Of a DNA stretch of 64,000 nt, positions 1 through 64,000 are shown in pieces. Every line of letters begins with the position of its first letter. Position 1 is the stretch's first letter. Source of the DNA: Candidatus Woesearchaeota archaeon (GTDB lineage Archaea > Nanobdellota > Nanobdellia > Woesearchaeales > GCA-2686295); assembly GCA_013202845.1 (NCBI GenBank), contig JABMPT010000012.1, forward strand, positions 1 to 64,000, written 5' to 3'. A model generated the notes under the pieces. It was not told the DNA's origin, ran no database searches, and saw only the letters and a program-made list of their open reading frames with translations. The position numbers and the translations under genes were made by a program.

Positions 1-361
1 AACCATCAAACTCTTTTAGAAGATTAAGTGTTTCTTCCTTGTCGATACTATTAAAGTTTACTTTGCTCAACTTGTTGAATATTAATTTTAATTCAACATA
101 GATTTTATCTAAAACTTCAAAGTAATCATCAACTATTGTTCTATCTTTCTTAGATTTTTTCAAGAACTCTTCTGATTGTTTCACTAAATGATTTTTTGGA
201 TAAAAGAATTCAAACCTGTCCTTTATATAAATGAAAAATGCAGGCGGACCAAACTTTCGGGTTACAGCAATCGCTGGAGTGTTACAATAAAAGCCAGTTA
301 TATCTCCTGCTTGTCTGTACCATTCAATCTCTCTGATTTTATTCTTTAGTTCTTCTTTCAT
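1..361 (-). CDS. Swivel-array protein, N-terminal part only (runs off the window)
   Basis: The reading frame starts at the ATG at 361-359 and stays open to the window edge, giving about 120 residues. The start overlaps the stop of the upstream neighbour as ATGA, like nearly all genes of this array. The visible part resembles the N-terminal third of the other members: a Trp-containing first helix, an aromatic patch (KFGPPAFFIYIKDRFEFF), then a charged helical stretch. The swivelling phosphohistidine domain expected at the C terminus lies outside the window, so family membership rests on position, coupling and the N-terminal pattern. It shows that the array continues to the left of base 1. Confidence 0.7.
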   Translation of the reverse strand, partial: MKEELKNKIREIEWYRQAGDITGFYCNTPAIAVTRKFGPPAFFIYIKDRFEFFYPKNHLVKQSEEFLKKSKKDRTIVDDYFEVLDKIYVELKLIFNKLSKVNFNSIDKEETLNLLKEFDG

Positions 362-1737
362 GATATCCGCCTCACAGTGCCGTGGTGTGCTTTAACTTCC
401 ACAAGGTCATTGTCTTTCAGAACTTTTGTCGCAATCTTTGTTCCTATGATGCAGGGTTTGTTCAGTTCTCTTGCTATGACTGCAGCGTGGCATGTTAATC
501 CCCCTTCATCCGTTACAATTGCTGCTGCTTTCTTCATTGCAGGAACGTATTCAGGCCTGGTCATCGGGGCAACCAAGATATCACCCTCCTCAACTTTTCC
601 AAGTTGGGAAATATTCCTGCATACCTTGACTCTGCCTACAGCAGTTCCAAGTGAGGTTGGCATGCCGTTGATTATTTCTACATTCTCATTTTCTTTTTCA
701 GGAACATATTCATGGGTTATGTGAATCTTCCCCTTAATATTCACCAAGGTGAATTCCTTCATTCTTTTCCGTAATTCTTTCTTGAAGGATAGGTTCAGGT
801 GCTCCTTGTTTAGTTCTTGAGGCAACAAATAATAGAATTCACTCTTTGTTAGAGGAGATCTTTTAATCAGTTCATCTCCAACTCTGCAGAAGTAATCAAC
901 TGCAATCATGGAATTCTTCTTTCTCTCATCCTGCAGATAAGCAAATTCTTCAGTTACCCTGATAAGCCTTTTCAATTCTTTAGAAAGTTTTAACTCTTTG
1001 ATTATTTTTTCTTTCTTCTCTTTTAGTTGTTTGTAATTTATTCTCTTAAAACTCTTGGCTTCTTTGCTCTCTTCAATAATAATCTCTTCTGTTAGTTCTC
1101 TTTTTCCAGAATAATTATTCTTTATCCAGTAGAATTTCTTTTGTATTTCTGAAATGTATTTTTTATTGTGAGTCTTGAAATATTTGTTGAGTAACTCATC
1201 GTATTCTATGATGAATGGTCTCTTAACAGGCGAAATCAAAAGTGAGAATGTTTCATTAAACTCTTTTGTGTCACCAATCTCTTTTTTTAGCTTTTCTTTT
1301 AGAATATCATCGGCTACAATTGAGAATGATTCTATTATATGAGCTATTCCCAAACTCTGTCTGATGCAAGTGTTTGCTTTCTGTGCTATATCAACTAGTT
1401 CATCGTAAGAAACTTTCTTCAAATCAGTTTTGTCTATTACTTTATGGATTCTGGCAGCTTCATTAAATTCTTTGAAGTAAGTCTTGACAAGCCAAGGAAG
1501 ATACTTCTTGTCTTCAAGTTTTTTCAGAAGTATTTTTGCCAATCTCTCCAAGTCATTATTCCAATAATTGCCTTCGCTGAACTTTCCTTTGTACGCGCAG
1601 TAAAATTTTGTATAAGAGAAACCCAATGTTTTATGCAAGCTAAAAAGACTGCTTGTTGCTGATTCAAAAACTAAAGGAACTGCATTAATTCCCTGTCCTG
1701 TCCATTTGTTTTCTTTGATTTCTTTTTTTATGTTCAT
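358..1737 (-). CDS. Phosphohistidine swivel-domain protein without ATP-grasp (array member)
   Basis: 459 aa. From N to C: an aromatic N-terminal region (KTLGFSYTKFYCAYKGKF near residue 37), a helical middle with the family landmark WIKNNYSG near 205, a helical LQDERKK block near 268, a short linker, and the PEP-utiliser mobile domain from about 360. That domain carries MTRPEYVPAMKKAAAIV and GGLTCHAAVIAREL; the His near 417 is the residue phosphorylated in PEP synthase/PPDK-type enzymes. It lacks both the ATP-grasp domain and the PEP/pyruvate-binding barrel of those enzymes. ATGA overlaps join it to both neighbours. The substrate is unknown. Confidence 0.92.
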   Translation of the reverse strand: MNIKKEIKENKWTGQGINAVPLVFESATSSLFSLHKTLGFSYTKFYCAYKGKFSEGNYWNNDLERLAKILLKKLEDKKYLPWLVKTYFKEFNEAARIHKVIDKTDLKKVSYDELVDIAQKANTCIRQSLGIAHIIESFSIVADDILKEKLKKEIGDTKEFNETFSLLISPVKRPFIIEYDELLNKYFKTHNKKYISEIQKKFYWIKNNYSGKRELTEEIIIEESKEAKSFKRINYKQLKEKKEKIIKELKLSKELKRLIRVTEEFAYLQDERKKNSMIAVDYFCRVGDELIKRSPLTKSEFYYLLPQELNKEHLNLSFKKELRKRMKEFTLVNIKGKIHITHEYVPEKENENVEIINGMPTSLGTAVGRVKVCRNISQLGKVEEGDILVAPMTRPEYVPAMKKAAAIVTDEGGLTCHAAVIARELNKPCIIGTKIATKVLKDNDLVEVKAHHGTVRRIS

Positions 1738-3149
1738 TTTACTATTCTCACAACTCCATGATTAGCATTTACTTCTACTAATTCATTGTCATTCAAGACT
1801 TTTGTAGCGTTTTGAGTGCCTATAACGCATGGAATGCCTAACTCTCTGCTAACTATTGCTGCGTGGCATGTTATTCCTCCCTCGTCTGTGATTACTGCTG
1901 CTGCTTTTTTCATAGCTGGCACAAATTCGGGTCTTGTCATGCTTGTAACTAACACATTTCCTTCTTTGAAATTTGCAATGTCATCCAAGTCTCTACATAT
2001 CTGTACTTTTGCAATGACTTTTCCAAGCGATGCACACATACCGTTGATGGTTTTTGATTCTTTCTTTTCTTTAGATTTCATTAATTCATTAAGTTGATGT
2101 GCTTCTTCTCCTACAGCAATCTGAATTTCGTCCTCTGAATTCCTGTATAAAACGCTAAATTTTCTTCTTTTTTCAAGCAATGATTCATAATCTTTTGTCA
2201 GTCCTTTCTCTACTTCTTCATGCGAAGCCCATTTGAAGAGTTCATACTTTACTCCTGCTCTCTTAGCTGCTTCTTTGATGATTATGTCGAACTCTTCAAC
2301 TCCTTTCAGGATTAGTTCTTTTCTCTTGTCCTGCCAATTAGTTAGGTATACGAGTCTTTTGCAGAGTGTGATTATTTTTAGCGGAAGTTTGTATTTTTCT
2401 ATAATATCTTTCTTTTCTTGTTCAATATCTTCTTCCTTGTGTTTTTTCTTCTTTAATGATTTTATCTCTTCTTCTACTTCTTCCATTGTCAATGGATATC
2501 TCCCTGAATAATTGTTTTTTATCCAACTGAATTTTTCCAAATGCTTTTGCAGTTCTGTCTCTCTTTCCTTTTTGTTTTTTGTCTTTGAGATTCTTATCAA
2601 GTCTTCTTGCTGTCTGCCTGCAAAGCTTTTCTCAGAGGATGTTGTCAAAACATTTATCGCTCTATTTAGTTCCTTGATGTTTTTGATATGTTTTGCTAGA
2701 TCAACTCTTAACTCATGGTCATGCATTATTGCAAATGGTTCTATCATATGTCCTTCGCCAACACCTTCAGTTAACAAGTCCTTTGTTAGTTTGAACATTT
2801 TCATTAGTTCTTTGTCTGTGTATTCTGAAGCTTCTTTTTTCTTATCTTGGATTTCTTTGTGTAGCTTTTTGAACCTTTCTTCATGTAGTTTCCTAACTTT
2901 TAAGAAATAATCTTTGTCTTTTTCGAGTTTTTTTTTTATTATATGTTTCATCCTATGAAGGTCTTTCCTTGAATAATTCATCTCGAATGTATCATTCTCT
3001 CCCTTGTATAGGATGTGTGTGTATCCAAAACCAAGTGTTTTCTTCATGTAAAAGCCTGATTCTCCGGCTGCATCCACTATTAGATATACACCTGGTGCTT
3101 GCTGCTTGTAGAAAACATCTTTTTCAACTATTTTCTTCAGATCTTTCAT
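1734..3149 (-). CDS. Phosphohistidine swivel-domain protein without ATP-grasp (array member)
   Basis: 471 aa. KTLGFGYTHILYKG near 37 and FSWIKNNYSGRYPLT near 205 match the family landmarks closely. The mobile domain has GNVLVTSMTRPEFVPAMKK and [18 protein letters not shown], with the presumed phospho-His near 429. A central GEGHMIEPFAIMHDHEL segment resembles the same place in the first complete member (ahead of its own stop at 358), so these two neighbours are probably recent duplicates. A good ribosome site (GAGGTGA) sits just upstream of the ATG at 3149, and a 52-base spacer replaces the usual ATGA contact with the upstream full-length gene. Confidence 0.92.
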   Translation of the reverse strand: MKDLKKIVEKDVFYKQQAPGVYLIVDAAGESGFYMKKTLGFGYTHILYKGENDTFEMNYSRKDLHRMKHIIKKKLEKDKDYFLKVRKLHEERFKKLHKEIQDKKKEASEYTDKELMKMFKLTKDLLTEGVGEGHMIEPFAIMHDHELRVDLAKHIKNIKELNRAINVLTTSSEKSFAGRQQEDLIRISKTKNKKERETELQKHLEKFSWIKNNYSGRYPLTMEEVEEEIKSLKKKKHKEEDIEQEKKDIIEKYKLPLKIITLCKRLVYLTNWQDKRKELILKGVEEFDIIIKEAAKRAGVKYELFKWASHEEVEKGLTKDYESLLEKRRKFSVLYRNSEDEIQIAVGEEAHQLNELMKSKEKKESKTINGMCASLGKVIAKVQICRDLDDIANFKEGNVLVTSMTRPEFVPAMKKAAAVITDEGGITCHAAIVSRELGIPCVIGTQNATKVLNDNELVEVNANHGVVRIVK

Positions 3150-3205
3150 AAATTCACCTCTATGAATTTATGAGACTCAAAAATCTTTGATTTTTGTTGT
3201 TTCAT
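3146..3205 (-). other. 19-codon spacer ORF with ATGA overlaps at both ends
   Basis: The gap between two array genes holds a 19-codon ORF (MKQQKSKIFESHKFIEVNL). Its ATG overlaps the TGA of the upstream gene, and its TGA overlaps the ATG of the downstream gene. The ribosome site for the downstream gene (GAGGTGA) lies inside it. The ending IEVNL resembles the VEVNANHG stretch near the C terminus of swivel domains, so it may be the scar of a deleted member. It could equally be a leader that keeps ribosomes moving between the genes. I do not claim that a functional peptide is made. Confidence 0.3.
3178..3196. repeat. Perfect inverted repeat CAAAAATC-TTT-GATTTTTG
   Basis: An 8-bp perfect stem with a 3-base loop lies in the spacer upstream of the array gene at 1734-3149. 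Near-identical hairpins occur at 38932-38954, 38956-38985 and 50123-50141, so this may belong to a small family of intergenic palindromes. Its role is unknown. Confidence 0.6.
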
Positions 3206-4665
3206 CTTATTTTTCTCACTATTCCCTTATTAGCGTCAACTTCAACTAAATCATTGTCTTTAAGCAATTTAGTCGCATTCTTGGTTCCTGTAATGCATGG
3301 AGTCTTAAGTTCTCTTGCAACAATAGCTGCGTGGCAGGTTATGCCTCCTTCATCTGTAACAATAGCTGCAGCTCTCTTCACTGCAACCATGTAATCAGGA
3401 GAAGTCATTACAGTAACTAATATGTCGCCATGCTTAATCTTGTTACATTCCTTTGCATTGATAATTAGTTTAACTTTTCCACTTACTTTTCCTGGTTGAG
3501 CAACCCTGCCTTTGATCTCTTCAACTTTTTCTTCTTTCTTCTCATAGTCTGCTAAGAATTCATCAATAATTTTTTTTGCTTCTGGTCCTTGTTTTAAATC
3601 TATCTTTCCATCTGCTCTATTAACCATATAATAATTCTCTTCTCTTTCTTTTAGTTTTTCAACCTCAGGTTCTTGTTTTTTAACCAGGTAATTCTCTATC
3701 TCTTCAACAAACGCATGTCTAACTAAATCTATACCTAATTTGAGTCTTCTGCTAACCTCTTGAAAAACTCTCTGAGAATATAAATGCAACTTTGTAAAGA
3801 ATTCTTTTTTAGCATCAATCAAGAAATAGCTATGTCTTACAACTGCGAACAACTTCTGATGTAGTTCATCAACATCATATTTCTTGATGATCACTTTTTG
3901 TTCTTTTTTTGTTTGTTCTGTGTAATTTTTAAGCTTATTATATTTCTCTTCTATCTCTTTAAGAGTATTTCTCAATGTTTTATGTAACTCGAAAAAGAAG
4001 TGTTCTTCATTATATAGATTTGCTCCATAATCATAAGGAATCCAGTTGAACTTCTCTGTATGAACCTTTATTTTTTGTTTTATTCTATTAGTAACTCCTG
4101 TTTTATTTGCTTCTATTGCAATCTCTAGCATCTCCTGTTCTTCAATCTGAAAGAATGATTTCTCAGTAGGAGCAATCATTATGTAGAATTCTTCTTCAGA
4201 ACTTCCCTTTTTTAGCAAGTATTTCTTCAAATCTTCAGCAAAATCTTTTGAGATAAAAGTGATTGGTTCACCAAAATGATAAACTTCAAAATAAGTCTTT
4301 AAAATATTTTTGTAATAATTGAAGAGCTCTTCATCAGATAATTTTGAAAAATCTCCTTTTTCTAAGAACTTTAGGTATTCTTGCTTTTCTTTTACCTTTT
4401 TCTCAAAAATCTCTCTGACTTTAACAATGTGATCCGGATCCTTGGTTAACTCTTCTTCAACTTCTTTAATAACTTCATTAAGTCTTGTAGTATTGTCAGC
4501 GCAGAAAAAATAACCATAGCCTTTCCTACCTAACCAAACAGAATTTCCTAATGAATGGCCCTTATAGACAAATTCTGTTGGGTAATGACTCATACCTAAA
4601 CCATTACCAATCATCCAAAAAATTGAGTTTACATTAGCTTTAAACTGCACATATTTAAGTTTCAT
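3202..4665 (-). CDS. Phosphohistidine swivel-domain protein without ATP-grasp (array member)
   Basis: 487 aa from the ATG at 4665-4663. The frame is open further upstream, but those codons fall inside the preceding gene's swivel domain; the ATGA overlap and the MKLKYVQF N terminus fix the start. The middle landmark is divergent (FNWIPYDYGANLY), and the helical block reads SYFLIDAKKEFF. The mobile domain has MTSPDYMVAVKRAAAIV and [18 protein letters not shown] (His near 445). GNSVWLGRKGYGYFF near residue 40 takes the place of the usual GFxY patch, suggesting a different recognition surface. Confidence 0.9.
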   Translation of the reverse strand: MKLKYVQFKANVNSIFWMIGNGLGMSHYPTEFVYKGHSLGNSVWLGRKGYGYFFCADNTTRLNEVIKEVEEELTKDPDHIVKVREIFEKKVKEKQEYLKFLEKGDFSKLSDEELFNYYKNILKTYFEVYHFGEPITFISKDFAEDLKKYLLKKGSSEEEFYIMIAPTEKSFFQIEEQEMLEIAIEANKTGVTNRIKQKIKVHTEKFNWIPYDYGANLYNEEHFFFELHKTLRNTLKEIEEKYNKLKNYTEQTKKEQKVIIKKYDVDELHQKLFAVVRHSYFLIDAKKEFFTKLHLYSQRVFQEVSRRLKLGIDLVRHAFVEEIENYLVKKQEPEVEKLKEREENYYMVNRADGKIDLKQGPEAKKIIDEFLADYEKKEEKVEEIKGRVAQPGKVSGKVKLIINAKECNKIKHGDILVTVMTSPDYMVAVKRAAAIVTDEGGITCHAAIVARELKTPCITGTKNATKLLKDNDLVEVDANKGIVRKIR

Positions 4666-6110
4666 TTTATCTTTCTCACCGTTCCGTGATTTGCTCTGAC
4701 TTCTACAATGTCTCCATCTTCGAAAATCTTTGTCGCTACTTTTGTACCTATAACACATGGAATTCCAAGTTCTCTGCTAACAATCGCTGCATGACAAGTA
4801 ATACCTCCTTCATCAGTAACTATTGCTCCTGCTTTCTTCATCGCAGGAATAAAGTTTGGAGTTGTCATGGTACTAACTAATACTTCTCCAGGTAGCATCT
4901 TATCAATATCTTTTGCGGTTATAATCTTCCTAACGTTTCCGATGTATCTTCCTGTGCTAGCACACATTCCCATTAATTCATTGTTATTTTCAAGAACAAA
5001 TTCTCCGAGAATATCTTTTTCTTTCTTAATACATTCTTTTCCTCTGAAAATCTCTGAAGAAGTATTCTTTTCATTAAATATTACTATGCATCTTTCTTTC
5101 TGCATCTCTAATTTTCTAAGAGGAATTTCTTTTCCTGATAATATATCTCTTAATTGATCAGGAACACAGTATTCTAGTAAATGAAATTCTATATTTTTTC
5201 TCCTGGCAACCTCTCTACAGAAAGAGTTTAGTATGCTATTTGCTTGCATATCCAGAGCTTTTCTTTCATCTTGGAATAAGCAGAAATAATCTAGTAACCT
5301 TACTATTTTCTTTGTCTCTTCACTTGCATTAATTTCTTTGAAAATTTCTTCTTTCTCTCGCTTTATACTTTCAAGTCTTTTCTCATTATCTTCCACTAGT
5401 TTGTCAACATCTGCATTGTCTTTTAATTGCTTTTTTGCTTTCTCTATAAAGAATTCTTCATCAAGGACTTTTGTTCCTCCAAAACTGTTTTGAATCCAAT
5501 AGTACTTCTTTGCGTGATTCTTTACTTTTTTCTTAAATCCAGAGTCTTTGAATCCTTTCTTGCCTGCCAGTTTTACCAGTTCGAAGAATTCTTCTTCTTC
5601 GTTATTAGCAGCTGATTTCTTTGTTGGCGTAACCAGAATATTGAAGTACATCCTGAATTGTTTTTTTGTTAGTCTTTCTTTGAGAATATCTTCGCCTCCA
5701 TAAGATACCATCTCTGCAACCTGACCGATTCCCCACCAGTCAAGATAGTTTTTGTCAAACTCATTGTAGATATCTAAGAGTTGTTCATCGCTTAAGGTTT
5801 TTAGGTTTAATGAGTTTATTTTTTCAAGCTCTTTTTTTATTTCTGAATACTTTGTTTTCCATTCTTGGATAAATCTTTCATATTTTCTCTTGTCAAGAAA
5901 CATTGGGATTATCTTTTTACCATTATTGATAAGCTCATCTAAATCACACATCCATCTAATCATACCATCTTTAAAAAAACCGTATAGTTGCTTATCATAA
6001 CACTCACCAAATCTTTTCTTAAGAGGAGCTGTAGCACTTAGCGCAGCAGTATAGATTATATGGATTGCTGAAGGTCTTTCCCAGATCCACCAATTGATTT
6101 TTTTTGTCAT
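4662..6110 (-). CDS. Phosphohistidine swivel-domain protein without ATP-grasp (array member)
   Basis: 482 aa, with ATGA overlaps at both ends. Landmarks are a Trp-rich start (INWWIWERPSAIHIIY), YYWIQNSFGGTKVLDEE near 208, CLFQDERKALDMQ near 280, and a mobile domain with MTTPNFIPAMKKAGAIV and [18 protein letters not shown] (His near 440). The block LVTPTKKSAANNEEEEFFEL near 160 has counterparts in most members ([19 protein letters not shown] in the 7117-8559 protein), a second family signature upstream of the W-I-x-N-x-[YF]-G motif. Confidence 0.92.
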   Translation of the reverse strand: MTKKINWWIWERPSAIHIIYTAALSATAPLKKRFGECYDKQLYGFFKDGMIRWMCDLDELINNGKKIIPMFLDKRKYERFIQEWKTKYSEIKKELEKINSLNLKTLSDEQLLDIYNEFDKNYLDWWGIGQVAEMVSYGGEDILKERLTKKQFRMYFNILVTPTKKSAANNEEEEFFELVKLAGKKGFKDSGFKKKVKNHAKKYYWIQNSFGGTKVLDEEFFIEKAKKQLKDNADVDKLVEDNEKRLESIKREKEEIFKEINASEETKKIVRLLDYFCLFQDERKALDMQANSILNSFCREVARRKNIEFHLLEYCVPDQLRDILSGKEIPLRKLEMQKERCIVIFNEKNTSSEIFRGKECIKKEKDILGEFVLENNNELMGMCASTGRYIGNVRKIITAKDIDKMLPGEVLVSTMTTPNFIPAMKKAGAIVTDEGGITCHAAIVSRELGIPCVIGTKVATKIFEDGDIVEVRANHGTVRKIK

Positions 6111-7120
6111 ATTTTCCTCACGATTCCTTTATTCGCGTCTACTTCTACTAAGTCGCCGTCTTTGAATTTGTCTGTGGCATTCTTCATACCTACAATGCAC
6201 GGTTTTTTTAATTCACGAGCAATGATTGCCGCATGACATAATATTCCCCCTTCATCTGTTAGGAATGCAGATGCTTTCTCCATTATAGGAACATATTCTG
6301 GCGTAGTCATATGAGCAATTATTATATCTCCTTCTTCAACCTTAGAAAAATCATTATTCTTAACAACAATCTTCGCATGTCCTTTGACTTTTCCGGGAAC
6401 AATGCATTTCTTTTCATAGTCATCCAATATTTCAGAAACATATTTCGAGAAGTTCTTCTTTGCTTCTTCTTTTGTGAAGAACATTGTTTTACCTTCTATA
6501 ATGCAATTGAGATATTCTTCAGATCTTGCTTCTAATTCTTCTCTGCTTGGAAGTTTATTCCCTTCAATAAAAGCCAATATTTCTTCTGGTAAGCAAAAAT
6601 ACAATAATTCATTTTCAATATTTGTTTTCATTGAGTCAAAGAGGTTTTTCAAGTATTCTTCCTCAATTTCATGATATGGGTGTTCTTTCCTGACTTCTTC
6701 GAGTTCCTTGTTGAAACCAGAAAGCAATCTTTCATCAGGACGGTTCTGTAAGGCTAATCCGAGGTTATAGGCATAGAGGTGATAAACCCAATATTTTCTG
6801 TAAAAATCGCTGAATTCTTTGAAAGAATTTAACGGATTTTGAATTGCCAGGAATCTGTATTTCTCTTTAATCAAATCTTTAAACTCATTTAAGATCTTAA
6901 TAATGAATCCGCTATTCTTTGCATCTTCTCTTTGCTTTGTTTGGATCTTATTGATTTCTTCTTTATCTTTGCACACAAGCAGTATTCTGTTCTTATAGTA
7001 ATGAATTAGATTAGTAATTGGAATCCCAACTAATTTTCCGAAATAATCCCTTTGGCCTTCAAGAGCATAATGTGCAGTCATTAATGACATCTCCCTTGAA
7101 AATATTTTTTGCCAGATCAT
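6107..7120 (-). CDS. Short swivel-domain protein with reduced sensor region (array member)
   Basis: 337 aa, the shortest intact member, about 130 residues below the norm. The N-terminal region ([20 protein letters not shown]) and the C-terminal mobile domain ([37 protein letters not shown], His near 296) are present. The part that carries the WI-NNY-G motif and the TPTKKSF-like block is missing, and the helices before the linker are rearranged. Both ends keep ATGA overlaps and the frame is clean, so this looks like an internally deleted but maintained gene, not a pseudogene. Confidence 0.88.
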
Positions 7121-8559
7121 ATTTTCTTTACCACTCCTTTATTTGCATCTACCTCTACTAAGTCGTCGTCTTTAAAAATCTTTGTTGCTATTTTTGTTCC
7201 TATTACACATGGAATCCCTAATTCTCTGCTTACAATCGCTGCATGACATGTAATGCCACCTTCATCAGTAACTATCGCTTTTGCAATTTTCATCAGTGGA
7301 ATAAATTCAGGTCTTGTCATAGAAGAAATTAATATGTCCCCTTTATTGAAGACTTTTACTTTGGAAACATCAAGGACTATCCTTGCCACTCCTTTCACTT
7401 TTCCAGGTGATGCAATTGCTCCTTTGACTTCTGTGATATCCTCTTTTACTTGGTCTATGTTTTCTAATATATCAAACATTTCTTTTGCTTCTTCGCCGCC
7501 TAGGTTTTGATTGCAATCCCAATTAACCATCTTCACACAATAATCAAGTCGGTCTTTCATGTCACTAACTTTCTCTCCATCAAGAATTCGCTTCATTTCT
7601 TCAATAGTGGTATAGCACAGTTCTCTATAGTTGTAATCTGTTCTTCTTTCAATCTCTTTAATGAATGTCAGTAAATAATAGTCTCCCATGAGATTGTTCT
7701 TTTTTCTATCATCTTGCAATGTTGTTGCTAATCTTATTAGTTTTACTTGGGTAACTTCTTCATCTGAGAATTTATCTTTTATTCTTCTCTGTGCTTCTTT
7801 GAGCTCTAAAAGTTCATTCTCTAACTTCTCCAATTCTTTCTCAGGATTTTTAATATTATTAATATGATCCAGAAAATACTTTTCATCCAGTCTTATTACA
7901 TCCCTGTAATTATTCTTTAACCAATGGTATTTGTTTGCATGATCTTCCAATTCTTTGCTGATATCTTTTCCTTGTTTTTTCTTTATTGCTAGCTTGAACA
8001 AATCCTCTTCCTCTTTTTTTATAAAAGTCTTTGTTGTTGGTGTCGCCAAAATCAAGAAATCCTTCAATCCATCCTCACCATATTTTTTCAGTATTTTTGG
8101 AGTATAAACATTGTCAGTATAGTAAGAAATATTATTTGTTGTGAGAGTTACTTCCCATGCTTGAGAATATATTACGTTAAATTCTGAATAAATTTCTTTT
8201 AATTCCTGATTTGACAATTCTTTTAAGTTTAAAGATTCAATCTTTTGACAGATTTCTTTGTAGGCCTTATCATATCCTTTCCATTTTTCAATCATGCTTT
8301 CGTAGTAGTCAGGTTTTGCTTTCTCTTCTTTCAGGATTCTTTCTCCAAGTTCAATCATGAGGTCTTCTGAGAAAGTAATTATAATTTGATCATTATGCAT
8401 TCCTACAAAGATGTTCTTCCAAGAATAACCCTGATCTTTTAAACCCATAACAGTTGAAGTTCCTGGATGATGAATTGTGTGTAAAACTCCAGGCATTCTC
8501 TCTATTACGAATAATTTGTTGCTGCTGATATATTCCTTTAGTCTGTCTATTGGTTTCAT
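7117..8559 (-). CDS. Phosphohistidine swivel-domain protein without ATP-grasp (array member)
   Basis: 480 aa. It has [20 protein letters not shown] near 38, the TPTTKTF block, [17 protein letters not shown] near 212, [18 protein letters not shown] near 280, and a mobile domain with [17 protein letters not shown] and [18 protein letters not shown] (His near 439). The start overlaps the stop of a decayed fragment (8556-8705) as ATGA, so even the relic keeps the coupling. Coding looks normal throughout. Confidence 0.92.
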
Positions 8560-8705
8560 TTTATCCTTCTCACCACTCCTTTGTTAGCATCAACTTCAAC
8601 CATTTCATTATTCTTAATAATCTTAGTAACATCTTTTGTTCCCACAACACAAGGTATGTTCAACTCTCTACTGATAACTGAGACTATTTTTGCTACTATC
8701 CCCAT
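8556..8705 (-). pseudogene. Decayed C-terminal remnant of a swivel-array gene
   Basis: Between two intact members, the minus strand carries about 45 codons of swivel-domain C terminus: SVISRELNIPCVVGTKDV, then [18 protein letters not shown] and a TGA that overlaps the next gene's ATG. The upstream sequence that should read GGITCHAA has become MGIVAKIV, so the phospho-accepting His is gone, and everything N-terminal is missing. An ATG at 8705-8703 could open a 49-aa ORF, but no ribosome site is evident. It records an additional copy that was largely deleted. Confidence 0.8.
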
Positions 8706-8749
8706 ATTGTAAGTGTTTATAGACGCTCATTTAAAAAATTTACTTAGAA

Positions 8750-11587
8750 TTAGCTTATTTTACGTATTATTCCCTTTTCTGCATCAACTTCTACCATGTC
8801 GCCGTCTTTTAGCACTTGGGTTGCTACCTTTGTTCCTATCACGCATGGTTTGCCCATTTCTCGACTAACAATTGCTGCATGGCAGGTAATACCACCTTCA
8901 TCAGTAACAATAGCAGCTGCTCTTTCCATTGCAGGAACCATTGCAGGTTCTGTATTAACCGCAACTAAGATATCACCTTTCTCAACTTTCGTTATTTCTT
9001 CAGGTTTCAAGACAATTTTTACTCTTCCTTTAGCATAACCTTTACAAGCAGGCATTCCTTTAAGAGAATCAACTTTTTCAACTTTTTCTTCTCCTATCTG
9101 TGCTTTTTCAAACTCTTTTGCTTCTTTTCCCATCAATAACTTCATCTTTCCATTCAGTACTACAATGATATGGTATTTCTTCCTTTCATGACTAATTTCT
9201 TTGTTTAACTTCTTTTTTCCCAACAAGAACTCAATTAATTCATTTGGAGTGCAAAACTTAACTTCTTCAACTGAAATCTTAGCTCTTCTACCGATTTCTA
9301 ACCACATATTCTGCATATAATAATGTGATCTATAACCTGTATTTCTCTTGAAATCCCTCATAAATGTGAATTCTCTTAAAGTGTCAATTATCAGTTTAAT
9401 ATTCTTAGGAAGGTTTAACTCAGAAAGTATTTTGTTTCTTTCTTCTTCAACCTCATCAGGTCTATTGTTTAACTTTTCCAGTTCTTCCTCAGGATTCTTT
9501 GAAAGTTCTTTTTTCAATTCAGAAATATAATGCTCTAAAGGATAAGGCGTGTATTTATGTGCTACTGCCATCCACTCGTGTTTTTCTTTGTGTTTCTTTA
9601 ACAATTCCAATATTTGTTTATCTTCTGCTGGGGAATTATTCTTTTTAGCATAGATTACTATCTTCAACAAATCTCTTTTCTCCCTAGTATTGTCTGTTTC
9701 TTTTATTGGAGTGGATAGTGCAATCAGTTTATCATTTACATCGCTTGTTTTTCTTTCAAGATATTCTCTAACTTTCTTCGCCATCTGTTTTTCCAAGCTG
9801 ACAGGCAATATATGGTATCCAGAGAATTTCTCGAATGTTTTGAAATAATTAATCAATAATTTGCATAATTCTTTCTTTGATTTCTTTTTAAGATTTTGAT
9901 TGTGAATATTTCTACAAGTACTTAGTAATTCTTCTCCTACTGCTAAATGCTGCGCTATTATTTCATTTGCATAATTAGGATTCTCTTCAAGTTTTGATAT
10001 AACCAAGTTCCCAACTTCTATCAATTCTTTTGGACTCATGTAAAAACGCGTTCTTGCATCATTGAAAATAACGATCATGTTGTCATGTCCATAGCCAATT
10101 ACTTTCTTCTGTTCTTTTACAAATCCATTCATGAATAAGGTCATTGTCAATGTGACTTTATAATCGCCTGTTGATAGTTTTTCTAGATTAAGTTTCCTTG
10201 TTACTGTTCCTTTGTCAGTATCTATTTTTATCAGATCATCATCTTTGATTATTTTTGAAGCGTCTCCTAATCCTACAATGCATGGTTTTCCTAGTTCGCG
10301 AGAAACAACTGCTGTGTGTGAAGTCAAACCGCCAAGATCAGAGATTATTGCAGATGCTTTTTCCATAGCTGGAATGAAGTCTGGAGTTGTGAATTCAGCG
10401 ACTAGTATATCTCTAGGAAGGACTTTAGGAAGATCATCTTTGTTTTTGATAATTTTGGCTGTTCCTTCAACATTTCCTTTTGATGCAACTGTTCCTTTGA
10501 AGAACCATTTTGTTTGGTCTAGTTCTTCTTTCTCAACCCATTTCTCGACTTCTTCTCCTGTTACTATTCTTGTTTCTCCATCAAGATATAAATATGCAAA
10601 TAGCTTTTTTCTTTCTTTTATCAAGATTCTTTTTTCTAATAAGTCTATTATTTCATATATCCTTAGATGGAATAGCTCTTCATAGCTAAGCCCGACTCTT
10701 TCACAGATTTCTTTGTAAAAATCTGTTAGTATCCATCCTGCATATGAATAGTTTTCAAGTCCGAAAGTCCTGAAGTATGCGTTTTCTTTTGCAAGTTCTA
10801 TAATATCAATAAATTCTTTGTCAAAGTTTAACTCTTTGACTATTCTTTTTTCTTCTTCTTTAAGGAGTTCTTCTTCTTTTTTTATTAATTCTAACTTTTT
10901 TTGTGGATATTCTTTTTTTAGAAACTCTATTCTTTTTATGATGTCTTCGTAAGAGTATGTTTCTCCATATCCAAACTTGACATTTAAGAAACCATACTTC
11001 TCAACGTACTCTTTAACTTTTTCTTTGGAAACTTCGCTTGAAGCTATTTTGAGAAGCTCTTTTTGTGCGTTACCTGTGTTGGATTCTTTTTTTGAATTCA
11101 CCAATACTCTGAAATATTTATCAACTTTTTGTTTGTTGTTGATTCTTTTTTCTAATTGCTTTCTTATAATTCCTTCTAGTAATGGTGCTCTTGGAAGAGA
11201 CATGAATTGTGCATAGGAAGCGTTTCCCATTGCAAATGCAACTTCTTTGAAATGATTTATTATTTCTTCATTACTCGAATTTGTATGATTGATTCTAGAA
11301 ATTCTTATAGCGGTGTCTTTTAAGAGCTTCGCGTCTTTGTATTGTTGCTTGAATATTTTATGTAAGAATTTCTTATCTTTATTACATCTTTTTCGAAGTT
11401 TTTCTTCAAATTCTTTGTTTGTTTCATAAACTGAGTAGCTCCTATCATCTATCTTCTTGTAAAAACGATAAGGAAAACCTATTTTTCTAATAAAAGTCTT
11501 TTTCAGATTTTTGCAAAGAAAGTCCATGACTAATGGCACTATCTGGTTCTTTGTCTCTTGCTTCCAAGTAAGGGTTTTAAGTCTCAT
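8750..11587 (-). CDS. Double-length fusion of two swivel-domain proteins
   Basis: 945 aa, two complete family units in one frame. Unit 1 runs to about residue 470: YGFLNVKFGYGETYSYED, TTPDFIPAMEKASAII, then GGLTSHTAVVSRELGKPC with His near 424, Ser in place of the usual Cys before it. It ends in GTVTRKLN, where single members stop. Unit 2 follows: [52 protein letters not shown] with His near 903. The start forms a TAATG overlap with the phosphoesterase-like gene upstream, so the two are co-translated. Two swivels with different pre-His residues in one chain could form a relay or bind two ligands. Confidence 0.93.
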   Translation of the reverse strand: MRLKTLTWKQETKNQIVPLVMDFLCKNLKKTFIRKIGFPYRFYKKIDDRSYSVYETNKEFEEKLRKRCNKDKKFLHKIFKQQYKDAKLLKDTAIRISRINHTNSSNEEIINHFKEVAFAMGNASYAQFMSLPRAPLLEGIIRKQLEKRINNKQKVDKYFRVLVNSKKESNTGNAQKELLKIASSEVSKEKVKEYVEKYGFLNVKFGYGETYSYEDIIKRIEFLKKEYPQKKLELIKKEEELLKEEEKRIVKELNFDKEFIDIIELAKENAYFRTFGLENYSYAGWILTDFYKEICERVGLSYEELFHLRIYEIIDLLEKRILIKERKKLFAYLYLDGETRIVTGEEVEKWVEKEELDQTKWFFKGTVASKGNVEGTAKIIKNKDDLPKVLPRDILVAEFTTPDFIPAMEKASAIISDLGGLTSHTAVVSRELGKPCIVGLGDASKIIKDDDLIKIDTDKGTVTRKLNLEKLSTGDYKVTLTMTLFMNGFVKEQKKVIGYGHDNMIVIFNDARTRFYMSPKELIEVGNLVISKLEENPNYANEIIAQHLAVGEELLSTCRNIHNQNLKKKSKKELCKLLINYFKTFEKFSGYHILPVSLEKQMAKKVREYLERKTSDVNDKLIALSTPIKETDNTREKRDLLKIVIYAKKNNSPAEDKQILELLKKHKEKHEWMAVAHKYTPYPLEHYISELKKELSKNPEEELEKLNNRPDEVEEERNKILSELNLPKNIKLIIDTLREFTFMRDFKRNTGYRSHYYMQNMWLEIGRRAKISVEEVKFCTPNELIEFLLGKKKLNKEISHERKKYHIIVVLNGKMKLLMGKEAKEFEKAQIGEEKVEKVDSLKGMPACKGYAKGRVKIVLKPEEITKVEKGDILVAVNTEPAMVPAMERAAAIVTDEGGITCHAAIVSREMGKPCVIGTKVATQVLKDGDMVEVDAEKGIIRKIS

Positions 11588-12432
11588 TATACTAGGCTTT
11601 CGATGGTGTATTCTCCTGTTTCCAAGTTATATTGCATTGTCTCTGTCCCAGATATTGGCTGAACCATCGCCCCATTGTATTCTGAAGCATCTCCTGAAAC
11701 ATCTATGTGGCCGCAAAGCAATGTTATGTCTTGATTTACTTTTTTCGCTCCTTCAAGATATTTGTCAATCATTGTTATCATCTTTGCAGCTCTGTCAGCG
11801 CCATAATTTTCAGGAACTGGATTTTCGTGTGTTAAAACAAGAATTCTCTCACTATTATGGTCATTAATCTCATCAAGATGAGAATCATAATCGTGTGCTT
11901 CTTGATTTAATGTGGTGTTGTATGGAATCCATAATGTACTTGTTGATCCTTCTAATCCTGTGAATGGTTCTATTCTAAGATCAAACTTCTGCGTGCTGTT
12001 CAATAGTTCTAGGTAATCAAGATTTTCTCCAGTTATTTCTTTTTCAAACAGATCAAGTAAATCTTGATAGACAAATTCTCTATTTCCGGAAACTGATAGC
12101 ATAACTGGTAAGTTTGAATTTCTTAAGAATTCTGCACCTCCTTTCATTATTTGGATTACTGAACTGTAGTTTGCCACGAATTCTTCAGGATATGCTTCAT
12201 ACACTGCTTTTAATTGTTCATATAGGCTAAGTTGTTTGAAGCTAGGAATTTCTTTTATGAAATCCTTTCTTTTTCTTTTGAAGAAGCTTCCACTTCCGAC
12301 TGTTCCTCGAATTCCTGTTTCAAGGTTGTCTCCTAAAGACCATATTGGTAATTGGTCTTCCAAATGTTGTTGTTCTATCAGGGAATACTTTCCCTTCCAT
12401 TCATTATCACTTATTACTTTGATTCTATCCAT
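11587..12432 (-). CDS. Calcineurin-like metallophosphoesterase-type protein, divergent
   Basis: 281 aa, first gene of the left-hand operon. The five sites of the calcineurin-like fold are recognisable but altered: KVISDNEW (usual D-x-H), SLGDNLETG (GD), SVSGNREF (GNH[DE]), LVLTHENP (H) and LLCGHIDVSG (GHxH). Three usual metal-binding His positions carry other residues, so it may bind metal differently or be a non-catalytic relative. It opens the transcript that goes on to the double-length swivel protein (TAATG overlap) and faces a TrmB-type regulator across a shared promoter region. A role in removing phosphate made or sensed by the swivel proteins is inference. Confidence 0.62.
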   Translation of the reverse strand: MDRIKVISDNEWKGKYSLIEQQHLEDQLPIWSLGDNLETGIRGTVGSGSFFKRKRKDFIKEIPSFKQLSLYEQLKAVYEAYPEEFVANYSSVIQIMKGGAEFLRNSNLPVMLSVSGNREFVYQDLLDLFEKEITGENLDYLELLNSTQKFDLRIEPFTGLEGSTSTLWIPYNTTLNQEAHDYDSHLDEINDHNSERILVLTHENPVPENYGADRAAKMITMIDKYLEGAKKVNQDITLLCGHIDVSGDASEYNGAMVQPISGTETMQYNLETGEYTIESLV

Positions 12433-12581
12433 TTTTCTTTCCTCCTAAAGCTGTCGCTAATGCAAATCGCTCTCAAGTTCAAATCAAAACTTATTAATTA
12501 CGTAATAGTAGTAACTTATATAAATGTATGTTGTACAAAAAAGTACAAAAATATATAAATAACAAAGGCTTTTTAACAAAA
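12433..12581. promoter_or_regulatory. Divergent promoter region, phosphoesterase operon / TrmB-like regulator
   Basis: Two TATA-like boxes point outwards: ATTTATATAAGT on the minus strand (about 12511-12522) for the phosphoesterase-swivel operon, and AATATATAAATAAC on the plus strand (about 12549-12562) for the regulator. Between them is a direct repeat GTACAAAAAAGTACAAAAA (about 12534-12552) that could be an operator. A GGAGGAAAG-type ribosome site precedes the minus-strand start. Confidence 0.55.
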
Positions 12582-14108
12582 ATGAGCAAAGAAATCATAA
12601 AATCACTAGGACTAAGCGATAATGAGTCGGAAGTATATTTGCTACTATTAAACCAAAAAGAAGCACTTGCAGCAGATATCGCAAAGAAGTCAAAAATATC
12701 ACGACCACACATCTATGACACGATAGCAAAGTTAATAGACAAAGGGCTTGCAAGCTATGTCATAAAAAATGGGAAGAAATACTTCAAGCCAGCAGATCCA
12801 GAAGTTTTTATGGATTTGCTTAAATCAAAAGAAGATTCTCTAAAAAACATTCTTCCAGATTTAAAAACACTCTACTCTCCACAAAAAGAAAAACCAGTTG
12901 TAGAAGTATATGAAGGAAAAGAAGGTTTGAAAGTTGTTCTTAACCAGCTAATAAAACTAGGAGAAGATTTCTCTGCGTTAGGACCAACAATTAATTGGCA
13001 AAAAGAAGTGCCAATAGCATTAGAGAGATATCTGCGAAAAAGAGAGAAGATAGGTTTCAAAGGACGATTACTAAGTCCAGAAGGAACAGATGTACTCAAG
13101 GTTCCCTTGAACACATACAAATCATTACCAAAAGAATATGCTAGTCCTGCAACAACAGTAATGTATGGAGACAAGACCTGCCTTATTTTATGGTTGGATA
13201 CAATCGTAACTATTCTTATTGAGAATAAAGAATTAGCAGAATCTTTCAAGAATTATTTCAATTTGATGTGGAATCAGAAAACAATAACCTATCATGGAGA
13301 TACAGCCATTAAGATGATGATGGAAGATATTATAAAATCAAAACCAAAAGAATATCTGACAATCGGGAGCTCAGGAAGAACCGCAGATCAGCTCGGTCAA
13401 GAATGGGTTGAATGGAATAATAAAAGAATAAAATTAAACATCAATAATAGAAGGATATTCAATGATTCTGAGGCCGCTAGAAAAATAGCCAAACCATATC
13501 TAGGCGAACTAAGAGACGCGAAATTCATTCCAATGCAAGGAGGTGATTCTCCTTTTAATTCAGTTGTATATAATGATAAGGTTTGGATTTTTAGATGGGG
13601 GGAGCATGATACTTTTGGAATAATGATTGAAGATAAGAATATTGCAAAAGGATTTAGAAGCGAATTTGATACATTATGGAATCAGAAAGAAAGAATATAC
13701 AGAGGTGTGGAAGGGGTGAAAAGAGTTTTGATGATGATTCTTGAAGAAAAACCAAAGGAAATGTGTGTATATGGAACTTCTGGTGCAAGTGTTTTGATAT
13801 TCCCAGAATTCATAAATGAATGGCATAGGAAGAGAAGAGAGTATAAGATTCATACGAGAATGATTTATGTAGATACAAAGGTCGCTAGAGATAGAGTGCA
13901 TATATTCAAGGATGATCCTTATTATGATGTTAGGTTCATGCCAGGAGATTATATTTCTCCAGTTGCAACATTTGTATTAGATGATAAAGTTGTATTAATG
14001 TCAATTACTGATAATGGTTTCGCAACAATCATAGAACATGAAGATATTGTTGAGATATATAAGAAACAATTCGAATCTTTTTGGAAGATGTCTAGGAAAG
14101 CTTTTTGA
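12582..14108 (+). CDS. TrmB-family transcriptional regulator with three effector domains
   Basis: 508 aa from the ATG at 12582 (MSKEIIKSLGLSDNESEVYL); an upstream in-frame start at 12528 would put the promoter inside the gene. Residues 1-80 form the TrmB winged helix (SKISRPHIYDTIAKLIDKGL). After a short coiled linker come three copies of the TrmB C-terminal module, opening at VYEGKEGLKVVL, YHGDTAIKMMM and YRGVEGVKRVL and each ending in a WNQK/FWK-like segment. Characterised TrmB proteins sense sugars or sugar phosphates and control glycolysis or sugar uptake. It is divergent from the phosphoesterase-swivel operon and probably controls it. Its 3' end overlaps the convergent gene by 17 bases. 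Confidence 0.85.
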   Translation: MSKEIIKSLGLSDNESEVYLLLLNQKEALAADIAKKSKISRPHIYDTIAKLIDKGLASYVIKNGKKYFKPADPEVFMDLLKSKEDSLKNILPDLKTLYSPQKEKPVVEVYEGKEGLKVVLNQLIKLGEDFSALGPTINWQKEVPIALERYLRKREKIGFKGRLLSPEGTDVLKVPLNTYKSLPKEYASPATTVMYGDKTCLILWLDTIVTILIENKELAESFKNYFNLMWNQKTITYHGDTAIKMMMEDIIKSKPKEYLTIGSSGRTADQLGQEWVEWNNKRIKLNINNRRIFNDSEAARKIAKPYLGELRDAKFIPMQGGDSPFNSVVYNDKVWIFRWGEHDTFGIMIEDKNIAKGFRSEFDTLWNQKERIYRGVEGVKRVLMMILEEKPKEMCVYGTSGASVLIFPEFINEWHRKRREYKIHTRMIYVDTKVARDRVHIFKDDPYYDVRFMPGDYISPVATFVLDDKVVLMSITDNGFATIIEHEDIVEIYKKQFESFWKMSRKAF

Positions 14109-15411
14109 TAATTCCCTTGTTTGCGTCAACTTCGACGAAATCGCCGTCTTTAAACACTTGAGTTACAATCTTTGTGCCTATAATGCATGGCTTTTTCATC
14201 TCTCTGCTGATGATTGATGCATGACAAGTTATACCCCCCTCATCTGTTACAAAAGCTGATGCTTTCTCCATTAGTTGAATCATTTCTGGAGTTGTCATAT
14301 AAGTCACCAATATGTCTCCTTCTTTTAATTTAGGATAATCTCTCTTGTCCTTGATAATCTTTGCTGTCCCTCTAATGACTCCTTTGAATGCAATGTTTCC
14401 CTTTACTTCTTTAATATTATCTATTTTATCTGAAAACTGTTTTGTTATTGCTTCGCTTTTTTCACCTGAAAAGATATGAAATCCATCTTCTTTTACAATA
14501 ACTGAAAAATCTTTTATTCTTTCATGTATGATTTTCTTGTCAGGCAGTTTGTTGTTCAACAACTCTGTATGTGTACAATGTAAAGCTTCCTTATAAGTCA
14601 GATTTTTCTCTTTAGCTATTTCCTTTAGTTTTGGCATGAACAGATATCCGCTTTTGTTCATAATATCTGTTCTTTGAGTTCTATAATAAACTAAGAATTG
14701 TAATAGATCTATGAGACCTGTCTCTTTGCCCATCAATTCTTTGGCATGAACTATTGTTTTCTTTAATTCTTCTTTGTCTTTTTTTCTTTTGGCTAGGAAT
14801 TTTGATTTGTCTATTTTTCTAAGCTTTTTTTTGGCTTGCTCAATTGTATAAGGTTTTTCATCTCCGTATCTAGATAATATCCATTTATATTTGTTTATAT
14901 GTTTGTTCAGATCATCCGTCATCACTAATTCATATTCTTCTTTCTTGTAGAAGTTTTCTTTAAGAGGAATGTTTAGGATGTCAAACATTTTGTTTGCTTT
15001 TATTGCTCCTACTTTTTGTGTCAACACTTCTTTTATTCTTTCTTCCACAGGATCTTCACATAGAAAAACCATGACTAGTGCAGGCATGTATTTCTCATAA
15101 ACATCACTGAATGTTTTTAGATCTTTTCCTACTGCAATCAGGAGATGTTTTTCTTTTTCAAAGAATTTTTTCATTACTTTTTTTAGAACTGCAGGATTTT
15201 TCCAATAATTATAAGAAAGCTTTTTAGCCAATTCAATGTCTTTTAAATAGTAGATCCAGTCATGATTGGTATGGACAAACCTAGTTATTTTATACTCTTT
15301 GTCTAAGATTCCTTCGTAATTCTTTTTATTAGTGGCTCCAGCCATAATCATTGATGCAAAGAATGGTGGGTATGGTCTTCTAACTGTTTTGAGAAAATCT
15401 TCTTTTTTCAT
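14092..15411 (-). CDS. Phosphohistidine swivel-domain protein without ATP-grasp (array member)
   Basis: 439 aa, last gene of the middle operon. Landmarks are YKWILSRYGDEKPYTIEQ near 178, an LLQFLVYYRTQRTD helix near 245, a linker with GNIAFKGVIRGTAKIIKDK, and the mobile domain MTTPEMIQLMEKASAFV, GGITCHASIISREMKKPC (His near 397). The start is joined to the upstream member by ATGA. The stop lies inside the 3' end of the convergent TrmB gene (17-base overlap), which implies that no terminator separates the two transcripts. Confidence 0.91.
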   Translation of the reverse strand: MKKEDFLKTVRRPYPPFFASMIMAGATNKKNYEGILDKEYKITRFVHTNHDWIYYLKDIELAKKLSYNYWKNPAVLKKVMKKFFEKEKHLLIAVGKDLKTFSDVYEKYMPALVMVFLCEDPVEERIKEVLTQKVGAIKANKMFDILNIPLKENFYKKEEYELVMTDDLNKHINKYKWILSRYGDEKPYTIEQAKKKLRKIDKSKFLAKRKKDKEELKKTIVHAKELMGKETGLIDLLQFLVYYRTQRTDIMNKSGYLFMPKLKEIAKEKNLTYKEALHCTHTELLNNKLPDKKIIHERIKDFSVIVKEDGFHIFSGEKSEAITKQFSDKIDNIKEVKGNIAFKGVIRGTAKIIKDKRDYPKLKEGDILVTYMTTPEMIQLMEKASAFVTDEGGITCHASIISREMKKPCIIGTKIVTQVFKDGDFVEVDANKGIIKKLS

Positions 15412-16859
15412 TTTATTTTCTTTACAATCCCTTTATTAGCATCAACTTCAATCATATCGCCATCTTTAAAGTTTTGGGTTGCTATCTTTGTGCTGATAAT
15501 GCATGGCTTTTTTAGCTCTCGAGCGATTATAGAAGCATGGCAGAGTATTCCTCCTTCATCTGTTACAAACGCTGCTGCTTTCTCCATCGCAGGAACATAA
15601 TTTGGATGTGTCATTGCAGCTATCAAAATATCTCCTTCTTTGACTTTGGATATCTGCTCACTGGAAATGACTATTTTTGCTGTTCCCTTAACTTTTCCTT
15701 TGAATACAGAAATTCCTTTAATAGTTTTTTTCTTTTTTTTCTGCTTGAATAATTTGCTGATTTCTTCTCCAGCTTTTTTCCCTGACAGCACAATTTGTTT
15801 ATTGTCAAAAGTTATTAGTACAGAGCATTCTTTTCTTCTTTCTAATTCTGCTTTTGTTATTGGACTCTTACTATCTTTTGCTGTCTTAAAGACTTCTTCA
15901 TATGTTAGATACTTAAGATCATTTCTGTTCATGTTTGCTCTTTTTGCTATTTCAGAAAACAAGTTCTTTGCTTTATATCCTGCACCGTATATTTTGTCTG
16001 TTCTCCAAGTTCTAAGAAACGCGTATTCTTTTGCAATCATTGTGAGCTTGTGAAGTCTGGAATTTTTTTTTATATCTAAATGTTTTACTAGTTTCTTCAT
16101 CTTTTTTCCCATATCTTTTCTTATCTTGTCCAGTTCCAATAATTCTTTTTTAGGATTTCTTCCTTGTTTTAGGAAGAATTCTATTCTGTCAACAATTTCT
16201 TTCTCAGTCCACTCATTATCCCATGAATATCCTCTTGCTCCTATCCAACTAAATTCTTTCAGATGTTTTTTCAATAGTTTTTTGAAGCTTCTTTTTTTGT
16301 AATTTTTCACCAGATTGTAGAATGATCTCTCCTCTTTTGTGTGTTCATTTTCTTTTTTTGGAAAAGTGAGTATTCTCAGCCATTCCTGTTTTGTTTCTTC
16401 GGCTGCGTTTGGCAATAAAGAAAGTATTCTGTTGGATAATTCCCTGTCGATTGGAATCATTGGTAATAAGAAGTTTTGAGCTCTTCTTGCTGTTTCAAAG
16501 TATTCCTGTATAAGATTTACTAGTTGCTCTTTTTTTAGTTTAGAAACATTTGTTCTTTGTATCTTGATTGCTGTTTTATCGAGTCTTGTAACATACTTTA
16601 ATGCTCTTTTCCTGAAATCCATAAATTGTATGTCTTTCCTTTCTTTCAGTATAGTTCTTAGAAGCTTTATATCTTCTTCAGTATTTATTAGTTCGCCTAT
16701 ATGACTTCTGATCATGTACTTTGGTTTCCAGTCAATATTTGTCGTTTCCTTGAAAAGTTCGTATCCTTTTTCTGTCATCGATAGGAATATTATAGCTTCT
16801 TTTCTAATAGCGAGCTTTCTCCACTTAAGACTCTTTATTTTATCATAAACTTCTTTCAT
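15408..16859 (-). CDS. Phosphohistidine swivel-domain protein without ATP-grasp (array member)
   Basis: 483 aa, Lys-rich, with FSWIGARGYSWDNEWT near 203 and EYAFLRTWRTDKIYGAG near 278 in place of the QDERK block. The mobile domain reads [35 protein letters not shown] (His near 441), and the next residues are IISTK where most members have IxGTK. It follows the HAD-like gene with a 32-base gap and is ATGA-coupled to the member at 14092-15411, so the HAD protein and these two are probably made together. Confidence 0.91.
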   Translation of the reverse strand: MKEVYDKIKSLKWRKLAIRKEAIIFLSMTEKGYELFKETTNIDWKPKYMIRSHIGELINTEEDIKLLRTILKERKDIQFMDFRKRALKYVTRLDKTAIKIQRTNVSKLKKEQLVNLIQEYFETARRAQNFLLPMIPIDRELSNRILSLLPNAAEETKQEWLRILTFPKKENEHTKEERSFYNLVKNYKKRSFKKLLKKHLKEFSWIGARGYSWDNEWTEKEIVDRIEFFLKQGRNPKKELLELDKIRKDMGKKMKKLVKHLDIKKNSRLHKLTMIAKEYAFLRTWRTDKIYGAGYKAKNLFSEIAKRANMNRNDLKYLTYEEVFKTAKDSKSPITKAELERRKECSVLITFDNKQIVLSGKKAGEEISKLFKQKKKKKTIKGISVFKGKVKGTAKIVISSEQISKVKEGDILIAAMTHPNYVPAMEKAAAFVTDEGGILCHASIIARELKKPCIISTKIATQNFKDGDMIEVDANKGIVKKIK

Positions 16860-16891
16860 TTGCTACTTAAAATAAAAAGTAATTTAAAAAA

Positions 16892-17572
16892 TTATTGTGT
16901 TGTGACTAAATTTGCGTAATCGACTTGTTTTAGGTCTGTCACAAACTGTCCGATTCCTGCTGTAAGCACCTGTTCTCTTGTGTTGCTTTGGTTCCTGTCA
17001 ACATATATTAATCCTTGTGATTTGAATAATTCTGTTTTTGTAGCTGCGATTAGCTCAGGAAGTTCGTCTGCTGTATGGGTTACAACCATTCTTCCAAGTC
17101 CTTTTTCTGTGTTATAAACTCTTACAAACTCTGCTGGGTTGGTTTTCCCACCGTCATATACATCTCCCATTCTGTCTGCGATGTCTTCTGGTAGATGGTA
17201 CTTATCCCATGGCTTTGATGAGAAAATTATTGCTTTTTCACCTGCATCTAGAATTTCTCTTAATACATATAATCCATCTTCTTGCAATGCAACTCCAAAG
17301 TCTTTACTTATACCATTTGCTTTTAGCACGTTTTCAACTGCGTCTATGATTTCGCCTTTTCTAGCGCCTGTTGCATCCGGGTGTCCATCTATCAGCATTT
17401 TATATTCCTTAGCTGCTTTGGCTGCTTCTTCTACAGGTATGCTTGTTACCTTCGCAATATCTATGTAGTCTTCTAATGCTTTTCTTCCTAGTTTTGTTGC
17501 ATCCACTATTGGCCCCCACAAGTCAAATGAATGAACCGGTACTATTCCGTTGCTAATGATTATGTTTGTCAT
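16892..17572 (-). CDS. HAD-like hydrolase (putative small-molecule phosphatase)
   Basis: 226 aa from the ATG at 17572; GGAGGT lies 7 bases upstream, which rules out the in-frame TTG at 17587. HAD motifs are visible: motif I as SFDLWGPIVD (nucleophile Asp; Pro where Thr is usual), motif II as AIIFSSKP, a Lys in GGKTNP for motif III, and an acidic motif-IV-like segment VVTHTADELPEL. Most such proteins hydrolyse small phosphate esters. It heads the middle operon (two swivel proteins follow) and is divergent from a TrmB regulator, mirroring the phosphoesterase/TrmB pair at 11587-14108. The substrate cannot be told from sequence. Confidence 0.72.
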   Translation of the reverse strand: MTNIIISNGIVPVHSFDLWGPIVDATKLGRKALEDYIDIAKVTSIPVEEAAKAAKEYKMLIDGHPDATGARKGEIIDAVENVLKANGISKDFGVALQEDGLYVLREILDAGEKAIIFSSKPWDKYHLPEDIADRMGDVYDGGKTNPAEFVRVYNTEKGLGRMVVTHTADELPELIAATKTELFKSQGLIYVDRNQSNTREQVLTAGIGQFVTDLKQVDYANLVTTQ

Positions 17573-17687
17573 AATATCAACCTCCAATGTTTACTACTAG
17601 GTAGGAACAATTACTATATAAATGTTATCTCCCCCATAGGGGGTTAATAAAAGAAAGTTTTATAAAGATAATATATACTATAATAAT
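17573..17687. promoter_or_regulatory. Divergent promoter with palindromic operator candidate CCCCC-ATA-GGGGG
   Basis: This 115-base region separates the HAD operon from the TrmB gene. Minus-strand TATA: ATTTATATAGTAA (about 17612-17624). Plus-strand TATA: TTTTATAAAGATAATATA (about 17656-17673). Exactly between them, at 17631-17643, is a perfect 5-bp inverted repeat CCCCC/GGGGG around ATA, strikingly GC-rich for this genome. Its position fits an operator for the TrmB protein encoded next door. Confidence 0.6.
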
Positions 17688-18494
17688 ATGGAACAGGAGA
17701 TCATAGACACATTAACAAGCATAGGACTGACAGAAGGAGAAGCAAAAACATACTTGGCATTATCTGCAATAGGAACATCAACAGTTGGAGCTATAATAAA
17801 ATATTCAGGAGTCTCAGCATCAAAAGTATATCAAATTTTGCAGAGATTAATGCGAAAAGGATTAGTGAGTATGATTGTAGAAGAAGGCAAAAAGGTCTTT
17901 ACAGCCCTGCCGCCAGATATGCTTTTACAGTATTTAGATAACGAGAAAAAAATAATAGAGACAAACAAGAAAAAAGTAAGTGACATAATACCAATCCTTA
18001 AATTGAAACAGGGTTCAAGAACCAAACTACCACTTGCAGAATATGTCAGAGGAGAGAAGGGATTTGCAAGTTTCAGACAAAAATTCTTTGAATTAGCAAA
18101 AGAAAAACATACCTACAATGCAATTGCAGGATCAAGAGTTGCCTTTAAACTGCAAAAACACTGGTTTCCCCAAAGTGAACAATTCGCAGAGAAACACATA
18201 ACACAGAAAGTAGTTTATGACAAATACACCTGGCATGAAAAAGATGAATCAGTGCACAGAAGGTCTGAGAGAAAAGACTATTATCCAATAATATTAAAAA
18301 AGAAATATACGGATTTGCCAAATCTTAGCACCTTGGGAGAAAATACTGTGATAACAGATGTTGATGAGAAAGGAGAGGTATACAGTTTCTTCATACACAA
18401 CAAGACACTTACAGATTCTTTTGTTAAATTAATACAATTAGTAAGAGATATGGGGGAAGTTCCAAAAGGTTACAAGAAAGAACCAGATGAGTAG
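17688..18494 (+). CDS. TrmB-family transcriptional regulator
   Basis: 268 aa. The winged helix occupies residues 1-80 (LTEGEAKTYLALSAIG, SGVSASKVYQILQRLMRKGL), followed by a coiled linker (NEKKIIETNKKKVSDIIPIL) and a single PLD-like effector module beginning at LAEYVRGEKGFASF. It is divergent from the HAD-swivel operon and presumably controls it. Only one effector copy is present, against three in the related regulator at 12582-14108. It converges on the transporter-flavokinase gene with a 2-base gap. Confidence 0.85.
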   Translation: MEQEIIDTLTSIGLTEGEAKTYLALSAIGTSTVGAIIKYSGVSASKVYQILQRLMRKGLVSMIVEEGKKVFTALPPDMLLQYLDNEKKIIETNKKKVSDIIPILKLKQGSRTKLPLAEYVRGEKGFASFRQKFFELAKEKHTYNAIAGSRVAFKLQKHWFPQSEQFAEKHITQKVVYDKYTWHEKDESVHRRSERKDYYPIILKKKYTDLPNLSTLGENTVITDVDEKGEVYSFFIHNKTLTDSFVKLIQLVRDMGEVPKGYKKEPDE

Positions 18495-18496
18495 AA

Positions 18497-19771
18497 TTAT
18501 CTGACAAGCTTCAAATCTTCTTTAATCTGCTCTTTTAATTCTTCAACAGTTTCAAATTTCTTAACATCTCTGACTCTCTTTAGAATCTTTACTTTCAACT
18601 CTTTGCCATAGATGTCTCCTTTGAAGTTGCCAATATATATTTCAAGTCTTGGCGCTTCGTCAAATGTCTCTACAAAGCCGAAATGCATCAAGCTCTTGTA
18701 CTTTTTCCCGTTATATTTTGCTTTCACCAAGTAAACTCCATGAGGAATATCAAAATCTTTTCTATCAAGATTTGCAGTTGGGAATCCAAGTCTTCTTCCT
18801 CGGCCTTTCCCTTTCATTACTTTAGCTTTGAAAGTCAATCCTTTTAGTTTTCCCTCACCAACAACCTGGTAGAAGCATATAAATAATACAACTGCTGCAA
18901 CTATCTGCACAGTGTTTAAGATGTTCTTGTTAATCAAGTAATCTAATATTACAGCTGAGAAAGGCCAGAACATTTCAAGAATTGTTGCAATTGAGGCAGG
19001 GACTCTTCTCAAGCCGAAGTAGTAGAAGAACATCGCCATTGCACCGCTTGTGAAGACTATCAATATCAAGAAATTCCAATGAGTAGTTGTTAAATTGCTA
19101 ACTTTATGTATATCTCCTGTGAATAGTATTATTATAAGGAGAATGAAAGTTGTGATTCCAAATCTTAGAGCAGCTGTTGATTTGAAATTTAGATGATTTA
19201 CAATTCTCTTTCCGAAAACAGTTGATGAGCCGAATGAGAATGCAGCTATTAAAGAATAGAACGCAGCATGGTGGAACAAGTTAATCTCTGATAAATGTAG
19301 ACCATACTTTCCAAAAGCCAAAAAATAACCTGCTATCACAGCCAAAACAGCCCAGAAGTAGAATCTCTTGCTGAGCTTTTCCTTCAAGATAATAGCTGCC
19401 ATTATCAAAGCAAAAAAAGGCTGGAGTTTCTGCAACAAGATAACAGTTGCGAAAGTAGTCTCTCCATAGATAGCCGCGAAAAAGGCTTTAGTGATAGTGA
19501 TGGTTCCTATAACTCCTCCAAAGATACAGACCCATAAGATTGCACCCCAGCTCTTTAAGGATAATTTTCTTATCTTATGCCAGCTCAAGACAATAAAAGG
19601 GCTTAAGACAACAAAGCCAAACAGATGCTCCAAGAAAACAACCAATGTTGCTGACAACTCGTAGAACTTTGGCCTAATGAAGATGCCATCAAAGCTCCAG
19701 AAAAGAGCAGCGAGCATTATAGCCAAAGCACCAAAGATGATTCTCTTATCTGGTTTTTGAAACAATTTCAT
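18497..19771 (-). CDS. EamA/DMT transporter fused to a riboflavin-kinase domain
   Basis: 424 aa. Residues 1 to about 305 form a ten-helix drug/metabolite transporter of the EamA type (two repeats, e.g. [19 protein letters not shown] and [19 protein letters not shown]). Residues about 308-424 match the bacterial/eukaryotic flavokinase domain: [15 protein letters not shown] with the PTAN motif, IPHGVYLV, a Glu in LEIYIGNF at the catalytic-base position, [13 protein letters not shown], and [16 protein letters not shown]. Archaea normally use the unrelated CTP-dependent RibK. Some EamA proteins (RibN) carry riboflavin, so import plus phosphorylation to FMN is the natural reading. It ends the right-hand swivel operon, joined by an ATGA overlap. 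Confidence 0.82.
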
Positions 19772-20925
19772 TTTATCTTTTTCACAACACCTTTATTGGC
19801 ATCAACTTCGACGAAATCTCCATCTTTTAAAACCTTTGTGGCTACTTTTGTCCCTATGATGCATGGTTTTTTCAACTCCCTTGAAACAATTGCTGCATGA
19901 CATAAAAGTCCTCCAACATCTGTGACTATAGCAGATGCTTTTTTCATTGCTAATATCATATCTGGTGCTGTCATCTCTGTTACTAGTATATTTCCCTCTG
20001 GCATCTTTTTAATATCTTCTTTTAAGGTTCCAGACAAAGATTCTCTTAGTATAGTTACTTTTCCTTTGACTTTTTCGTGACAAGCTGTTCGGCCTTTTAT
20101 TATGTTTTGCGAGTCTTCAAAGTTTTCTATTTTTCCTTTTGGTATTGTTACTTCATAGCCTTCTTTCAAGTATGTTAGTTTGTATTTCTTTAATCTGTTT
20201 TGTATCTTTTTTTTGTTAGGTCCTTTTTTTCTCTTGAGCATTTCTATTATTTCTTTACTGATGCAGTTCTCGATCTCAAGAGTGGTTAGTCCAAATCTTC
20301 TGCCAATCTCTTTGAGTAAAACTTTTCCCTCAGTATACGCTTTTTGCCATGTTTTGTGCATTTCAAATCTCCTGTCTCCTACTTTCTTCATACCTATTAA
20401 GATTTGTTTAATTTTAGGATCCACTTTCATTCTACTAAAATCATTATTTAATAATCTGGCCATGTTTTCTTCTTTTGGTTCTGGTAATCCTTTTTGGATA
20501 TCTTCAATTGTTTTTTTATAGAAATCTCCTCTGCAAAAACGGTAAATTCCCATAATAGCTGAATAAGAATCAAAAAACTCTTCGAATAATTCTAGAATTT
20601 CTTTGTTACTTTTCTTTGTCAGATCCATATCTAAAATGTTTTTTGTTGCTTTGTTAATCCTTTTTTCGATTTCCTTACTTTTTTTCCAGAAAAATTTTAT
20701 GAATTTATGGTCTTTGTATTTAATGGCTCCATACTTTATTGCTTTCATCTCGGTTTTGATATGTTTGTAAAATGTAACTTTCTGATTCCTGCTGGTAAAA
20801 TAATGGTTGTCATATTTAAAACCAAAATATTCGAACATCTTATCAGTATCTCCAACATATATTGTTTCTACCCATAACAAAGGAGAATTTGAATGACTCC
20901 AACCAAGAATGTATCCTTTTTTCAT
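19768..20925 (-). CDS. Phosphohistidine swivel-domain protein without ATP-grasp (array member)
   Basis: 385 aa from the ATG at 20925-20923; codons further upstream belong to the preceding gene's swivel domain read in another frame. It is shorter than most: the [13 protein letters not shown] patch near residue 25 is present, but the WI-NNY-G segment is absent. The mobile domain has [17 protein letters not shown], then [20 protein letters not shown] (His near 343); Val replaces the usual Glu in DEGG, as also in its neighbour at 20922-22325. ATGA overlaps join it to that member and to the transporter-flavokinase gene. Confidence 0.9.
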
Positions 20926-22325
20926 TCTATCTTTCTCACTACTCCTTTGTTTGCATCGACCTCGACAAGATCTCCATCCTTTAAAATTTTTGTGGCAATT
21001 TTGGTGCCTACAATGCAAGGAATGTTCATCTCCCTACTAACAATTGCTGGATGGCTTAGTAATCCTCCGACATCTGTTACTATTGCAGATGCTTTTTTCA
21101 TCATCGGAATGAAATCTGGTGTTGTCATAGGAGATACCAATACATCTCCTTCATTCATTTTGTCCATATTTTCTGGAACAGAGAATATTTTTACAATTCC
21201 TTTCGCTTTTCCTTCGCAAGCAGGAATTCCTTTGATTTCTTTATCTGATAAATCTTCTTTTGGCATCAATGATTTTCTTAGTTTGGATAATTCTTCAGGA
21301 TTGTTTATAAGAATCTCTTTATCATTATGCAAGAATAGACAAAAGTCATCTCTTTCTCTGTTTTTAATATTTGGTTTAGTATTATTTTCTAAATGGTTAA
21401 TAGCTTCTCTGAAAGTTAGTAATAACAACTCTTTATATGTTAGTCCCAGCTTCTTAGCAATTAATGTTAGAAAATTATTTGCTTTGAATGAAACCTTGCT
21501 GAAGATTTCTGCACTTTTTTGCCTGATATAGGCTAGTTCAGATGCTGCTTTTGTGATGAACCTTGTATTCTCTGAAGGTTTGTTTTTTTTACTGTGTAAT
21601 TCTTCAACTTTATGTAATTCTTTCAGAAATTTGTCTAATGTTAGGGTTTCACCCCAGAAATGATGAAATCCTACCCAGTCAAACTCTTCTAAATGTTTTT
21701 CAATCTTATCCCAGATAATTTTATCTTTCTTTATTTCTTCCAATGCTTTGTCATAATCTTTTCTTATTAAATCTAGTAACCCTTTTTCTTCAAGTAATTT
21801 CTTTATTTTCAATGATTCCTTATGCTCTGTTATCATAGGTGTTTCAATCATTGGCGTGCTGTTAAGAATTTCAGTATATGGAACTTTAATTTTCTTAGAA
21901 TAATTTATAATCAAGTCATCAGTGAGCATGCAAGTAAGAAGCCATGGAACCATTATATCTCTTGATGAAAAAATGAATTCTTTGAATAAGTTAGTATTTG
22001 CTTCTTGGCATTCCTTAACTTTTGGAATCAGTTTCAGATGATTATTAAATACTTTTTCTGAGACTTCCATATAATTGTTAAAGAATTCTTCATCTTGTTC
22101 ATCAATGGCTTTTGCTAATCTATCTTTGATAATCTTCCAACCTTTCTTAGAAGGAATGGTGTGTCCATCAATAATCAATATTTTACAATCCAGATTTTTA
22201 AAACCAATCTCTTGGCAGAGTTCTTCATCATGCCAGTCAACCCAGAAAGAAGCAGAAAGCGGTGGCTGAATCCATTGACCATAGTACTCCCATTCTTCAG
22301 GATTTATAAGATCTGCTCGGCTCAT
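20922..22325 (-). CDS. Phosphohistidine swivel-domain protein without ATP-grasp (array member)
   Basis: 467 aa. It starts with a Trp/Tyr-rich stretch ([19 protein letters not shown]), has [19 protein letters not shown] near 212, and a helical block [18 protein letters not shown]. The mobile domain reads [37 protein letters not shown], with His near 425 preceded by Ser and followed by Pro, one of the more deviant active-site loops in the array. ATGA overlaps at both ends. Confidence 0.9.
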
Positions 22326-23674
22326 TTTATTTTCTTAACTACTCCTTTATTAGCATCTACTTCTACCAAGTCCCCATCTTTGAAAACTCTTGTGGCTATT
22401 TTTGCTCCGACAATGCATGGCAACCCCAGTTCTCTGCTTGTCAATGCAGCGTGACTCAACATTCCTCCTTCATCTGCAACGATTGCTACTGCTTTTTTCA
22501 TGTAAGGAGTATATCTTGGATCAGTTGTTCTTGCTATTAGTACGTTTCCTTTCTTCACTTTTTTCAAGTCTTTTAGTGTTTTTACAATGACTGCTTTTCC
22601 CTTAGCTTTTCCTTTACTAGCAGTTGATCCTTTCAATTCTTTTCTACCACTCACATCTTTTATTACTATTCTCTTGATTTCTTCTATTTCATCAGAATCT
22701 GTCACAATATGCATCTTGTCTTTGTAAACATAGTGTATGAATGGTTTGTTTCTCTTCTTTATCTCTTTTGGGTCGGGTAGTTTTCCTTCAAGCAGTATTT
22801 GTTTTATTTCATCATAAGTAAGATTTGTAATTGTCCTGAGAGTTATGTCTTTATCATTGAACATATCTCGCAAGTGTTGGAAAAATGGTTGTAAGTAGTA
22901 GAGTGCTTTTTTCCATGCATCAACGCGGTCATTTTTTATGAATGCGTATTCATGCATCAATGTTGCCTTTGCTCTTAGCTCTTTGTTTTTAACTTTTTTT
23001 ATTAATTCTGAGAATTCCTTTTTGCTTTTTTTTATATTTGAAAATGTTTTTTCAATCTCTTCTTGTTTCACTGTTTTCTTCAGTTTAGCCAGATCCTTCT
23101 CAGTATATGGTGGTTCTGAAAGAGAATAGACATTTAACCACCCATATTTTTCTGCGACTTTCTTCAGTGGTTTGTCAAGAAGCATTTTTTCAAATCTCTG
23201 ATACACTGTTGGAGTTTCTGCTTGTACAATTATCTTGAACTTGTCTTTGAAGACTTTTATTAGTTCTGTCTCACAGTTTTCGTTTAATGTGAATGGGAGC
23301 ATTATGTAATCCTGAAATTCTTCTGCTGTCTTAATATATTTATTACACATTTTCCAAAGTTTCTTCTTTGAAGCAGTTCTTGCTATTTTTCCGAGTTTCT
23401 TTGCAGGTTCAATCAGGTTTTTTCTTTTTTTAGGATATTCTTTCAGGTGTTTCTTATAGTTCTTAACACAGTTATTCAGAAGTTTCATAGAGTACTTGTG
23501 AAACAAGTCTTTATCCATATAATAGGTAGCATTTGGTTTTTCTTTTGGGATTGTGACAAATATATCAACATGTTTTGCTATGTGCTTCATAAACACATAT
23601 TCCCTTGCAATAGAAGAAGGCCTTGTAGCCCATATCCTGTAATCGTATTTCTTTAGATGGTTGAATTTATTCAT
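22322..23674 (-). CDS. Phosphohistidine swivel-domain protein without ATP-grasp (array member)
   Basis: 450 aa, very Lys-rich in the N-terminal 200 residues. YGWLNVYSLSEPPYTEKD near 180 and HEYAFIKNDRVDAWKKA near 240 are the landmarks. The mobile domain is the most diverged of the set: TTDPRYTPYMKKAVAIVAD, EGGMLSHAALTSRELGLPC, VGAK in place of xGTK, with the His near 408 kept. ATGA overlaps on both sides. Confidence 0.9.
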   Translation of the reverse strand: MNKFNHLKKYDYRIWATRPSSIAREYVFMKHIAKHVDIFVTIPKEKPNATYYMDKDLFHKYSMKLLNNCVKNYKKHLKEYPKKRKNLIEPAKKLGKIARTASKKKLWKMCNKYIKTAEEFQDYIMLPFTLNENCETELIKVFKDKFKIIVQAETPTVYQRFEKMLLDKPLKKVAEKYGWLNVYSLSEPPYTEKDLAKLKKTVKQEEIEKTFSNIKKSKKEFSELIKKVKNKELRAKATLMHEYAFIKNDRVDAWKKALYYLQPFFQHLRDMFNDKDITLRTITNLTYDEIKQILLEGKLPDPKEIKKRNKPFIHYVYKDKMHIVTDSDEIEEIKRIVIKDVSGRKELKGSTASKGKAKGKAVIVKTLKDLKKVKKGNVLIARTTDPRYTPYMKKAVAIVADEGGMLSHAALTSRELGLPCIVGAKIATRVFKDGDLVEVDANKGVVKKIK

Positions 23675-25092
23675 TTTATTTTTTTAACAATTCCTTTGTT
23701 AGCATCGACCTCAACAAGGTCTTCATCTTTGAAAGTTGTTGTGGCTTTATGGGTTCCTACAATGCAAGGAATCCTAAATTCTCTTGAAACAACAGCTGCA
23801 TGGGATGTTATACCACCTTCATTGGTCACAATGGCTCCTGCCTTGGCTATTAAAACCATCATATTAGGCTGAGTCATGTCCGTAACCAGCACATCTCCTT
23901 CTTCAAAAATTTTAGAGAGTTCTTTTACTTTATTGATGTTTTCTGATAGTATTACTCTGACTTTGCCTGTGTGTTTTCCTTTGCTTACAATGGTTCCTTT
24001 GATTTCTTCTTTAGTATTTTCTTTGAATAATTCTGGATAGTTGTCTTTAGCGAATTTTTTGGCTTTTTTGCCTGATAAAAATATTTCTTTGTAATCTTCG
24101 AGCGCGACAAAATAACTTTCTTCTCTCGCTTTCAGTTCTTCCTTTGATAATGATTTTCCGTTTTTCAAAGCTTCAATAACTTCTTTAATCCTGTAGTACG
24201 AAACTAGTTCAACAACTTTAATATCAAGCCTTTTAGCAACTTCATCCATAAGATTGTGAGCTAGGAACTCAACTCCTGCCCAAGTAGGCTTCAATCTCAT
24301 CCTACCAAGCGTTGTTCTATGAAATAGATCTACTAATTGATTTAATTCATCATTGTTGAATTCTTTTAGTATAGATATAACTTTTTTCTTATGTCTCTTT
24401 TTTGAATCGATTATTTCTTGAGTAATGTTTTGGTAGTCTGTTTTCTTATCATCTAAGAACTTATTCTTGTAATAATTGATTGCTTCATCCAAGTCATGTG
24501 TGTTCCACATATGCCAGGAAAACCTTTCTAAATAGCTTAAGATATCATCTTTACTGATGCTATCTTTGTCTTTTACCAAATTATACCAATATATTTCCCC
24601 ATTGTTGATATCATCAAGTTCATAAGGTTCTACAACTGTTAGCAGTTTATCCTCGTCTTTGACAATCTCTCTGATCCTGTTCTCTGCAGCCATTAAGGGC
24701 TCATGTTGTGATTGACAATAAAAAGCAACTCCGTCAGCAACACAATCTTGTAGTTCCCAAAATAGATCAGCAAGCTCTTCATTACTCATTTGAGAAACAT
24801 TTGAATTTTTTACTTTTTTTATGATTTCAAAAAATGTTCTTCTGGTTTCTTCAGCTGCTTTGAAATATTTGTCTGCGAAATTTTGATTGAAAAACTTTTT
24901 CCCTTCTTCAACTGTTTCATCGAAAGATCTTTTAGATAAATATCCTTCACCCAAATGATTCTCAGAATAATATATTATATCTCTCATTGTGGTTCCAGGA
25001 AAAGGAAACTTTTTCATGAAGCTAATCATCGCTCCATCTATTAGAAACATTGATATTCTCCCTCCCCACCAATAAACAAGTTTCTTTTTCAT
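23671..25092 (-). CDS. Phosphohistidine swivel-domain protein without ATP-grasp (array member)
   Basis: 473 aa. FSWHMWNTHDLDEAINYY near 200 replaces the WI-NNY-G motif. The linker carries an extra acidic-basic stretch (ENINKVKELSKIFEEGDVLV). The mobile domain reads MTQPNMMVLIAKAGAIVTN, EGGITSHAAVVSREFRIPC (His near 431, Ser before it), and DEGG has become NEGG. A His follows in VGTHKATTTF. ATGA overlaps at both ends. Confidence 0.9.
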   Translation of the reverse strand: MKKKLVYWWGGRISMFLIDGAMISFMKKFPFPGTTMRDIIYYSENHLGEGYLSKRSFDETVEEGKKFFNQNFADKYFKAAEETRRTFFEIIKKVKNSNVSQMSNEELADLFWELQDCVADGVAFYCQSQHEPLMAAENRIREIVKDEDKLLTVVEPYELDDINNGEIYWYNLVKDKDSISKDDILSYLERFSWHMWNTHDLDEAINYYKNKFLDDKKTDYQNITQEIIDSKKRHKKKVISILKEFNNDELNQLVDLFHRTTLGRMRLKPTWAGVEFLAHNLMDEVAKRLDIKVVELVSYYRIKEVIEALKNGKSLSKEELKAREESYFVALEDYKEIFLSGKKAKKFAKDNYPELFKENTKEEIKGTIVSKGKHTGKVRVILSENINKVKELSKIFEEGDVLVTDMTQPNMMVLIAKAGAIVTNEGGITSHAAVVSREFRIPCIVGTHKATTTFKDEDLVEVDANKGIVKKIK

Positions 25093-26585
25093 TTTAGTTT
25101 TTTAACAATTCCTTTGTTAGCATCAACCTCTACCAAGTCTCCATCTTTCAAAACTTTAGTGGCAATCTTTGTTCCTATTACACAAGGTATCTTCAATTCT
25201 CGAGATATTATCGCTGCATGGGTTGTTATTCCACCTTGCTCTGTGACTATTGCCGCTGCCTTCTTCATTATTGGGACAAATTCAGGTGTTGTATTGTTGG
25301 TTACAAGTATTTCTCCTTCTTTGAAATCATATGCTTTCTGTGCATCCTTTACTAGTCGAACTCTGCCTTTTACAAGTCCTGGAGATGCAGGCATTCCAAG
25401 TATTTCTTTTATGTCGCCATAGTTCTCTATGAAATCTGATTCGTTCACATATGTTTTCAAATCTTCCCCTTCATACACGATGCATCCTTCAGGAAATCCG
25501 CATGCAAAGTTCTTCTCAATTCTTTGTCTTAGTTTCTCTCTGTCAATATTCTTGTTCAAAAACATATCTTCAAGTTCATCTTCTATTGTGTTGCGTAGGT
25601 CTGTCACAGTCAGATTCATTCTCTTCCCCATTTCTTCAAAGCATATCTTCATGAAATGAGCTATTCTAACAAGACCCATCTTTCTGTAGTCTTGCATATG
25701 AGTCATTAGCTCTGACATCCTGACAACATTGGTTAAGTGATCATTATTAATCTCTTTCAAGAGCACATCTTTCTTCTTCTTGTTCTGTGTAAGCATTTCT
25801 TCATAGTCTTCCTTAGTATCAAGTTCAAATATCTTCTTTGCAAAGTCTTCTTCCTTCAATATCAAAGGAAAATAATTGTTTTGAACCCAATAATGTTTTT
25901 TGACATGATCCTGCAAAAGTGTCCAAATTTCTTTGTCTTTTTTTACATATTCATAGAACTCTTCAAAGCTTTTCCAGTCACCTTTTACTTTCTTTGCAAT
26001 CCTTGCAAGGTCAATTGCTTCTTCATTTACATATGAAGGAATTGTAGGAGCAGTCAATATGACAACCACTTCTTCTTTGTCATTTCTATCAGGTATGAAA
26101 GAAATTATGAACTCTGAGAACCAATCTGTTTCTCCCACTGAGAGAAATGAATCTGCAAGATATCCTGATGCTCCTTGTTTTACATTTGCATGGTATAGTT
26201 TCTCGTAAGCATCATATAATTCTTTGTCACTTAGACTTGCAAAATCTATATTTTCTGCTTCTTCGTACGCTTCAATATTTGCTTTATGATCTTCTTCCCA
26301 GATATTATACACATTCATGAAGAAATCCAAGTTCTCCTTGTTTTTTTCCAAGAAAATATTTCTAACTCTTTCGAGTTCGTGCAAATCCCAAAACCAATCA
26401 ACCTCGCTGTTGGAATTTATAGTATATCCGCTTTTGAATCCAAAGGGATGTTTTTTACACATCTCATAGACACCCGCATGTATTCCTTGCATGAATATCA
26501 TATGCAAAAATCCTGGATAGAGTTTTTCTAGCCATTCATGATTGGGATTATTCACAATTATATTTTGCTTTGACAATATCTTCAT
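25089..26585 (-). CDS. Phosphohistidine swivel-domain protein without ATP-grasp (array member)
   Basis: 498 aa, the longest single-unit member. It has HYWVQNNYFPLILKEEDF near 230 and LMTHMQDYRKMGLVRIAHF near 300. The linker IEDELEDMFLNKNIDREKL is followed by a Cys/Gly-rich EKNFACGFPEGCIVYEGEDL segment not seen in the others. The mobile domain reads NTTPEFVPIMKKAAAIVTE, QGGITTHAAIISRELKIPC; DEGG is EQGG and the residue before the His (near 456) is Thr. ATGA overlaps at both ends. Confidence 0.91.
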   Translation of the reverse strand: MKILSKQNIIVNNPNHEWLEKLYPGFLHMIFMQGIHAGVYEMCKKHPFGFKSGYTINSNSEVDWFWDLHELERVRNIFLEKNKENLDFFMNVYNIWEEDHKANIEAYEEAENIDFASLSDKELYDAYEKLYHANVKQGASGYLADSFLSVGETDWFSEFIISFIPDRNDKEEVVVILTAPTIPSYVNEEAIDLARIAKKVKGDWKSFEEFYEYVKKDKEIWTLLQDHVKKHYWVQNNYFPLILKEEDFAKKIFELDTKEDYEEMLTQNKKKKDVLLKEINNDHLTNVVRMSELMTHMQDYRKMGLVRIAHFMKICFEEMGKRMNLTVTDLRNTIEDELEDMFLNKNIDREKLRQRIEKNFACGFPEGCIVYEGEDLKTYVNESDFIENYGDIKEILGMPASPGLVKGRVRLVKDAQKAYDFKEGEILVTNNTTPEFVPIMKKAAAIVTEQGGITTHAAIISRELKIPCVIGTKIATKVLKDGDLVEVDANKGIVKKLK

Positions 26586-27934
26586 TTTATCTTTCTTACA
26601 ACTCCTTTTTCTGTATCTAATTCAATAATATCATTATCTTTGAATATTTTAGTGGCGTACTTGGTTCCTATTATACATGGCTTTTTCATCTCTCTACTGA
26701 TGATTGCAGCATGGCAAGTTAAACCTCCTTCATCAGTCACGATTCCGGAACACTTCTCAACTGCTGAGATAAAGTTGGGTGTTGTTAAAGGAGTAACTAA
26801 TATTGCTCCTTTTTCCATCTTGCTAAGTTCTTCTCTATTATTGATCACAATTACTTTTCCTTTAATGTTCCCTTTGAAAGCAACCATTCCTTTTACTTCA
26901 TTTGAACTTGCAATGTCAATTTCTTCTTCTAGTGAAGTATCTTCCCAATCGAGAATTGTAAGCTTCTTGTCAAATAAAGAATTGAATCCTTTTTTCCTGT
27001 TTAAGAAAATTTGGTTATCAACTTTTTTATTGTTTTTCAAGGCATCTTCTATTTCCCAGTATGTTAATAAGAATGCATTGTCAACTCCTAGTTTTTTGTT
27101 TAAAGCTTCAATAACCTGTTTCATAATTAAGCCCATGTAGTTCAAAGAATCTTTTTTTGCAGTTCTTATATAGATGAATTCTTGAAGAGTTCTGATTGTT
27201 TCAATTAGTTCTTTATTTTTTACTTTGGAAATGACGTTTTCAGATGATTCCCTTAATATCTCTTCTTGTTGTTCATATTCACTAAGTTGATCTTTTGCAG
27301 TATCTCTTAACTCATTTATTCTGCTCTCATAATATTCTGGTGGAAATGGTTCTCCAACAAATTGTCTGATGTTAAACCAGCCATATTTTCTTGAGAGATC
27401 CATACTTTTTTCTTTGATATCAGTTTCTTTAGCAGCTACTTCTAGAACTTCTCTTAACTCTATTACTACTAAATTACTTTTTGATGGAATACTTATTTTT
27501 CTAAGACAATTTTCGGCTTCTTCTCCAAACTCTCTTTTCAAAAGCTTAAGAACTTTATTCTGTAAGTATTGATCGATGCAGTATGCAATTGGCATTGTCT
27601 GTCCGATTACAGGCAGCATTGTTGTAATTATTTCTTCAAATTCTTCGAAACTAATATCTGTATACTTTTTTGTCGTTGATTTATCGCAGAAACTTATTAA
27701 TTTCTCAATGTCTTTTTTATAACCCTCAATAACTTTTCTTAAGTCTTTATCATGTTTCGCAAGCAATTTTTTGAATTCTTCAACTTCCTTTTCACTGATG
27801 TAAACTTTAGTTCGTACATATTTATGCTTTGTAAACGAGAATTTGAATGAATAGTGTTCATCAACATTTTCTGACATTGATTTATTTAATAATGAAACCC
27901 ATAAAAGGTTTGATTCTCTAACCACTCCACCCAT
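26582..27934 (-). CDS. Phosphohistidine swivel-domain protein without ATP-grasp (array member)
   Basis: About 450 aa from the ATG at 27934. A TTG at 27946 would give 454 aa and overlap the upstream gene by 8 bases; the ATG follows that gene's TAA by four bases. This is the one complete contact in operon A without ATGA. YGWFNIRQFVGEPFPPEY near 175 and EFIYIRTAKKDSLNYMG near 255 are the landmarks. The mobile domain has LTTPNFISAVEKCSGIV and GGLTCHAAIISREMKKPC (His near 408), and it ends in ELDTEKGVVRKIK. Confidence 0.89.
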   Translation of the reverse strand: MGGVVRESNLLWVSLLNKSMSENVDEHYSFKFSFTKHKYVRTKVYISEKEVEEFKKLLAKHDKDLRKVIEGYKKDIEKLISFCDKSTTKKYTDISFEEFEEIITTMLPVIGQTMPIAYCIDQYLQNKVLKLLKREFGEEAENCLRKISIPSKSNLVVIELREVLEVAAKETDIKEKSMDLSRKYGWFNIRQFVGEPFPPEYYESRINELRDTAKDQLSEYEQQEEILRESSENVISKVKNKELIETIRTLQEFIYIRTAKKDSLNYMGLIMKQVIEALNKKLGVDNAFLLTYWEIEDALKNNKKVDNQIFLNRKKGFNSLFDKKLTILDWEDTSLEEEIDIASSNEVKGMVAFKGNIKGKVIVINNREELSKMEKGAILVTPLTTPNFISAVEKCSGIVTDEGGLTCHAAIISREMKKPCIIGTKYATKIFKDNDIIELDTEKGVVRKIK

Positions 27935-27938
27935 CCAT

Positions 27939-29342
27939 TTAGTCAATTTTTCTCACCACTCCTTTGTCAGCGTCAACTTCAACGAATTCGCCATCCCTTA
28001 AAACTCTAGTAGCTATCTTTGTTCCAACAATGCATGGAATCCCCAGTTCTCTAGAGACGATTGCTGCATGGCAAGTTACGCCTCCCTCATCAGTCACTAT
28101 GGCTGCTGCTTTTCTCATAGCGACTATGTAATCCGGTGAGGTCATGGCTGTAACCAGTATATTTCCTTCTTTGAATGAGTCGAAGTGTCTGGCTCCTGAT
28201 AATAATCTTACTTGACCTTTCACTTTTCCTTTACTAACCACTAATCCTTTGATATCTTTTATATCTTTACTAACCTCGATGTGTACATATGGTTCTAGTA
28301 TTTCATTTGCTTTTTTACCGAAGAAGTAGACGCACTTGTTCTCTTTTTCTTTATAGTATGACAGGTATCCTTTCTTCCTTTCTTCAGCATCTACTTTTAT
28401 TTTATTTTCTGCTAAAGCCAAAATGTCTCTTCTTGCATACCAGAGCAGGTCTTTAAGTTTGATATTGTTCCTTCTTCCAAGCTCTTTAGCAAATAATGTT
28501 AAAGCATGTAGTGCTATGAAGATGTATTTCTTTCTGTAATCCTGCCACCAGATACTGAATGAAAGTTTAGAGGCAAGTTTTTCAACCTCTTTACTAAGAT
28601 TATACTTCTTTATGACCTCTTGTTTTTTCTTCTTGACTCTTGATTTAAAAGTTTCAGTCTCTTCAATCTTCTTCTTGGCTTCTTCTGCACTTATCTGATC
28701 TCTTTCTTTCTTGAATTCTCCAACAGTCTTTACTCTCACGCCTCCATATCCATTGCCTATCCAGAAATACTTCTTTTGATGCTCTTCTAATGACTCGGTT
28801 TTTAACAACTCCATTTCTTCAACCTGATAAAATGACAAATCTTCAGGCGCAGACAATGCTTCGAATATCTCTATGAATTCTTCAGAGTCAAAGTTCTTTA
28901 TGCCTTCTTTCAATAAACGCTCTCCGCCCCAATTTGATAGTTCAGGTATGAAACCATAAGTCCAGAAATTATCATATTGTACGTGGAAGTATTCTATAGC
29001 TTTTAATAACTCTTTATCACTCATTCGTTTTAATTTTTCTTTATCTAATGAATAAACATATCTAACCATTTTGTCTACAAATCCAAGCCATAGCTTGTAA
29101 TACTTCTCCCTTGTTTTATCTGGTTCTATGAATGATTTGAATATATTCTCACCCCGGTCGTACAAATCCTTGTTATCAACAACTATGAGAACCTTTCCAT
29201 CTTTCATATGAGTCAGTGCATCACACCAAGAATACTTCAGTAGGTTTTGGAATGAAATCATCTGCTCCATAAAGTGATCTATGTATAATGGGTAACCATC
29301 GATTGGCCCCCACTTCCAGAGTTTTCTTTTTGGGTTGATCAT
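27939..29342 (-). CDS. Phosphohistidine swivel-domain protein without ATP-grasp (first gene of operon A)
   Basis: 467 aa. It has YFWIGNGYGGVRVKTVGE near 193, SIWWQDYRKKYIFIALHAL near 265, and a mobile domain with MTSPDYIVAMRKAAAIV and [18 protein letters not shown] (His near 425). It is the promoter-proximal member of the seven-gene right-hand operon. The start codon overlaps the TGA of a relic swivel C terminus (29339-29389), the same ATGA arrangement used between living members. Confidence 0.92.
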   Translation of the reverse strand: MINPKRKLWKWGPIDGYPLYIDHFMEQMISFQNLLKYSWCDALTHMKDGKVLIVVDNKDLYDRGENIFKSFIEPDKTREKYYKLWLGFVDKMVRYVYSLDKEKLKRMSDKELLKAIEYFHVQYDNFWTYGFIPELSNWGGERLLKEGIKNFDSEEFIEIFEALSAPEDLSFYQVEEMELLKTESLEEHQKKYFWIGNGYGGVRVKTVGEFKKERDQISAEEAKKKIEETETFKSRVKKKKQEVIKKYNLSKEVEKLASKLSFSIWWQDYRKKYIFIALHALTLFAKELGRRNNIKLKDLLWYARRDILALAENKIKVDAEERKKGYLSYYKEKENKCVYFFGKKANEILEPYVHIEVSKDIKDIKGLVVSKGKVKGQVRLLSGARHFDSFKEGNILVTAMTSPDYIVAMRKAAAIVTDEGGVTCHAAIVSRELGIPCIVGTKIATRVLRDGEFVEVDADKGVVRKID

Positions 29343-29389
29343 TTTAGTTTTTTAATAATCCATTTAGAATTTGTGTATAGAACTATATT
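29339..29389 (-). pseudogene. Relic tail of a further swivel-array gene
   Basis: Just upstream of the first operon-A gene, the minus strand reads KIVLYTNSKWIIKKLK then TGA, with the TGA overlapping the next ATG. Aligned with the living ending [16 protein letters not shown], eight of 16 positions match (V at 3, N at 8 in shifted register, K, I, KKLK) and the stop/start coupling is the same. It is best explained as the eroded end of a deleted member, over which a promoter now sits. Confidence 0.5.
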
Positions 29390-29394
29390 TAAAA
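29383..29394 (-). promoter_or_regulatory. TATA box for operon A
   Basis: On the minus strand the sequence TTTTAAATATAG stands about 45 bases upstream of the start at 29342, the right order of distance for an archaeal TATA box with a short leader. It overlaps the last codons of the relic described at 29339-29389 and lies just before the stop of the nuclease gene. Confidence 0.45.
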
Positions 29395-29397
29395 AAC

Positions 29398-30189
29398 TTA
29401 CCTATGGAAGCATTGTTCGAAGTAATCACATTGTCCTGTACTCCATTTGCACAAAGGACTTTGCTTTTTTGAGTAATCTTCTTTCTTCTTACTTGTTGTC
29501 TTTGTATGGATATAAGAAACTTCTCTTTTTGCATCTTCAACAAGTTTGTCATCAACAGGAACTAGAAGTTCAGAATGTTTCAAGAAATCAATTCCAACAA
29601 TATCTGGTTTGACACCCTTAACCTCTTCATACATCAAAGCATAAATGCCAAGCTGCAATCTATATTCTCTAGTTAATTCATTCTTCTTGCTTGTTTTGTA
29701 ATCTAATATTATAACATTGCCGTTGTTCTCAAACAATGCATCAATAAAACCTCTAACCTGGAACTTTTCAGATTTGAATTTGACTTCTCTGTTTGGTGTT
29801 AAGTGTTTAATAGCTTGATTAAAAGTTAAACCATTATTGTTTTGAGCTCTTAACTTTTTTTTAAAACGATTAAACCAGTTCTTTAACATACATTTACTTT
29901 CATCATAGTAGAATTTTAACTTTCTATCGCCCAATCCTATCTCTGATAGTTCTGTATTGTTCTCAGCCCACTTCTTTTCTAATAGCCAAAACAAATGCAA
30001 ACGAAGAGAATCTTCAGAATCAATCTTCTTATCAATATCAAAGAAATCCTCAAGAACAGAATGTACAATATTCCCCCTAATCAAATGAATGCTTGGTAAA
30101 CTAGGCAATTCTTCTATATAATGATAATAATACTTTCTAGGGCACTGTTTATAGGTATTAATACTGCTAGGGCTCTCTACTCTAACCAT
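29398..30189 (-). CDS. RecB/Cas4-like PD-(D/E)XK nuclease
   Basis: 263 aa. SPSSINTYKQCPRKYYYHY at the N terminus, RGNIVHSVLEDFF (motif with His), RGFIDALFENNGNVIILDYKTSK (the D...D-x-K core) and a YRLQLGIYALMY helix are typical of the RecB/AddB/Cas4 PD-(D/E)XK family. Cys at about residue 18 together with C-terminal CKWSTGQCDYFEQC could hold an Fe-S cluster, as in Cas4 and AddB nucleases. It lies 3 bases downstream of ileS, so probably on the same transcript. No CRISPR array or cas1/cas2 is nearby, so a general DNA repair role is more likely than CRISPR adaptation. Confidence 0.85.
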   Translation of the reverse strand: MVRVESPSSINTYKQCPRKYYYHYIEELPSLPSIHLIRGNIVHSVLEDFFDIDKKIDSEDSLRLHLFWLLEKKWAENNTELSEIGLGDRKLKFYYDESKCMLKNWFNRFKKKLRAQNNNGLTFNQAIKHLTPNREVKFKSEKFQVRGFIDALFENNGNVIILDYKTSKKNELTREYRLQLGIYALMYEEVKGVKPDIVGIDFLKHSELLVPVDDKLVEDAKREVSYIHTKTTSKKKEDYSKKQSPLCKWSTGQCDYFEQCFHR

Positions 30190-30192
30190 TTT

Positions 30193-33100
30193 CTATAATT
30201 TGTCAAGCAATATGTGAAACTCTTTGCCTTTAATCTTCTCTTTTGAAGAAAAAGTAAACTTCTCATTTGTCTCATGAGTCACATCAATAGTTTTAGCTCC
30301 AACTTTTCTCTTTATATCACTCGAATATTTTGAAATCCATTTCTCTTTTGTCTCTATGACCAATTCTATCTGGTCCTGCTTGTCCAGATTTGCTCTCTTC
30401 CTCAAATTCTGGGTTCTCCTGATTATCTCTCTTACAAATCCTTCCTTTTCCAAGTCTTTAGAAACTTTGGTGTTCAGGAAAACAGCTGTTTTAACAAATT
30501 CTGACATCTTGTAATCATTAGGAATTTTCTTTTTCACTTCCAGATCATCCTTTGTAACCACAAACACTCCTAGTTTTGTCTTGTCAATATTTTTGACTAT
30601 CTTTGAAGTGTTTTTTTTGATCAATTCAACAACTTTGGTTGTTTTGTTACCGAATTTTTTCCCTAATGCTGAATAATTTGGCTTTATCTCATACTCAAGC
30701 TTTACTTTCTTGAAAACTATTTTCTTAACATTGACCTGTGCTTTGATAAGTGAATTCATTTTTTTAACTGCTTTTTTCACAGCGTCGTTGCTAGTGTCTA
30801 CAACCAATTCTTTCAATGGCCATCTTACGCCAATGCCTGCCTGGTCCCTGCATGACAATGCAGCTCCGATGACTCTTTCAGATGCTTCAAAGGTTTGTTC
30901 CAAGCTCTTTTTAATTAATTTCTTATCATGTTTTGGCCAATTAACTAGATGAAGGCTTTCCTCTTTTAGATTGAACTCTTTTTTCAGGTTCTGATAAATC
31001 TTCTCTGTTATGAAAGGAGCTGTAGGTGCAAGCATCACTAATGATTTCAGATAGACTTCAAACACAACATCAAGAACATTCTTTCTTTCCTGATCTGAGC
31101 CAAAGCCTGATTTCTCTCTTACAAACTGTATGTAATTCCTTGACAATTCCAGCAACAACTCTTCAACTGTTACAGGAGCTTCGTTGATCAAGTATTTGTC
31201 AAACTGCTCAGTGGTTTTCTTTATCGTGCTATGTAGCTTTGAAATTATGAATTTGTCTTCCAAACCTAGTTTTTTATAATTTGGAGTTCCAGGTTTCTTA
31301 CCAAGGCTTTTTGCCATGTCCATCAATAAATGCTGCAAGTTCCAGAAAACAAACAAATTGCGATGCTTGACTTCAGTATCATCAAAATTATAGTTCATAT
31401 CCAATCCTGGCTTTGAAGCGGATATTGTGTAATATCTCAGTGTGTCTACTCCATACTTATTAATTACTTCATATGGTGATATGACATTTCCAAGACTCTT
31501 GCTCATCTTCCTGCCTTGAGTATCCTGTACAAAACCATGCATGAAAACAGATTTGAAAGAATGATTCTCCATAGCTATCATGCTAGCAACAAGAAGTAGA
31601 TTGAACCAACCCCTTATTTGGTCCTTTCCTTCAAGTATGAAATCTGCTGGATACAATTTCTTGAACAAATCTTTCTTTGATGGGAAGTCCAGACAATTCC
31701 ATGAAGTTGTTCCTGCATCTATCCATACATCAAGAACATCTGGAATTCTTTTCTTTTCTCCTCCGCATTTGCACTTCCACTTCATCTCGTCAATCCATGG
31801 AATGTGTAAATCCTTAGGAGTTTTCTTTGCTTTTTTCTTTAATTCAGAGACAGATTCAATTACTTCGTAATCATCACATTTATCACATTGCCATATAGGA
31901 ACAGGCGTTCCCCAGTACATCTGCCTTGTAATCCCATTATCCCTTAGATTCTCAAGCCATGATGAAAAAGCGTTATAAGCTGCGTTTGGAACCCAGTAAG
32001 TCTTCTTATGTAACTGCAACATTTTCTTCTTCAGATCCTCGACTTTGAAGAACCATTGCTTTGTAGTTCGGAAAATAACAGGGTTCTTGCATCTCCAGCA
32101 ATGAGCATAGTCATGCTCCACCTTTGTAACTGCCAGTATGCTTCCAGAATCCTTCAGCTCCTTAATGAACTTCTTGTCCTCAACCCTTGCCTTCCAACCA
32201 GTGAACTTACCCATCTCTTTTGGAAACTCTCCTTTTCTGCTCAGATTGTTGAATGGTGGTATCTTTTCCTTTCTACCGACTTCGTAATCTTCAGGTCCGC
32301 ATCCAGGAGCGCAATGAACAAGTCCAGAACCAGCGCTTACATCAACATATTCCTTAGACATGACAACTGTGTGGACTTTTGGATGTTTTTTCTTCAACTC
32401 TTTGTATATTGGCAGATCCTTTTCCATTGGATGCTCGTATTCCAATCCTTTGAGTTTTGAACCTTTGAAAGTCTCTATTATCTTGAAACTCTTGCCACAA
32501 ACAGCACTTATCAACACATTTGCAAGCAATTTGGCGACTATCCAGACTTCTCCATCAACCTTTGCTTTGACATATTCCAACTCCGGATTCACCATCACAG
32601 CAAGATTGTATGGTATTGTCCAAGGTGTTGTAGTCCAAATGATTAAATGTTCTTTCTTTGTCTTCTTGAGCTTGAATTTCATGAATATGGAATCATCCTT
32701 GACCAATTCATACTCCAGCTCATGCTTTGCCAGAGAAGTTGTGCAGTCATAGCACCAATGCATGACCTTTTCACCCTTGTACAATCTCTTCTTTTTCTCT
32801 GCCTGTTTGACAAGCCACCACTCACCTTCTATGAATTCTTTAGTTAATGGATAATAAGCGTTCTTGAAATCCATCCACACACCCATCTTTTCAAAGTCAT
32901 CAGTCATTGAGTGCATGTTTTTAACAGCGAAATCTTTGCAGTAGTTAACGAATTTTGCAACCCCATATTTCTTTATCTCGTCTAAATGTTTCAAGCCAAG
33001 TTTTGCTCTGACTTTCAATGATATTGGGAATCCATGCATGTCATAACCTGCTCTATCCCAGACATCGAAGCCAGCCATTCGCTTGTATCTCAGAACTACA

Positions 33101-33294
33101 TCTTTCAAAGCCTTGTTCCAGGCAGTACCTATGTGAACACTTCCAGAAGTATACGGAGGTCCATCTAGGAAGTAGAAGCTCTTTTTTCCCTTGTTTTTCT
33201 TCTTTGCTTTGTCATATATCTTGTTCTTGTCCCAGAGCTTCTTTATCTCTTTTTCAACAATCCTGAAATCATAGCTTTCCTTCATTTTAATCAT
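30193..33294 (-). CDS. ileS: Isoleucyl-tRNA synthetase
   Basis: 1033 aa, normal length for the cytosolic enzyme. Class I landmarks are HIGTAWNKALKDVV (HIGH motif) near residue 57, a CP1 editing domain containing IIWTTTPWTIPYN near 225, WIDAGTTSWNC, and KMSKSLGNVISPYE (KMSKS) near 597. A long C-terminal anticodon-binding region follows. Zinc-binding Cys pairs are visible (CDKCDDYE, CKCGG). Two close starts exist (ATG at 33294 or 33285). A TATA-like TTAATATAAACTA about 25 bases upstream suggests a very short leader, so both are possible. It charges tRNA-Ile with isoleucine. Confidence 0.97.
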   Translation of the reverse strand: MIKMKESYDFRIVEKEIKKLWDKNKIYDKAKKKNKGKKSFYFLDGPPYTSGSVHIGTAWNKALKDVVLRYKRMAGFDVWDRAGYDMHGFPISLKVRAKLGLKHLDEIKKYGVAKFVNYCKDFAVKNMHSMTDDFEKMGVWMDFKNAYYPLTKEFIEGEWWLVKQAEKKKRLYKGEKVMHWCYDCTTSLAKHELEYELVKDDSIFMKFKLKKTKKEHLIIWTTTPWTIPYNLAVMVNPELEYVKAKVDGEVWIVAKLLANVLISAVCGKSFKIIETFKGSKLKGLEYEHPMEKDLPIYKELKKKHPKVHTVVMSKEYVDVSAGSGLVHCAPGCGPEDYEVGRKEKIPPFNNLSRKGEFPKEMGKFTGWKARVEDKKFIKELKDSGSILAVTKVEHDYAHCWRCKNPVIFRTTKQWFFKVEDLKKKMLQLHKKTYWVPNAAYNAFSSWLENLRDNGITRQMYWGTPVPIWQCDKCDDYEVIESVSELKKKAKKTPKDLHIPWIDEMKWKCKCGGEKKRIPDVLDVWIDAGTTSWNCLDFPSKKDLFKKLYPADFILEGKDQIRGWFNLLLVASMIAMENHSFKSVFMHGFVQDTQGRKMSKSLGNVISPYEVINKYGVDTLRYYTISASKPGLDMNYNFDDTEVKHRNLFVFWNLQHLLMDMAKSLGKKPGTPNYKKLGLEDKFIISKLHSTIKKTTEQFDKYLINEAPVTVEELLLELSRNYIQFVREKSGFGSDQERKNVLDVVFEVYLKSLVMLAPTAPFITEKIYQNLKKEFNLKEESLHLVNWPKHDKKLIKKSLEQTFEASERVIGAALSCRDQAGIGVRWPLKELVVDTSNDAVKKAVKKMNSLIKAQVNVKKIVFKKVKLEYEIKPNYSALGKKFGNKTTKVVELIKKNTSKIVKNIDKTKLGVFVVTKDDLEVKKKIPNDYKMSEFVKTAVFLNTKVSKDLEKEGFVREIIRRTQNLRKRANLDKQDQIELVIETKEKWISKYSSDIKRKVGAKTIDVTHETNEKFTFSSKEKIKGKEFHILLDKL

Positions 33295-33445
33295 TGAACA
33301 TCGTTAGTTTATATTAATTTCTATGTTGCAACCCTCATTTCTAGCCAGATATGACTAGAGCTCTAACTAATAATAATCATAGAAATTATGTTGATGAAGA
33401 TGTTTTTCATCATGAAGAAAAGATTTCTGATGATGTATATAAAGT

Positions 33446-33940
33446 TTACTGAAATAAATTAAGATAGTTTTTAGTTTTTTTAAGAAATTTTTTGGGATTC
33501 TTTTCTAACTCTTCTTTTATCTCTTCTTTAGAAAACCATTTCACTTCAGCAACTTCCTCTTCTTGTACTTTGAAATTAGTTATTGGAATATCAAGAACAC
33601 ATTCAAACCATTGTGTAAAATGCTTGTATTTTCCTTCATTTTTAGTTTTAGGGCCTTTCTTTATAGTTATATTTTTTAAACCTAATTCCTCTTCAGCTTC
33701 TTTGATTATATTTTGCTCATAGGCTTCCCCTTCTTCAACAGTTCCTGCAACAGCAGGGCCCCATCTTCCTGGACTATGTATTTTTGTATACGCTCTTCTT
33801 GCTAATAATATTTCACCTTTAGAATTAGTTATCCATAGTGCTGAAACCCTGTAAGTCAAGTTTTTTTTGTCAACCGTTTCTCTGTATTCAGAACCGACAA
33901 CATTATCCTCGTCATCTACAACTATAATTTTTCCTTTCAT
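33446..33940 (-). CDS. Nudix hydrolase (IPP-isomerase-like subgroup)
   Basis: 164 aa, one Nudix domain. The Nudix box is GTVEEGEAYEQNIIKEAEEE (residues about 66-85), matching G-x5-E-x7-[RK]EUxEE. The N-terminal DDEDNVVGSEYRETVDKKNL and WITNSKGEILLARRAYTK stretches resemble the YfcD/isopentenyl-diphosphate-isomerase branch, but the catalytic Cys of true IPP isomerases is not evident. It probably hydrolyses a nucleotide-linked or diphosphate metabolite, substrate unknown. Single gene with its own short promoter. Confidence 0.88.
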   Translation of the reverse strand: MKGKIIVVDDEDNVVGSEYRETVDKKNLTYRVSALWITNSKGEILLARRAYTKIHSPGRWGPAVAGTVEEGEAYEQNIIKEAEEELGLKNITIKKGPKTKNEGKYKHFTQWFECVLDIPITNFKVQEEEVAEVKWFSKEEIKEELEKNPKKFLKKTKNYLNLFQ

Positions 33941-34017
33941 AATGATTTGTCTTTATTTGATTCTTTTATATTTTACTAATCGCAAACTATATAAAAAACT
34001 ACTTTATCAACAAATAC

Positions 34018-34716
34018 ATGAAAAAGGCTGCTATCTGTGTTAAAGACAGTAAGAAACTTTCTGAAATGAAAAATATTCTAAAAAACAAGGGTTTGACCTA
34101 TGTTACAAATAATCCTGACTTTGTAATCTCTTTAGGAGGGGATGGGACATTCTTGTACTCTGAACAGCTATATCCAGACGTACCAAAACTCTTAATCAGG
34201 GATAGCAAGATATGCAAGAAATGCGTTGGTGACAACAGGGAAACAATCCTTGATTTCATAAAGATGAATGCTTATGACATTAAAGAAGAGATGAAACTTG
34301 AAACTAGTTTCGGAAAAAACAAATTAGTAGCTGTCAATGATGTGATAGTGAGAAATAAGAATCTTAATCAGGCAATAAGATTAGAGATTCATATCGATGG
34401 TGAGAGAAAACATGCTGAACTGATAGGTGACGGATTGGTTGTTTCAACACCTTTTGGCTCTACAGCTTATTTCAATTCCATAACAAGAGAAACTTTTGAC
34501 AGAGGTATTGGTGTTGCTTTCAACAATCCTGTCGAGGAACATGGTCATGTTATTTTAAATGAGAATCAAGTGTTGAAAGTGAAGCTTTTAAGAGGAGATG
34601 CAGACATCGCTGCTGATAACAACCCAAAGATTTATAATCTAAAAGAAGGCAATAGTATTACTATAAGGAAATCCAATAATAAGACCAGAATAATAACAAT
34701 TGAGGGATTTGAATGA
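34018..34716 (+). CDS. nadK: NAD kinase
   Basis: 232 aa. The hallmark SLGGDGTFLYS sits near residue 41, GDGLVVSTPFGSTAYFNSI near 143, and a C-terminal beta-sandwich-type region follows. It phosphorylates NAD to NADP. The protein is at the short end for the family, as often in small-genome archaea. The TATA (AACTATATAAAAAAC) lies about 30 bases upstream of the ATG, so the mRNA is probably leaderless. The stop overlaps the start of the next small gene as ATGATG. Confidence 0.93.
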   Translation: MKKAAICVKDSKKLSEMKNILKNKGLTYVTNNPDFVISLGGDGTFLYSEQLYPDVPKLLIRDSKICKKCVGDNRETILDFIKMNAYDIKEEMKLETSFGKNKLVAVNDVIVRNKNLNQAIRLEIHIDGERKHAELIGDGLVVSTPFGSTAYFNSITRETFDRGIGVAFNNPVEEHGHVILNENQVLKVKLLRGDADIAADNNPKIYNLKEGNSITIRKSNNKTRIITIEGFE

Positions 34717-35087
34717 TGTTCACTATCAAAAAAGGCTGCCCGATGTGCGGCAATGATGTGAAAGGAAGCAAGGAGAAGAAGTTCTACTGCAAGAATTGCA
34801 ATTTCTTATATGAATACGGCCATTTGAACAAGGGAAAGATTATGAAGCATGAAGCAGAGAAAGTCAAGGAGCTAAAGATAGAAAGAGAGCCTGGTTATCT
34901 ATACTTCATTGACAAACAAGGAGATGTTTCCAGAGTAAAAAGAGCCAAGAGCAAAGCTGACAAGGGAAAGAAAAAGCATGAGAAAGTGCTGAAAGTAGGT
35001 TTGGAAAAAGAAAGAGCATACCTTTACTTTATCGATACTGATGGTGGAGTCTCAAGAACCAAGATGAAAAGAGGGAAAAAGTCCTGA
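34713..35087 (+). CDS. Zinc-ribbon protein with two YLYFIDxxGxVSR repeats
   Basis: 124 aa. It begins with a four-Cys zinc ribbon (CPMCG...FYCKNCNFLYEYG), then carries two copies of a basic module, GYLYFIDKQGDVSRVKRAK near 62 and AYLYFIDTDGGVSRTKMKRG near 104, separated by a Lys-rich spacer. The high positive charge and ribbon suggest nucleic-acid or ribosome binding. It is translationally coupled to nadK and to the membrane protein downstream (stop and start share bases around 35087). I do not recognise a characterised family. Confidence 0.75.
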   Translation: MMFTIKKGCPMCGNDVKGSKEKKFYCKNCNFLYEYGHLNKGKIMKHEAEKVKELKIEREPGYLYFIDKQGDVSRVKRAKSKADKGKKKHEKVLKVGLEKERAYLYFIDTDGGVSRTKMKRGKKS

Positions 35088-35275
35088 TGATAATAAGCAA
35101 GAAAACGTTTTTTCTGATACTTGGGATAACCTTGATAGTTATAGGTGTTGTAGGTATATTTCTGCCAATACTTCAGGGGTTATTGATTATTTTCGCTGGG
35201 CTTTTCCTGATAGGAGAACATAAGAATATAAAAATTGTAGATGATATTAAATCTTATATAAAAAAGCTAAGATAG
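35087..35275 (+). CDS. Small membrane protein (PGPGW-like, two helices)
   Basis: 62 aa. Two hydrophobic segments, FFLILGITLIVIGVVGIFLP and GLLIIFAGLFLIGEH, are joined by a short ILQ turn and followed by a charged tail. The pattern LGxxLxxxGxxGxxLPxLxGxLLIxxGLFLI is that of small DUF454/PGPGW-type membrane proteins. Function unknown. It overlaps the zinc-ribbon gene by one base, so it is in the nadK operon. Confidence 0.7.
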   Translation: MIISKKTFFLILGITLIVIGVVGIFLPILQGLLIIFAGLFLIGEHKNIKIVDDIKSYIKKLR

Positions 35276-35332
35276 TGTTTTTAGAAAATAATATTAACTA
35301 GTTCTACCTACTATCTCTTCACAGGGATAATT

Positions 35333-36280
35333 ATGAGGAGACTGGTTGGCTTACTAGGACTACTTTTTGCTTTGAATAGTGGTTTTTCATATGCTAGTAG
35401 TCTGAAGAAAGAAAATGGATTTCTTGAATTCTATTTCTTAGACGTTGGAAACGCAGATGCTACTATAATAAAAACACCTGACGATGATTATATCCTTATA
35501 GATGGAGGATTCTCATGGAGTTATCCTGAAATCAGTCAAAAGTTGGATGAACTTGGTTGCGACACTCTTGATGCAGTAATTGCAAGTCATCCTCATGGAG
35601 ATCATATAGGAGGTTTGCCACAAATAATAGATGAATACAATCCAAGACTGATAATTGACAATGGCCAAAAGTCAAAGAGTTTTAGTTACTATAAATATAA
35701 CAAAATAGCTAAGAAGAATAACAGGATTTCTATGACGAATGATACAACCATGTATGTTGGAGAGTATGTTGAACTTAATATTTTTGTTCCATATGGAGAA
35801 GGGTTAAATAAGAAGGCGAATGATAACTCTCTGGTTGTTGTAGTAAACTATTTAGAGTTCTCTGCATGGTTTTCAGGTGATCTTCAGATACAAGGACAAG
35901 AGTCTATTTTTGATTTAGGAAAATTCCAGGATGTTGACCTTTTGAAACCAGGTCATCATGGTCATAGAAACGGGACTAATAGTGAGACTTTAGAGTATCT
36001 CAAGCCAGAAGTAGCTATTATGCATACAAAGAAAGAAAAACCTAAATCTTCACCTCACGATGAAGTTTTAGACTTGTTTTCAGAATACGGAGTTGAAGTT
36101 TATAGAACAGATATCCATGGTACTATCAGTTTGGTAACAGATGGTAGTCTTTACTATGTCGAATCTAATAAGAAGGCTCTCATAGCACAGGTTCCGCGAG
36201 ACTTAACCAGACTTTACTTAAAGTTTAGTTTTAATGTCAAAGAAAACATTTATAAAAGTAATTTTTTTTTGAATAATTGA
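35333..36280 (+). CDS. Secreted metallo-beta-lactamase-fold hydrolase (ComEC C-terminal type)
   Basis: 315 aa. A signal peptide (RRLVGLLGLLFALNSGFSYA) is followed by an MBL domain: FLDVGNADATIIKTP, DGGFSW, the metal motif SHPHGDHIGG near 89, FSGDLQIQGQ near 178 and LKPGHHGHRNG near 202. This arrangement matches the competence-type ComEC/Rec2 MBL domain, which in other organisms often stands alone, so it is probably an extracytoplasmic nuclease or phosphodiesterase. No ComEC channel is encoded here. Its stop merges into the ribosome site of the thioredoxin gene. Confidence 0.87.
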   Translation: MRRLVGLLGLLFALNSGFSYASSLKKENGFLEFYFLDVGNADATIIKTPDDDYILIDGGFSWSYPEISQKLDELGCDTLDAVIASHPHGDHIGGLPQIIDEYNPRLIIDNGQKSKSFSYYKYNKIAKKNNRISMTNDTTMYVGEYVELNIFVPYGEGLNKKANDNSLVVVVNYLEFSAWFSGDLQIQGQESIFDLGKFQDVDLLKPGHHGHRNGTNSETLEYLKPEVAIMHTKKEKPKSSPHDEVLDLFSEYGVEVYRTDIHGTISLVTDGSLYYVESNKKALIAQVPRDLTRLYLKFSFNVKENIYKSNFFLNN

Positions 36281-36290
36281 GGTGTTTTAA

Positions 36291-36599
36291 ATCATACATT
36301 TAACAAAAGAAAATTTTGATGCTGAAACAAAAGAAGGAAAGGTTATCATAGACTTTTGGGCGGAATGGTGCGGTCCTTGCAGGATGCTTGGCCCGGTCTT
36401 TGAAGCTCTAGGCGAAGAAATGAAAGACTATAAATTCACAAAAGTCAATGTTGATGAGAACCAAGAACTTGCAGGAAAGTATGGAGTCAGAGGCATTCCA
36501 ACAATGATTTTCCTGAGAGACGGCGAAGAAGTCGACAGAGTAGTCGGTGCATTGCCAAAAGAAGCATTAAAAGCAAAGATAGAAAAAATATTCAAATAA
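36291..36599 (+). CDS. trxA: Thioredoxin (apparent AUC start codon)
   Basis: 102 aa. It has the full fold: a HLTKENFD start, IIDFWAEWCGPCRMLGPVFE active site near residues 24-43, VNVDENQELAGKYGVRGIPT with the cis-Pro, and a C-terminal helix. No ATG, GTG or TTG lies in frame upstream of the WCGPC motif: the codon before ATC is TAA. A GAGGTG ribosome site stands six bases before ATC at 36291, and starting there gives exactly the usual thioredoxin N terminus. The first in-frame ATG (36384) would destroy the active site. General disulphide reductase. Confidence 0.88.
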   Translation: MIHLTKENFDAETKEGKVIIDFWAEWCGPCRMLGPVFEALGEEMKDYKFTKVNVDENQELAGKYGVRGIPTMIFLRDGEEVDRVVGALPKEALKAKIEKIFK

Positions 36600-36605
36600 T
36601 GTTCA

Positions 36606-37355
36606 ATGTTTATCCATAATTTGAATCCAGTTCTGTTAAAACTAGGTTTCTTAGAGATAAGGTACTATAGTTTAGTATATATTATAGGGTTTTTGCTGGC
36701 TTACTTTGTATTGATAAAAGCTGTAAAGAGTAAGAAGGTTAAGAACCTAACAAAAGCAGCAGCAGAAGACTTCATGGTTTATTTGATACTTGGAAGCATT
36801 ATCGGTGGGAGGCTATTTCACTTCATATTCTTCAATCCAAGTGTAATATGGACAGATCCTTTAGAGATATTGTTTATCTGGCATGGTGGCATATCCTTTC
36901 ATGGTGGTTTGATAGGAGCAGTAGTTGGATATTATTTCTTCAGGAAGAAATATGATGTTAAGTTTTACGACTTAGCTGATTTGTTGATGATACCATTTGC
37001 ATTCACATTATTTCTTGGCAGAATTGCAAACTTCATAAACGGAGAGCTATGGGGGACAGTTACAAATGTGAATTGGTGTGTCCAATTCCAAGGAGTTGAA
37101 GGATGCAGACATCCATCGCAGTTGTACGAAGCTGCTAAGAATTTGGTTATCTTCGGAGTATTGTGGTTCATGAAGGACATGAAGAAACTGAAGAAAGGAA
37201 TGATATTCTGGAGCTTTGTACTGATGTATGGATTATTGAGATTCATAGTGAACTTCTGGAGAGACGTCGACAGAGAAATGGGACAAATACTAAGCTTGAT
37301 AATGGTTGTAATAGCTGTTTATTTCCTTTTCAAGCTGAAAAATAGCAAAAATTAA
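36606..37355 (+). CDS. lgt: Prolipoprotein diacylglyceryl transferase homologue
   Basis: 249 aa with seven hydrophobic segments. Lgt signatures are present: LEIRYYSLVYIIGFLLAY, GGISFHGGLIGA (catalytic His region), FLGRIANFINGELWG, HPSQLYEA and YGLLRFIVNFWRD. Lgt moves a diacylglyceryl group from phospholipid to the lipobox Cys of secreted proteins. Archaeal ether lipids would require a different donor. It follows the thioredoxin gene by six bases, so they are probably co-transcribed. Assignment to the family is firm; the donor lipid is inference. Confidence 0.9.
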   Translation: MFIHNLNPVLLKLGFLEIRYYSLVYIIGFLLAYFVLIKAVKSKKVKNLTKAAAEDFMVYLILGSIIGGRLFHFIFFNPSVIWTDPLEILFIWHGGISFHGGLIGAVVGYYFFRKKYDVKFYDLADLLMIPFAFTLFLGRIANFINGELWGTVTNVNWCVQFQGVEGCRHPSQLYEAAKNLVIFGVLWFMKDMKKLKKGMIFWSFVLMYGLLRFIVNFWRDVDREMGQILSLIMVVIAVYFLFKLKNSKN

Positions 37356-37391
37356 ATACTTCTTCTTCCATAAATAGATATAGGGGATAAA

Positions 37392-37691
37392 ATGAACGAG
37401 ATGAAATGCTCTGTTCATGGCCTTTATCACGAGACAACATGTAGTTGGTGTGGAGACTCAATATGCAAACAATGTATTGAGGCAGGTGATGGAAAGAAAT
37501 ACTGCACCAAGTGTTATCATAAGATTTCAAAAGGCAGTGTCGCAAGGTTCTTGAACAAAAAAACACTGGGAGAAAAACCCGGGGAAAAGGTTTTCAACAT
37601 AGATCCTATGCTAACAGAAGAGGATATAAAGAAGAAACGTCAAGCACTGGAGATAAGGGAGAAGGCTAAAAAGATATTGGCTGGACGTTGA
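37392..37691 (+). CDS. Small B-box-like zinc-finger protein
   Basis: 99 aa. The N-terminal 45 residues hold CSVHGLYHETTCSWCGDSIC then CIEAGDGKKYCTKCYHK, a Cys/His array of B-box zinc-finger type able to bind two zinc ions. The rest is charged and helical (EEDIKKKRQALEIREKAKK) with no membrane segment. A similar finger often precedes membrane domains in bacteria and archaea, but here it stands alone. Function unknown. Confidence 0.78.
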   Translation: MNEMKCSVHGLYHETTCSWCGDSICKQCIEAGDGKKYCTKCYHKISKGSVARFLNKKTLGEKPGEKVFNIDPMLTEEDIKKKRQALEIREKAKKILAGR

Positions 37692-37741
37692 GCCTAAAAC
37701 GGAAAATATTAAATACTTCTTCATAGAATTATTCTTCTAGG

Positions 37742-38413
37742 ATGAAACTGGAAACACCTGTGATAATAGTTAATTTCAAGGCATACATCCAGGGAACTGG
37801 AAGTGGAGCTGGTAGACTTGCGAAGATATGTGAGAAAGTGGCTCATGATACAGGAAAAAACATTGTTATAGCTGTTGAAGAGGTTGACTTGCACAGGATA
37901 AGTTCAATGGTTGATATATCTGTTTTCTCTGAGCACATGGATCCAATACATCCTGGAGCACATACAGGACAGAACTTGCCAGAAGCATTGAAAGAAAACG
38001 GTGCAAAAGGTACAATTCTCAATCATTCTGAAGATCGCTTTAGGATAGATATGCTTAAAGGAAGCATTAGCAGAGCAAAAGAGCTGGAACTAGTAACAGT
38101 TGTTTGTGCAAATGATGCAGACACTGCAGAAGCAGTAGCTGCTTTTGAACCTGATTTTATAGCTGTAGAACCTCCTGAATTGATAGGGGGAGATATTTCT
38201 GTAAGCACATCAAAGCCAGAAGTGATAACAGACACAATAGCCCAAGTTAAGAAAGTGGCAGCTATTCCAGTGCTGTGCGGTGCAGGCGTGAAGTCTGGCG
38301 AAGATGTGAAGAAAGCCATAGAGCTAGGAGCAGATGGAATACTCATAGCTTCAGGCATTGTAAAAGCAGAAGACCCTGAAAAAGCTCTTAGAGAATTAGC
38401 AGAAGCACTTTAG
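37742..38413 (+). CDS. tpiA: Triosephosphate isomerase (archaeal type)
   Basis: 223 aa, the short archaeal form. NFKAYIQGTG carries the substrate-binding Asn and Lys near residues 11-13, LNHSEDRF the catalytic His near 98, FIAVEPPELIGG the catalytic Glu near 144, and CGAGVKSGEDVKKAIELGAD with ILIASGIVKA the phosphate-binding end. It interconverts dihydroxyacetone phosphate and glyceraldehyde 3-phosphate. Near-leaderless start. Confidence 0.96.
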   Translation: MKLETPVIIVNFKAYIQGTGSGAGRLAKICEKVAHDTGKNIVIAVEEVDLHRISSMVDISVFSEHMDPIHPGAHTGQNLPEALKENGAKGTILNHSEDRFRIDMLKGSISRAKELELVTVVCANDADTAEAVAAFEPDFIAVEPPELIGGDISVSTSKPEVITDTIAQVKKVAAIPVLCGAGVKSGEDVKKAIELGADGILIASGIVKAEDPEKALRELAEAL

Positions 38414-38931
38414 ACAATGACGTAAATTCTTTTCTTGGAATCATAAGTGTTTTCAAATACAACTCCTCCTCCAGATGTATATTTGTAGATGATTTCTACA
38501 TCAAAAGCGTGCTGGCCCTTAGAAGTTTTTTTTGGTATGTTTATCTGTATCAAGGCGTGTTGTTTTTGGTTTGGTTGAAGAGAATAATCTTCAGTAAAGT
38601 ATATTATATCATTACTTGTAAAATTAGTGCTTTTTGATTCAACCTTAACTCTAAAATCTGCTACAGTATTAAGCTCATTCCAAAAACCAACTGTGAAAAT
38701 AGCTGCTTTTCCTCTCTCAGCTTTAATTGTTGTTCTTGGAATAACTATCAAACTGCCGTCATCCATCAATTTATCAAGATCCTGTTCCATTTTATCTGTC
38801 ATAGAAGCTTGAAGCTTTTTCCCAGTATCTATAAACTTTGAGAACAATCCAAAGCCTATAGTTATTAATGCTATTGATAGAATAATAACTACAAGCATAT
38901 TTGTAGCAAGTTCAAAACCTTTCTTATTCAT
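38410..38931 (-). CDS. Pilin-like secreted/membrane-anchored protein
   Basis: 173 aa from the ATG at 38931 (MNKKGFELATNML); a TTG one codon earlier is unlikely. A short basic head plus G-F-E and a hydrophobic stretch (LATNMLVVIILSIALITIGF) has the form of an archaeal class III/type IV prepilin signal. The rest is a beta-rich domain with IFTVGFWNELNTVADFRVKV, like the stalk proteins of archaella. It probably assembles in, or docks to, a surface filament or the S-layer. Convergent with tpiA, sharing four bases. Confidence 0.65.
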   Translation of the reverse strand: MNKKGFELATNMLVVIILSIALITIGFGLFSKFIDTGKKLQASMTDKMEQDLDKLMDDGSLIVIPRTTIKAERGKAAIFTVGFWNELNTVADFRVKVESKSTNFTSNDIIYFTEDYSLQPNQKQHALIQINIPKKTSKGQHAFDVEIIYKYTSGGGVVFENTYDSKKRIYVIV

Positions 38932-38954
38932 CAAAAATCCTCTCTTGATTTTTG
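38932..38954. repeat. Inverted repeat CAAAAATC...GATTTTTG
   Basis: An 8-bp stem with a 7-base loop lies directly in front of the pilin-like start codon. It has the same arms as the hairpin at 3178-3196. Confidence 0.5.
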
Positions 38955-38955
38955 G

Positions 38956-38985
38956 GAATTCAAAAAACCTGGTTTTTTGTAATTC
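38956..38985. repeat. Long inverted repeat GAATT-CAAAAAACC-T-GGTTTTTTG-T-AATTC
   Basis: The arms pair over 14 positions with a single bulged T. It sits upstream of the pilin-like gene at 38410-38931 and resembles the hairpin at 50123-50141 upstream of another pilin-type gene. It could be an operator or an RNA hairpin in the leader. Confidence 0.6.
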
Positions 38986-39009
38986 ATTTTAAAAATATAG
39001 ATAAAAAAA

Positions 39010-39228
39010 TTATTTCATGAAGTGGTATTCTTTGACAAGCAGCCATGTGAATAAGAACATCACAACAGCTCCTGCGATCAGCACTGAGAATCCATACCAG
39101 AAATCCTGGCTAAGGGTAATAATCTTATAGAATCCAAAGCCCATGATTATAACGCCAATCCATAGGAACTTGTCAAGTACTAGCTTCATGATATCAAATT
39201 CTTGTTCTTTACTCATGTGTTTCTTCAT
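39010..39228 (-). CDS. Small two-helix membrane protein
   Basis: 72 aa from the ATG at 39228 (MKKHMSKEQEFD), placed by the GAGGTG ribosome site six bases upstream; the in-frame GTG earlier lies inside that site. Two membrane helices, FLWIGVIIMGFGFYKIIT and FSVLIAGAVVMFLFTWLL, flank a short loop. It follows the pilin-like gene at 39240-39725 closely and precedes another (38410-38931), suggesting a role in the same surface apparatus. Function not recognised. Confidence 0.65.
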   Translation of the reverse strand: MKKHMSKEQEFDIMKLVLDKFLWIGVIIMGFGFYKIITLSQDFWYGFSVLIAGAVVMFLFTWLLVKEYHFMK

Positions 39229-39239
39229 ATTATACACCT

Positions 39240-39725
39240 CTAAGCATTCACAATAATTTCAACTTGTTTGGTGCTTTTTGCTACATCACCTACTTTTGCT
39301 TGGAGTTTACAGAGATAGGTTCCTGGAGTTGTTCCTAATCCTTTAAGTCGAACAGCAAATTCGACATGGTCTCCTAGATTGATTTTCTCTGATAATGAAA
39401 CAACATCTAATGGAATTTCTTCAGTACAATCTCCTAATCCTATTTTAACTAAATCGTCAGCTCCAAAGAAGTTATCGTTGTACACACTGGCAACAAATGT
39501 ATCTTCCCCACTTGATTTTACAACTAGCTTTGCTGGATTAGTAGTAAATGGTTCTGATGCTGATGCAGGGTTTGGAATTGGAGGAGCCTCTGGCAGATTA
39601 ACCAGTCTTTCCCTAAGATTATTGATTAATGTTATTCCTAATCCAAGAACTGCCATAGCCATAACAAGTATTACTATAGCTTGAATACTCATGTTTAAAG
39701 AACCGTCTTTTCTTCTTGTAATCAT
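39240..39725 (-). CDS. Pilin-like protein with Ig-type domain
   Basis: 161 aa from the ATG at 39725, chosen because GAGGTG lies seven bases upstream; the ATG two codons earlier is only one base from it. A basic head (TRRKDGSLNMSIQ) precedes a membrane stretch AIVILVMAMAVLGLGITLI, then a Pro-rich stalk (PEAPPIPNPASASEP) and a beta domain ending KSTKQVEIIVNA. The layout is that of an archaeal pilin or surface-anchored Ig-like protein. First of a three-gene set with 39010-39228 and 38410-38931. Confidence 0.65.
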   Translation of the reverse strand: MITRRKDGSLNMSIQAIVILVMAMAVLGLGITLINNLRERLVNLPEAPPIPNPASASEPFTTNPAKLVVKSSGEDTFVASVYNDNFFGADDLVKIGLGDCTEEIPLDVVSLSEKINLGDHVEFAVRLKGLGTTPGTYLCKLQAKVGDVAKSTKQVEIIVNA

Positions 39726-39825
39726 TATCATACACCTCTTGTTTGTATTATATGAATTCTTAGGGTTTTCTCTTTATATAATTTTCTATAGTTTTACCTT
39801 GTTAAAGATTAATATTATACTTTTT

Positions 39826-40113
39826 TTATAAGAAATCAATTTCATCTGACCTTATTGTTATCTCCTTTGGAACTGCTTTTTTTTCAGTTTCAACAAGTGG
39901 ATTAATGCTTAATGCTTTTTTCAGAGAGATTGGTCCGCAATTAGCGCAAATAAAAAAAGCTCCGTATTTGCCGTTTTTTATGCTTAGAATTTCTTTACAA
40001 GCGCAATTCATTTCAGGCAATACTTCTTTCTTATGCATGTTACAGGTTGCAAATCCCTGTTCATTCTTCGCAATTGCTTGTTGTCTACAAAATATGCAGT
40101 TGGTAATCCTCAT
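39826..40113 (-). CDS. Small zinc-binding protein
   Basis: 95 aa. Metal-binding patterns CIFCRQQ, CNMHKKEV, CACKEI and CANCG could hold two zinc ions. The segment YGAFFICANCGPISLKKAL resembles the topoisomerase I-type zinc ribbon. The C-terminal tail is acidic and probably flexible. TATA box and start are close together, so it is probably leaderless. Specific function unknown; nucleic-acid binding is likely from the ribbon. Confidence 0.65.
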   Translation of the reverse strand: MRITNCIFCRQQAIAKNEQGFATCNMHKKEVLPEMNCACKEILSIKNGKYGAFFICANCGPISLKKALSINPLVETEKKAVPKEITIRSDEIDFL

Positions 40114-40228
40114 ATGAAAGATGAATGTTTGGAATTTATTTATAAGGTTTGTTGTGAATTAAAATAACTTATTAATGATATATTGTTAGGATTCCGGTTA
40201 TTTGCTTCAGATTCCTTATCAAAAAAAG

Positions 40229-40243
40229 AAACATTTATATATT
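40229..40243 (+). promoter_or_regulatory. TATA box for the MscS-like gene
   Basis: The sequence AACATTTATATATTA fits an archaeal BRE/TATA element. It lies some 60-70 bases before the coding start, implying a leader of about 45 bases that ends in the GGGGTGAT ribosome site. Confidence 0.5.
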
Positions 40244-40300
40244 ATCTGTTCTCTATAACTATTAATATTTTAAAAAGAGGTTTTAAAAGGGGTGATAAAT

Positions 40301-40960
40301 TTGGTTACTTATCTTGAAGCAACAGGTATATCTCTAATGGATGTATTAGCCAACTTATGGTTTCAATTTATTCAATTGTTACCAGGACTGATCGGAGCTG
40401 TTATTTTGCTATTGATCGGTTATTTCTTAGGAGCATTATTCGAAGGAATAATTAAAGGCGCTCTATTAAAAGCTGGTTTAGACCATTGGGTAGAGAAACA
40501 TGAGAGACACCACGCACTTGGTAAAGCGAGTGTATCAGGTATCATTGGTGGAGCTGCTAAATGGTATACATTAGTACTGTTCATGAGTCCGGCAGCAGCG
40601 CTGATTAACCTGGGAGTATTATCAACCTTACTATATGACTTGGCAAGATGGTTGCCACACGTCATCGCAGGAGTGTTGATATTCTACTTCGGCTTGGTAC
40701 TTGCTGACATGGCAGAAACGTCCATTGAAAGCCACAAGTTCAAGTGGAGACATTTCTGGGGAGGACTAGCAAGAGTCATAATAATCCTGTTCGTGTTAGA
40801 CATTTCCTTGAAAGAAATAGGAATAAACATTATTATTGCTGAGTCAACCTACTTGATACTACTAACTGGAATCGTGTTGGCATTGGCACTAGCAATCGGA
40901 ATTGGATTCGGAATGGCACTAAAAGATGATGCCAAGAAGATAATAAAGAAATTAACTTAA
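40301..40960 (+). CDS. MscS-like conserved TM-helix membrane protein
   Basis: 219 aa from the TTG at 40301. The GTG at 40292 is part of the ribosome site GGGGTGAT, so TTG is the better start. About five hydrophobic helices are present. FIQLLPGLIGAVILLLIGYF with LGALFEGIIKGALLKAGLD, and the second copy LPHVIAGVLIFYFGLVLADM, are the duplicated TM-helix unit found in archaeal and bacterial relatives of small-conductance mechanosensitive channels. The MscS beta domain is missing. It may be a membrane-tension or osmotic channel component. Confidence 0.78.
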   Translation: MVTYLEATGISLMDVLANLWFQFIQLLPGLIGAVILLLIGYFLGALFEGIIKGALLKAGLDHWVEKHERHHALGKASVSGIIGGAAKWYTLVLFMSPAAALINLGVLSTLLYDLARWLPHVIAGVLIFYFGLVLADMAETSIESHKFKWRHFWGGLARVIIILFVLDISLKEIGINIIIAESTYLILLTGIVLALALAIGIGFGMALKDDAKKIIKKLT

Positions 40961-40996
40961 TTTCTTTTATTTTTTTTTCTTTTTTCGTTTTTCTTT
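40961..40996 (+). terminator. T-rich transcription terminator
   Basis: Directly after the MscS-like stop come T-runs (TTTTATTTTTTTTTCTTTTTT, broken by single bases), the usual archaeal intrinsic terminator form. It precedes the cdc6 promoter. Confidence 0.6.
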
Positions 40997-41046
40997 CGGA
41001 TTCTATTTGAAAAAATATTTAAACGAATATCTTATCTTTTCACAGT

Positions 41047-42102
41047 ATGGGAACATTTGATGATATTCTAGGTCATGGGGAGTCTTTGATAAAGAATGAG
41101 AATGCATTAGACTATGATTTTATACCGAAACTCATACCTCATCGTGAACAAGAGCAGAGACAGGTAGCTCTAGCGATAAAACCATTACTAGGGAAAAGAA
41201 ACGGGAGGAATATGTTCATCTTTGGCAAGCCAGGAGTTGGCAAGACAGTTGCAGCAAAACATGTTCTTAGAGAGCTTGAAGAGAAATACGATGACATACA
41301 CGCGGTATATGTTAATTGCTGGCAGCAAAACACCAGTTACAAAGTAGCTGTTTCTATCTGTGACCAAATCGGTTTCAAGTTTGTCCAGAACAAGAACACA
41401 ACAGAACTATTCCAGGTAGTGGCAAGGATTGTCAATGAGGCATCAGTTGTGTTTGTCTTTGATGAAATAGACAAAGTAGAAGATACTGATTTCCTGTATC
41501 ATTTGCTTGAAGAAGTTTACAGGAAGACATTGCTATTAATAACTAATTATAAGGTCTGGTTGACGGATCTTGATGAAAGAGTTCGTTCCAGATTAACGCT
41601 TGAGCAGCTGGAGTTCAAGCAATACACTCCAGAAGAAACCTCTTCAATATTGAGAGACAGGTTAGGATATGCTTTTCCAAAAGATGTTTGGAATGATGAA
41701 GCTTTTAGCTTGGTCGCGAAGAAAGCAGGTGAGCTAAAAGATATAAGATCAGGATTGTTCTTGCTAAAGGAATCTGCATTTGCAGCAGAAGAGAAAGCAA
41801 AGAGAAAGATAGAATTAGAGGATGTTAAGAAAGCTTTCTCAAAACTTGATGACTTCACAATCAAGAACAGTGAGGAATTAGAAAGTGAAACAAAGTTCAT
41901 CTATGGTCTTGTGAAAGAGAATTCTGGAATGAAGATTGGCGAGTTATTTGAGGTTTATCAAAAAAAAGACGGTAAATCAAGCTACAAGACCTTCCAGAGA
42001 AAGATAGAGAAATTATCAGAGAACAAATTCATTTCTACAAAAAAACAGACAGGTAAGGGTGGTAATACCACAATTGTTGAGAAGAAATTGACTGATTTCT
42101 AA
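41047..42102 (+). CDS. cdc6: Orc1/Cdc6-family replication initiator-like AAA+ protein
   Basis: 351 aa. Walker A is FGKPGVGKT near residue 58, Walker B VFVFDEIDK near 138, sensor 1 LLITNYKVW, and sensor 2/arginine-finger-like DERVRSRL. A C-terminal winged helix follows (MKIGELFEVYQ, SYKTFQRKIEKLSENKFI). The order and length match archaeal Orc1/Cdc6, which binds origins and helps load MCM. TATA (AATATTTAAACG) is about 30 bases upstream of the ATG, consistent with leaderless mRNA. I cannot pick out origin-recognition boxes beside it. Confidence 0.9.
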   Translation: MGTFDDILGHGESLIKNENALDYDFIPKLIPHREQEQRQVALAIKPLLGKRNGRNMFIFGKPGVGKTVAAKHVLRELEEKYDDIHAVYVNCWQQNTSYKVAVSICDQIGFKFVQNKNTTELFQVVARIVNEASVVFVFDEIDKVEDTDFLYHLLEEVYRKTLLLITNYKVWLTDLDERVRSRLTLEQLEFKQYTPEETSSILRDRLGYAFPKDVWNDEAFSLVAKKAGELKDIRSGLFLLKESAFAAEEKAKRKIELEDVKKAFSKLDDFTIKNSEELESETKFIYGLVKENSGMKIGELFEVYQKKDGKSSYKTFQRKIEKLSENKFISTKKQTGKGGNTTIVEKKLTDF

Positions 42103-42350
42103 GAATGGCTCCAACCAAAACTCAATCCTCCATTATCAAAACACTCTATTAACTTCAGATTTATGCATTCTTCATCTGGACAGAAACCCTTGCCCTCATA
42201 TATTCCACCACCACAATAATATTGCGTTGATTCTGAAGCTATTGAATGACCAGTAACTGATAGTTCATCAGTGAGCAAAAATAATAATCCAATAAATACA
42301 AGGACAAGAACAATTACAAGAACACCTGTTTCATGTTTGTGTTTATTCAT
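42099..42350 (-). CDS. Small Cys-containing membrane-anchored protein
   Basis: 83 aa. One N-terminal membrane helix (TGVLVIVLVLVFIGLLFLLT) is followed by a short exported domain with five Cys (YYCGGGIYEGKGFCPDEECINLKLIECFDNGG). These could form disulphides. Possibly a small surface protein; no known family recognised. Its end overlaps the convergent cdc6 stop by four bases. Confidence 0.55.
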   Translation of the reverse strand: MNKHKHETGVLVIVLVLVFIGLLFLLTDELSVTGHSIASESTQYYCGGGIYEGKGFCPDEECINLKLIECFDNGGLSFGWSHS

Positions 42351-42531
42351 TAATACCTGTTGTTCTCTCTACGGTTTATTCTATATAAATATTATTATTT
42401 GACCACTGGACAGCTTAAAAACTAGTTTGTTTCTCGTCGAGGGCACTGGACATTCTGCCGTGGGGTATTTAAATGAAAATAACCATTTCTACTATGTTGC
42501 ATTAAACAAAGTTCATTGGAGGTGATGCACA
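42351..42531. promoter_or_regulatory. Divergent promoter region with two CACTGGACA direct repeats
   Basis: A minus-strand TATA (AATATTTATATAG, about 42382-42394) serves the Cys-rich membrane protein, and a plus-strand TATA (GTATTTAAATG, about 42465-42475) serves the small-ORF operon. The nonamer CACTGGACA occurs twice between or next to them, at 42404-42412 and 42444-42452, 40 bases apart, consistent with a regulator site on one face of DNA. Confidence 0.5.
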
Positions 42532-42636
42532 ATGTCAACAGAACAAATTGAACAATTATTTTACAACCAGATAAGGTATTTGACAAAGAAAACTGTGGAA
42601 AGCTTTGATGTACAACATAGTGATGCAAAGATGTGA
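42532..42636 (+). CDS. Small protein 1 of three-ORF cassette (34 aa)
   Basis: 34 codons beginning MSTEQIEQLFYNQIRYL and ending DVQHSDAKM. GGAGGTGAT, the full complement of the archaeal anti-Shine-Dalgarno, stands five bases before the ATG, the strongest ribosome site I see in the window. The sequence suggests one amphipathic helix. Its stop codon lies within the ribosome site of the next small ORF. Function unknown. Confidence 0.65.
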   Translation: MSTEQIEQLFYNQIRYLTKKTVESFDVQHSDAKM

Positions 42637-42646
42637 GGTGATGCAT

Positions 42647-42769
42647 ATGATTGCAGAAGAAAAAGTTTATAGTTATTATCCGGAGAAAGTGGCTCGTGTC
42701 ATGATGGAACATGAGCTAATACTGCCCGGAGAAGAGAATGCATTTGCAAGTTTTGTAAGAGGTTATTAA
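42647..42769 (+). CDS. Small protein 2 of three-ORF cassette (40 aa)
   Basis: 40 codons, MIAEEKVYSYYPEKVARVMM to ASFVRGY. The ribosome site GAGGTGAT is four bases upstream of the ATG at 42647; an ATG at 42641 overlaps that site and is less likely. The middle is helical, with a Tyr pair near the N terminus. No known family. It sits between two other tiny ORFs on what looks like one transcript. Confidence 0.62.
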   Translation: MIAEEKVYSYYPEKVARVMMEHELILPGEENAFASFVRGY

Positions 42770-42770
42770 G

Positions 42771-42881
42771 ATGTTTGGAAAAAAACAATACTTGGAATGG
42801 AACTCTTATATGAATAAAGTAGATTTCTTAGATATGTTTAATTGGCAGCAATCTGTAAGAAGGCAGAATATTAGTAGATAA
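42771..42881 (+). CDS. Small protein 3 of three-ORF cassette (36 aa)
   Basis: 36 codons, MFGKKQYLEWNSYMNKVDFL to RRQNISR, rich in aromatic residues and strongly basic at both ends. It starts one base after the TAA of small protein 2, and no separate ribosome site is clear, so it probably depends on translational coupling. Function unknown. Confidence 0.5.
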   Translation: MFGKKQYLEWNSYMNKVDFLDMFNWQQSVRRQNISR

Positions 42882-42912
42882 TTTTTTAAAGAGTAATTTT
42901 TTCTTTTTCTTT

Positions 42913-43482
42913 ATGGAAGTCTTGAATAAGGATGAATTCTTAGGAAGAAAACATGTTATGGTTCAAAAGTTAAGATCATCAGTGTTTGTATACCCTACTG
43001 ATACTATTTATGGCATTGGTTGCAATGCGGAGGATGAAGAACTTGTAGATAATATACGAATGTTAAAGAAAAGATTTGACATGTCATTCTCGATAATTGC
43101 ACCTTCAAAAGACTGGATAAGGGAGAATTGTGTGGTTAATAAAAAAGCAGAGGAATGGCTTGATAAATTACCGGGACCATACACTTTAATCATGAAGCTG
43201 AAGAACAAGGATGTCATAGCAGAAAATGTCAACCTTGAAAAAGATACTGTGGGTGTCAGGATGCCTGATAATTGGTTTTCAGAAATTGTTTCTCAGATGG
43301 GTGTACCAGTGGTTACTACTTCTGCAAATGTTTCAGGAAAAGACTTTATGACTTCTGTGGATAATTTGGATCCTGAAATAAAAAAAGGAGTTAACTATGT
43401 GATAGATGATGGAGCTATAAAAGGTAGTCCTTCAACATTGGTGTTCTTGGATAAGAAAAGTATAAGTTTGAAAGAAAGATAG
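42913..43482 (+). CDS. Threonylcarbamoyl-AMP synthase (Sua5/YrdC/TsaC)
   Basis: 189 aa, the short YrdC form without the Sua5 domain. YPTDTIYGIGCNAED near residue 27, KKRFDMSFSIIAPS, LPGPYTLIMK, VGVRMPD and TTSANVSG match the family. It makes threonylcarbamoyl-AMP from threonine, bicarbonate and ATP for t6A37 of tRNAs that read ANN codons. The sequence KRFDMSFS deviates from the common KRPxxxPL loop. Confidence 0.9.
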   Translation: MEVLNKDEFLGRKHVMVQKLRSSVFVYPTDTIYGIGCNAEDEELVDNIRMLKKRFDMSFSIIAPSKDWIRENCVVNKKAEEWLDKLPGPYTLIMKLKNKDVIAENVNLEKDTVGVRMPDNWFSEIVSQMGVPVVTTSANVSGKDFMTSVDNLDPEIKKGVNYVIDDGAIKGSPSTLVFLDKKSISLKER

Positions 43483-43713
43483 TTAATCTTCAACAGAATA
43501 TTTCAAGTCTTCTGGCTCACAATCTTTAGTGTATTTTTCAAGTTTTTCGACTACTTTGTCATATTTTTTCTGGATGTCTTTTTCTTCTTTATCTGGGTCT
43601 TTTCTGTCCATCTTCATAAAAGTAGCATCACTTCTTCGACATAGAGGACACTCTTCTGGTTTATCCTCTTGCTTTAATTCGCATCCACAACCCTCACATA
43701 ACCACACTATCAT
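43483..43713 (-). CDS. Rubredoxin-like zinc/iron protein with helical tail
   Basis: 76 aa. Two knuckles, LCEGCGCEL and CPLCRRSDATFMKM, form the rubredoxin-like metal site seen at the C terminus of rubrerythrins. The first knuckle has an extra Cys. A charged helical tail (EKDIQKKYDKVVEKLEKYT) follows. It probably binds Fe or Zn in electron transfer or peroxide defence. It is separated from the ferredoxin gene by 43 bases on the same strand. Confidence 0.75.
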   Translation of the reverse strand: MIVWLCEGCGCELKQEDKPEECPLCRRSDATFMKMDRKDPDKEEKDIQKKYDKVVEKLEKYTKDCEPEDLKYSVED

Positions 43714-43756
43714 AAGTAAGAATAATGTGTTTTTATTTAAAAAATTTTGTAAAGAA

Positions 43757-43987
43757 CTAGATTATTTTCTTACCTGTCTCCTTATCTACAATGTGGATTG
43801 CTTCTACAGGGCAGGACTCTGCAGCTTCTTTGTTGTCTTCAAGCTCTGAATCATCAATCTCTGTTTTCAATGGTTTTGCTTTCTCATCACCGTTGACTTC
43901 TACCATCTCCCAATTACTGCAGATTGCAGCACAAGCTGCGCAACCAATGCATTCATCAATGTCATTCTTTATTGTATATTTTGCCAC
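43757..43987 (-). CDS. Ferredoxin, single [4Fe-4S] cluster type
   Basis: 76 aa from the GTG at 43987, placed by AGGTGAT upstream. The motif ECIGCAACAAIC gives C-x2-C-x2-C plus an extra Cys, and SCPVEAIHI supplies the fourth ligand. A 25-residue acidic insertion (DSELEDNKEAAE) lies between the two halves where a second cluster would be in 2[4Fe-4S] ferredoxins. Small soluble electron carrier; partner enzymes are not in the window. Confidence 0.88.
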   Translation of the reverse strand: MAKYTIKNDIDECIGCAACAAICSNWEMVEVNGDEKAKPLKTEIDDSELEDNKEAAESCPVEAIHIVDKETGKKII

Positions 43988-44040
43988 TCCAAATCACCTT
44001 TTTAAAACTATTTGGCATCTCTTTAAATATTTTTCTGTAG

Positions 44041-44250
44041 CTAATATTCTACTATTGTTACGCCAGAAGAATCGTCGTCTTTATCGTCGTCATCGCTTGT
44101 TGGATTGTCAAAAATGTTGAATGATCCTTCTCCAACTGTTGGCATGTCATCAGTGTTTATGCTGCCTTGCTCAACGAATTTCAACAAGAAATCTATTGTC
44201 TTCTTTATGTCATCGACAGAATCTTTTTTTGTATCGATTTCAATTCTCAT
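44041..44250 (-). CDS. Small acidic protein of unknown function
   Basis: 69 aa. The N-terminal half (MRIEIDTKKDSVDDIKKTID) predicts a strand followed by a helix. The C-terminal half is disordered and Asp-rich (SDDDDKDDDSSGVTIVEY). No family recognised. It lies between the ferredoxin gene and another uncharacterised acidic protein, with its own short gaps on both sides. Coding is supported by length, composition and the near-leaderless start. Confidence 0.55.
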   Translation of the reverse strand: MRIEIDTKKDSVDDIKKTIDFLLKFVEQGSINTDDMPTVGEGSFNIFDNPTSDDDDKDDDSSGVTIVEY

Positions 44251-44290
44251 TGTTAAGAAGTTTGTTTGTTGAAGTATAAATATTTTTCTT

Positions 44291-44752
44291 TTATTTTTTA
44301 TAGATTTCTATAATCTTTTCCAAAGCGTCTATATAACTATCTCCTAGTTTAAACTCTTTGAATTCCTCTTTGAATTCATCGCTTGTTGAAGGTATTATCT
44401 CTTTTATTAATTCGTTATATACTCTCATTCCAAATAATAGAGGGCTCTTTAATGACATCAATGCATAAGCGCTTGACTCTGATTCTTTTTTGACAAATAC
44501 AATTTGGTAATCATCTTTGTTTAACTTTGTTTCAACACTTATTCGTACTTTATCACCTTCTGTTTCTTCTTTTATAGAATACTTTGCTTCGCTGATATCG
44601 TGCTCTTGAAGTTTTTCTAAAAGAATTTCTAGTTCAGGATCTTTCTCTGTTTCTTCTTCTGATTGAGATTGATTTTCTCTATTTTTAGTTATTAAGTCCT
44701 GAATGAGTTCATCAATCTCTTCTTCAGAGATATTTTCTTCTGCTCTCGTCAT
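44291..44752 (-). CDS. Acidic protein of unknown function
   Basis: 153 aa. The first 60 residues are Glu-rich and probably disordered or coiled (SEEEIDELIQDLITKNREN). The rest looks globular: KVRISVETKLNKDDYQIVFV strands, then LMSLKSPLLFGMRVYNELI and a terminal helix. No known domain recognised. It is transcribed away from the tRNA-Val gene just upstream. Confidence 0.6.
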   Translation of the reverse strand: MTRAEENISEEEIDELIQDLITKNRENQSQSEEETEKDPELEILLEKLQEHDISEAKYSIKEETEGDKVRISVETKLNKDDYQIVFVKKESESSAYALMSLKSPLLFGMRVYNELIKEIIPSTSDEFKEEFKEFKLGDSYIDALEKIIEIYKK

Positions 44753-44765
44753 ACTAAGTCACTAA

Positions 44766-44838
44766 TGGGCCCGCGGAGACTCGAACTCCGGACCTCCGCC
44801 GTGTGAAGGCGACGTCATAGCCGCTAGACTACAGGCCC
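44766..44838 (-). tRNA. tRNA-Val, anticodon CAC
   Basis: On the minus strand a 73-base cloverleaf is complete: acceptor GGGCCTG with CGGGCCC and discriminator A, D stem GTC/GAC, anticodon stem TCGCC/GGCGG with loop TTCACAC (U33, CAC, A37), and a T arm with loop TTCGAGT. No intron and no encoded CCA. It reads GUG codons. It shares acceptor and anticodon stems with the second valine tRNA at 52944-53016. Confidence 0.95.
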
Positions 44839-44889
44839 GAGATGATTAGAAAACAATTGAGGGTTTATATTTCTTTTTGTTAAGAATCA

Positions 44890-44905
44890 GGTTAAGCTTT
44901 ATATA
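44890..44905 (+). promoter_or_regulatory. TATA box for the glycosyltransferase gene
   Basis: The sequence AGGTTAAGCTTTATATATTA has a strong TATA core (CTTTATATATTA) some 28-35 bases before the ATG at 44927, indicating a nearly leaderless mRNA. Confidence 0.5.
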
Positions 44906-44926
44906 TTACTATAAGTTACTTAAAGT

Positions 44927-45925
44927 ATGACTGCGCAAGCAATGTCTGTATGTATACCTGCAAGGAACGAAGAAAATACTATAGCTTCTACTGTTCTTTC
45001 CGCACTTAATCAAGACTTTTCAGGAGAATTAGAGGTTTTAGTCTGTGCAAATGCATGTACTGATAACACAAAAAGAGTAGTGGAAGAACTTTCTGCAAAG
45101 CATAAAAATGTCCGATTGTTGAGAAGTGAACCTGGCAAACCAAATGCCTGGAATGAATTGGTTCTGGAAGCTTCCTTTGATGATCTGGTTTTTCTGGATG
45201 GTGATGTTGTAGTAAAACAGGGATCTTTTGAGGCTATTCAGACTGTATATGATAATGGTTCAGAGATTTATGGGGTTTCAGGAGGTTGCATTAAAGTTCT
45301 CGATGATTTCAGTTTTCTAACTAAAGTCTTTAACTTGCCTAAAGATTTACCTCCTGGAAATAATTTTTGTGGTCGCCTTTATTCAGTTAAGAGAGAACCT
45401 TTCTTCAGAATGATGAATCAGAAGGGATATCATAAAATGCCTGTTGATGTTATCAATGAAGATCTATGGGCTAGTTTAGTATTGGAAATCAGAAATAATA
45501 ATAAAGTTGTAAAGAAATATTGGAAGGGGACAAATAATGCGAAGGCTTATTTCAAACCAATCAAAATAAGAGATTTCTTAGCTGAACAAATAAGAATTAA
45601 GGAAGGCCAATACCAATTAGCTAATGAACATCCTTCTTTGAACTATGATATTTCTCAAAGATTAATAAGAAAACTAAAACAAAGAGTGCCTGAATGGTAT
45701 GATAAATGGAAACAACTTGACAACACTCATGAAAAAATGATTGTTCCTTTTGTTTTTATATCAAGAAAAATCCTGTACAGAGCTCTGATAATGTATGCCG
45801 ATTATAAGGCAAGAGAATCATATTTCTCAGGACAAGCTACAAACTTATGGAAAGAAACAAGATCATCAAAAACAGCTTTTAATGAACAAGCTTTAATCCC
45901 AACACAAACAATCACTGGTAATTAG
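44927..45925 (+). CDS. Family 2 glycosyltransferase
   Basis: 332 aa. GT-A fold signatures are SVCIPARNEENTIASTVLSA near the start, VCANACTDNT, and the metal-binding DGDVVVKQGSFEAI near 87. Then VNEDLWASLVLEIR and KYWKGTNNAKAYFKP mark the acceptor half. No membrane helices are obvious. It transfers a sugar from a nucleotide- or lipid-linked donor, probably for surface glycans or glycoproteins. It may start at MTAQAM or, five residues later, at MSVCIP; the first is nearer the expected distance from the TATA box. Confidence 0.87.
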   Translation: MTAQAMSVCIPARNEENTIASTVLSALNQDFSGELEVLVCANACTDNTKRVVEELSAKHKNVRLLRSEPGKPNAWNELVLEASFDDLVFLDGDVVVKQGSFEAIQTVYDNGSEIYGVSGGCIKVLDDFSFLTKVFNLPKDLPPGNNFCGRLYSVKREPFFRMMNQKGYHKMPVDVINEDLWASLVLEIRNNNKVVKKYWKGTNNAKAYFKPIKIRDFLAEQIRIKEGQYQLANEHPSLNYDISQRLIRKLKQRVPEWYDKWKQLDNTHEKMIVPFVFISRKILYRALIMYADYKARESYFSGQATNLWKETRSSKTAFNEQALIPTQTITGN

Positions 45926-45981
45926 TATATATCTAGCTATGGGACTAAACATTTTTAAAAAGTTTTGACTTCCTTACAAAA

Positions 45982-46332
45982 ATGTTTTCAAAAATTAAAG
46001 AACTTTATTCGTCAATATTTAATAAGACTTATTCAGTAGATGACATAAATAATGTGCCCGCTAATAATCAGCGGAAATATCTTGAGAGATTATCATTTTC
46101 GGAACAGAAAAGATTATCTGATGAAGCAGAAGCACTATTGAAGATTGAAGAAGTCAGAGCATTATTGGGCTTGCCAGAAACTTCAATGTCTTTAGATAAA
46201 CCTTTATACATCCAAAACGTGGCTACAGTTGCGTATGTGCTTGCTCAGAAAGAGAAAGGAAGAGTTGACTTCGATTTCCCTACAGGAAGCATTGATCAAG
46301 CTGCTTCTACACCATCAACCGTGAGTAATTAG
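45982..46332 (+). CDS. Uncharacterised 116-aa protein
   Basis: 116 aa, mainly helical. The N terminus is basic (MFSKIKELYSSIFNKTYSVD), then LSFSEQKRLSDEAEALLKIE and EVRALLGLPETSMSLDKPLY, ending in a Ser/Thr-rich flexible tail. No domain recognised. Gene neighbours are the glycosyltransferase upstream and a convergent tatD gene, with which it overlaps by 26 bases. Confidence 0.55.
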   Translation: MFSKIKELYSSIFNKTYSVDDINNVPANNQRKYLERLSFSEQKRLSDEAEALLKIEEVRALLGLPETSMSLDKPLYIQNVATVAYVLAQKEKGRVDFDFPTGSIDQAASTPSTVSN

Positions 46333-47056
46333 TATATATTATATTAGTAATTTCTTTTACATCCAATCCTTTTATCTCTGCAATCTTTTTCAAGCTTTCT
46401 TGGATGTACATTGGCTCGTTTCTTTTGATACTTGCATCATGTGTCAAGAATGGAGCATCTGTTTCTGTTAGTAGTTGATTCAATGGTATCATCTCTACCA
46501 TTTCCTGGAATTGCTGGTTTCTAACAATAATGCAAGGTATTGAGAAACTCCACTTATTGTCAATGCATCTTTTGATCAATTTCTTGTTTCCTGAGAAGCA
46601 GTGCATCACGACTTTCTTTGCTTCCATCTCTTCCAGAATATCTATGGTTTTCTCTTCTGCCAATCTTGAATGTACTATTACAGGAATGTCAAATTCTTGA
46701 GCCATTGAAACAAACTCTCTGAAGCATTCTTGCTGTCTTTCAAAGTTGTTGTCGTTCTTCTTGTCAAGTCCTATTTCTCCAATAGCAATCAACTTGCTTT
46801 TATGACTCCTGATAAAGTCTAATTCTTTTTGGAATTCTTCTTCAGAAACATTGTCGCATTCGCAAGGATAATAACCTAGAGCAACCTTGACAATGTCAAA
46901 TTTCTCTGCTAACTCCAAAATCTTCCTGTTGTAGTTAGGCCTTGTGCCGTTGCAGATAATAGCAACCGCTCCTGCTTCTTTAGCTCTTTCGACTACTTCA
47001 TCCCTGTCTTTGTCAAAGTTCTCGAATTCTAAATGTGTGTGTACATCGACTAACAT
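46307..47056 (-). CDS. tatD: TatD-family metal-dependent DNase
   Basis: 249 aa TIM barrel. Metal ligands of the family are visible: DVHTHLEF (HxH) at residues 5-7, IGEIGLD near 90, VIVHSRLAEE and VMHCFSGN, and TETDAPFLT near 201. TatD proteins are Mg-dependent 3'-5' exonucleases involved in DNA repair or turnover. Length is normal. Its 3' end overlaps the convergent uncharacterised gene. Confidence 0.92.
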   Translation of the reverse strand: MLVDVHTHLEFENFDKDRDEVVERAKEAGAVAIICNGTRPNYNRKILELAEKFDIVKVALGYYPCECDNVSEEEFQKELDFIRSHKSKLIAIGEIGLDKKNDNNFERQQECFREFVSMAQEFDIPVIVHSRLAEEKTIDILEEMEAKKVVMHCFSGNKKLIKRCIDNKWSFSIPCIIVRNQQFQEMVEMIPLNQLLTETDAPFLTHDASIKRNEPMYIQESLKKIAEIKGLDVKEITNIIYTNYSRLMV

Positions 47057-47088
47057 ATAGAAGAAAAAAGATGTTGGTTATTTAAAGA

Positions 47089-47469
47089 TTACTCCTCTTT
47101 CTTTCTCATCTTGCTAAAGCTTTCAATTATATCAATGACATATTTTCCATCTTCTAGCTTGTAAACAAGAGGTTGTTTCTTGAAAAGATTAACCAAATCT
47201 ATCTCGTACTTTCCTGGCTTCAGAATATTTATTGTTTCAATGTCTAGAACAATCGGCTTTTCCTTGTCAATTTGGTTGCCTATTATATCATAGATATCGT
47301 CTTCTATCTGCTTCTTCTCTTTCTTGCTGAGATTTATTATCTCTTCTTTTCTCTCAAGAGCGCTTTTCTTTATGTAGAAAAAAAGTTTCCCGCCACATTT
47401 GCAACCCTGAAGAATCTCGCTGGAACCGTCATCATACATTGTTCCGCATTTAACGCATTGGTGGGGAAT
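47089..47469 (-). CDS. DUF2072-type zinc-ribbon protein (apparent AUU start)
   Basis: 126 aa when started at ATT 47469-47467: (M)PHQCVKCGTMYDDGSSEIL then GCKCGGKLFFYIKK, the four-Cys ribbon and FFYIKK strand of the archaeal DUF2072 family, which normally begins MPHQC. No ATG/GTG/TTG is in frame there: the codon before ATT is TGA, and the first in-frame ATG (47439) would cut off CVKC. AGGTGAT lies four to five bases upstream of ATT. It forms a conserved operon with DUF2073 and an Era-like GTPase; the function is not established, and RNA or ribosome association is a guess. Confidence 0.82.
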   Translation of the reverse strand: MPHQCVKCGTMYDDGSSEILQGCKCGGKLFFYIKKSALERKEEIINLSKKEKKQIEDDIYDIIGNQIDKEKPIVLDIETINILKPGKYEIDLVNLFKKQPLVYKLEDGKYVIDIIESFSKMRKKEE

Positions 47470-47474
47470 TCATA

Positions 47475-47855
47475 TCACCTTTTAGGACTTTCTTCTGTGA
47501 AAAGTTGTATCTTGTTTGGATCTTTTTTTATATCCTTTATTATAGATGCAGGACCTATGATTGTAAATCCTCCTCTGTCTCCAAGAACCATATTTATGAA
47601 CATGGATCTTAGTTTCTGCCAGACATCCTTTGTTTCACTGCTTTCAGGATTGATAGCACTCAACTCGATACCTTTGAACTTGTTGTCAATCTCTTCCATG
47701 GTTTTGCTGATCAAGTCTGTCTCTTCATGACTTTTTAGTCTTCCTTCCAGAAGAATTATCTTTTCTTCTTTTACAATTTTTAATAGTTTGTTAACTCTAT
47801 GAATAGAATCTAATCCTTCAATTTCTCTGTGTGGAACAAATTGTAAAGTTAGCAA
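47475..47855 (-). CDS. DUF2073-family protein
   Basis: 126 aa, starting at a TTG (47855) with GAGGG six bases upstream. LTLQFVPHREIEGLDSIHRV, then IILLEGRLKSHEETDLISKT and a C-terminal LGDRGGFTIIGPASIIKDIK correspond to the archaeal DUF2073 family. It is encoded between an Era-like GTPase and the DUF2072 zinc ribbon, the standard archaeal order, and probably acts with the GTPase. Biochemical role unknown. Confidence 0.82.
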   Translation of the reverse strand: MLTLQFVPHREIEGLDSIHRVNKLLKIVKEEKIILLEGRLKSHEETDLISKTMEEIDNKFKGIELSAINPESSETKDVWQKLRSMFINMVLGDRGGFTIIGPASIIKDIKKDPNKIQLFTEESPKR

Positions 47856-47872
47856 TCTAAACCCTCTTTTTC

Positions 47873-48505
47873 TTAATCAGTAACCCTGAATAACGCTTCA
47901 TAGAAGTCATCCAAATTGTTACCATACTTAGCACTTATACCAATGACTTCATATTGTGGAAATGCTGACTGGACTTTTTTGATGTCAGCTTTTTTCAAAT
48001 CAACTTTGTTTCCTACCAGTAGAACTGGTATATCTCTTGCTTCAAGGTTTCCAATGATTGTGATATTAACTTGTGTGTATGGATCCTTGCTTGCGTCAAG
48101 TACAACGATGACAACGTCCATATCATCAAGCCATTTTATGGAATCAATAACTCCTTTTGTCGCTTCCTTTGCTCTGCTTTTTGCTTCTTTCTCTTTCAAA
48201 CCTTCTTTTATGAACTCTTCATAGTCTATCTTGGTAGCTATTCCAGGAGTATCGACAAGGTTGAATGTTAGCTCGCGACCCTTGCTTTTGATAGTTATCT
48301 CTTCCTTTATCTGAATCTCCCTGGTTTCATGGGAGATGTTTGACACAGAACCCATCTCCTCACCAAGCCAATCCTTGCAGATTTTATTAGCCAGTGTTGT
48401 TTTTCCACCATTTGGTGGACCATATAGCCCTAGCTTGACTTGTTTTTTCTTCTTGAAAAGATTTCGGAAGAATTTGCCTAACAATCTAGTGAATATTCCT
48501 GCCAT
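47873..48505 (-). CDS. Era-like small GTPase
   Basis: 210 aa. G1 is LYGPPNGGKTTLAN near residue 28, G3 LVDTPGIATK near 84, G4 VGNKVDLKK near 164, and G5 GISAKYGNN near 194. A basic N-terminal stretch (KFFRNLFKKKKQVK) could contact RNA. It lacks the KH domain of bacterial Era. First gene of the GTPase-DUF2073-DUF2072 operon. A role in ribosome assembly is plausible from the family but not shown. Confidence 0.9.
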   Translation of the reverse strand: MAGIFTRLLGKFFRNLFKKKKQVKLGLYGPPNGGKTTLANKICKDWLGEEMGSVSNISHETREIQIKEEITIKSKGRELTFNLVDTPGIATKIDYEEFIKEGLKEKEAKSRAKEATKGVIDSIKWLDDMDVVIVVLDASKDPYTQVNITIIGNLEARDIPVLLVGNKVDLKKADIKKVQSAFPQYEVIGISAKYGNNLDDFYEALFRVTD

Positions 48506-48637
48506 ATTTCTCTAACCTTGCTATTGTTTAGAAAGGTTTTACTATATAAAATTTTTCTTTTTGTAATCATGCAAGAATAGTGTTTTTTTCTTTTTAAAAT
48601 CTAAAAATATAAATATAGGAACCTCTAAAGATACTTT

Positions 48638-49210
48638 ATGAGGCACCAAGAGGTGAGGAGTGGCCTTTTCCTATCAGACCCATTGAAGATAGGTGTGAAA
48701 ATAAAGGACTTTTCTCTAAAAGGAGTTGATGGCAAGAGATATCATTTACATGATTTCTCAACAAGAAAGATATTGGTTTTTGTTTTTCTTTCCAATAATT
48801 CAAATTATTCCCATGCTTATCACAGCAGATTGGTGGCTATTCAGAAAAAGTTTGAAGATAAAGGAGTTCAGGTGATAGGTGTGAACTCGAATGATGAATC
48901 TTATTCAATCCATGATGGCTATTATCGAATGGTTGAACAATCAAGAAAACATGGTTTTAACTTTCCATACTTGAGAGATATGGATCAGAAGCTCGCGAAG
49001 GAGTTTGATGCTATCTGTACTCCTGAAGCTTTTGTTTTTGATGAAGAAAGGATTCTCAGATATAGGGGAAAGATAGATGATAATTGGAGTAATGCTTTTG
49101 GTGTAAAGGTTAATTTTGTTGTGAGAGCTATAAAAGAAATGCTTCATAAGAAAGAAGTTAGTATTCAAGAAACAACTCCTTTTGGGGATACCATCAGGTG
49201 GCATTATTAA
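48638..49210 (+). CDS. Peroxiredoxin/thioredoxin-fold protein lacking active-site cysteines
   Basis: 190 aa. The fold matches AhpC/TSA-like redoxins (GVKIKDFSLKGVDGKRYHLH, VQVIGVNSNDESYSIHDGYY, FNFPYLRDMDQKLAKEFDAI, RILRYRGKIDDNW). In its nearest relatives the active site reads as CNHCPY; here it is LSNNSNYSHAY, both Cys replaced. The usual C-terminal GCSIKW is GDTIRW. One Cys remains, in ICTPEAF. It has probably lost peroxidase or disulphide chemistry and serves another role, or relies on the remaining Cys. Its 3' end overlaps a convergent pilin-like gene by four bases. Confidence 0.82.
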   Translation: MRHQEVRSGLFLSDPLKIGVKIKDFSLKGVDGKRYHLHDFSTRKILVFVFLSNNSNYSHAYHSRLVAIQKKFEDKGVQVIGVNSNDESYSIHDGYYRMVEQSRKHGFNFPYLRDMDQKLAKEFDAICTPEAFVFDEERILRYRGKIDDNWSNAFGVKVNFVVRAIKEMLHKKEVSIQETTPFGDTIRWHY

Positions 49211-49641
49211 CAGTTTCTACCTGGATCTATGAAAATGCCTGAACTGTTCTTGGTGGTTGTGTGATAACCGTTATACATGGAATCCAGAGAGATTACACCT
49301 TTTGTTATGTTCAGGAATGAAAAGTAAGTTTTGTCTTTGTACTGTATAACCAAATCCTTATCATCTTTTATTTCAATAGTGTATTCCTCTCCATTGATGA
49401 ATTCTGGTATCCAGAAACATTTTCTGTAGCCGTAATGCACCAATTCAGCCATATAAGCCTCATTTTGGATTACATTTGCTAATGCTTCAGCTTGTCTCTG
49501 TGTCTGCTGGTTTCTTATGTCAATGGTTTTCTGTTGTATCACTACAAATGTAACTGCGAATATCAGCATCATGAAAGTCATTAATATGACAAACTCCATG
49601 CTGGTCTGCCCTTTTTTTAAGAAACCCTTTCTTGGATTGAT
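49207..49641 (-). CDS. Class III signal-peptide pilin-like protein (uncertain, non-ATG start)
   Basis: The first ATG (49599) gives 130 aa starting MEFVILMTFMMLIFAVTFVV, but the codons upstream read KKGQTS, so the true N terminus is a class III signal KKG|QTSMEFVILMTF like that of the preceding gene. No ATG, GTG or TTG is in frame upstream. A near-cognate ATC at 49641 follows GAGGG by six bases and would give 144 aa with a basic head (NPRKGFLKKG). A base-count error in the seven-A run near 49612-49618 is the alternative. It is probably a minor pilin, co-transcribed with its upstream neighbour. Confidence 0.65.
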   Translation of the reverse strand: MNPRKGFLKKGQTSMEFVILMTFMMLIFAVTFVVIQQKTIDIRNQQTQRQAEALANVIQNEAYMAELVHYGYRKCFWIPEFINGEEYTIEIKDDKDLVIQYKDKTYFSFLNITKGVISLDSMYNGYHTTTKNSSGIFIDPGRNC

Positions 49642-50051
49642 ACGTATCCCTCTTTTGATTCAATCTTTATTTTCATATAACCTGAATGGAAGTCCTGAGA
49701 AATATCCCTACTATATTCTCCTGAAATATTCACATCTGAAAAGAAAACTGATTCAGTTATCCCTCTGTCTGTTTGGTAAAATATTATTAGTTCATAATCG
49801 TTTGTGGAAACGTTTCTAGTGCTTTCAGGAAAGTTAACTTCCAGTGTTGTCCAAGAGTATTTTCCAATAGCTTTCATCCGCTCCACTTCATTTATGATGT
49901 TTTTTCCTATTCTGTTTATCTGGCTAGCGACTAATTTTTCATTGGAATCCTGGGAGTATTTGTAGAATAATATGCTGCCTGGAACTATGATTGCAAGAGC
50001 CATACCTATGATGAAGAGATACTCAACAGATACTTGCGCCTTGCTTTTCAC
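49617..50051 (-). CDS. Class III signal-peptide pilin-like protein
   Basis: 144 aa from a GTG at 50051 (MKSKAQVSVEYLFIIGMALA), with GAGGTT upstream. SKA|QVSVEYLFIIG is a textbook archaeal class III signal peptide cut by the prepilin peptidase. The mature part is beta-rich with KLVASQINRIGKNIINEVER in front. It is a likely pilin or pseudopilin of an adhesion or secretion filament. The downstream gene overlaps its end and carries the same signal type. Confidence 0.8.
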   Translation of the reverse strand: MKSKAQVSVEYLFIIGMALAIIVPGSILFYKYSQDSNEKLVASQINRIGKNIINEVERMKAIGKYSWTTLEVNFPESTRNVSTNDYELIIFYQTDRGITESVFFSDVNISGEYSRDISQDFHSGYMKIKIESKEGYVSIQERVS

Positions 50052-50122
50052 GTTAACCTCTTTTTATTATTCTACGAGATTAGACTATATAAATTTTATG
50101 CAGTTTGAATACAAAAATAAAG

Positions 50123-50141
50123 CAAAAACCTTTGGTTTTTG
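50123..50141. repeat. Perfect inverted repeat CAAAAACC-TTT-GGTTTTTG
   Basis: An 8-bp stem with TTT loop in the region between the pilin gene (leftwards) and secF (rightwards). It resembles the hairpins at 3178-3196 and 38956-38985. Possible operator or RNA structure for either transcript. Confidence 0.6.
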
Positions 50142-50203
50142 ATTATCAAACAAAGTTCGACAAAGCAAAACTTTTATTAATGCTCTGAAAACACTTATCT
50201 GCT

Positions 50204-51211
50204 ATGGGTAAAAGCAGAAGGGAGAGGAGGCTTGCGAAGTTCAAGAAAGGAAAGTATCATCTGGAGCCTACAGATTTAGATGCTGAAGAAAAACCTGAGC
50301 AAGAAGCTCCTAAAGAAACAGCGAAAAAGGAGTATAGAAATGCTTTTGACAGGATATATACTACTCAATACAAAAAGCTTGTTTTTATACCCATAACCCT
50401 TCTTCTGATAGCTTTCATATTAATAGGCATAAATATAGTAACCACAGGAGATTTCATGAACAAAGGAGTTTCCTTGAAAGGAGGAATCACTCTTACAATC
50501 CCTACTGAACAGGAAATTTCAGTTGCTGAACTGGATTCTTTTCTGAACTCACAATTTCTGTTAGCGGATATCGGTGTTAGGGAAGTATCAGAGTTTAGAG
50601 TGCAGACAGGTGTTATTATAGAAGCATCGGATTTGACAGAGCAGGAATTACTGTCAGCAACAAAAGAATTCTTAGGAGATTTTGGAGATTCATATTCTAT
50701 AGAAACAATTGGTCCTTCTCTTGGTGAGAGTTTTTTCAGGCAAACAATAATAGCTGTTTTGTTGGCTCTTCTTTTCATGGGGATGGTTGTGTTTTGGTAT
50801 TTTAGAACACTTGTTCCAAGCGCAGCTGTTATACTAGCAGCTTTTTCAGATATAGTAATCACTATTGCTATAGTTGATATTATAGGGATGAAGGTGAGCA
50901 CTGCTGGAGTAGCTGCTTTCTTGATGTTGATAGGTTACAGTGTAGACACGAATATTCTGCTAAGTACTAGAGTGCTTAAGAGGAAGGAAGGAAACTTGAT
51001 GACCAGGGTTTATAGCGCTCTAAAAACAGGTCTGACAATGAATGGTACAACTATTGTGGCAGTTATTGTGGCCTTAATAGTTTCAGATTCAGAAGTCATC
51101 AAACAGATAATGACAATCATACTAATAGGTCTAATTATTGACATGATAAACACTTGGATACAAAACGTCTCAATATTAAGATATTATTTGGAGAGAAAAG
51201 GAGCACAATGA
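50204..51211 (+). CDS. secF: Protein-export membrane protein SecF
   Basis: 335 aa. After a basic cytoplasmic head (KSRRERRLAKFKKGKYHLE) come six membrane helices. The family features are FMNKGVSLKGGITLTIP in the first exported loop, GPSLGESFFRQTI, and the D-x-N-rich helix IGYSVDTNILLSTRVLKR. With SecD it forms the RND-type complex that pulls secreted proteins across the membrane using the proton gradient. The stop overlaps the secD start as ATGA. The order secF-secD is the archaeal one. Confidence 0.94.
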   Translation: MGKSRRERRLAKFKKGKYHLEPTDLDAEEKPEQEAPKETAKKEYRNAFDRIYTTQYKKLVFIPITLLLIAFILIGINIVTTGDFMNKGVSLKGGITLTIPTEQEISVAELDSFLNSQFLLADIGVREVSEFRVQTGVIIEASDLTEQELLSATKEFLGDFGDSYSIETIGPSLGESFFRQTIIAVLLALLFMGMVVFWYFRTLVPSAAVILAAFSDIVITIAIVDIIGMKVSTAGVAAFLMLIGYSVDTNILLSTRVLKRKEGNLMTRVYSALKTGLTMNGTTIVAVIVALIVSDSEVIKQIMTIILIGLIIDMINTWIQNVSILRYYLERKGAQ

Positions 51212-52902
51212 ATAAAGTAAAACAATTATTCAAGAACTGGAGAATAATAATAGTATTAGTTGTGTTATTTTTTGCAATTATCAGTATCCGGCCAAATCCT
51301 TGGCATGAAGGAGCGACCATAAGGTTTGTGCTGAAGAACAGTTCTGCTTCTCTTGCAGGTATAGAAAGTCCTCCATCTGGCGGAACTCCTATGAGCAAAG
51401 AAACCATAATATCCATAAATAATTTGCCTATAACTAATGCAAGGGATTATTATGACTTTGTTGAGACCCTTCCACCTAACAAAACATTCACAATCAAGAC
51501 TGATGAACAATTCTACAGAGTTGTTACCAAGCCTGAATATAATATTACTGTTCTTAACGAGACAGAAGAAATAACAGAGGAAGTTTTTAATGAGACTTTG
51601 AACCAAACAGTCAATGTAACAAGAATGGTCAATAAAGTACACAAAGAGATAATCGGCACAGAAGATATAGGTATTGTGGTTTATGATGCTCCAAAAAATA
51701 ATCTGAGGAAAGGATTGGACCTTTCAGGAGGAACAAGAGTTATTCTTGCTCCTGAAGAAAAAGTTGATTCTGAAGAACTTGATGTTGTTGTTGAAAATAT
51801 CAAGGAAAGATTGAATGTTTATGGGCTGAGTGATATAACTGTGAGAGTTGCAAGCGATCTGGAAGGAGACAAATTCATAGTTGTTGAGATTGCAGGAGCT
51901 AATAAGGAAGAAGTTCGTGAACTATTGGCAAAACAAGGAAAGTTCGAAGCGAAAGTTGCTGGTGAAACTGTTTTCAAAGGTGGAACTGATATAACTTATG
52001 TTTGTAGGCGTGCAGAATGTGCTGGTATAGATCTTAATTCTGGTTGTGGTCCTTCTGGCGATGGCTGGGCTTGTAATTTCAGATTCAGTATTTCATTGAG
52101 TCCTGAAGCTGCCCAGAAACATGCAGATGCAACTTCAAGATTAGATGTTGTTGTTGAGGGAACCCAGAGTTATCTCAATGAATCTTTAGAATTATATCTG
52201 GATAATCAGCTTGTAGACACTCTAAGGATAGGTTCTGAGTTGAAAGCTAATCCGGTTACTGATATTTCCATAAGTGGAGGCGGATTTGGCAGTTCACAGC
52301 AAGAAGCAACCTATGATGCTCTTAATAGTATGAAGAAATTGCAGACAGTGCTTGTCACAGGTAGCTTGCCTGTAAAATTGAACATTGTCAAGAGCGATGC
52401 TATATCTCCTATTTTAGGAGAACAATTTCTCAAGAACGCTGTTTTGGTTGGATTGTTTGCTATTGCTTCTGTAGCTATAGTTGTTTTTGTAGTTTACAGG
52501 AAATTCATAATATCCATACCAATGGTTATAACAATGTTTTCTGAAGCTATCATAATTCTCGGATTGGCTTCAATCATTGGCTGGAACCTTGGGTTGGCAG
52601 CGATTGCAGGTATAATCATCGCCATAGGTACTGGAGTTGATCATCAGATTGTAATTGCTGATGAGATTTTGAAAGGCACTAAAACTTCTGCTTATGTTTC
52701 TTGGAAGGACAGGATAAAGAATGCTTTCTTCATAATAATGGCTTCATATTTCACAACAATGGTTGCCATGGTATTATTATGGCTTGCAGGGGCTGGTTTG
52801 TTAGAGGGATTCGCAATCACAACAATGCTAGGAATATCTGTAGGAGTGTTCATAACAAGACCTGCATATGCAGCAATGCTGGAAATACTTAGTAAGGAGT
52901 AA
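51208..52902 (+). CDS. secD: Protein-export membrane protein SecD
   Basis: 564 aa from the ATG at 51208 (MNKVKQLFKNWR), fixed by the ATGA overlap with secF; the earlier in-frame ATG lies inside secF. A PDZ-like stretch with a short insertion follows the first helix, then LRKGLDLSGGTRVILAP, the long exported P1 domain (with CRRAECAGIDLNSGCG, a Cys-bearing loop), GVDHQIVIADEIL in the membrane domain and six helices in all. It works with SecF in late-stage protein export. Confidence 0.94.
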   Translation: MNKVKQLFKNWRIIIVLVVLFFAIISIRPNPWHEGATIRFVLKNSSASLAGIESPPSGGTPMSKETIISINNLPITNARDYYDFVETLPPNKTFTIKTDEQFYRVVTKPEYNITVLNETEEITEEVFNETLNQTVNVTRMVNKVHKEIIGTEDIGIVVYDAPKNNLRKGLDLSGGTRVILAPEEKVDSEELDVVVENIKERLNVYGLSDITVRVASDLEGDKFIVVEIAGANKEEVRELLAKQGKFEAKVAGETVFKGGTDITYVCRRAECAGIDLNSGCGPSGDGWACNFRFSISLSPEAAQKHADATSRLDVVVEGTQSYLNESLELYLDNQLVDTLRIGSELKANPVTDISISGGGFGSSQQEATYDALNSMKKLQTVLVTGSLPVKLNIVKSDAISPILGEQFLKNAVLVGLFAIASVAIVVFVVYRKFIISIPMVITMFSEAIIILGLASIIGWNLGLAAIAGIIIAIGTGVDHQIVIADEILKGTKTSAYVSWKDRIKNAFFIIMASYFTTMVAMVLLWLAGAGLLEGFAITTMLGISVGVFITRPAYAAMLEILSKE

Positions 52903-52905
52903 ACA

Positions 52906-52922
52906 AAAATATTTATAAAAAG
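52906..52922 (+). promoter_or_regulatory. TATA box for tRNA-Val(GAC)
   Basis: AAAATATTTATAAAAAGG is an archaeal TATA element about 25-35 bases before the tRNA 5' end at 52944, the expected distance. Confidence 0.55.
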
Positions 52923-52943
52923 GTTATATTTCGTTTTTTCTGT

Positions 52944-53016
52944 GGGCCTGTGGTCTAGTGGCTATGACATCGCCTCGACATGGCGGGAATCGTGAGTTCG
53001 AGTCTCACCGGGCCCA
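52944..53016 (+). tRNA. tRNA-Val, anticodon GAC (C33 in the loop)
   Basis: A 73-base cloverleaf: acceptor GGGCCTG/CGGGCCC with discriminator A, D arm GTC/GAC, anticodon stem TCGCC/GGCGG with loop TCGACAT, T stem GTGAG/CTCAC and loop TTCGAGT. In the only register that pairs, position 33 is C in place of the near-universal U, and the anticodon is GAC, reading GUC and GUU. Shared stems with tRNA-Val(CAC) support Val identity. Confidence 0.85.
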
Positions 53017-53145
53017 TTGACGGTATCGTCCGTCAACACCTAGTGTGGCATAAAGCCACACAGTTTGATGCGTAGCATCGCGACTGCAAGGAGCATGATG
53101 GTGTGAACGGACATAACCGTTCTTCCGAGTTTCACCGGGCCCATG
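53017..53145 (+). ncRNA. Hairpin chain ending in a copy of the tRNA 3' end
   Basis: Immediately after the tRNA come four perfect hairpins: TTGACGG/CCGTCAA (53017-53036), GTGTGGC/GCCACAC (53043-53061), GATGC/GCATC (53067-53079) and GAACGG/CCGTTC (53105-53122). The segment closes with CGAGTTTCACCGGGCCCAT (53126-53144), matching the tRNA 3' end at 52999-53017 in 18 of 19 bases, then a T-run. Weak similarity to the tRNA interior (CTAGTG..GCATA; CATCGC..GAC) is also visible. It may be a structured RNA co-transcribed with the tRNA, a degenerated second tRNA broken by hairpins, or a tiny insertion between att-like repeats. No protein is coded here. Confidence 0.55.
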
Positions 53146-53154
53146 ATTTTTTTA
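53146..53154 (+). terminator. T-run terminator after tRNA and hairpin chain
   Basis: ATTTTTTTAA follows the repeated tRNA 3' end. None stands directly after the first tRNA copy, so transcription probably runs through the hairpin chain. Confidence 0.5.
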
Positions 53155-53161
53155 AGTGAGA

Positions 53162-53635
53162 ATGAAAACATACTTTGACGAAATCGCAGAAGGATATGAA
53201 GAGCTTCATAGAGAAGAGCAGATGAAGAAGCTGAATATCATAAAAGAAAACTTGATAGTTAGGCCTGGTGACAGGATGCTCGATGTTGGTTGTGGCCCTG
53301 GTTTTGCAAAAGAAGTTTTTGATTGCAATGTAACAGGTCTTGACCCTTCTGAAGAGCTTCTTAAGAAATGCTCTTTTAAAACTGTTCGTTGTGAAGCAGA
53401 AGATATTCCTTTTCCAGATAGTTATTTTGATGTTGTTATTTCAGTGACATCCATCCATAACTTTGATGATTATAGAAAAGGCATAAGAGAGATGAAAAGA
53501 GTTGGGAAGTCAAGGTTTGTATTCTCAATCCTAAAGAGCTCAAAAAAGTTTGACAAGATAAAAGTTTTCATTGAAAAGAATTTCATTGTTAAGAAAGCTA
53601 TTAACGGAAGTCAGGATTTTATCATGATATGCTAG
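53162..53635 (+). CDS. Class I SAM-dependent methyltransferase, short
   Basis: 157 aa from the ATG at 53162 (MKTYFDEIAEGYEEL); a GTG two codons earlier is possible. Motif I is RMLDVGCGPGF near residue 38, and the acidic motif II end is TGLDPSEELL. EDIPFPDSYFDVVISVTSIH fits the UbiE/COQ5-like branch. It lacks the C-terminal strands of larger enzymes. Substrate unknown. Confidence 0.83.
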   Translation: MKTYFDEIAEGYEELHREEQMKKLNIIKENLIVRPGDRMLDVGCGPGFAKEVFDCNVTGLDPSEELLKKCSFKTVRCEAEDIPFPDSYFDVVISVTSIHNFDDYRKGIREMKRVGKSRFVFSILKSSKKFDKIKVFIEKNFIVKKAINGSQDFIMIC

Positions 53636-53672
53636 CGTTAACTTTATATTACAGTAATTATTATTTATAACC

Positions 53673-54203
53673 ATGGATGTCAAAGAATCAATTCAAAAAA
53701 GAAGAAGTGTAAGAGCTTACAAAGATAGAGATGTTTCTGATTCTTTAATTAATGAATTAATCGAGGCTGCGAGATTAGCTCCTTCTGGAAATAATATCCA
53801 GCCTTGGAAGTTTTTTGTTGTAAAGAATACTGAAACAAAGAAGAAGCTGAAAACGAACAAGGCGTTCTATAATGATTTTGTTTATGAGGCATCTGTAATA
53901 ATTATTTGCTGTGCAGATCCTAACGAATACGTGAAAAAGAAAGGACGTGATAGTGGAAATGAAATGCGTGCGGTAAGAGATTTATCGCTAGCAGCTGCTT
54001 TTTTAGTGTTGAGAGCGACAGAACTGGGATTGGGCACTTGTTTTGTTGGGTGGATTGACCAGGAGAAAATAAAAGAGGTTCTGAATATACCTGGACATTA
54101 CATTGTTCCTTATGTCATTCCTGTCGGCTACCCTGATGGGGAACCAAGATATAAAGAAACTAAAGGCAGAGATGAGATTATTTTGCAAAACCAAAATATA
54201 TAA
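53673..54203 (+). CDS. Nitroreductase-family flavoprotein
   Basis: 176 aa. The FMN-binding signatures are QKRRSVRAYKDRDVS near residue 8, APSGNNIQPWKFFVV near 36, GLGTCFVGWIDQEKI near 118, and VIPVGYPDGEPRYK. It uses NAD(P)H to reduce nitro or quinone-type compounds; the physiological substrate is unknown. It would need the FMN that the transporter-flavokinase of this window could supply, though the genes are far apart. Confidence 0.92.
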   Translation: MDVKESIQKRRSVRAYKDRDVSDSLINELIEAARLAPSGNNIQPWKFFVVKNTETKKKLKTNKAFYNDFVYEASVIIICCADPNEYVKKKGRDSGNEMRAVRDLSLAAAFLVLRATELGLGTCFVGWIDQEKIKEVLNIPGHYIVPYVIPVGYPDGEPRYKETKGRDEIILQNQNI

Positions 54204-54224
54204 ATACTGGTTATAATATTCAGT

Positions 54225-54256
54225 ATACTAAATAATATACTAAATAATATACTAAT
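54225..54256. repeat. 12-bp tandem repeat ATACTAAATAAT, 2.7 copies
   Basis: Two exact units and a partial third stand directly in front of the acidic-protein gene at 54271, between a TATA-like ATATATAAATACT (about 54196-54208) and the ribosome site AGGTG. It could be a leader repeat or a binding site. Confidence 0.6.
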
Positions 54257-54270
54257 TTTAAGGTGTTTTT

Positions 54271-55122
54271 ATGGCTTTTGAAGATGTGAAGGATGCGCGA
54301 ATTAAAAAATTGGCTGAAACTCTGAGACAGAGTGGAATGGCTTCTTCTGACACTGAAGCTATAAGGATGGCTGAGGAGATGAGTTCTACAGAGAGCAAGG
54401 TTCAGAAGTCATTCGATTACCAGCATGATGAAGCTGCGAGCACTGATTTGAAAGATGCAACTTCAAGAGTTGTAAAAGAGGAAGAAGTCGAAGAGCCAAA
54501 ACCTCTTCCTAAAACAGAAGAATCTCCTGAGATTGCTGAGGAAGACAAGCCAGGAAGTTTGCCTGGACAATTTGATCAGGAAGAAGTTTTCAAAGAACAA
54601 GAGGATGTTATTAAATCGAGTTTTGGCGGAGATGTTGACCCTGATGCATCTGTAAAGGATTTGATGAAAGAAGATGCAGAAGAAGTGTATAAGACAGGCG
54701 ATTCTGAAGAAGAGAGTATAACTCCTATTGAACCAGAAGAAAAAGAGGAAATAACTATTTCAGAACCAAAACCTGTTAATGGCCCTGTTTCAGACCCTCA
54801 ACATCCTAAGCCTATGGCTGCTGAAAATCTTTCCAATGGCGATTCTGTTTATGATCCTGAGGATCCTAATGGTGTGGATAAGATATCTATTGATGATCCG
54901 ACTTATGATCCTGAAGAACCAGCTCCTCATGAGCTCAGAAAGATAAGCACTGATATCGAAAAGAATGAAGAATTAAAAGAAGTAGAGAAGAAAACAGAAT
55001 CAAAAGATTCTGAATCTCAGTCAAAGACTGAGAAATCAGAGGAAGAGAAAAAGAAAGACATTGAAGATATGTCTGAGTCAAAGGTTGATCTGGGCAAGGT
55101 CTTTAATACTGGTAAAAAATAG
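54271..55122 (+). CDS. Large acidic, largely disordered protein
   Basis: 283 aa. Residues 1-50 look helical and ordered (RIKKLAETLRQSGMASSDTE, AIRMAEEMSS). The rest is Glu/Asp/Pro/Ser-rich with near-repeats (VYDPEDPNGVDKISIDDP, TYDPEEPAPHELRKIS) and a charged tail. It has no signal peptide or membrane helix, so it is probably cytoplasmic. The first part resembles a small helix-turn-helix-like module seen in archaeal proteins of unknown role. No family recognised. Confidence 0.6.
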   Translation: MAFEDVKDARIKKLAETLRQSGMASSDTEAIRMAEEMSSTESKVQKSFDYQHDEAASTDLKDATSRVVKEEEVEEPKPLPKTEESPEIAEEDKPGSLPGQFDQEEVFKEQEDVIKSSFGGDVDPDASVKDLMKEDAEEVYKTGDSEEESITPIEPEEKEEITISEPKPVNGPVSDPQHPKPMAAENLSNGDSVYDPEDPNGVDKISIDDPTYDPEEPAPHELRKISTDIEKNEELKEVEKKTESKDSESQSKTEKSEEEKKKDIEDMSESKVDLGKVFNTGKK

Positions 55123-55162
55123 TTAAAAATATTTTTATAACTTCTATTTTAGTCGAAAAAAG

Positions 55163-55180
55163 AAAACCTTTATATACTAC
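55163..55180 (+). promoter_or_regulatory. Strong BRE/TATA element for the surface-protein gene
   Basis: AAAACCTTTATATACTAC is a near-ideal archaeal BRE/TATA element. The start at 55243 is about 65 bases further on, after a purine-rich GGGGGTATT site, so the mRNA has a leader of about 40 bases, unlike the leaderless genes around it. Confidence 0.55.
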
Positions 55181-55242
55181 TTTATAATTATCATTTAATA
55201 TTGTTACTCTTAAATGGAGAAGATTTTAGGGGGTATTGAAAA

Positions 55243-56562
55243 ATGAAGAAACTTTTGCTTTTTTTGGTAATACTTTTGATGACAGTAATGTCTGTGAATG
55301 CACAGACATGGACTATGACATTATCAGCCGTCACTCTTGGCGATAGTTCTCAGGAAAGGGAAGAGAACGCAACTGCAACACTTACTGTAACAAATACAGG
55401 CACAGGAAACTTAACTGATATAACCTTTAGTTCAAGTGCAGCATCAGTTTATAATATTGGTTTCTCGCCGTCAAGCGTATCAAGTCTTTTGGCAGGTGCA
55501 AGTACAGCTGTTACAGTTGAAGGATATGTTCCGGATGACCAAGATGCAGGAAGTGAGAGCATAGGAGCAATAACTGCAACAGGAACAGGCAATGCAAGCC
55601 AGGTGACTGCAACCTCAACATTATCTATGGGTGCTGAGAATAATCTTATAATAAAAGATGTTGATGTAACTGTTAATGGAGATGATGAAAGTCTTGATGA
55701 TGGAGATGATGTCAAGGTTTTTCCAGTAGCAGAAATAGAGATGGTCATTGAGTTAAAGAATACACATTCTGATTTGAATATTGAAGATATAGAAGTTACT
55801 GTAGAAGGAGAAGATGATCTTGATGACATTGATGAAGATGATGACATTTCAAAGATAAAAGATGGAAAGAAAGACACAGTTAGCTTCAGCTTCACAATTG
55901 ATGAAGACGCAGAAGATGGAAATTATGACATAGAAATAATTGTTGAAGGAGAAGACGAGAATGGAGCAATGCATGGTGAAACCTGGACTATTGAGTTCGA
56001 ATTGGATGAGGAAGGCATCATAATAACTAAGGCAGAGATGATACCTGAAAGTCTAAGATGTGGAGAGGACTCATTCGATTTAAGAATTGAGCTTACAAAT
56101 GTAGGAACAAAGGATGAAGATGATATTGCGATTGAGATAGAATCAACAACTCTTGACTATGAAAAAAGAGTATCAGATCTTGAAATTGATGAAGATGATG
56201 AAATAACAAGGACATTAACAGTTGATGTTCCAGCAAATGCAGATTCTGGAACTCATGTTATAGAGATAAGAGCTTTCATGGACTTTGATGAACAGACACA
56301 CCGAAAATACTTGTACTTCACAGTTCCATCAAGTTGTACTGTTGAAGATGAAGAAGATGAGATTGTAGTTGTTACACCAGATGATACTGATGACGAAGAA
56401 GAGGAAGACTTCGAATTCGTAGATGCTGGTACAGACACAACAACAACTTCTACAGCCGGAACAGGCTTCGGTGTCTGGGGAACAGTATTGATGGTTCTAG
56501 CAAATATCTTGGTGCTAGTAATCATAGTAATACTAGTCGTGAAGTTCTTAGTGAGAGCTTAG
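55243..56562 (+). CDS. Secreted, membrane-anchored surface protein with Ig-like repeats
   Basis: 439 aa. Signal peptide (KKLLLFLVILLMTVMSVNAQ), then at least three beta-sandwich modules of the S-layer/NEW3 type: TATLTVTNTGTGNLTDITFS near 43, AEIEMVIELKNTHSDLNIED near 164, DSFDLRIELTNVGTKDEDDI near 270. The modules are strongly acidic (EDDLDDIDEDDDISKIKDGK). A Thr-rich stalk precedes a C-terminal helix (GTVLMVLANILVLVIIVILV) and a short basic anchor. Strong TATA and good codon content suggest high expression. Likely cell-envelope protein. Confidence 0.82.
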   Translation: MKKLLLFLVILLMTVMSVNAQTWTMTLSAVTLGDSSQEREENATATLTVTNTGTGNLTDITFSSSAASVYNIGFSPSSVSSLLAGASTAVTVEGYVPDDQDAGSESIGAITATGTGNASQVTATSTLSMGAENNLIIKDVDVTVNGDDESLDDGDDVKVFPVAEIEMVIELKNTHSDLNIEDIEVTVEGEDDLDDIDEDDDISKIKDGKKDTVSFSFTIDEDAEDGNYDIEIIVEGEDENGAMHGETWTIEFELDEEGIIITKAEMIPESLRCGEDSFDLRIELTNVGTKDEDDIAIEIESTTLDYEKRVSDLEIDEDDEITRTLTVDVPANADSGTHVIEIRAFMDFDEQTHRKYLYFTVPSSCTVEDEEDEIVVVTPDDTDDEEEEDFEFVDAGTDTTTTSTAGTGFGVWGTVLMVLANILVLVIIVILVVKFLVRA

Positions 56563-56563
56563 A

Positions 56564-56592
56564 ACTAATTTTTTATTTTTTTTCTTTATATT
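56564..56592 (+). terminator. T-rich terminator after the surface-protein gene
   Basis: Runs AATTTTTTATTTTTTTTCTTT follow the stop codon. They also overlap the 3' end of the convergent small gene. Confidence 0.5.
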
Positions 56593-56791
56593 TTCTAAGA
56601 AGTTTATTTAGTTTTACTAGTAATGGTTTTCTCCAATCGCGTTCTAATTGTGTTTTGATAAACTTCACTAATAATTTATCTTCTTTTGTCAGCTTTAACT
56701 TTTCAAGTTCTTTGCATTTAGCTAGAATTTCGAAATCTCTATCAGTTGGCATAACATACTTTTTCTTTTCTAAAGGTGTTAAATTCTTCAT
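56573..56791 (-). CDS. Small basic helical protein of unknown function
   Basis: 72 aa, 40 percent charged, with two likely helices (DRDFEILAKCKELEKLKLTK, DKLLVKFIKTQLERDWRKPL) and a basic tail. No motif recognised. It lies 26 bases downstream of the nucleotidyltransferase gene on the same strand and may share its transcript. Confidence 0.5.
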   Translation of the reverse strand: MKNLTPLEKKKYVMPTDRDFEILAKCKELEKLKLTKEDKLLVKFIKTQLERDWRKPLLVKLNKLLRKYKEKK

Positions 56792-56817
56792 TAGAAATAG
56801 AGTTTATTTTTCCCTTT

Positions 56818-57615
56818 TTATTTTTTTACTATTTCTTCCATTGCTTGCATGAATTCCTGGGCTTCTTTCAAGTATTCTGCGTATTGTTCTCCAGAAACAT
56901 CTTTTATATCCCGAGCAGTTATCATTTTCATCAAATCATAGAACCTTTGCATAACTTTAGGATACTTCTTGTTCAGTAAACCAGGTTTGACTAATTTTTT
57001 TTCTAGCATTTCTGCGACAAGCTCTGGTGAAGGCGGAACTTCATTCATCTTCATCAAAGCGGCGTGAGCAGAGTCTACAACTACCCAATACAAATCAACA
57101 GTTGCTTGCAATAAATGCCATTTAGAATTCATCAATGTAGAAGGAGCTCTGTTGAAATAAGCGAATGTTGACTCTGGTGATGGCCTAATTCTTCCCTGAT
57201 GGAGCAATGCTTGCAATGGCTCGAAGAAGCCAGTGTCAATCAATGCATAACCATCTCTTAATATATTAAGAGCTATAGGATCTCCGGATCTCACATACTC
57301 CCAGAAATTTGTGAACTTCAAGGTTGTTATGTGTAGTCTTGTCGAGATGTCAGCTACTATTTTCTCAACAATTAATCGGTAGGTCTGGATAAGTTCTTTG
57401 GAAATGACCATTGTGATATCATCGACAATCAATAGAATATCAATGTCTTTAGTCTTCTTTTTTTTCCTTGCAGCACTTCCAAAAATAACTATTGCTTTAA
57501 TGAAATTACCGAACTCCTTGTAAACTCTCTTAGAAAAAGTGTATGCAAGATCAATATCGCTCTTGCCGTACTTATCTGTGTTCTTCTTTTTCTTCTTTTC
57601 TAACTTGAATTCCAA
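56818..57615 (-). CDS. Nucleotidyltransferase-fold protein with helical C-terminal domain
   Basis: 265 aa. The minimal nucleotidyltransferase signature is IVIFGSAARKKKKTKDIDIL near residue 43: G-S then D-x-D, with the third acidic residue likely further on. A helical domain follows (LLQATVDLYWVVVDSAHAAL) that resembles the HEPN-like partner of MNT proteins, but the RNase motif R-x4-6-H is not seen. It probably adds AMP or another nucleotide to a target. It has its own TATA (ATTTATATAATA). Confidence 0.75.
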   Translation of the reverse strand: MEFKLEKKKKKNTDKYGKSDIDLAYTFSKRVYKEFGNFIKAIVIFGSAARKKKKTKDIDILLIVDDITMVISKELIQTYRLIVEKIVADISTRLHITTLKFTNFWEYVRSGDPIALNILRDGYALIDTGFFEPLQALLHQGRIRPSPESTFAYFNRAPSTLMNSKWHLLQATVDLYWVVVDSAHAALMKMNEVPPSPELVAEMLEKKLVKPGLLNKKYPKVMQRFYDLMKMITARDIKDVSGEQYAEYLKEAQEFMQAMEEIVKK

Positions 57616-57662
57616 AAACCCACCTCTTCTAAATTATTGATTGATATAGTATTATATAAATT

Positions 57663-59720
57663 TTACTCTAATGGCACCTCGCTCCATAATTTCCACTCAT
57701 TTGAAGGTGAATAAGCCCCCACAATATACAATGGTGGAGCGTCATAACCAAAGTGCTGTTTGTGAACTTCTGAAAATCTCTGTGGATGACCTGTTGTTAG
57801 TCCATAGACAGGGCTTCCAAACCTAGACCATGTTTCAGGCAGTATTGTCTGTGCATTGAAACTTCCAGGTTCTGCAATAAAATCTTTGTAGCCTTTTTCT
57901 CTCATGAATCCAACTAACTCTTTGATAGGAGCATTTCCTTTTCCGACTATTAAATGTTCATCATCATAGCCAAAGTTGTCTGTCAAGTGGATGTGCTCGA
58001 GTGCTTTAGCCTCATGTAGTTTCTTTACCTTGTCAAGAGCCCATTTTGCAAATCTCTTGTTGAAATCTTCATCGCTCTCTGTTGGCACTCCGTTTGCATC
58101 AGTCTTTCTTTTCAGATGTGACTTCCACATGTTCAAATGTCCTGTGTCAAGAGTTGTTTTAATATGTGTCTCAGCCAGTTTCTTGGCTTTCTCTTCACCA
58201 AGGCTTGTCGCTAACTTTTCAGCCATCTTTCTTCTTGATACCTGCACAAGTTCCAATAACTCATCAGGATGGCTTCCGAATTGGTTTGGATGCCAGTTTT
58301 CAGGGGCGACATAGAGAGCATCCTGCAGTTTGTCTTTGTTCTTCTCATATTTCTGCCATGTCATTATACCAAGATCTGCCAATGACTCAGAAGACTTTTC
58401 AAGTCCATATTTATGCATTGTAACCACGTTGTCCATTGCTTCCTGTGCTTCTGTAGCATGAACATCTGCTGCTGCAGATGCTTCGTGAGTGTGTCTTAGA
58501 CTTGCTTCGCCACCTCTTACCTGTTCTCTTAACCATTCTACTATTTGCATATCCTTTGGGGGAACAACTTCACTGTTGCTGAAATGTTTTTTTGTTGTTA
58601 ATCTCCATCTCTCTTCTTCTGGAAGACTTTTATCTAGTTTTTCATAAAATGTCAATGCTTTTCTATGCTCCTCTAATATCTCTTTTTCTCGCTCGTATCT
58701 CTGAGCATAGAATAGTGAATGTCCTTTGTGCTGCAGTACTTGGTTTATGTATTGCATTTTAGAAAACATTTCTTCTGGAGTGAGAGGGCTTTCAGAATGT
58801 TTGTTATTCCATCTGTCTGCTTTGTCTTGAAAGTATCTCCAGTCCCTTCTGACAGTTGCGAAGCTCATTTTCTCAGACACCCATTCAGGTACTCTTCTGA
58901 ACATCATCTCTGCTTTATCTGGCATGTACTCCCAATCTTTCTTTATGGTTTCTCCAGTTAAGCCTATCCAATCCTCTGCTTCATAAGTATTGCCATTCTT
59001 GTCTGTTGTACCAACAAGCTTTATATCTTTCTCTTGCTCATAATCTTCTACTGTTCTGAAAACAGGCTCGTAGATAGGAGTGTCTTTTCTCATGGCTCTC
59101 ATGTCACCTGTTCTCTGGTCTATAACCATTATAGGTGCTTTCTTATCCTCATTTGGGAAACCTATGAATTCATATTTTTCATCACCTATTATCTCTTTTC
59201 CGTGATGGTCAAATATTGGTCTGTTCCATTCTCCTGTATGGACAACTATTGCACCGCCTGTGGTTGCGTCTGCTGCAAAGTCAATGGCTTTCCTAACTTC
59301 TCTAAGCGTTTGCTCCCTGTTCTCCTCTTCAAATCCTCTTTGTGGGTTGAATCCTGCTAATCCTGTCACTCCGACAGTCGCGTGTGTGCTGCTCTTTACC
59401 TTGTTAATCTCTGCTAAATTCCTCATCTCTTCTCTTTCTTCCTTGTCAAAGCTTTCAGGAGTTGCTCTTTCTTTTTGTCCTTTCTGTGTCCCGAAGAACT
59501 CAAATTCCACCTTGCTTGCTCCTTCTTTTATCTTAGCGCTCAACGCTTGCAGTTGATGCTGGAATGGATTTAGGGATGTACCAATCTCTCCTGGTCCCAG
59601 ATTTGTGTTCTCTGCTCTGTCTCCTGAACTTAGTTCTATAGGAAGCTCAATCCCTTCTTCGTCAAACTCTCTTTGAAAAGTCCTGTCAAGAGAGTGGTAG
59701 TATCCTTGTGAAAATATCAT
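57663..59720 (-). CDS. Giant TIM-barrel protein, xylose-isomerase/AP-endonuclease-like
   Basis: 685 aa, more than twice the usual 280. Barrel strands with conserved metal-type residues are spread along it: KVEFEFFGTQ, AIVVHTGEWNRP near 176, LDTGHLNMW near 525, HIHLTDNFGYDDEHL near 590, and IAEPGSF near 635. Between them lies a 300-residue insertion that is charged and helical (EKEILEEHRKALTFYEKLDK). The fold belongs to sugar isomerase/epimerase and endonuclease IV enzymes. Activity is unknown. Its start overlaps the stop of the coiled-coil gene as ATGA. Confidence 0.72.
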   Translation of the reverse strand: MIFSQGYYHSLDRTFQREFDEEGIELPIELSSGDRAENTNLGPGEIGTSLNPFQHQLQALSAKIKEGASKVEFEFFGTQKGQKERATPESFDKEEREEMRNLAEINKVKSSTHATVGVTGLAGFNPQRGFEEENREQTLREVRKAIDFAADATTGGAIVVHTGEWNRPIFDHHGKEIIGDEKYEFIGFPNEDKKAPIMVIDQRTGDMRAMRKDTPIYEPVFRTVEDYEQEKDIKLVGTTDKNGNTYEAEDWIGLTGETIKKDWEYMPDKAEMMFRRVPEWVSEKMSFATVRRDWRYFQDKADRWNNKHSESPLTPEEMFSKMQYINQVLQHKGHSLFYAQRYEREKEILEEHRKALTFYEKLDKSLPEEERWRLTTKKHFSNSEVVPPKDMQIVEWLREQVRGGEASLRHTHEASAAADVHATEAQEAMDNVVTMHKYGLEKSSESLADLGIMTWQKYEKNKDKLQDALYVAPENWHPNQFGSHPDELLELVQVSRRKMAEKLATSLGEEKAKKLAETHIKTTLDTGHLNMWKSHLKRKTDANGVPTESDEDFNKRFAKWALDKVKKLHEAKALEHIHLTDNFGYDDEHLIVGKGNAPIKELVGFMREKGYKDFIAEPGSFNAQTILPETWSRFGSPVYGLTTGHPQRFSEVHKQHFGYDAPPLYIVGAYSPSNEWKLWSEVPLE

Positions 59721-60340
59721 ATGTGGTCTCCTTTTTTATACTGTGTTTGTGACTGGAATGCGTTTGTTATGGATTCTACAACTTGTTTTGATCTTTCAAC
59801 ATAGCCATAGGGGTCTTTGGAATCTATCAAGTCAGGATTTCCTGAAAGTCTCTTAAGTTCCTCCTGTTGTTCATATAGTCTGTTTCTTTCTACTTGATTA
59901 AGATATTCTCCGCTTTGAACCTTTTCTAAAGTGTCTCTGAGTTTGTTGTAAACATTATAGTCGGTGTTTTGATAGAGTTCTCGAGTCCCTGCAAGCGCTT
60001 CTTCTATTGGTCCTCCATATGTTGGACCTCCCTGCTCTCTTGCCTCTTCCGAGATTCTCTCGGTTTCTACTACTTCTTCGAGGCTCTCTTCTGCTTGTTC
60101 TTCTTTCTCAGCCTTTTCTTCTTCTATCTCTCTAAGTGCAGGAATCTCTTGTCTTAGTTGCTCAAGGATCTCTTCTTCCTCTGCAGAAAGTTCTTCTGCG
60201 CCAGCCTGAAGCATCTCTTCTGCTTCCTTAAGCTCCTTCTTCTTTTTTTCCTCTAAGTCATTGAGTTCTTTTTCTTTCTTTCTCCTCAACTCTGCGAGGT
60301 TTTCAAGCCATTCCCTTCTTCTATCTGCAAGATTTACCAT
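59717..60340 (-). CDS. Coiled-coil protein of a three-gene operon
   Basis: 207 aa. Residues 1-110 are an almost continuous charged coiled coil (RRREWLENLAELRRKKEKEL, EEEEILEQLRQEI). A Gly-rich hinge (EQGGPTYGGPIEEAL) leads to a second helical part with KLRDTLEKVQSGEYLNQVER. No known domain recognised. The start lies inside the 3' end of the upstream gene, and its stop couples to the giant TIM barrel, so all three are made together. Confidence 0.68.
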   Translation of the reverse strand: MVNLADRRREWLENLAELRRKKEKELNDLEEKKKKELKEAEEMLQAGAEELSAEEEEILEQLRQEIPALREIEEEKAEKEEQAEESLEEVVETERISEEAREQGGPTYGGPIEEALAGTRELYQNTDYNVYNKLRDTLEKVQSGEYLNQVERNRLYEQQEELKRLSGNPDLIDSKDPYGYVERSKQVVESITNAFQSQTQYKKGDHI

Positions 60341-61887
60341 GTGATCATCTGGTGGCCTTTCTTGTAATTCTTATAGGTTTGATATGCATTGAAAGAAGCT
60401 ATTTTAATTGCTGCCTTACGGGCTTTATCTGTCACTTTAATTGGTTTGGAGGCTGGTTCTCTTTCTTCCTTTCCGCTGAATAATCCGCTTGGCAGAAGTG
60501 CTCCGAATAGTTCTCCTATTCCTCCAAAAACAGCAACAAATGGGTCTAATACTCCAAGGTTCATACTTCTCTTCTTTTTTTTCGTTTTTGGTTCAGGTTC
60601 TTCCAAATGTATATTCTCACCTGCTTCTTGTAGATATCCTTCCAGTTCATCTCCGAGAGCTTCCATCGCTGCTTTGACAGATCCATCAATAACACTGAAT
60701 AGTTTCATGCTCTCCTGTCTCTTGTATTTTTTGTAGTTCTCTATCTCTTTGTCTGACCAACCATAAATCCTTAGTTTGACTGATGCTCTTCCGACATGTA
60801 ATGGTCCTTTATGGGCGTATTGGTCTTGGTGAAAGCTCATATCAGGTCTTGTTCTGTATTCAAAAGTGCCGATGATTACAGGATGTGCGCCTGTTTTTGA
60901 TGGTTTTACAGCCATGATCTCTATTTCTGTCATTGAACCTTCAAAAGCTGCTATTAAGTCTGGACTCTCGATCTGTTTCTCACTCATCTGCATCCTTCTG
61001 ATATTCCTCAGGTATGGTTTTAGCCAGTCCATGTACATTTTTATAACAGCCCAGTGCTGCCTTAAGTATTTTAATTGGAATCTTCTTCTGTCCCTTAACT
61101 CCTTGTGTGTCTTATCCTTCCAGACAACATAGGATATTAATTTTCTCTTCAAAACGTTCTTTATAGCGGTGTTGTACTTCATTTCATCAACAACCTTGTC
61201 TACATCTTTTGCCTTGTATACATGTGTGTTGAAGAACAAATCAGGTAGTATTGTGAATCCTACTTGTTGTGCTAATCCATATACTGAAGATGGGTTTTTG
61301 CTTGCACCCTCTACCATATCGATGTACAGTCCTTTCAATGAGATATCTGCGCTTTTCATCTCTTCCCAGTTATCATACATAACAAGTCGCTCATCGATGA
61401 TCCTTAGTTCCCTGACTATCTGGAATAATTCTCTGACAAGTTTACCTATGGAGATGAGGTATTGGCTCACTGTTTCCTGCTGTATCTTCAATCTGCTCTG
61501 TGCAGCTCCCCAGAAAGCGCTTTGTTCTGAAGCTGAGAATACATCTGTTAATTTGTAAATCTGATGATATGACCAATCCCTTCTCAACTGGCTCAACATC
61601 CAGAAGTATATCTCCTCAACGGATGCTGTGAATGACTCGAGCATAAGCCAGAATCTTTTTGCAGGAGCAGGATAGCCAGTCGGAAAATAATCTGACATCT
61701 TTGCATCTATCTGTGGCTGTATATTTGCTTCCTCTGCGATTTCTTCATCTGCAAATCTCTCTGCTTCTTTGTCAGATAGATTTTTTATGAAGTTCTTCCT
61801 TGCTTTTGGATCCATAGGCTCAAGAACTTCTTTTCCTTTCTTGTTCCAAAACTCTGTCTCCAATAAATCTTTTGACCACTCTGACAT
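60334..61887 (-). CDS. Uncharacterised 517-aa protein, first of a three-gene operon
   Basis: 517 aa, mostly helical, Trp/Tyr-rich. Landmarks are PTGYPAPAKRFWLMLESFTA near 69, EEIYFWMLSQLRRDWSYHQI near 92, LKYLRQHWAVIKMYMDWLKP near 270, and a beta-containing region HPVIIGTFEYRTRPDMSFHQ near 338. A C-terminal Gly-rich hydrophobic stretch (PFVAVFGGIGELFGALLPSG) may insert into or touch a membrane. I do not recognise a family. It is coupled to the coiled-coil gene by a 7-base overlap. Confidence 0.7.
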   Translation of the reverse strand: MSEWSKDLLETEFWNKKGKEVLEPMDPKARKNFIKNLSDKEAERFADEEIAEEANIQPQIDAKMSDYFPTGYPAPAKRFWLMLESFTASVEEIYFWMLSQLRRDWSYHQIYKLTDVFSASEQSAFWGAAQSRLKIQQETVSQYLISIGKLVRELFQIVRELRIIDERLVMYDNWEEMKSADISLKGLYIDMVEGASKNPSSVYGLAQQVGFTILPDLFFNTHVYKAKDVDKVVDEMKYNTAIKNVLKRKLISYVVWKDKTHKELRDRRRFQLKYLRQHWAVIKMYMDWLKPYLRNIRRMQMSEKQIESPDLIAAFEGSMTEIEIMAVKPSKTGAHPVIIGTFEYRTRPDMSFHQDQYAHKGPLHVGRASVKLRIYGWSDKEIENYKKYKRQESMKLFSVIDGSVKAAMEALGDELEGYLQEAGENIHLEEPEPKTKKKKRSMNLGVLDPFVAVFGGIGELFGALLPSGLFSGKEEREPASKPIKVTDKARKAAIKIASFNAYQTYKNYKKGHQMITW

Positions 61888-61930
61888 TTTACCTATAATT
61901 CCTCGATTTTGCTCTTTATATTATTTTCGT

Positions 61931-63625
61931 TTAGTGATGATAATGAACCTCTCTTCTCTCTTTCAATTCCTTTATATGTGATATCTTTGTGTTTATCAGC
62001 TTGTCAAAATCATATGATATATCTTCAAGCATTATGGCCATGTGATTTCCTCCAAGTAAATGGGGCATTATGACATAATCAGCTCCTTTATCGTATAATT
62101 GCAATGCATCCTCTATATCCATTGTTGTCACTATTATTATTGCATGCGCGTTCACATGCCTGATTTTTTGTATTAAGAGTTTGGCTGCGTTGATATCAGG
62201 AATTGTTGAGATGACCATCTCGACTTGATGAAGCTTTAGCTTCTCTAGTATTTCAGTATCTCCAGCGTCACCATAGATACATGGTTGTTTTGATCTTATA
62301 AGTTTCTTTATAATGTCAGGATTGAAATCCACTATCAGGTATTCTTTGTTTATTTTTCTCAATGATTTGGCGATGCTGTAGCCCATCCTGTCATAACCTA
62401 TCAGAACGACTTTATGTTCTGGATGTTCATCCATATAAGTCAATTCCCTATTTGTCTTGCTGAAACTTTCAAAGAACCTCAAGTATTTTTTTAATTTCTC
62501 ATATATCTGGCTATCGAATTTTATGAAGTAAGTAGATGCGGTAATTGTTATTGTTGCTAGAAGTGTTGTTATTGACAGAAATTCGTTGTTCACATGTCCA
62601 AGGATGGCTCCTTGTGCGATTATTATGAGTGAGAATTCTGAGGTCTGTGCAAGAGTTGCGCTTGTCATGAATGCTGTTTTTCTCTTGTAACCGAAGAAGC
62701 TCAGGATTGATGTTATCAATAATGGTTTGAATACTATTATGACTGCTGTTAGGACTATTAATGTTGGTATCCAGAAACTGATATTTGTGAACACTAGCTT
62801 CATACCTAATGACACAAAGAATATTGTTGCGAAAAAGTCTCTTAAAGAGCGAACTTTGCTCTCAATCTCCATATTGTATGGCAGGTTTGCCAGTGATACT
62901 CCTGCTAGGAAAGCTCCTATTGCTATTGAGAGACCTAGAACTACTCCTAGCATTCCAAATGAGAAGCAGACTGTAATCGCTATAAGGAATAGAATTTCTT
63001 GTGATCTTGCAGCCACCTTGAATATGGGCGGAAAGATGAATCTGCCGCTTACATATACTAGTCCTATTAGTCCAAACACTTTCAGGAGTGCTTCTATGAG
63101 CAAGAAGGTAGAAAAATTGCCGATTGTTTGTAGGGATGATATGGCTAGTATGGCAAAGAGGTCTTCCATCAAAAGAATTCCAATTACAATCCTCCCGTGG
63201 AGGGTGTCCAGTTCATTCTTGTCAGCCAGCAGCTTAATGACAACCATTGTGCTGCTGAAACTAACTATCAATCCAAGATATATTAACTCTTCACTCACAA
63301 AGCCTAGCCATACCCCCACAACTACTCCGACTAGGAACATGGTTACTATTTGAATTATGCTTCCTATGATAACGACGTGACCAATATCTTTCAGTTTTCT
63401 AAAGTCCAGTTCAAGACCGACGACAAATAACAAGAAGGCGACTCCAATCTCAGATAAAGTGGTGATGACTTCATAATCAGTTATCCAACCAAAACCGACA
63501 GGCCCGATTATTATACCTGCAAGTATGTATAGAGGTATTAATGGTTGCTTTAGAAGTCTACCAATATAACCCAGAATAGTCGCGAAAATTATTATAATCC
63601 CTATGTCGAAAAAAATATTAGTCAC
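61931..63625 (-). CDS. Kef-type (CPA2) cation/proton antiporter with RCK domain
   Basis: 564 aa from a GTG at 63625, with GAGGTG upstream. About 12 hydrophobic helices include PVGFGWITDYEVITTLSEIG, FLLFVVGLELDFRKLK and IGAFLAGVSLANLPYNMEIE, typical of monovalent cation/proton antiporters. A cytoplasmic TrkA-N Rossmann domain follows near residue 407 (KVVLIGYDRMGYSIAK, IYGDAGDTEILEKLKL). It exchanges K or Na for protons, gated by nucleotide binding. Normal length for KefB/C relatives. Confidence 0.92.
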   Translation of the reverse strand: MTNIFFDIGIIIIFATILGYIGRLLKQPLIPLYILAGIIIGPVGFGWITDYEVITTLSEIGVAFLLFVVGLELDFRKLKDIGHVVIIGSIIQIVTMFLVGVVVGVWLGFVSEELIYLGLIVSFSSTMVVIKLLADKNELDTLHGRIVIGILLMEDLFAILAISSLQTIGNFSTFLLIEALLKVFGLIGLVYVSGRFIFPPIFKVAARSQEILFLIAITVCFSFGMLGVVLGLSIAIGAFLAGVSLANLPYNMEIESKVRSLRDFFATIFFVSLGMKLVFTNISFWIPTLIVLTAVIIVFKPLLITSILSFFGYKRKTAFMTSATLAQTSEFSLIIIAQGAILGHVNNEFLSITTLLATITITASTYFIKFDSQIYEKLKKYLRFFESFSKTNRELTYMDEHPEHKVVLIGYDRMGYSIAKSLRKINKEYLIVDFNPDIIKKLIRSKQPCIYGDAGDTEILEKLKLHQVEMVISTIPDINAAKLLIQKIRHVNAHAIIIVTTMDIEDALQLYDKGADYVIMPHLLGGNHMAIMLEDISYDFDKLINTKISHIKELKERREVHYHH

Positions 63626-63699
63626 TGAACACCTCTTTTTAGTTGTCTCTTATAGTATTCTTATACTTAATACTATATAAATTTTATTAAATTTGTTGT

Positions 63700-64000
63700 C
63701 TAGAACCAGTCTTTTTTCTTAAAATAAATGGTTAAGAATATCATTGAGGCAATAATCAAACCCCATGCAAACAAATAACCATATTTCCAAGATATTTCAG
63801 GCATGAACCTGAAGTTCATACCATAAAGGCCTGTGATAAGAGTTGGAACCAATACCAATGAACCAAAAGCAGTCATTTTTTTCATGTTTGTGTTTAGGGT
63901 ATTTGAAACGCTGCTAAGATATATATCCAAAGAACCGGTAAGAATATCCCTGTAAGTTGCCACCATGTCAATCAGTTGGATAGTGTCGTCGTAAACATAC
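63700..64000 (-). CDS. CorA-type magnesium transporter, C-terminal part (runs off the window)
   Basis: The open frame continues past base 64000, with YVYDDTIQLIDMVATYR at the edge. The visible 100 residues hold the end of the long cytoplasmic helix (LDIYLSSVSNTLNTNMKKMT), the two pore helices, and the signature YGMNF (the GMN selectivity loop), then a charged KKKDWF tail. It transports Mg or related divalent ions as a pentamer. Confidence 0.92.
   Translation of the reverse strand, partial: YVYDDTIQLIDMVATYRDILTGSLDIYLSSVSNTLNTNMKKMTAFGSLVLVPTLITGLYGMNFRFMPEISWKYGYLFAWGLIIASMIFLTIYFKKKDWF

What the first reader, a model, noticed from the sequence alone, without database searches (positions are those of the whole stretch)
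53017..53153. Four-hairpin chain after tRNA-Val ending in a duplicated tRNA 3' end
Directly after the tRNA, four perfect hairpins are followed by an 18/19 copy of the tRNA's last 19 bases, then the only T-run. Possibilities: a structured RNA processed from the tRNA transcript, a second valine tRNA broken up by hairpin insertions, or a 127-base mobile cassette between att-like repeats. The perfect stems with unrelated arm sequences suggest selection for structure.
Basis: partly seen in the sequence, partly recalled or inferred. Interest (0 to 1): 0.68.

Follow-up and report, generated by a model that had tools for sequence, protein, structure and literature searches.

The report
Hairpin element duplicating tRNA gene ends
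Next to a valine tRNA gene of a tiny uncultured archaeon sits one copy of an apparently undescribed family of hairpin-rich elements that settles at or inside tRNA genes, either copying the tRNA's end so the gene survives or persisting as a removable intron, which may show how archaeal tRNA introns arise.

Summary
In detail: tRNA-Val(GAC), four perfect hairpins, a 17/18 copy of the tRNA 3' end (18/19 with the next T), then a T-run. It is one copy of a dispersed structured element. Module A (H1+H2) recurs in 43 of 288 sampled genomes of this archaeal order; module B (H3, a tandem-G·A hairpin, H4) only in the window's family. The stems are supported by strong compensatory change. In the window's genome 14 of 19 copies lie at or inside tRNA genes. 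Copies occur in three states: (1) beside an intact tRNA, with a truncated copy of that tRNA's end on the far side (flush direct repeats 16/92 versus 0.5 expected); (2) inside the T-loop (59/60), D-loop or anticodon loop as BHB introns (13 of 14 T-loop cases fully paired, with compensatory TTCG/CGAA and TTCA/TGAA); (3) module B as a structured leader abutting tRNA nucleotide 1. Related species show state 1 or 2 at the same isoacceptor. Best explanation: a non-autonomous, tRNA-targeting mobile element, inserted here by duplicating the tRNA-Val 3' end. The mobilising enzyme is unknown: RNase P loss is rejected, a resident reverse transcriptase or Y1 transposase is not required, Cas1 was not testable. 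No transcript data exist.

The parts
52944..53016 (+). intact tRNA-Val(GAC)
   Evidence: Rfam RF00005 55.6 bits
52999..53017 (+). first (native) copy of the duplicated tRNA 3' end, T-loop to discriminator
   Evidence: flank-repeat test (score 15, flush with the element)
53017..53063 (+). module A: hairpin H1 (53017-53036), linker ACACCTA, hairpin H2 (53043-53061)
   Evidence: model R2 66.9 bits; covariation
53064..53104 (+). module B core: hairpin H3 (53067-53079) and tandem-G-A hairpin H5 (53080-53094), linker with GGTG that can pair with CACC of module A
   Evidence: models R1/R3 55.4 and 54.5 bits; covariation
53105..53122 (+). hairpin H4; with GGTG (53100-53103) an inverted repeat of H1+CACC
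   Evidence: alternative long pairing; minus-strand R2 match
53126..53144 (+). second, truncated copy of the tRNA 3' end (E2')
   Evidence: E2' also found in relatives
53147..53153 (+). T-run, probable transcription terminator of the tRNA-plus-trailer transcript
   Evidence: sequence; function inferred
52911..52919 (+). TATA-like box about 27 nt before tRNA nucleotide 1 (no module B leader at this tRNA)
   Evidence: sequence; function inferred

Best explanation
The cassette is one copy of a dispersed, non-autonomous element built from covarying hairpins that settles preferentially in tRNA genes. Here it inserted at the T-loop/3' end of tRNA-Val(GAC). The insertion duplicated the tRNA end, so the tRNA stayed intact and a truncated copy of its 3' end lies beyond the element. 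The same kind of element, when it enters a tRNA loop without duplication, persists because its end forms a bulge-helix-bulge (BHB) with the conserved T-loop (or D-loop/anticodon loop) and can be spliced out as an intron. Module B can also serve as a structured tRNA leader. At the window locus the element is probably transcribed as a trailer up to the T-run and removed at the tRNA 3' end. SHOWN: the family, the structure, the tRNA association, the duplications, the BHB pairing, alternative states of the same isoacceptor between species. INFERRED: mobility as such, the splicing, the trailer transcript and its processing. UNKNOWN: the recombining enzyme.
For: Copies in the own genome and relatives; module A order-wide, 43/288 genomes, module B family-restricted, 6/288. 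Covariation: module A 143 both-side-changed cells versus 34 in shuffles, module B 57 versus 18, 0/500 shuffles reach either; tandem GA/GA in 46 of 52. 14 of 19 elements in the own genome lie at or inside tRNA genes, binomial P about 3e-22. Direct repeats flush with the element 16/92 versus 0.48 expected from cross-locus pairs. Several duplications run 3 or more nt past the mature tRNA ends (for example L038, L151, L154, L164, L178, L180, L188), so they are DNA-level. Arrays with decay away from the tRNA (L154, L055). The same architecture at protein-gene 3' ends (L152, L190). T-loop introns: 13/14 fully paired BHB helices, exon G/A covaries with intron C/T, Fisher P = 0.003. The same isoacceptor carries a T-loop intron in one species and a 3'-end copy in another: Pro (L140 against L038), Val-GAC (L055, L162 against the window), Leu-TAG (L139 against L154). 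Splicing endonuclease present.
Against: No transposition event or empty/filled pair of near-identical strains was seen. No dedicated mobility gene is in the element; G000 has a single Xer-like tyrosine recombinase and no RVT_1 match, and Y1 is absent from element-rich G004. Several copies have no recognisable duplication. E1-E2-I-E2' could also arise by tandem duplication of I-E2 followed by intron loss. Order-wide module A hits were read by eye for only about 25 loci, and models R1/R2 were trained on copies first seen near tRNAs.
Confidence: 0.68

Rival explanations
1. Displaced T-loop intron: the ancestral tRNA-Val had a BHB intron at 59/60 (E1-I-E2); a tandem duplication of I-E2 followed by precise loss of the first intron left E1-E2-I-E2'. 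No separate insertion at the tRNA end was needed.
For: G001 and G005 tRNA-Val(GAC) carry a T-loop intron plus downstream module B and (degenerate) E2' copies (L055, L162), i.e. the predicted intermediates; E2' starts at or near the intron site 59/60 in most cases.
Against: E1' copies break at positions 12-17, not at the usual D-loop intron site; in other families module A is inverted relative to the tRNA beside E2' (L174, L178-L181, L185, L188); protein-gene ends (L152, L190), which have no BHB intron, show the same pattern; no BHB remnant precedes E2' here.
Confidence: 0.2
2. A functional tRNA trailer/leader RNA: the hairpins are kept because they act in tRNA processing or as a stable small RNA (for example through the tandem-G-A hairpin), and spread by gene conversion between tRNA loci.
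For: Compensatory change and the tandem GA motif point to RNA-level selection; module B leaders stand at orthologous Met, Gly, Glu and Pro tRNAs in two or more species, in most cases about 20-40 nt downstream of a TATA-like box, and end at tRNA nucleotide 1.
Against: The cassette is absent behind tRNA-Val(GAC) in G003 and G004 (L053, L056); copies also lie away from tRNAs and in both orientations; RNase P RNA is present, so a substitute is not needed.
Confidence: 0.2
3. Split tRNA: module B plus E2' is a separately transcribed 3' part that is trans-spliced.
For: 5' fragments followed by module A and 3' fragments preceded by module B resemble split-gene halves.
Against: An intact tRNA of the same isotype lies beside nearly every fragment; the E2' junctions read lack the CGAA/TGAA BHB half that the T-loop introns have; E2' in the window has no recognisable promoter between it and the tRNA.
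Confidence: 0.03
4. Chance hairpins and a local duplication with no wider meaning.
For: AT-rich small genome with many short repeats.
Against: Matches at E = 6.9e-17 and 5.9e-14 to covariance models (the window copy was in the training set, but copies in families not used for training reach 1e-10).
Confidence: 0.01

Closest known systems
Transposing BHB tRNA introns of Thermoproteales (Fujishima et al. 2010, Mol Biol Evol 27:2233, as described in PMC4090602)
   Same: similar introns shared by different tRNA genes at non-canonical positions including 59/60, BHB at the junctions, movement inferred at the DNA level, mechanism unknown
   Different: here the same hairpin modules also sit outside tRNAs as leaders or trailers with duplicated tRNA ends, in a DPANN order; multi-hairpin architecture with covariation and end inverted repeats
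Caldiarchaeum tRNA-Thr locus with a 5' tRNA fragment and intron gain (Sugahara et al. 2012, PMC3293823)
   Same: tRNA fragment as a direct repeat next to an intact tRNA, linked to intron gain by a mobile element
   Different: one locus with a 1.8 kb insert encoding a recombinase; here dozens of loci, inserts of roughly 60-300 bp, no gene
Archaeal tRNA-integrated elements with att repeats (PMC6563490; PMC9897764)
   Same: intact tRNA plus truncated tRNA end across the insert; 3' ends and, rarely, 5' ends used; protein-gene 3' ends also used; tandem insertions; short att sites (median 17 bp in the Thaumarchaeota study)
   Different: known elements are kilobases long and usually encode integrases; this one is only hairpins
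Casposons / casposase (PMC6977970)
   Same: 14-15 bp target duplications at tRNA 3' ends, terminal inverted repeats; tandem insertion (PMC6563490)
   Different: casposons encode Cas1 and PolB; the duplication here is mostly about 15-25 bp and starts in the T-loop; Cas1 presence not tested
IS200/IS605-derived palindromic elements (from general knowledge)
   Same: hairpin ends, non-autonomous copies
   Different: those transpose without target duplication, and Y1 transposase is absent from element-bearing G004, G002, G003 and G051

Membership tests
Archaeal BHB tRNA intron | 4-bp helix between exon and intron flanked by 3-nt bulges at the splice sites | tested here: met
   for the family's T-loop copies: 13 of 14 fully paired, compensatory TTCG/CGAA and TTCA/TGAA
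Archaeal BHB tRNA intron | interrupts the mature tRNA and has BHB (the window copy) | tested here: not met
   tRNA-Val 52944-53016 is intact; no CGAA/TGAA before E2'
tRNA-integrated element (attL/attR) | intact tRNA on one side, truncated tRNA end as direct repeat on the other | tested here: met
   window 17/18 repeat; 16/92 flush repeats versus 0.48 expected
tRNA-integrated element (attL/attR) | integrase gene in the element | tested here: not met
   only about 110 nt between the repeats; no ORF of 60 aa or more within it
Casposon or its miniature derivative | terminal inverted repeats and 14-15 bp target duplication | tested here: inconclusive
   inverted-repeat ends present; duplication 18-19 nt here, mostly 15-25 elsewhere
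Casposon or its miniature derivative | Cas1-type casposase in the genome | not tested
IS200/IS605-derived element | Y1 transposase available in element-bearing genomes | tested here: not met
   none in G002, G003, G004, G051; one in G000
Retroposed element (RT-dependent) | reverse transcriptase available | tested here: not met
   no RVT_1 in G000, G002, G003, G004, G051; duplications run past mature tRNA ends
Split/trans-spliced tRNA | halves joined through BHB, no intact copy of the tRNA | tested here: not met
   intact tRNA present; no BHB at E2'
Any Rfam RNA family | match at or near the gathering score | tested here: not met
   only tRNA in the window; no convincing hit to the element in 10 loci

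The most novel reading that the evidence does not exclude
An order-wide class of mobile structured element whose two life states, a tRNA-end insertion with a protective duplication and a spliceable BHB intron, interconvert. It would be the missing vehicle of archaeal tRNA intron gain and tRNA fragmentation, moved by a host or hitch-hiked enzyme (Xer, Cas1 or the splicing machinery) rather than by one of its own.
Probability: 0.3. Interest if true: 0.9.

Novelty: new variant of a known kind. Interest (0 to 1): 0.72.

Why it matters
How archaeal tRNA genes gain introns and become fragmented is an open question; movement has been inferred but the vehicle is not settled. This family shows intron copies and end-duplication copies of one element at the same isoacceptors in related species, so intron gain becomes testable by comparing strains. 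It also adds an undescribed structured RNA with a tandem-G·A hairpin as tRNA leader, and it warns that tRNA annotation in this archaeal order can miss multiply interrupted genes.

Tried and rejected
RNase P replacement (leaders ending at nucleotide 1): rejected, RNase P RNA is strong in all six genus members. Group I intron or other Rfam ribozyme/sRNA: no match. Trans-spliced tRNA halves: no BHB and an intact tRNA adjacent. Reverse transcription of mature tRNA (suggested by recurrent changes near T-loop position 58 in E2'): rejected as the general mechanism because duplications run past the tRNA ends and no RT is in G000 or G004. Virus-borne element: one pattern found nothing in viral contigs, a narrow test. 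An exact-pattern scan of named genomes gave one true relative, NIOZ-UU113 (contig length equals that of G004 contig 39), and seven bacterial hits taken as chance. A pfam search of the endonuclease failed on coordinates.

Full report
OBSERVATION. tRNA-Val(GAC) occupies 52944-53016. Four perfect hairpins follow at once (53017-53036, 53043-53061, 53067-53079, 53105-53122), then a copy of the tRNA's last 18 nt (53126-53143, 17/18; 18/19 with the next T) and a T-run (53147-53153). The stretch folds better than shuffles (z = -3.1). The one difference between the two tRNA-end copies keeps the T-stem paired (G-C to G-U).

IT IS A FAMILY. A search of the window's own genome with the 218-nt stretch gave further matches at several other tRNA genes, and the same-genus genome G004 gave more. 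Reading these loci resolved two modules. Module A is H1, then ACACCTAG/ACACCGAAG, then H2. Module B is H3, then the linker GCGACYRMARGGAGCATGAT, then a closing hairpin H4. The two element ends form an inverted repeat: H1-CACC against GGTG-H4. The minus strand of the 3' end is itself recognised by the module A model (E = 0.003).

STRUCTURE IS CONSERVED BY COMPENSATORY CHANGE. In the first hand-collected alignment of module A, 10 of 14 pairs change on both sides. In the larger set (59 rows) 143 cells change on both sides against 34 in shuffles. For module B (52 rows) it is 57 against 18. No shuffle of 500 reaches either value, and structures slid by 1-3 columns lose the signal. Columns 40-59 switch G-C to C-G, 46-52 switch C-G to U-A, 42-57 switch C-G to U-A, around a tandem G·A in 46 of 52 copies. 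That helix was not part of the model to which A4 was fitted. Caveats: copies are related, A5 was fitted to its own structure, and the shuffles ignore relatedness.

DISTRIBUTION. Module A is found at E <= 1e-4 in 43 of 288 genomes sampled across the order, many outside the window's family. Module B is found only in the window's genus and a sister genus, 6 of 288. G004 is the DPANN archaeon NIOZ-UU113 (identified by its 41,472-base contig). The order is probably Woesearchaeales; that is inference.

LINK TO tRNA GENES. In the window's genome 14 of 19 distinct elements lie at or inside tRNA genes. About 1.5% of the genome lies within 150 nt of a tRNA (47 tRNAs assumed), giving P about 3e-22 (assignments made by reading the loci). 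Three states recur.

State 1, beside an intact tRNA with a truncated copy of that tRNA's end across the element. 3'-end copies include the window, L038 Pro, L041 Val, L050 Arg, L141 Lys, L147, L154 Leu, L159, L174 and L178-L181. 5'-end copies include L045, L151, L159, L163, L164, L172, L182, L183 and L187. Of 92 element clusters, 16 have a direct repeat of score >= 15 flush with the element, against 0.48 expected when flanks of different loci are paired (pair list). Several duplications run 3 or more nucleotides beyond the mature tRNA end, so the event is at the DNA level. L154 carries two successive element-plus-end units, the distal one degenerate; L055 shows the same trend. L152 and L190 show the same arrangement at the ends of protein genes. 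In distant families H1 abuts the broken end of the tRNA fragment, whichever strand that requires.

State 2, inside the tRNA as an intron. A script found 14 T-loop insertions at position 59/60 (a fifteenth line of its output, L055, was a false pairing). In 13 the four intron bases before the 3' bulge pair fully with T-loop bases 54-57: TTCG with CGAA/CGAG/CGGA, TTCA with TGAA. The exon G/A and intron C/T covary (Fisher P = 0.003). This is the BHB of archaeal splicing. By reading, D-loop (GTGG/CCAC, L055) and anticodon-loop (CTTC/GAAG, L052) insertions have it too. The splicing endonuclease gene is present. State 1 junctions lack the CGAA/TGAA half by inspection, as expected if the intact tRNA makes splicing unnecessary.

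State 3, module B alone as a leader. It lies flush against tRNA nucleotide 1 and in most cases about 20-40 nt downstream of a TATA-like box, at orthologous Met, Gly, Glu(UUC) and Pro tRNAs of two or more species. RNase P RNA is present in all genus members, so this is not an RNase P substitute.

SAME ISOACCEPTOR, DIFFERENT STATE. tRNA-Val(GAC): window = 3'-end copy with E2'; G001 and G005 = T-loop intron plus downstream module B; G003 and G004 = no 3' element. tRNA-Pro: G000 3'-end copy, G004 T-loop intron. tRNA-Leu(UAG): G002 3'-end array, G004 T-loop intron. This ties intron gain and end duplication to one element family.

MECHANISM. Best reading: insertion of a short non-autonomous element at a tRNA end with duplication of that end, much as integrases and casposases do. 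The enzyme is unknown. RVT_1 is absent from G000, G002, G003, G004 and G051; Y1 is absent from G002, G003, G004 and G051. G000 has one tyrosine recombinase, an Xer-like protein of 268 aa. Cas1 could not be tested because genome searches were exhausted. The chief rival, tandem duplication of intron plus 3' exon followed by intron loss, explains tRNA-Val well. It explains inverted module A copies, D-stem breakpoints and protein-gene ends less well.

COMPARISON. BHB introns shared between different tRNAs were described in Thermoproteales (Fujishima 2010, cited in PMC4090602), and a tRNA fragment plus intron gain in Caldiarchaeum was attributed to a mobile element (PMC3293823). Integrated archaeal elements use tRNA 3' ends, rarely 5' ends, and protein-gene 3' ends, with short att repeats (PMC6563490; PMC9897764). 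Casposase makes 14-15 bp duplications at tRNA 3' ends (PMC6977970). None of these is a 60-130 nt covarying hairpin element. Literature searches in the held open-access library found no description of this one; most subscription journals and preprints are not covered.

LIMITS. These are metagenome-assembled genomes without transcripts. Calibrations of the home-made models are short. Many context calls were made by eye. Mobility, splicing and trailer processing are inferred.

Noticed in passing
L052 (G005:C60:13000-14000), minus strand: tRNA-Arg(TCG) interrupted three times (D-loop, anticodon loop, T-loop), each insertion hairpin-rich; ARAGORN reports no tRNA there, so automatic tRNA sets of this order may be incomplete.
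   Followed up: partly
L138, L128, L129, L125 (515-555, minus strand): Module B copies beside protein genes, including before and after ribosomal protein L35Ae and just upstream of a start codon; possible mRNA leaders or relics.
   Followed up: no
L152 (G002:C11:6100-7400) and L190 (G246:C35:600-1300): 3' ends of protein-coding genes duplicated around the element (about 23 and 86 nt), the gene itself apparently left intact.
   Followed up: partly
L042 and L044: A further ~60-nt similar sequence (AATAGnnnGACCTnATATTA) lies before module A in one locus and after it in the other; nature unknown.
   Followed up: no
L198 (G000:C13:49000-53500) and L199 (G004:C3:33500-38804): The Xer-like recombinase gene lies within about 3-4 kb of the element-bearing tRNA-Val(TAC)/L35Ae locus in both genomes; may be simple synteny.
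   Followed up: partly
L141, L050, L174, L179, L180: E2' copies show recurrent changes or small insertions at T-loop positions 57-58 (TTCGAAT to TTCnGGAT or TTCGGAT); cause unexplained.
   Followed up: no
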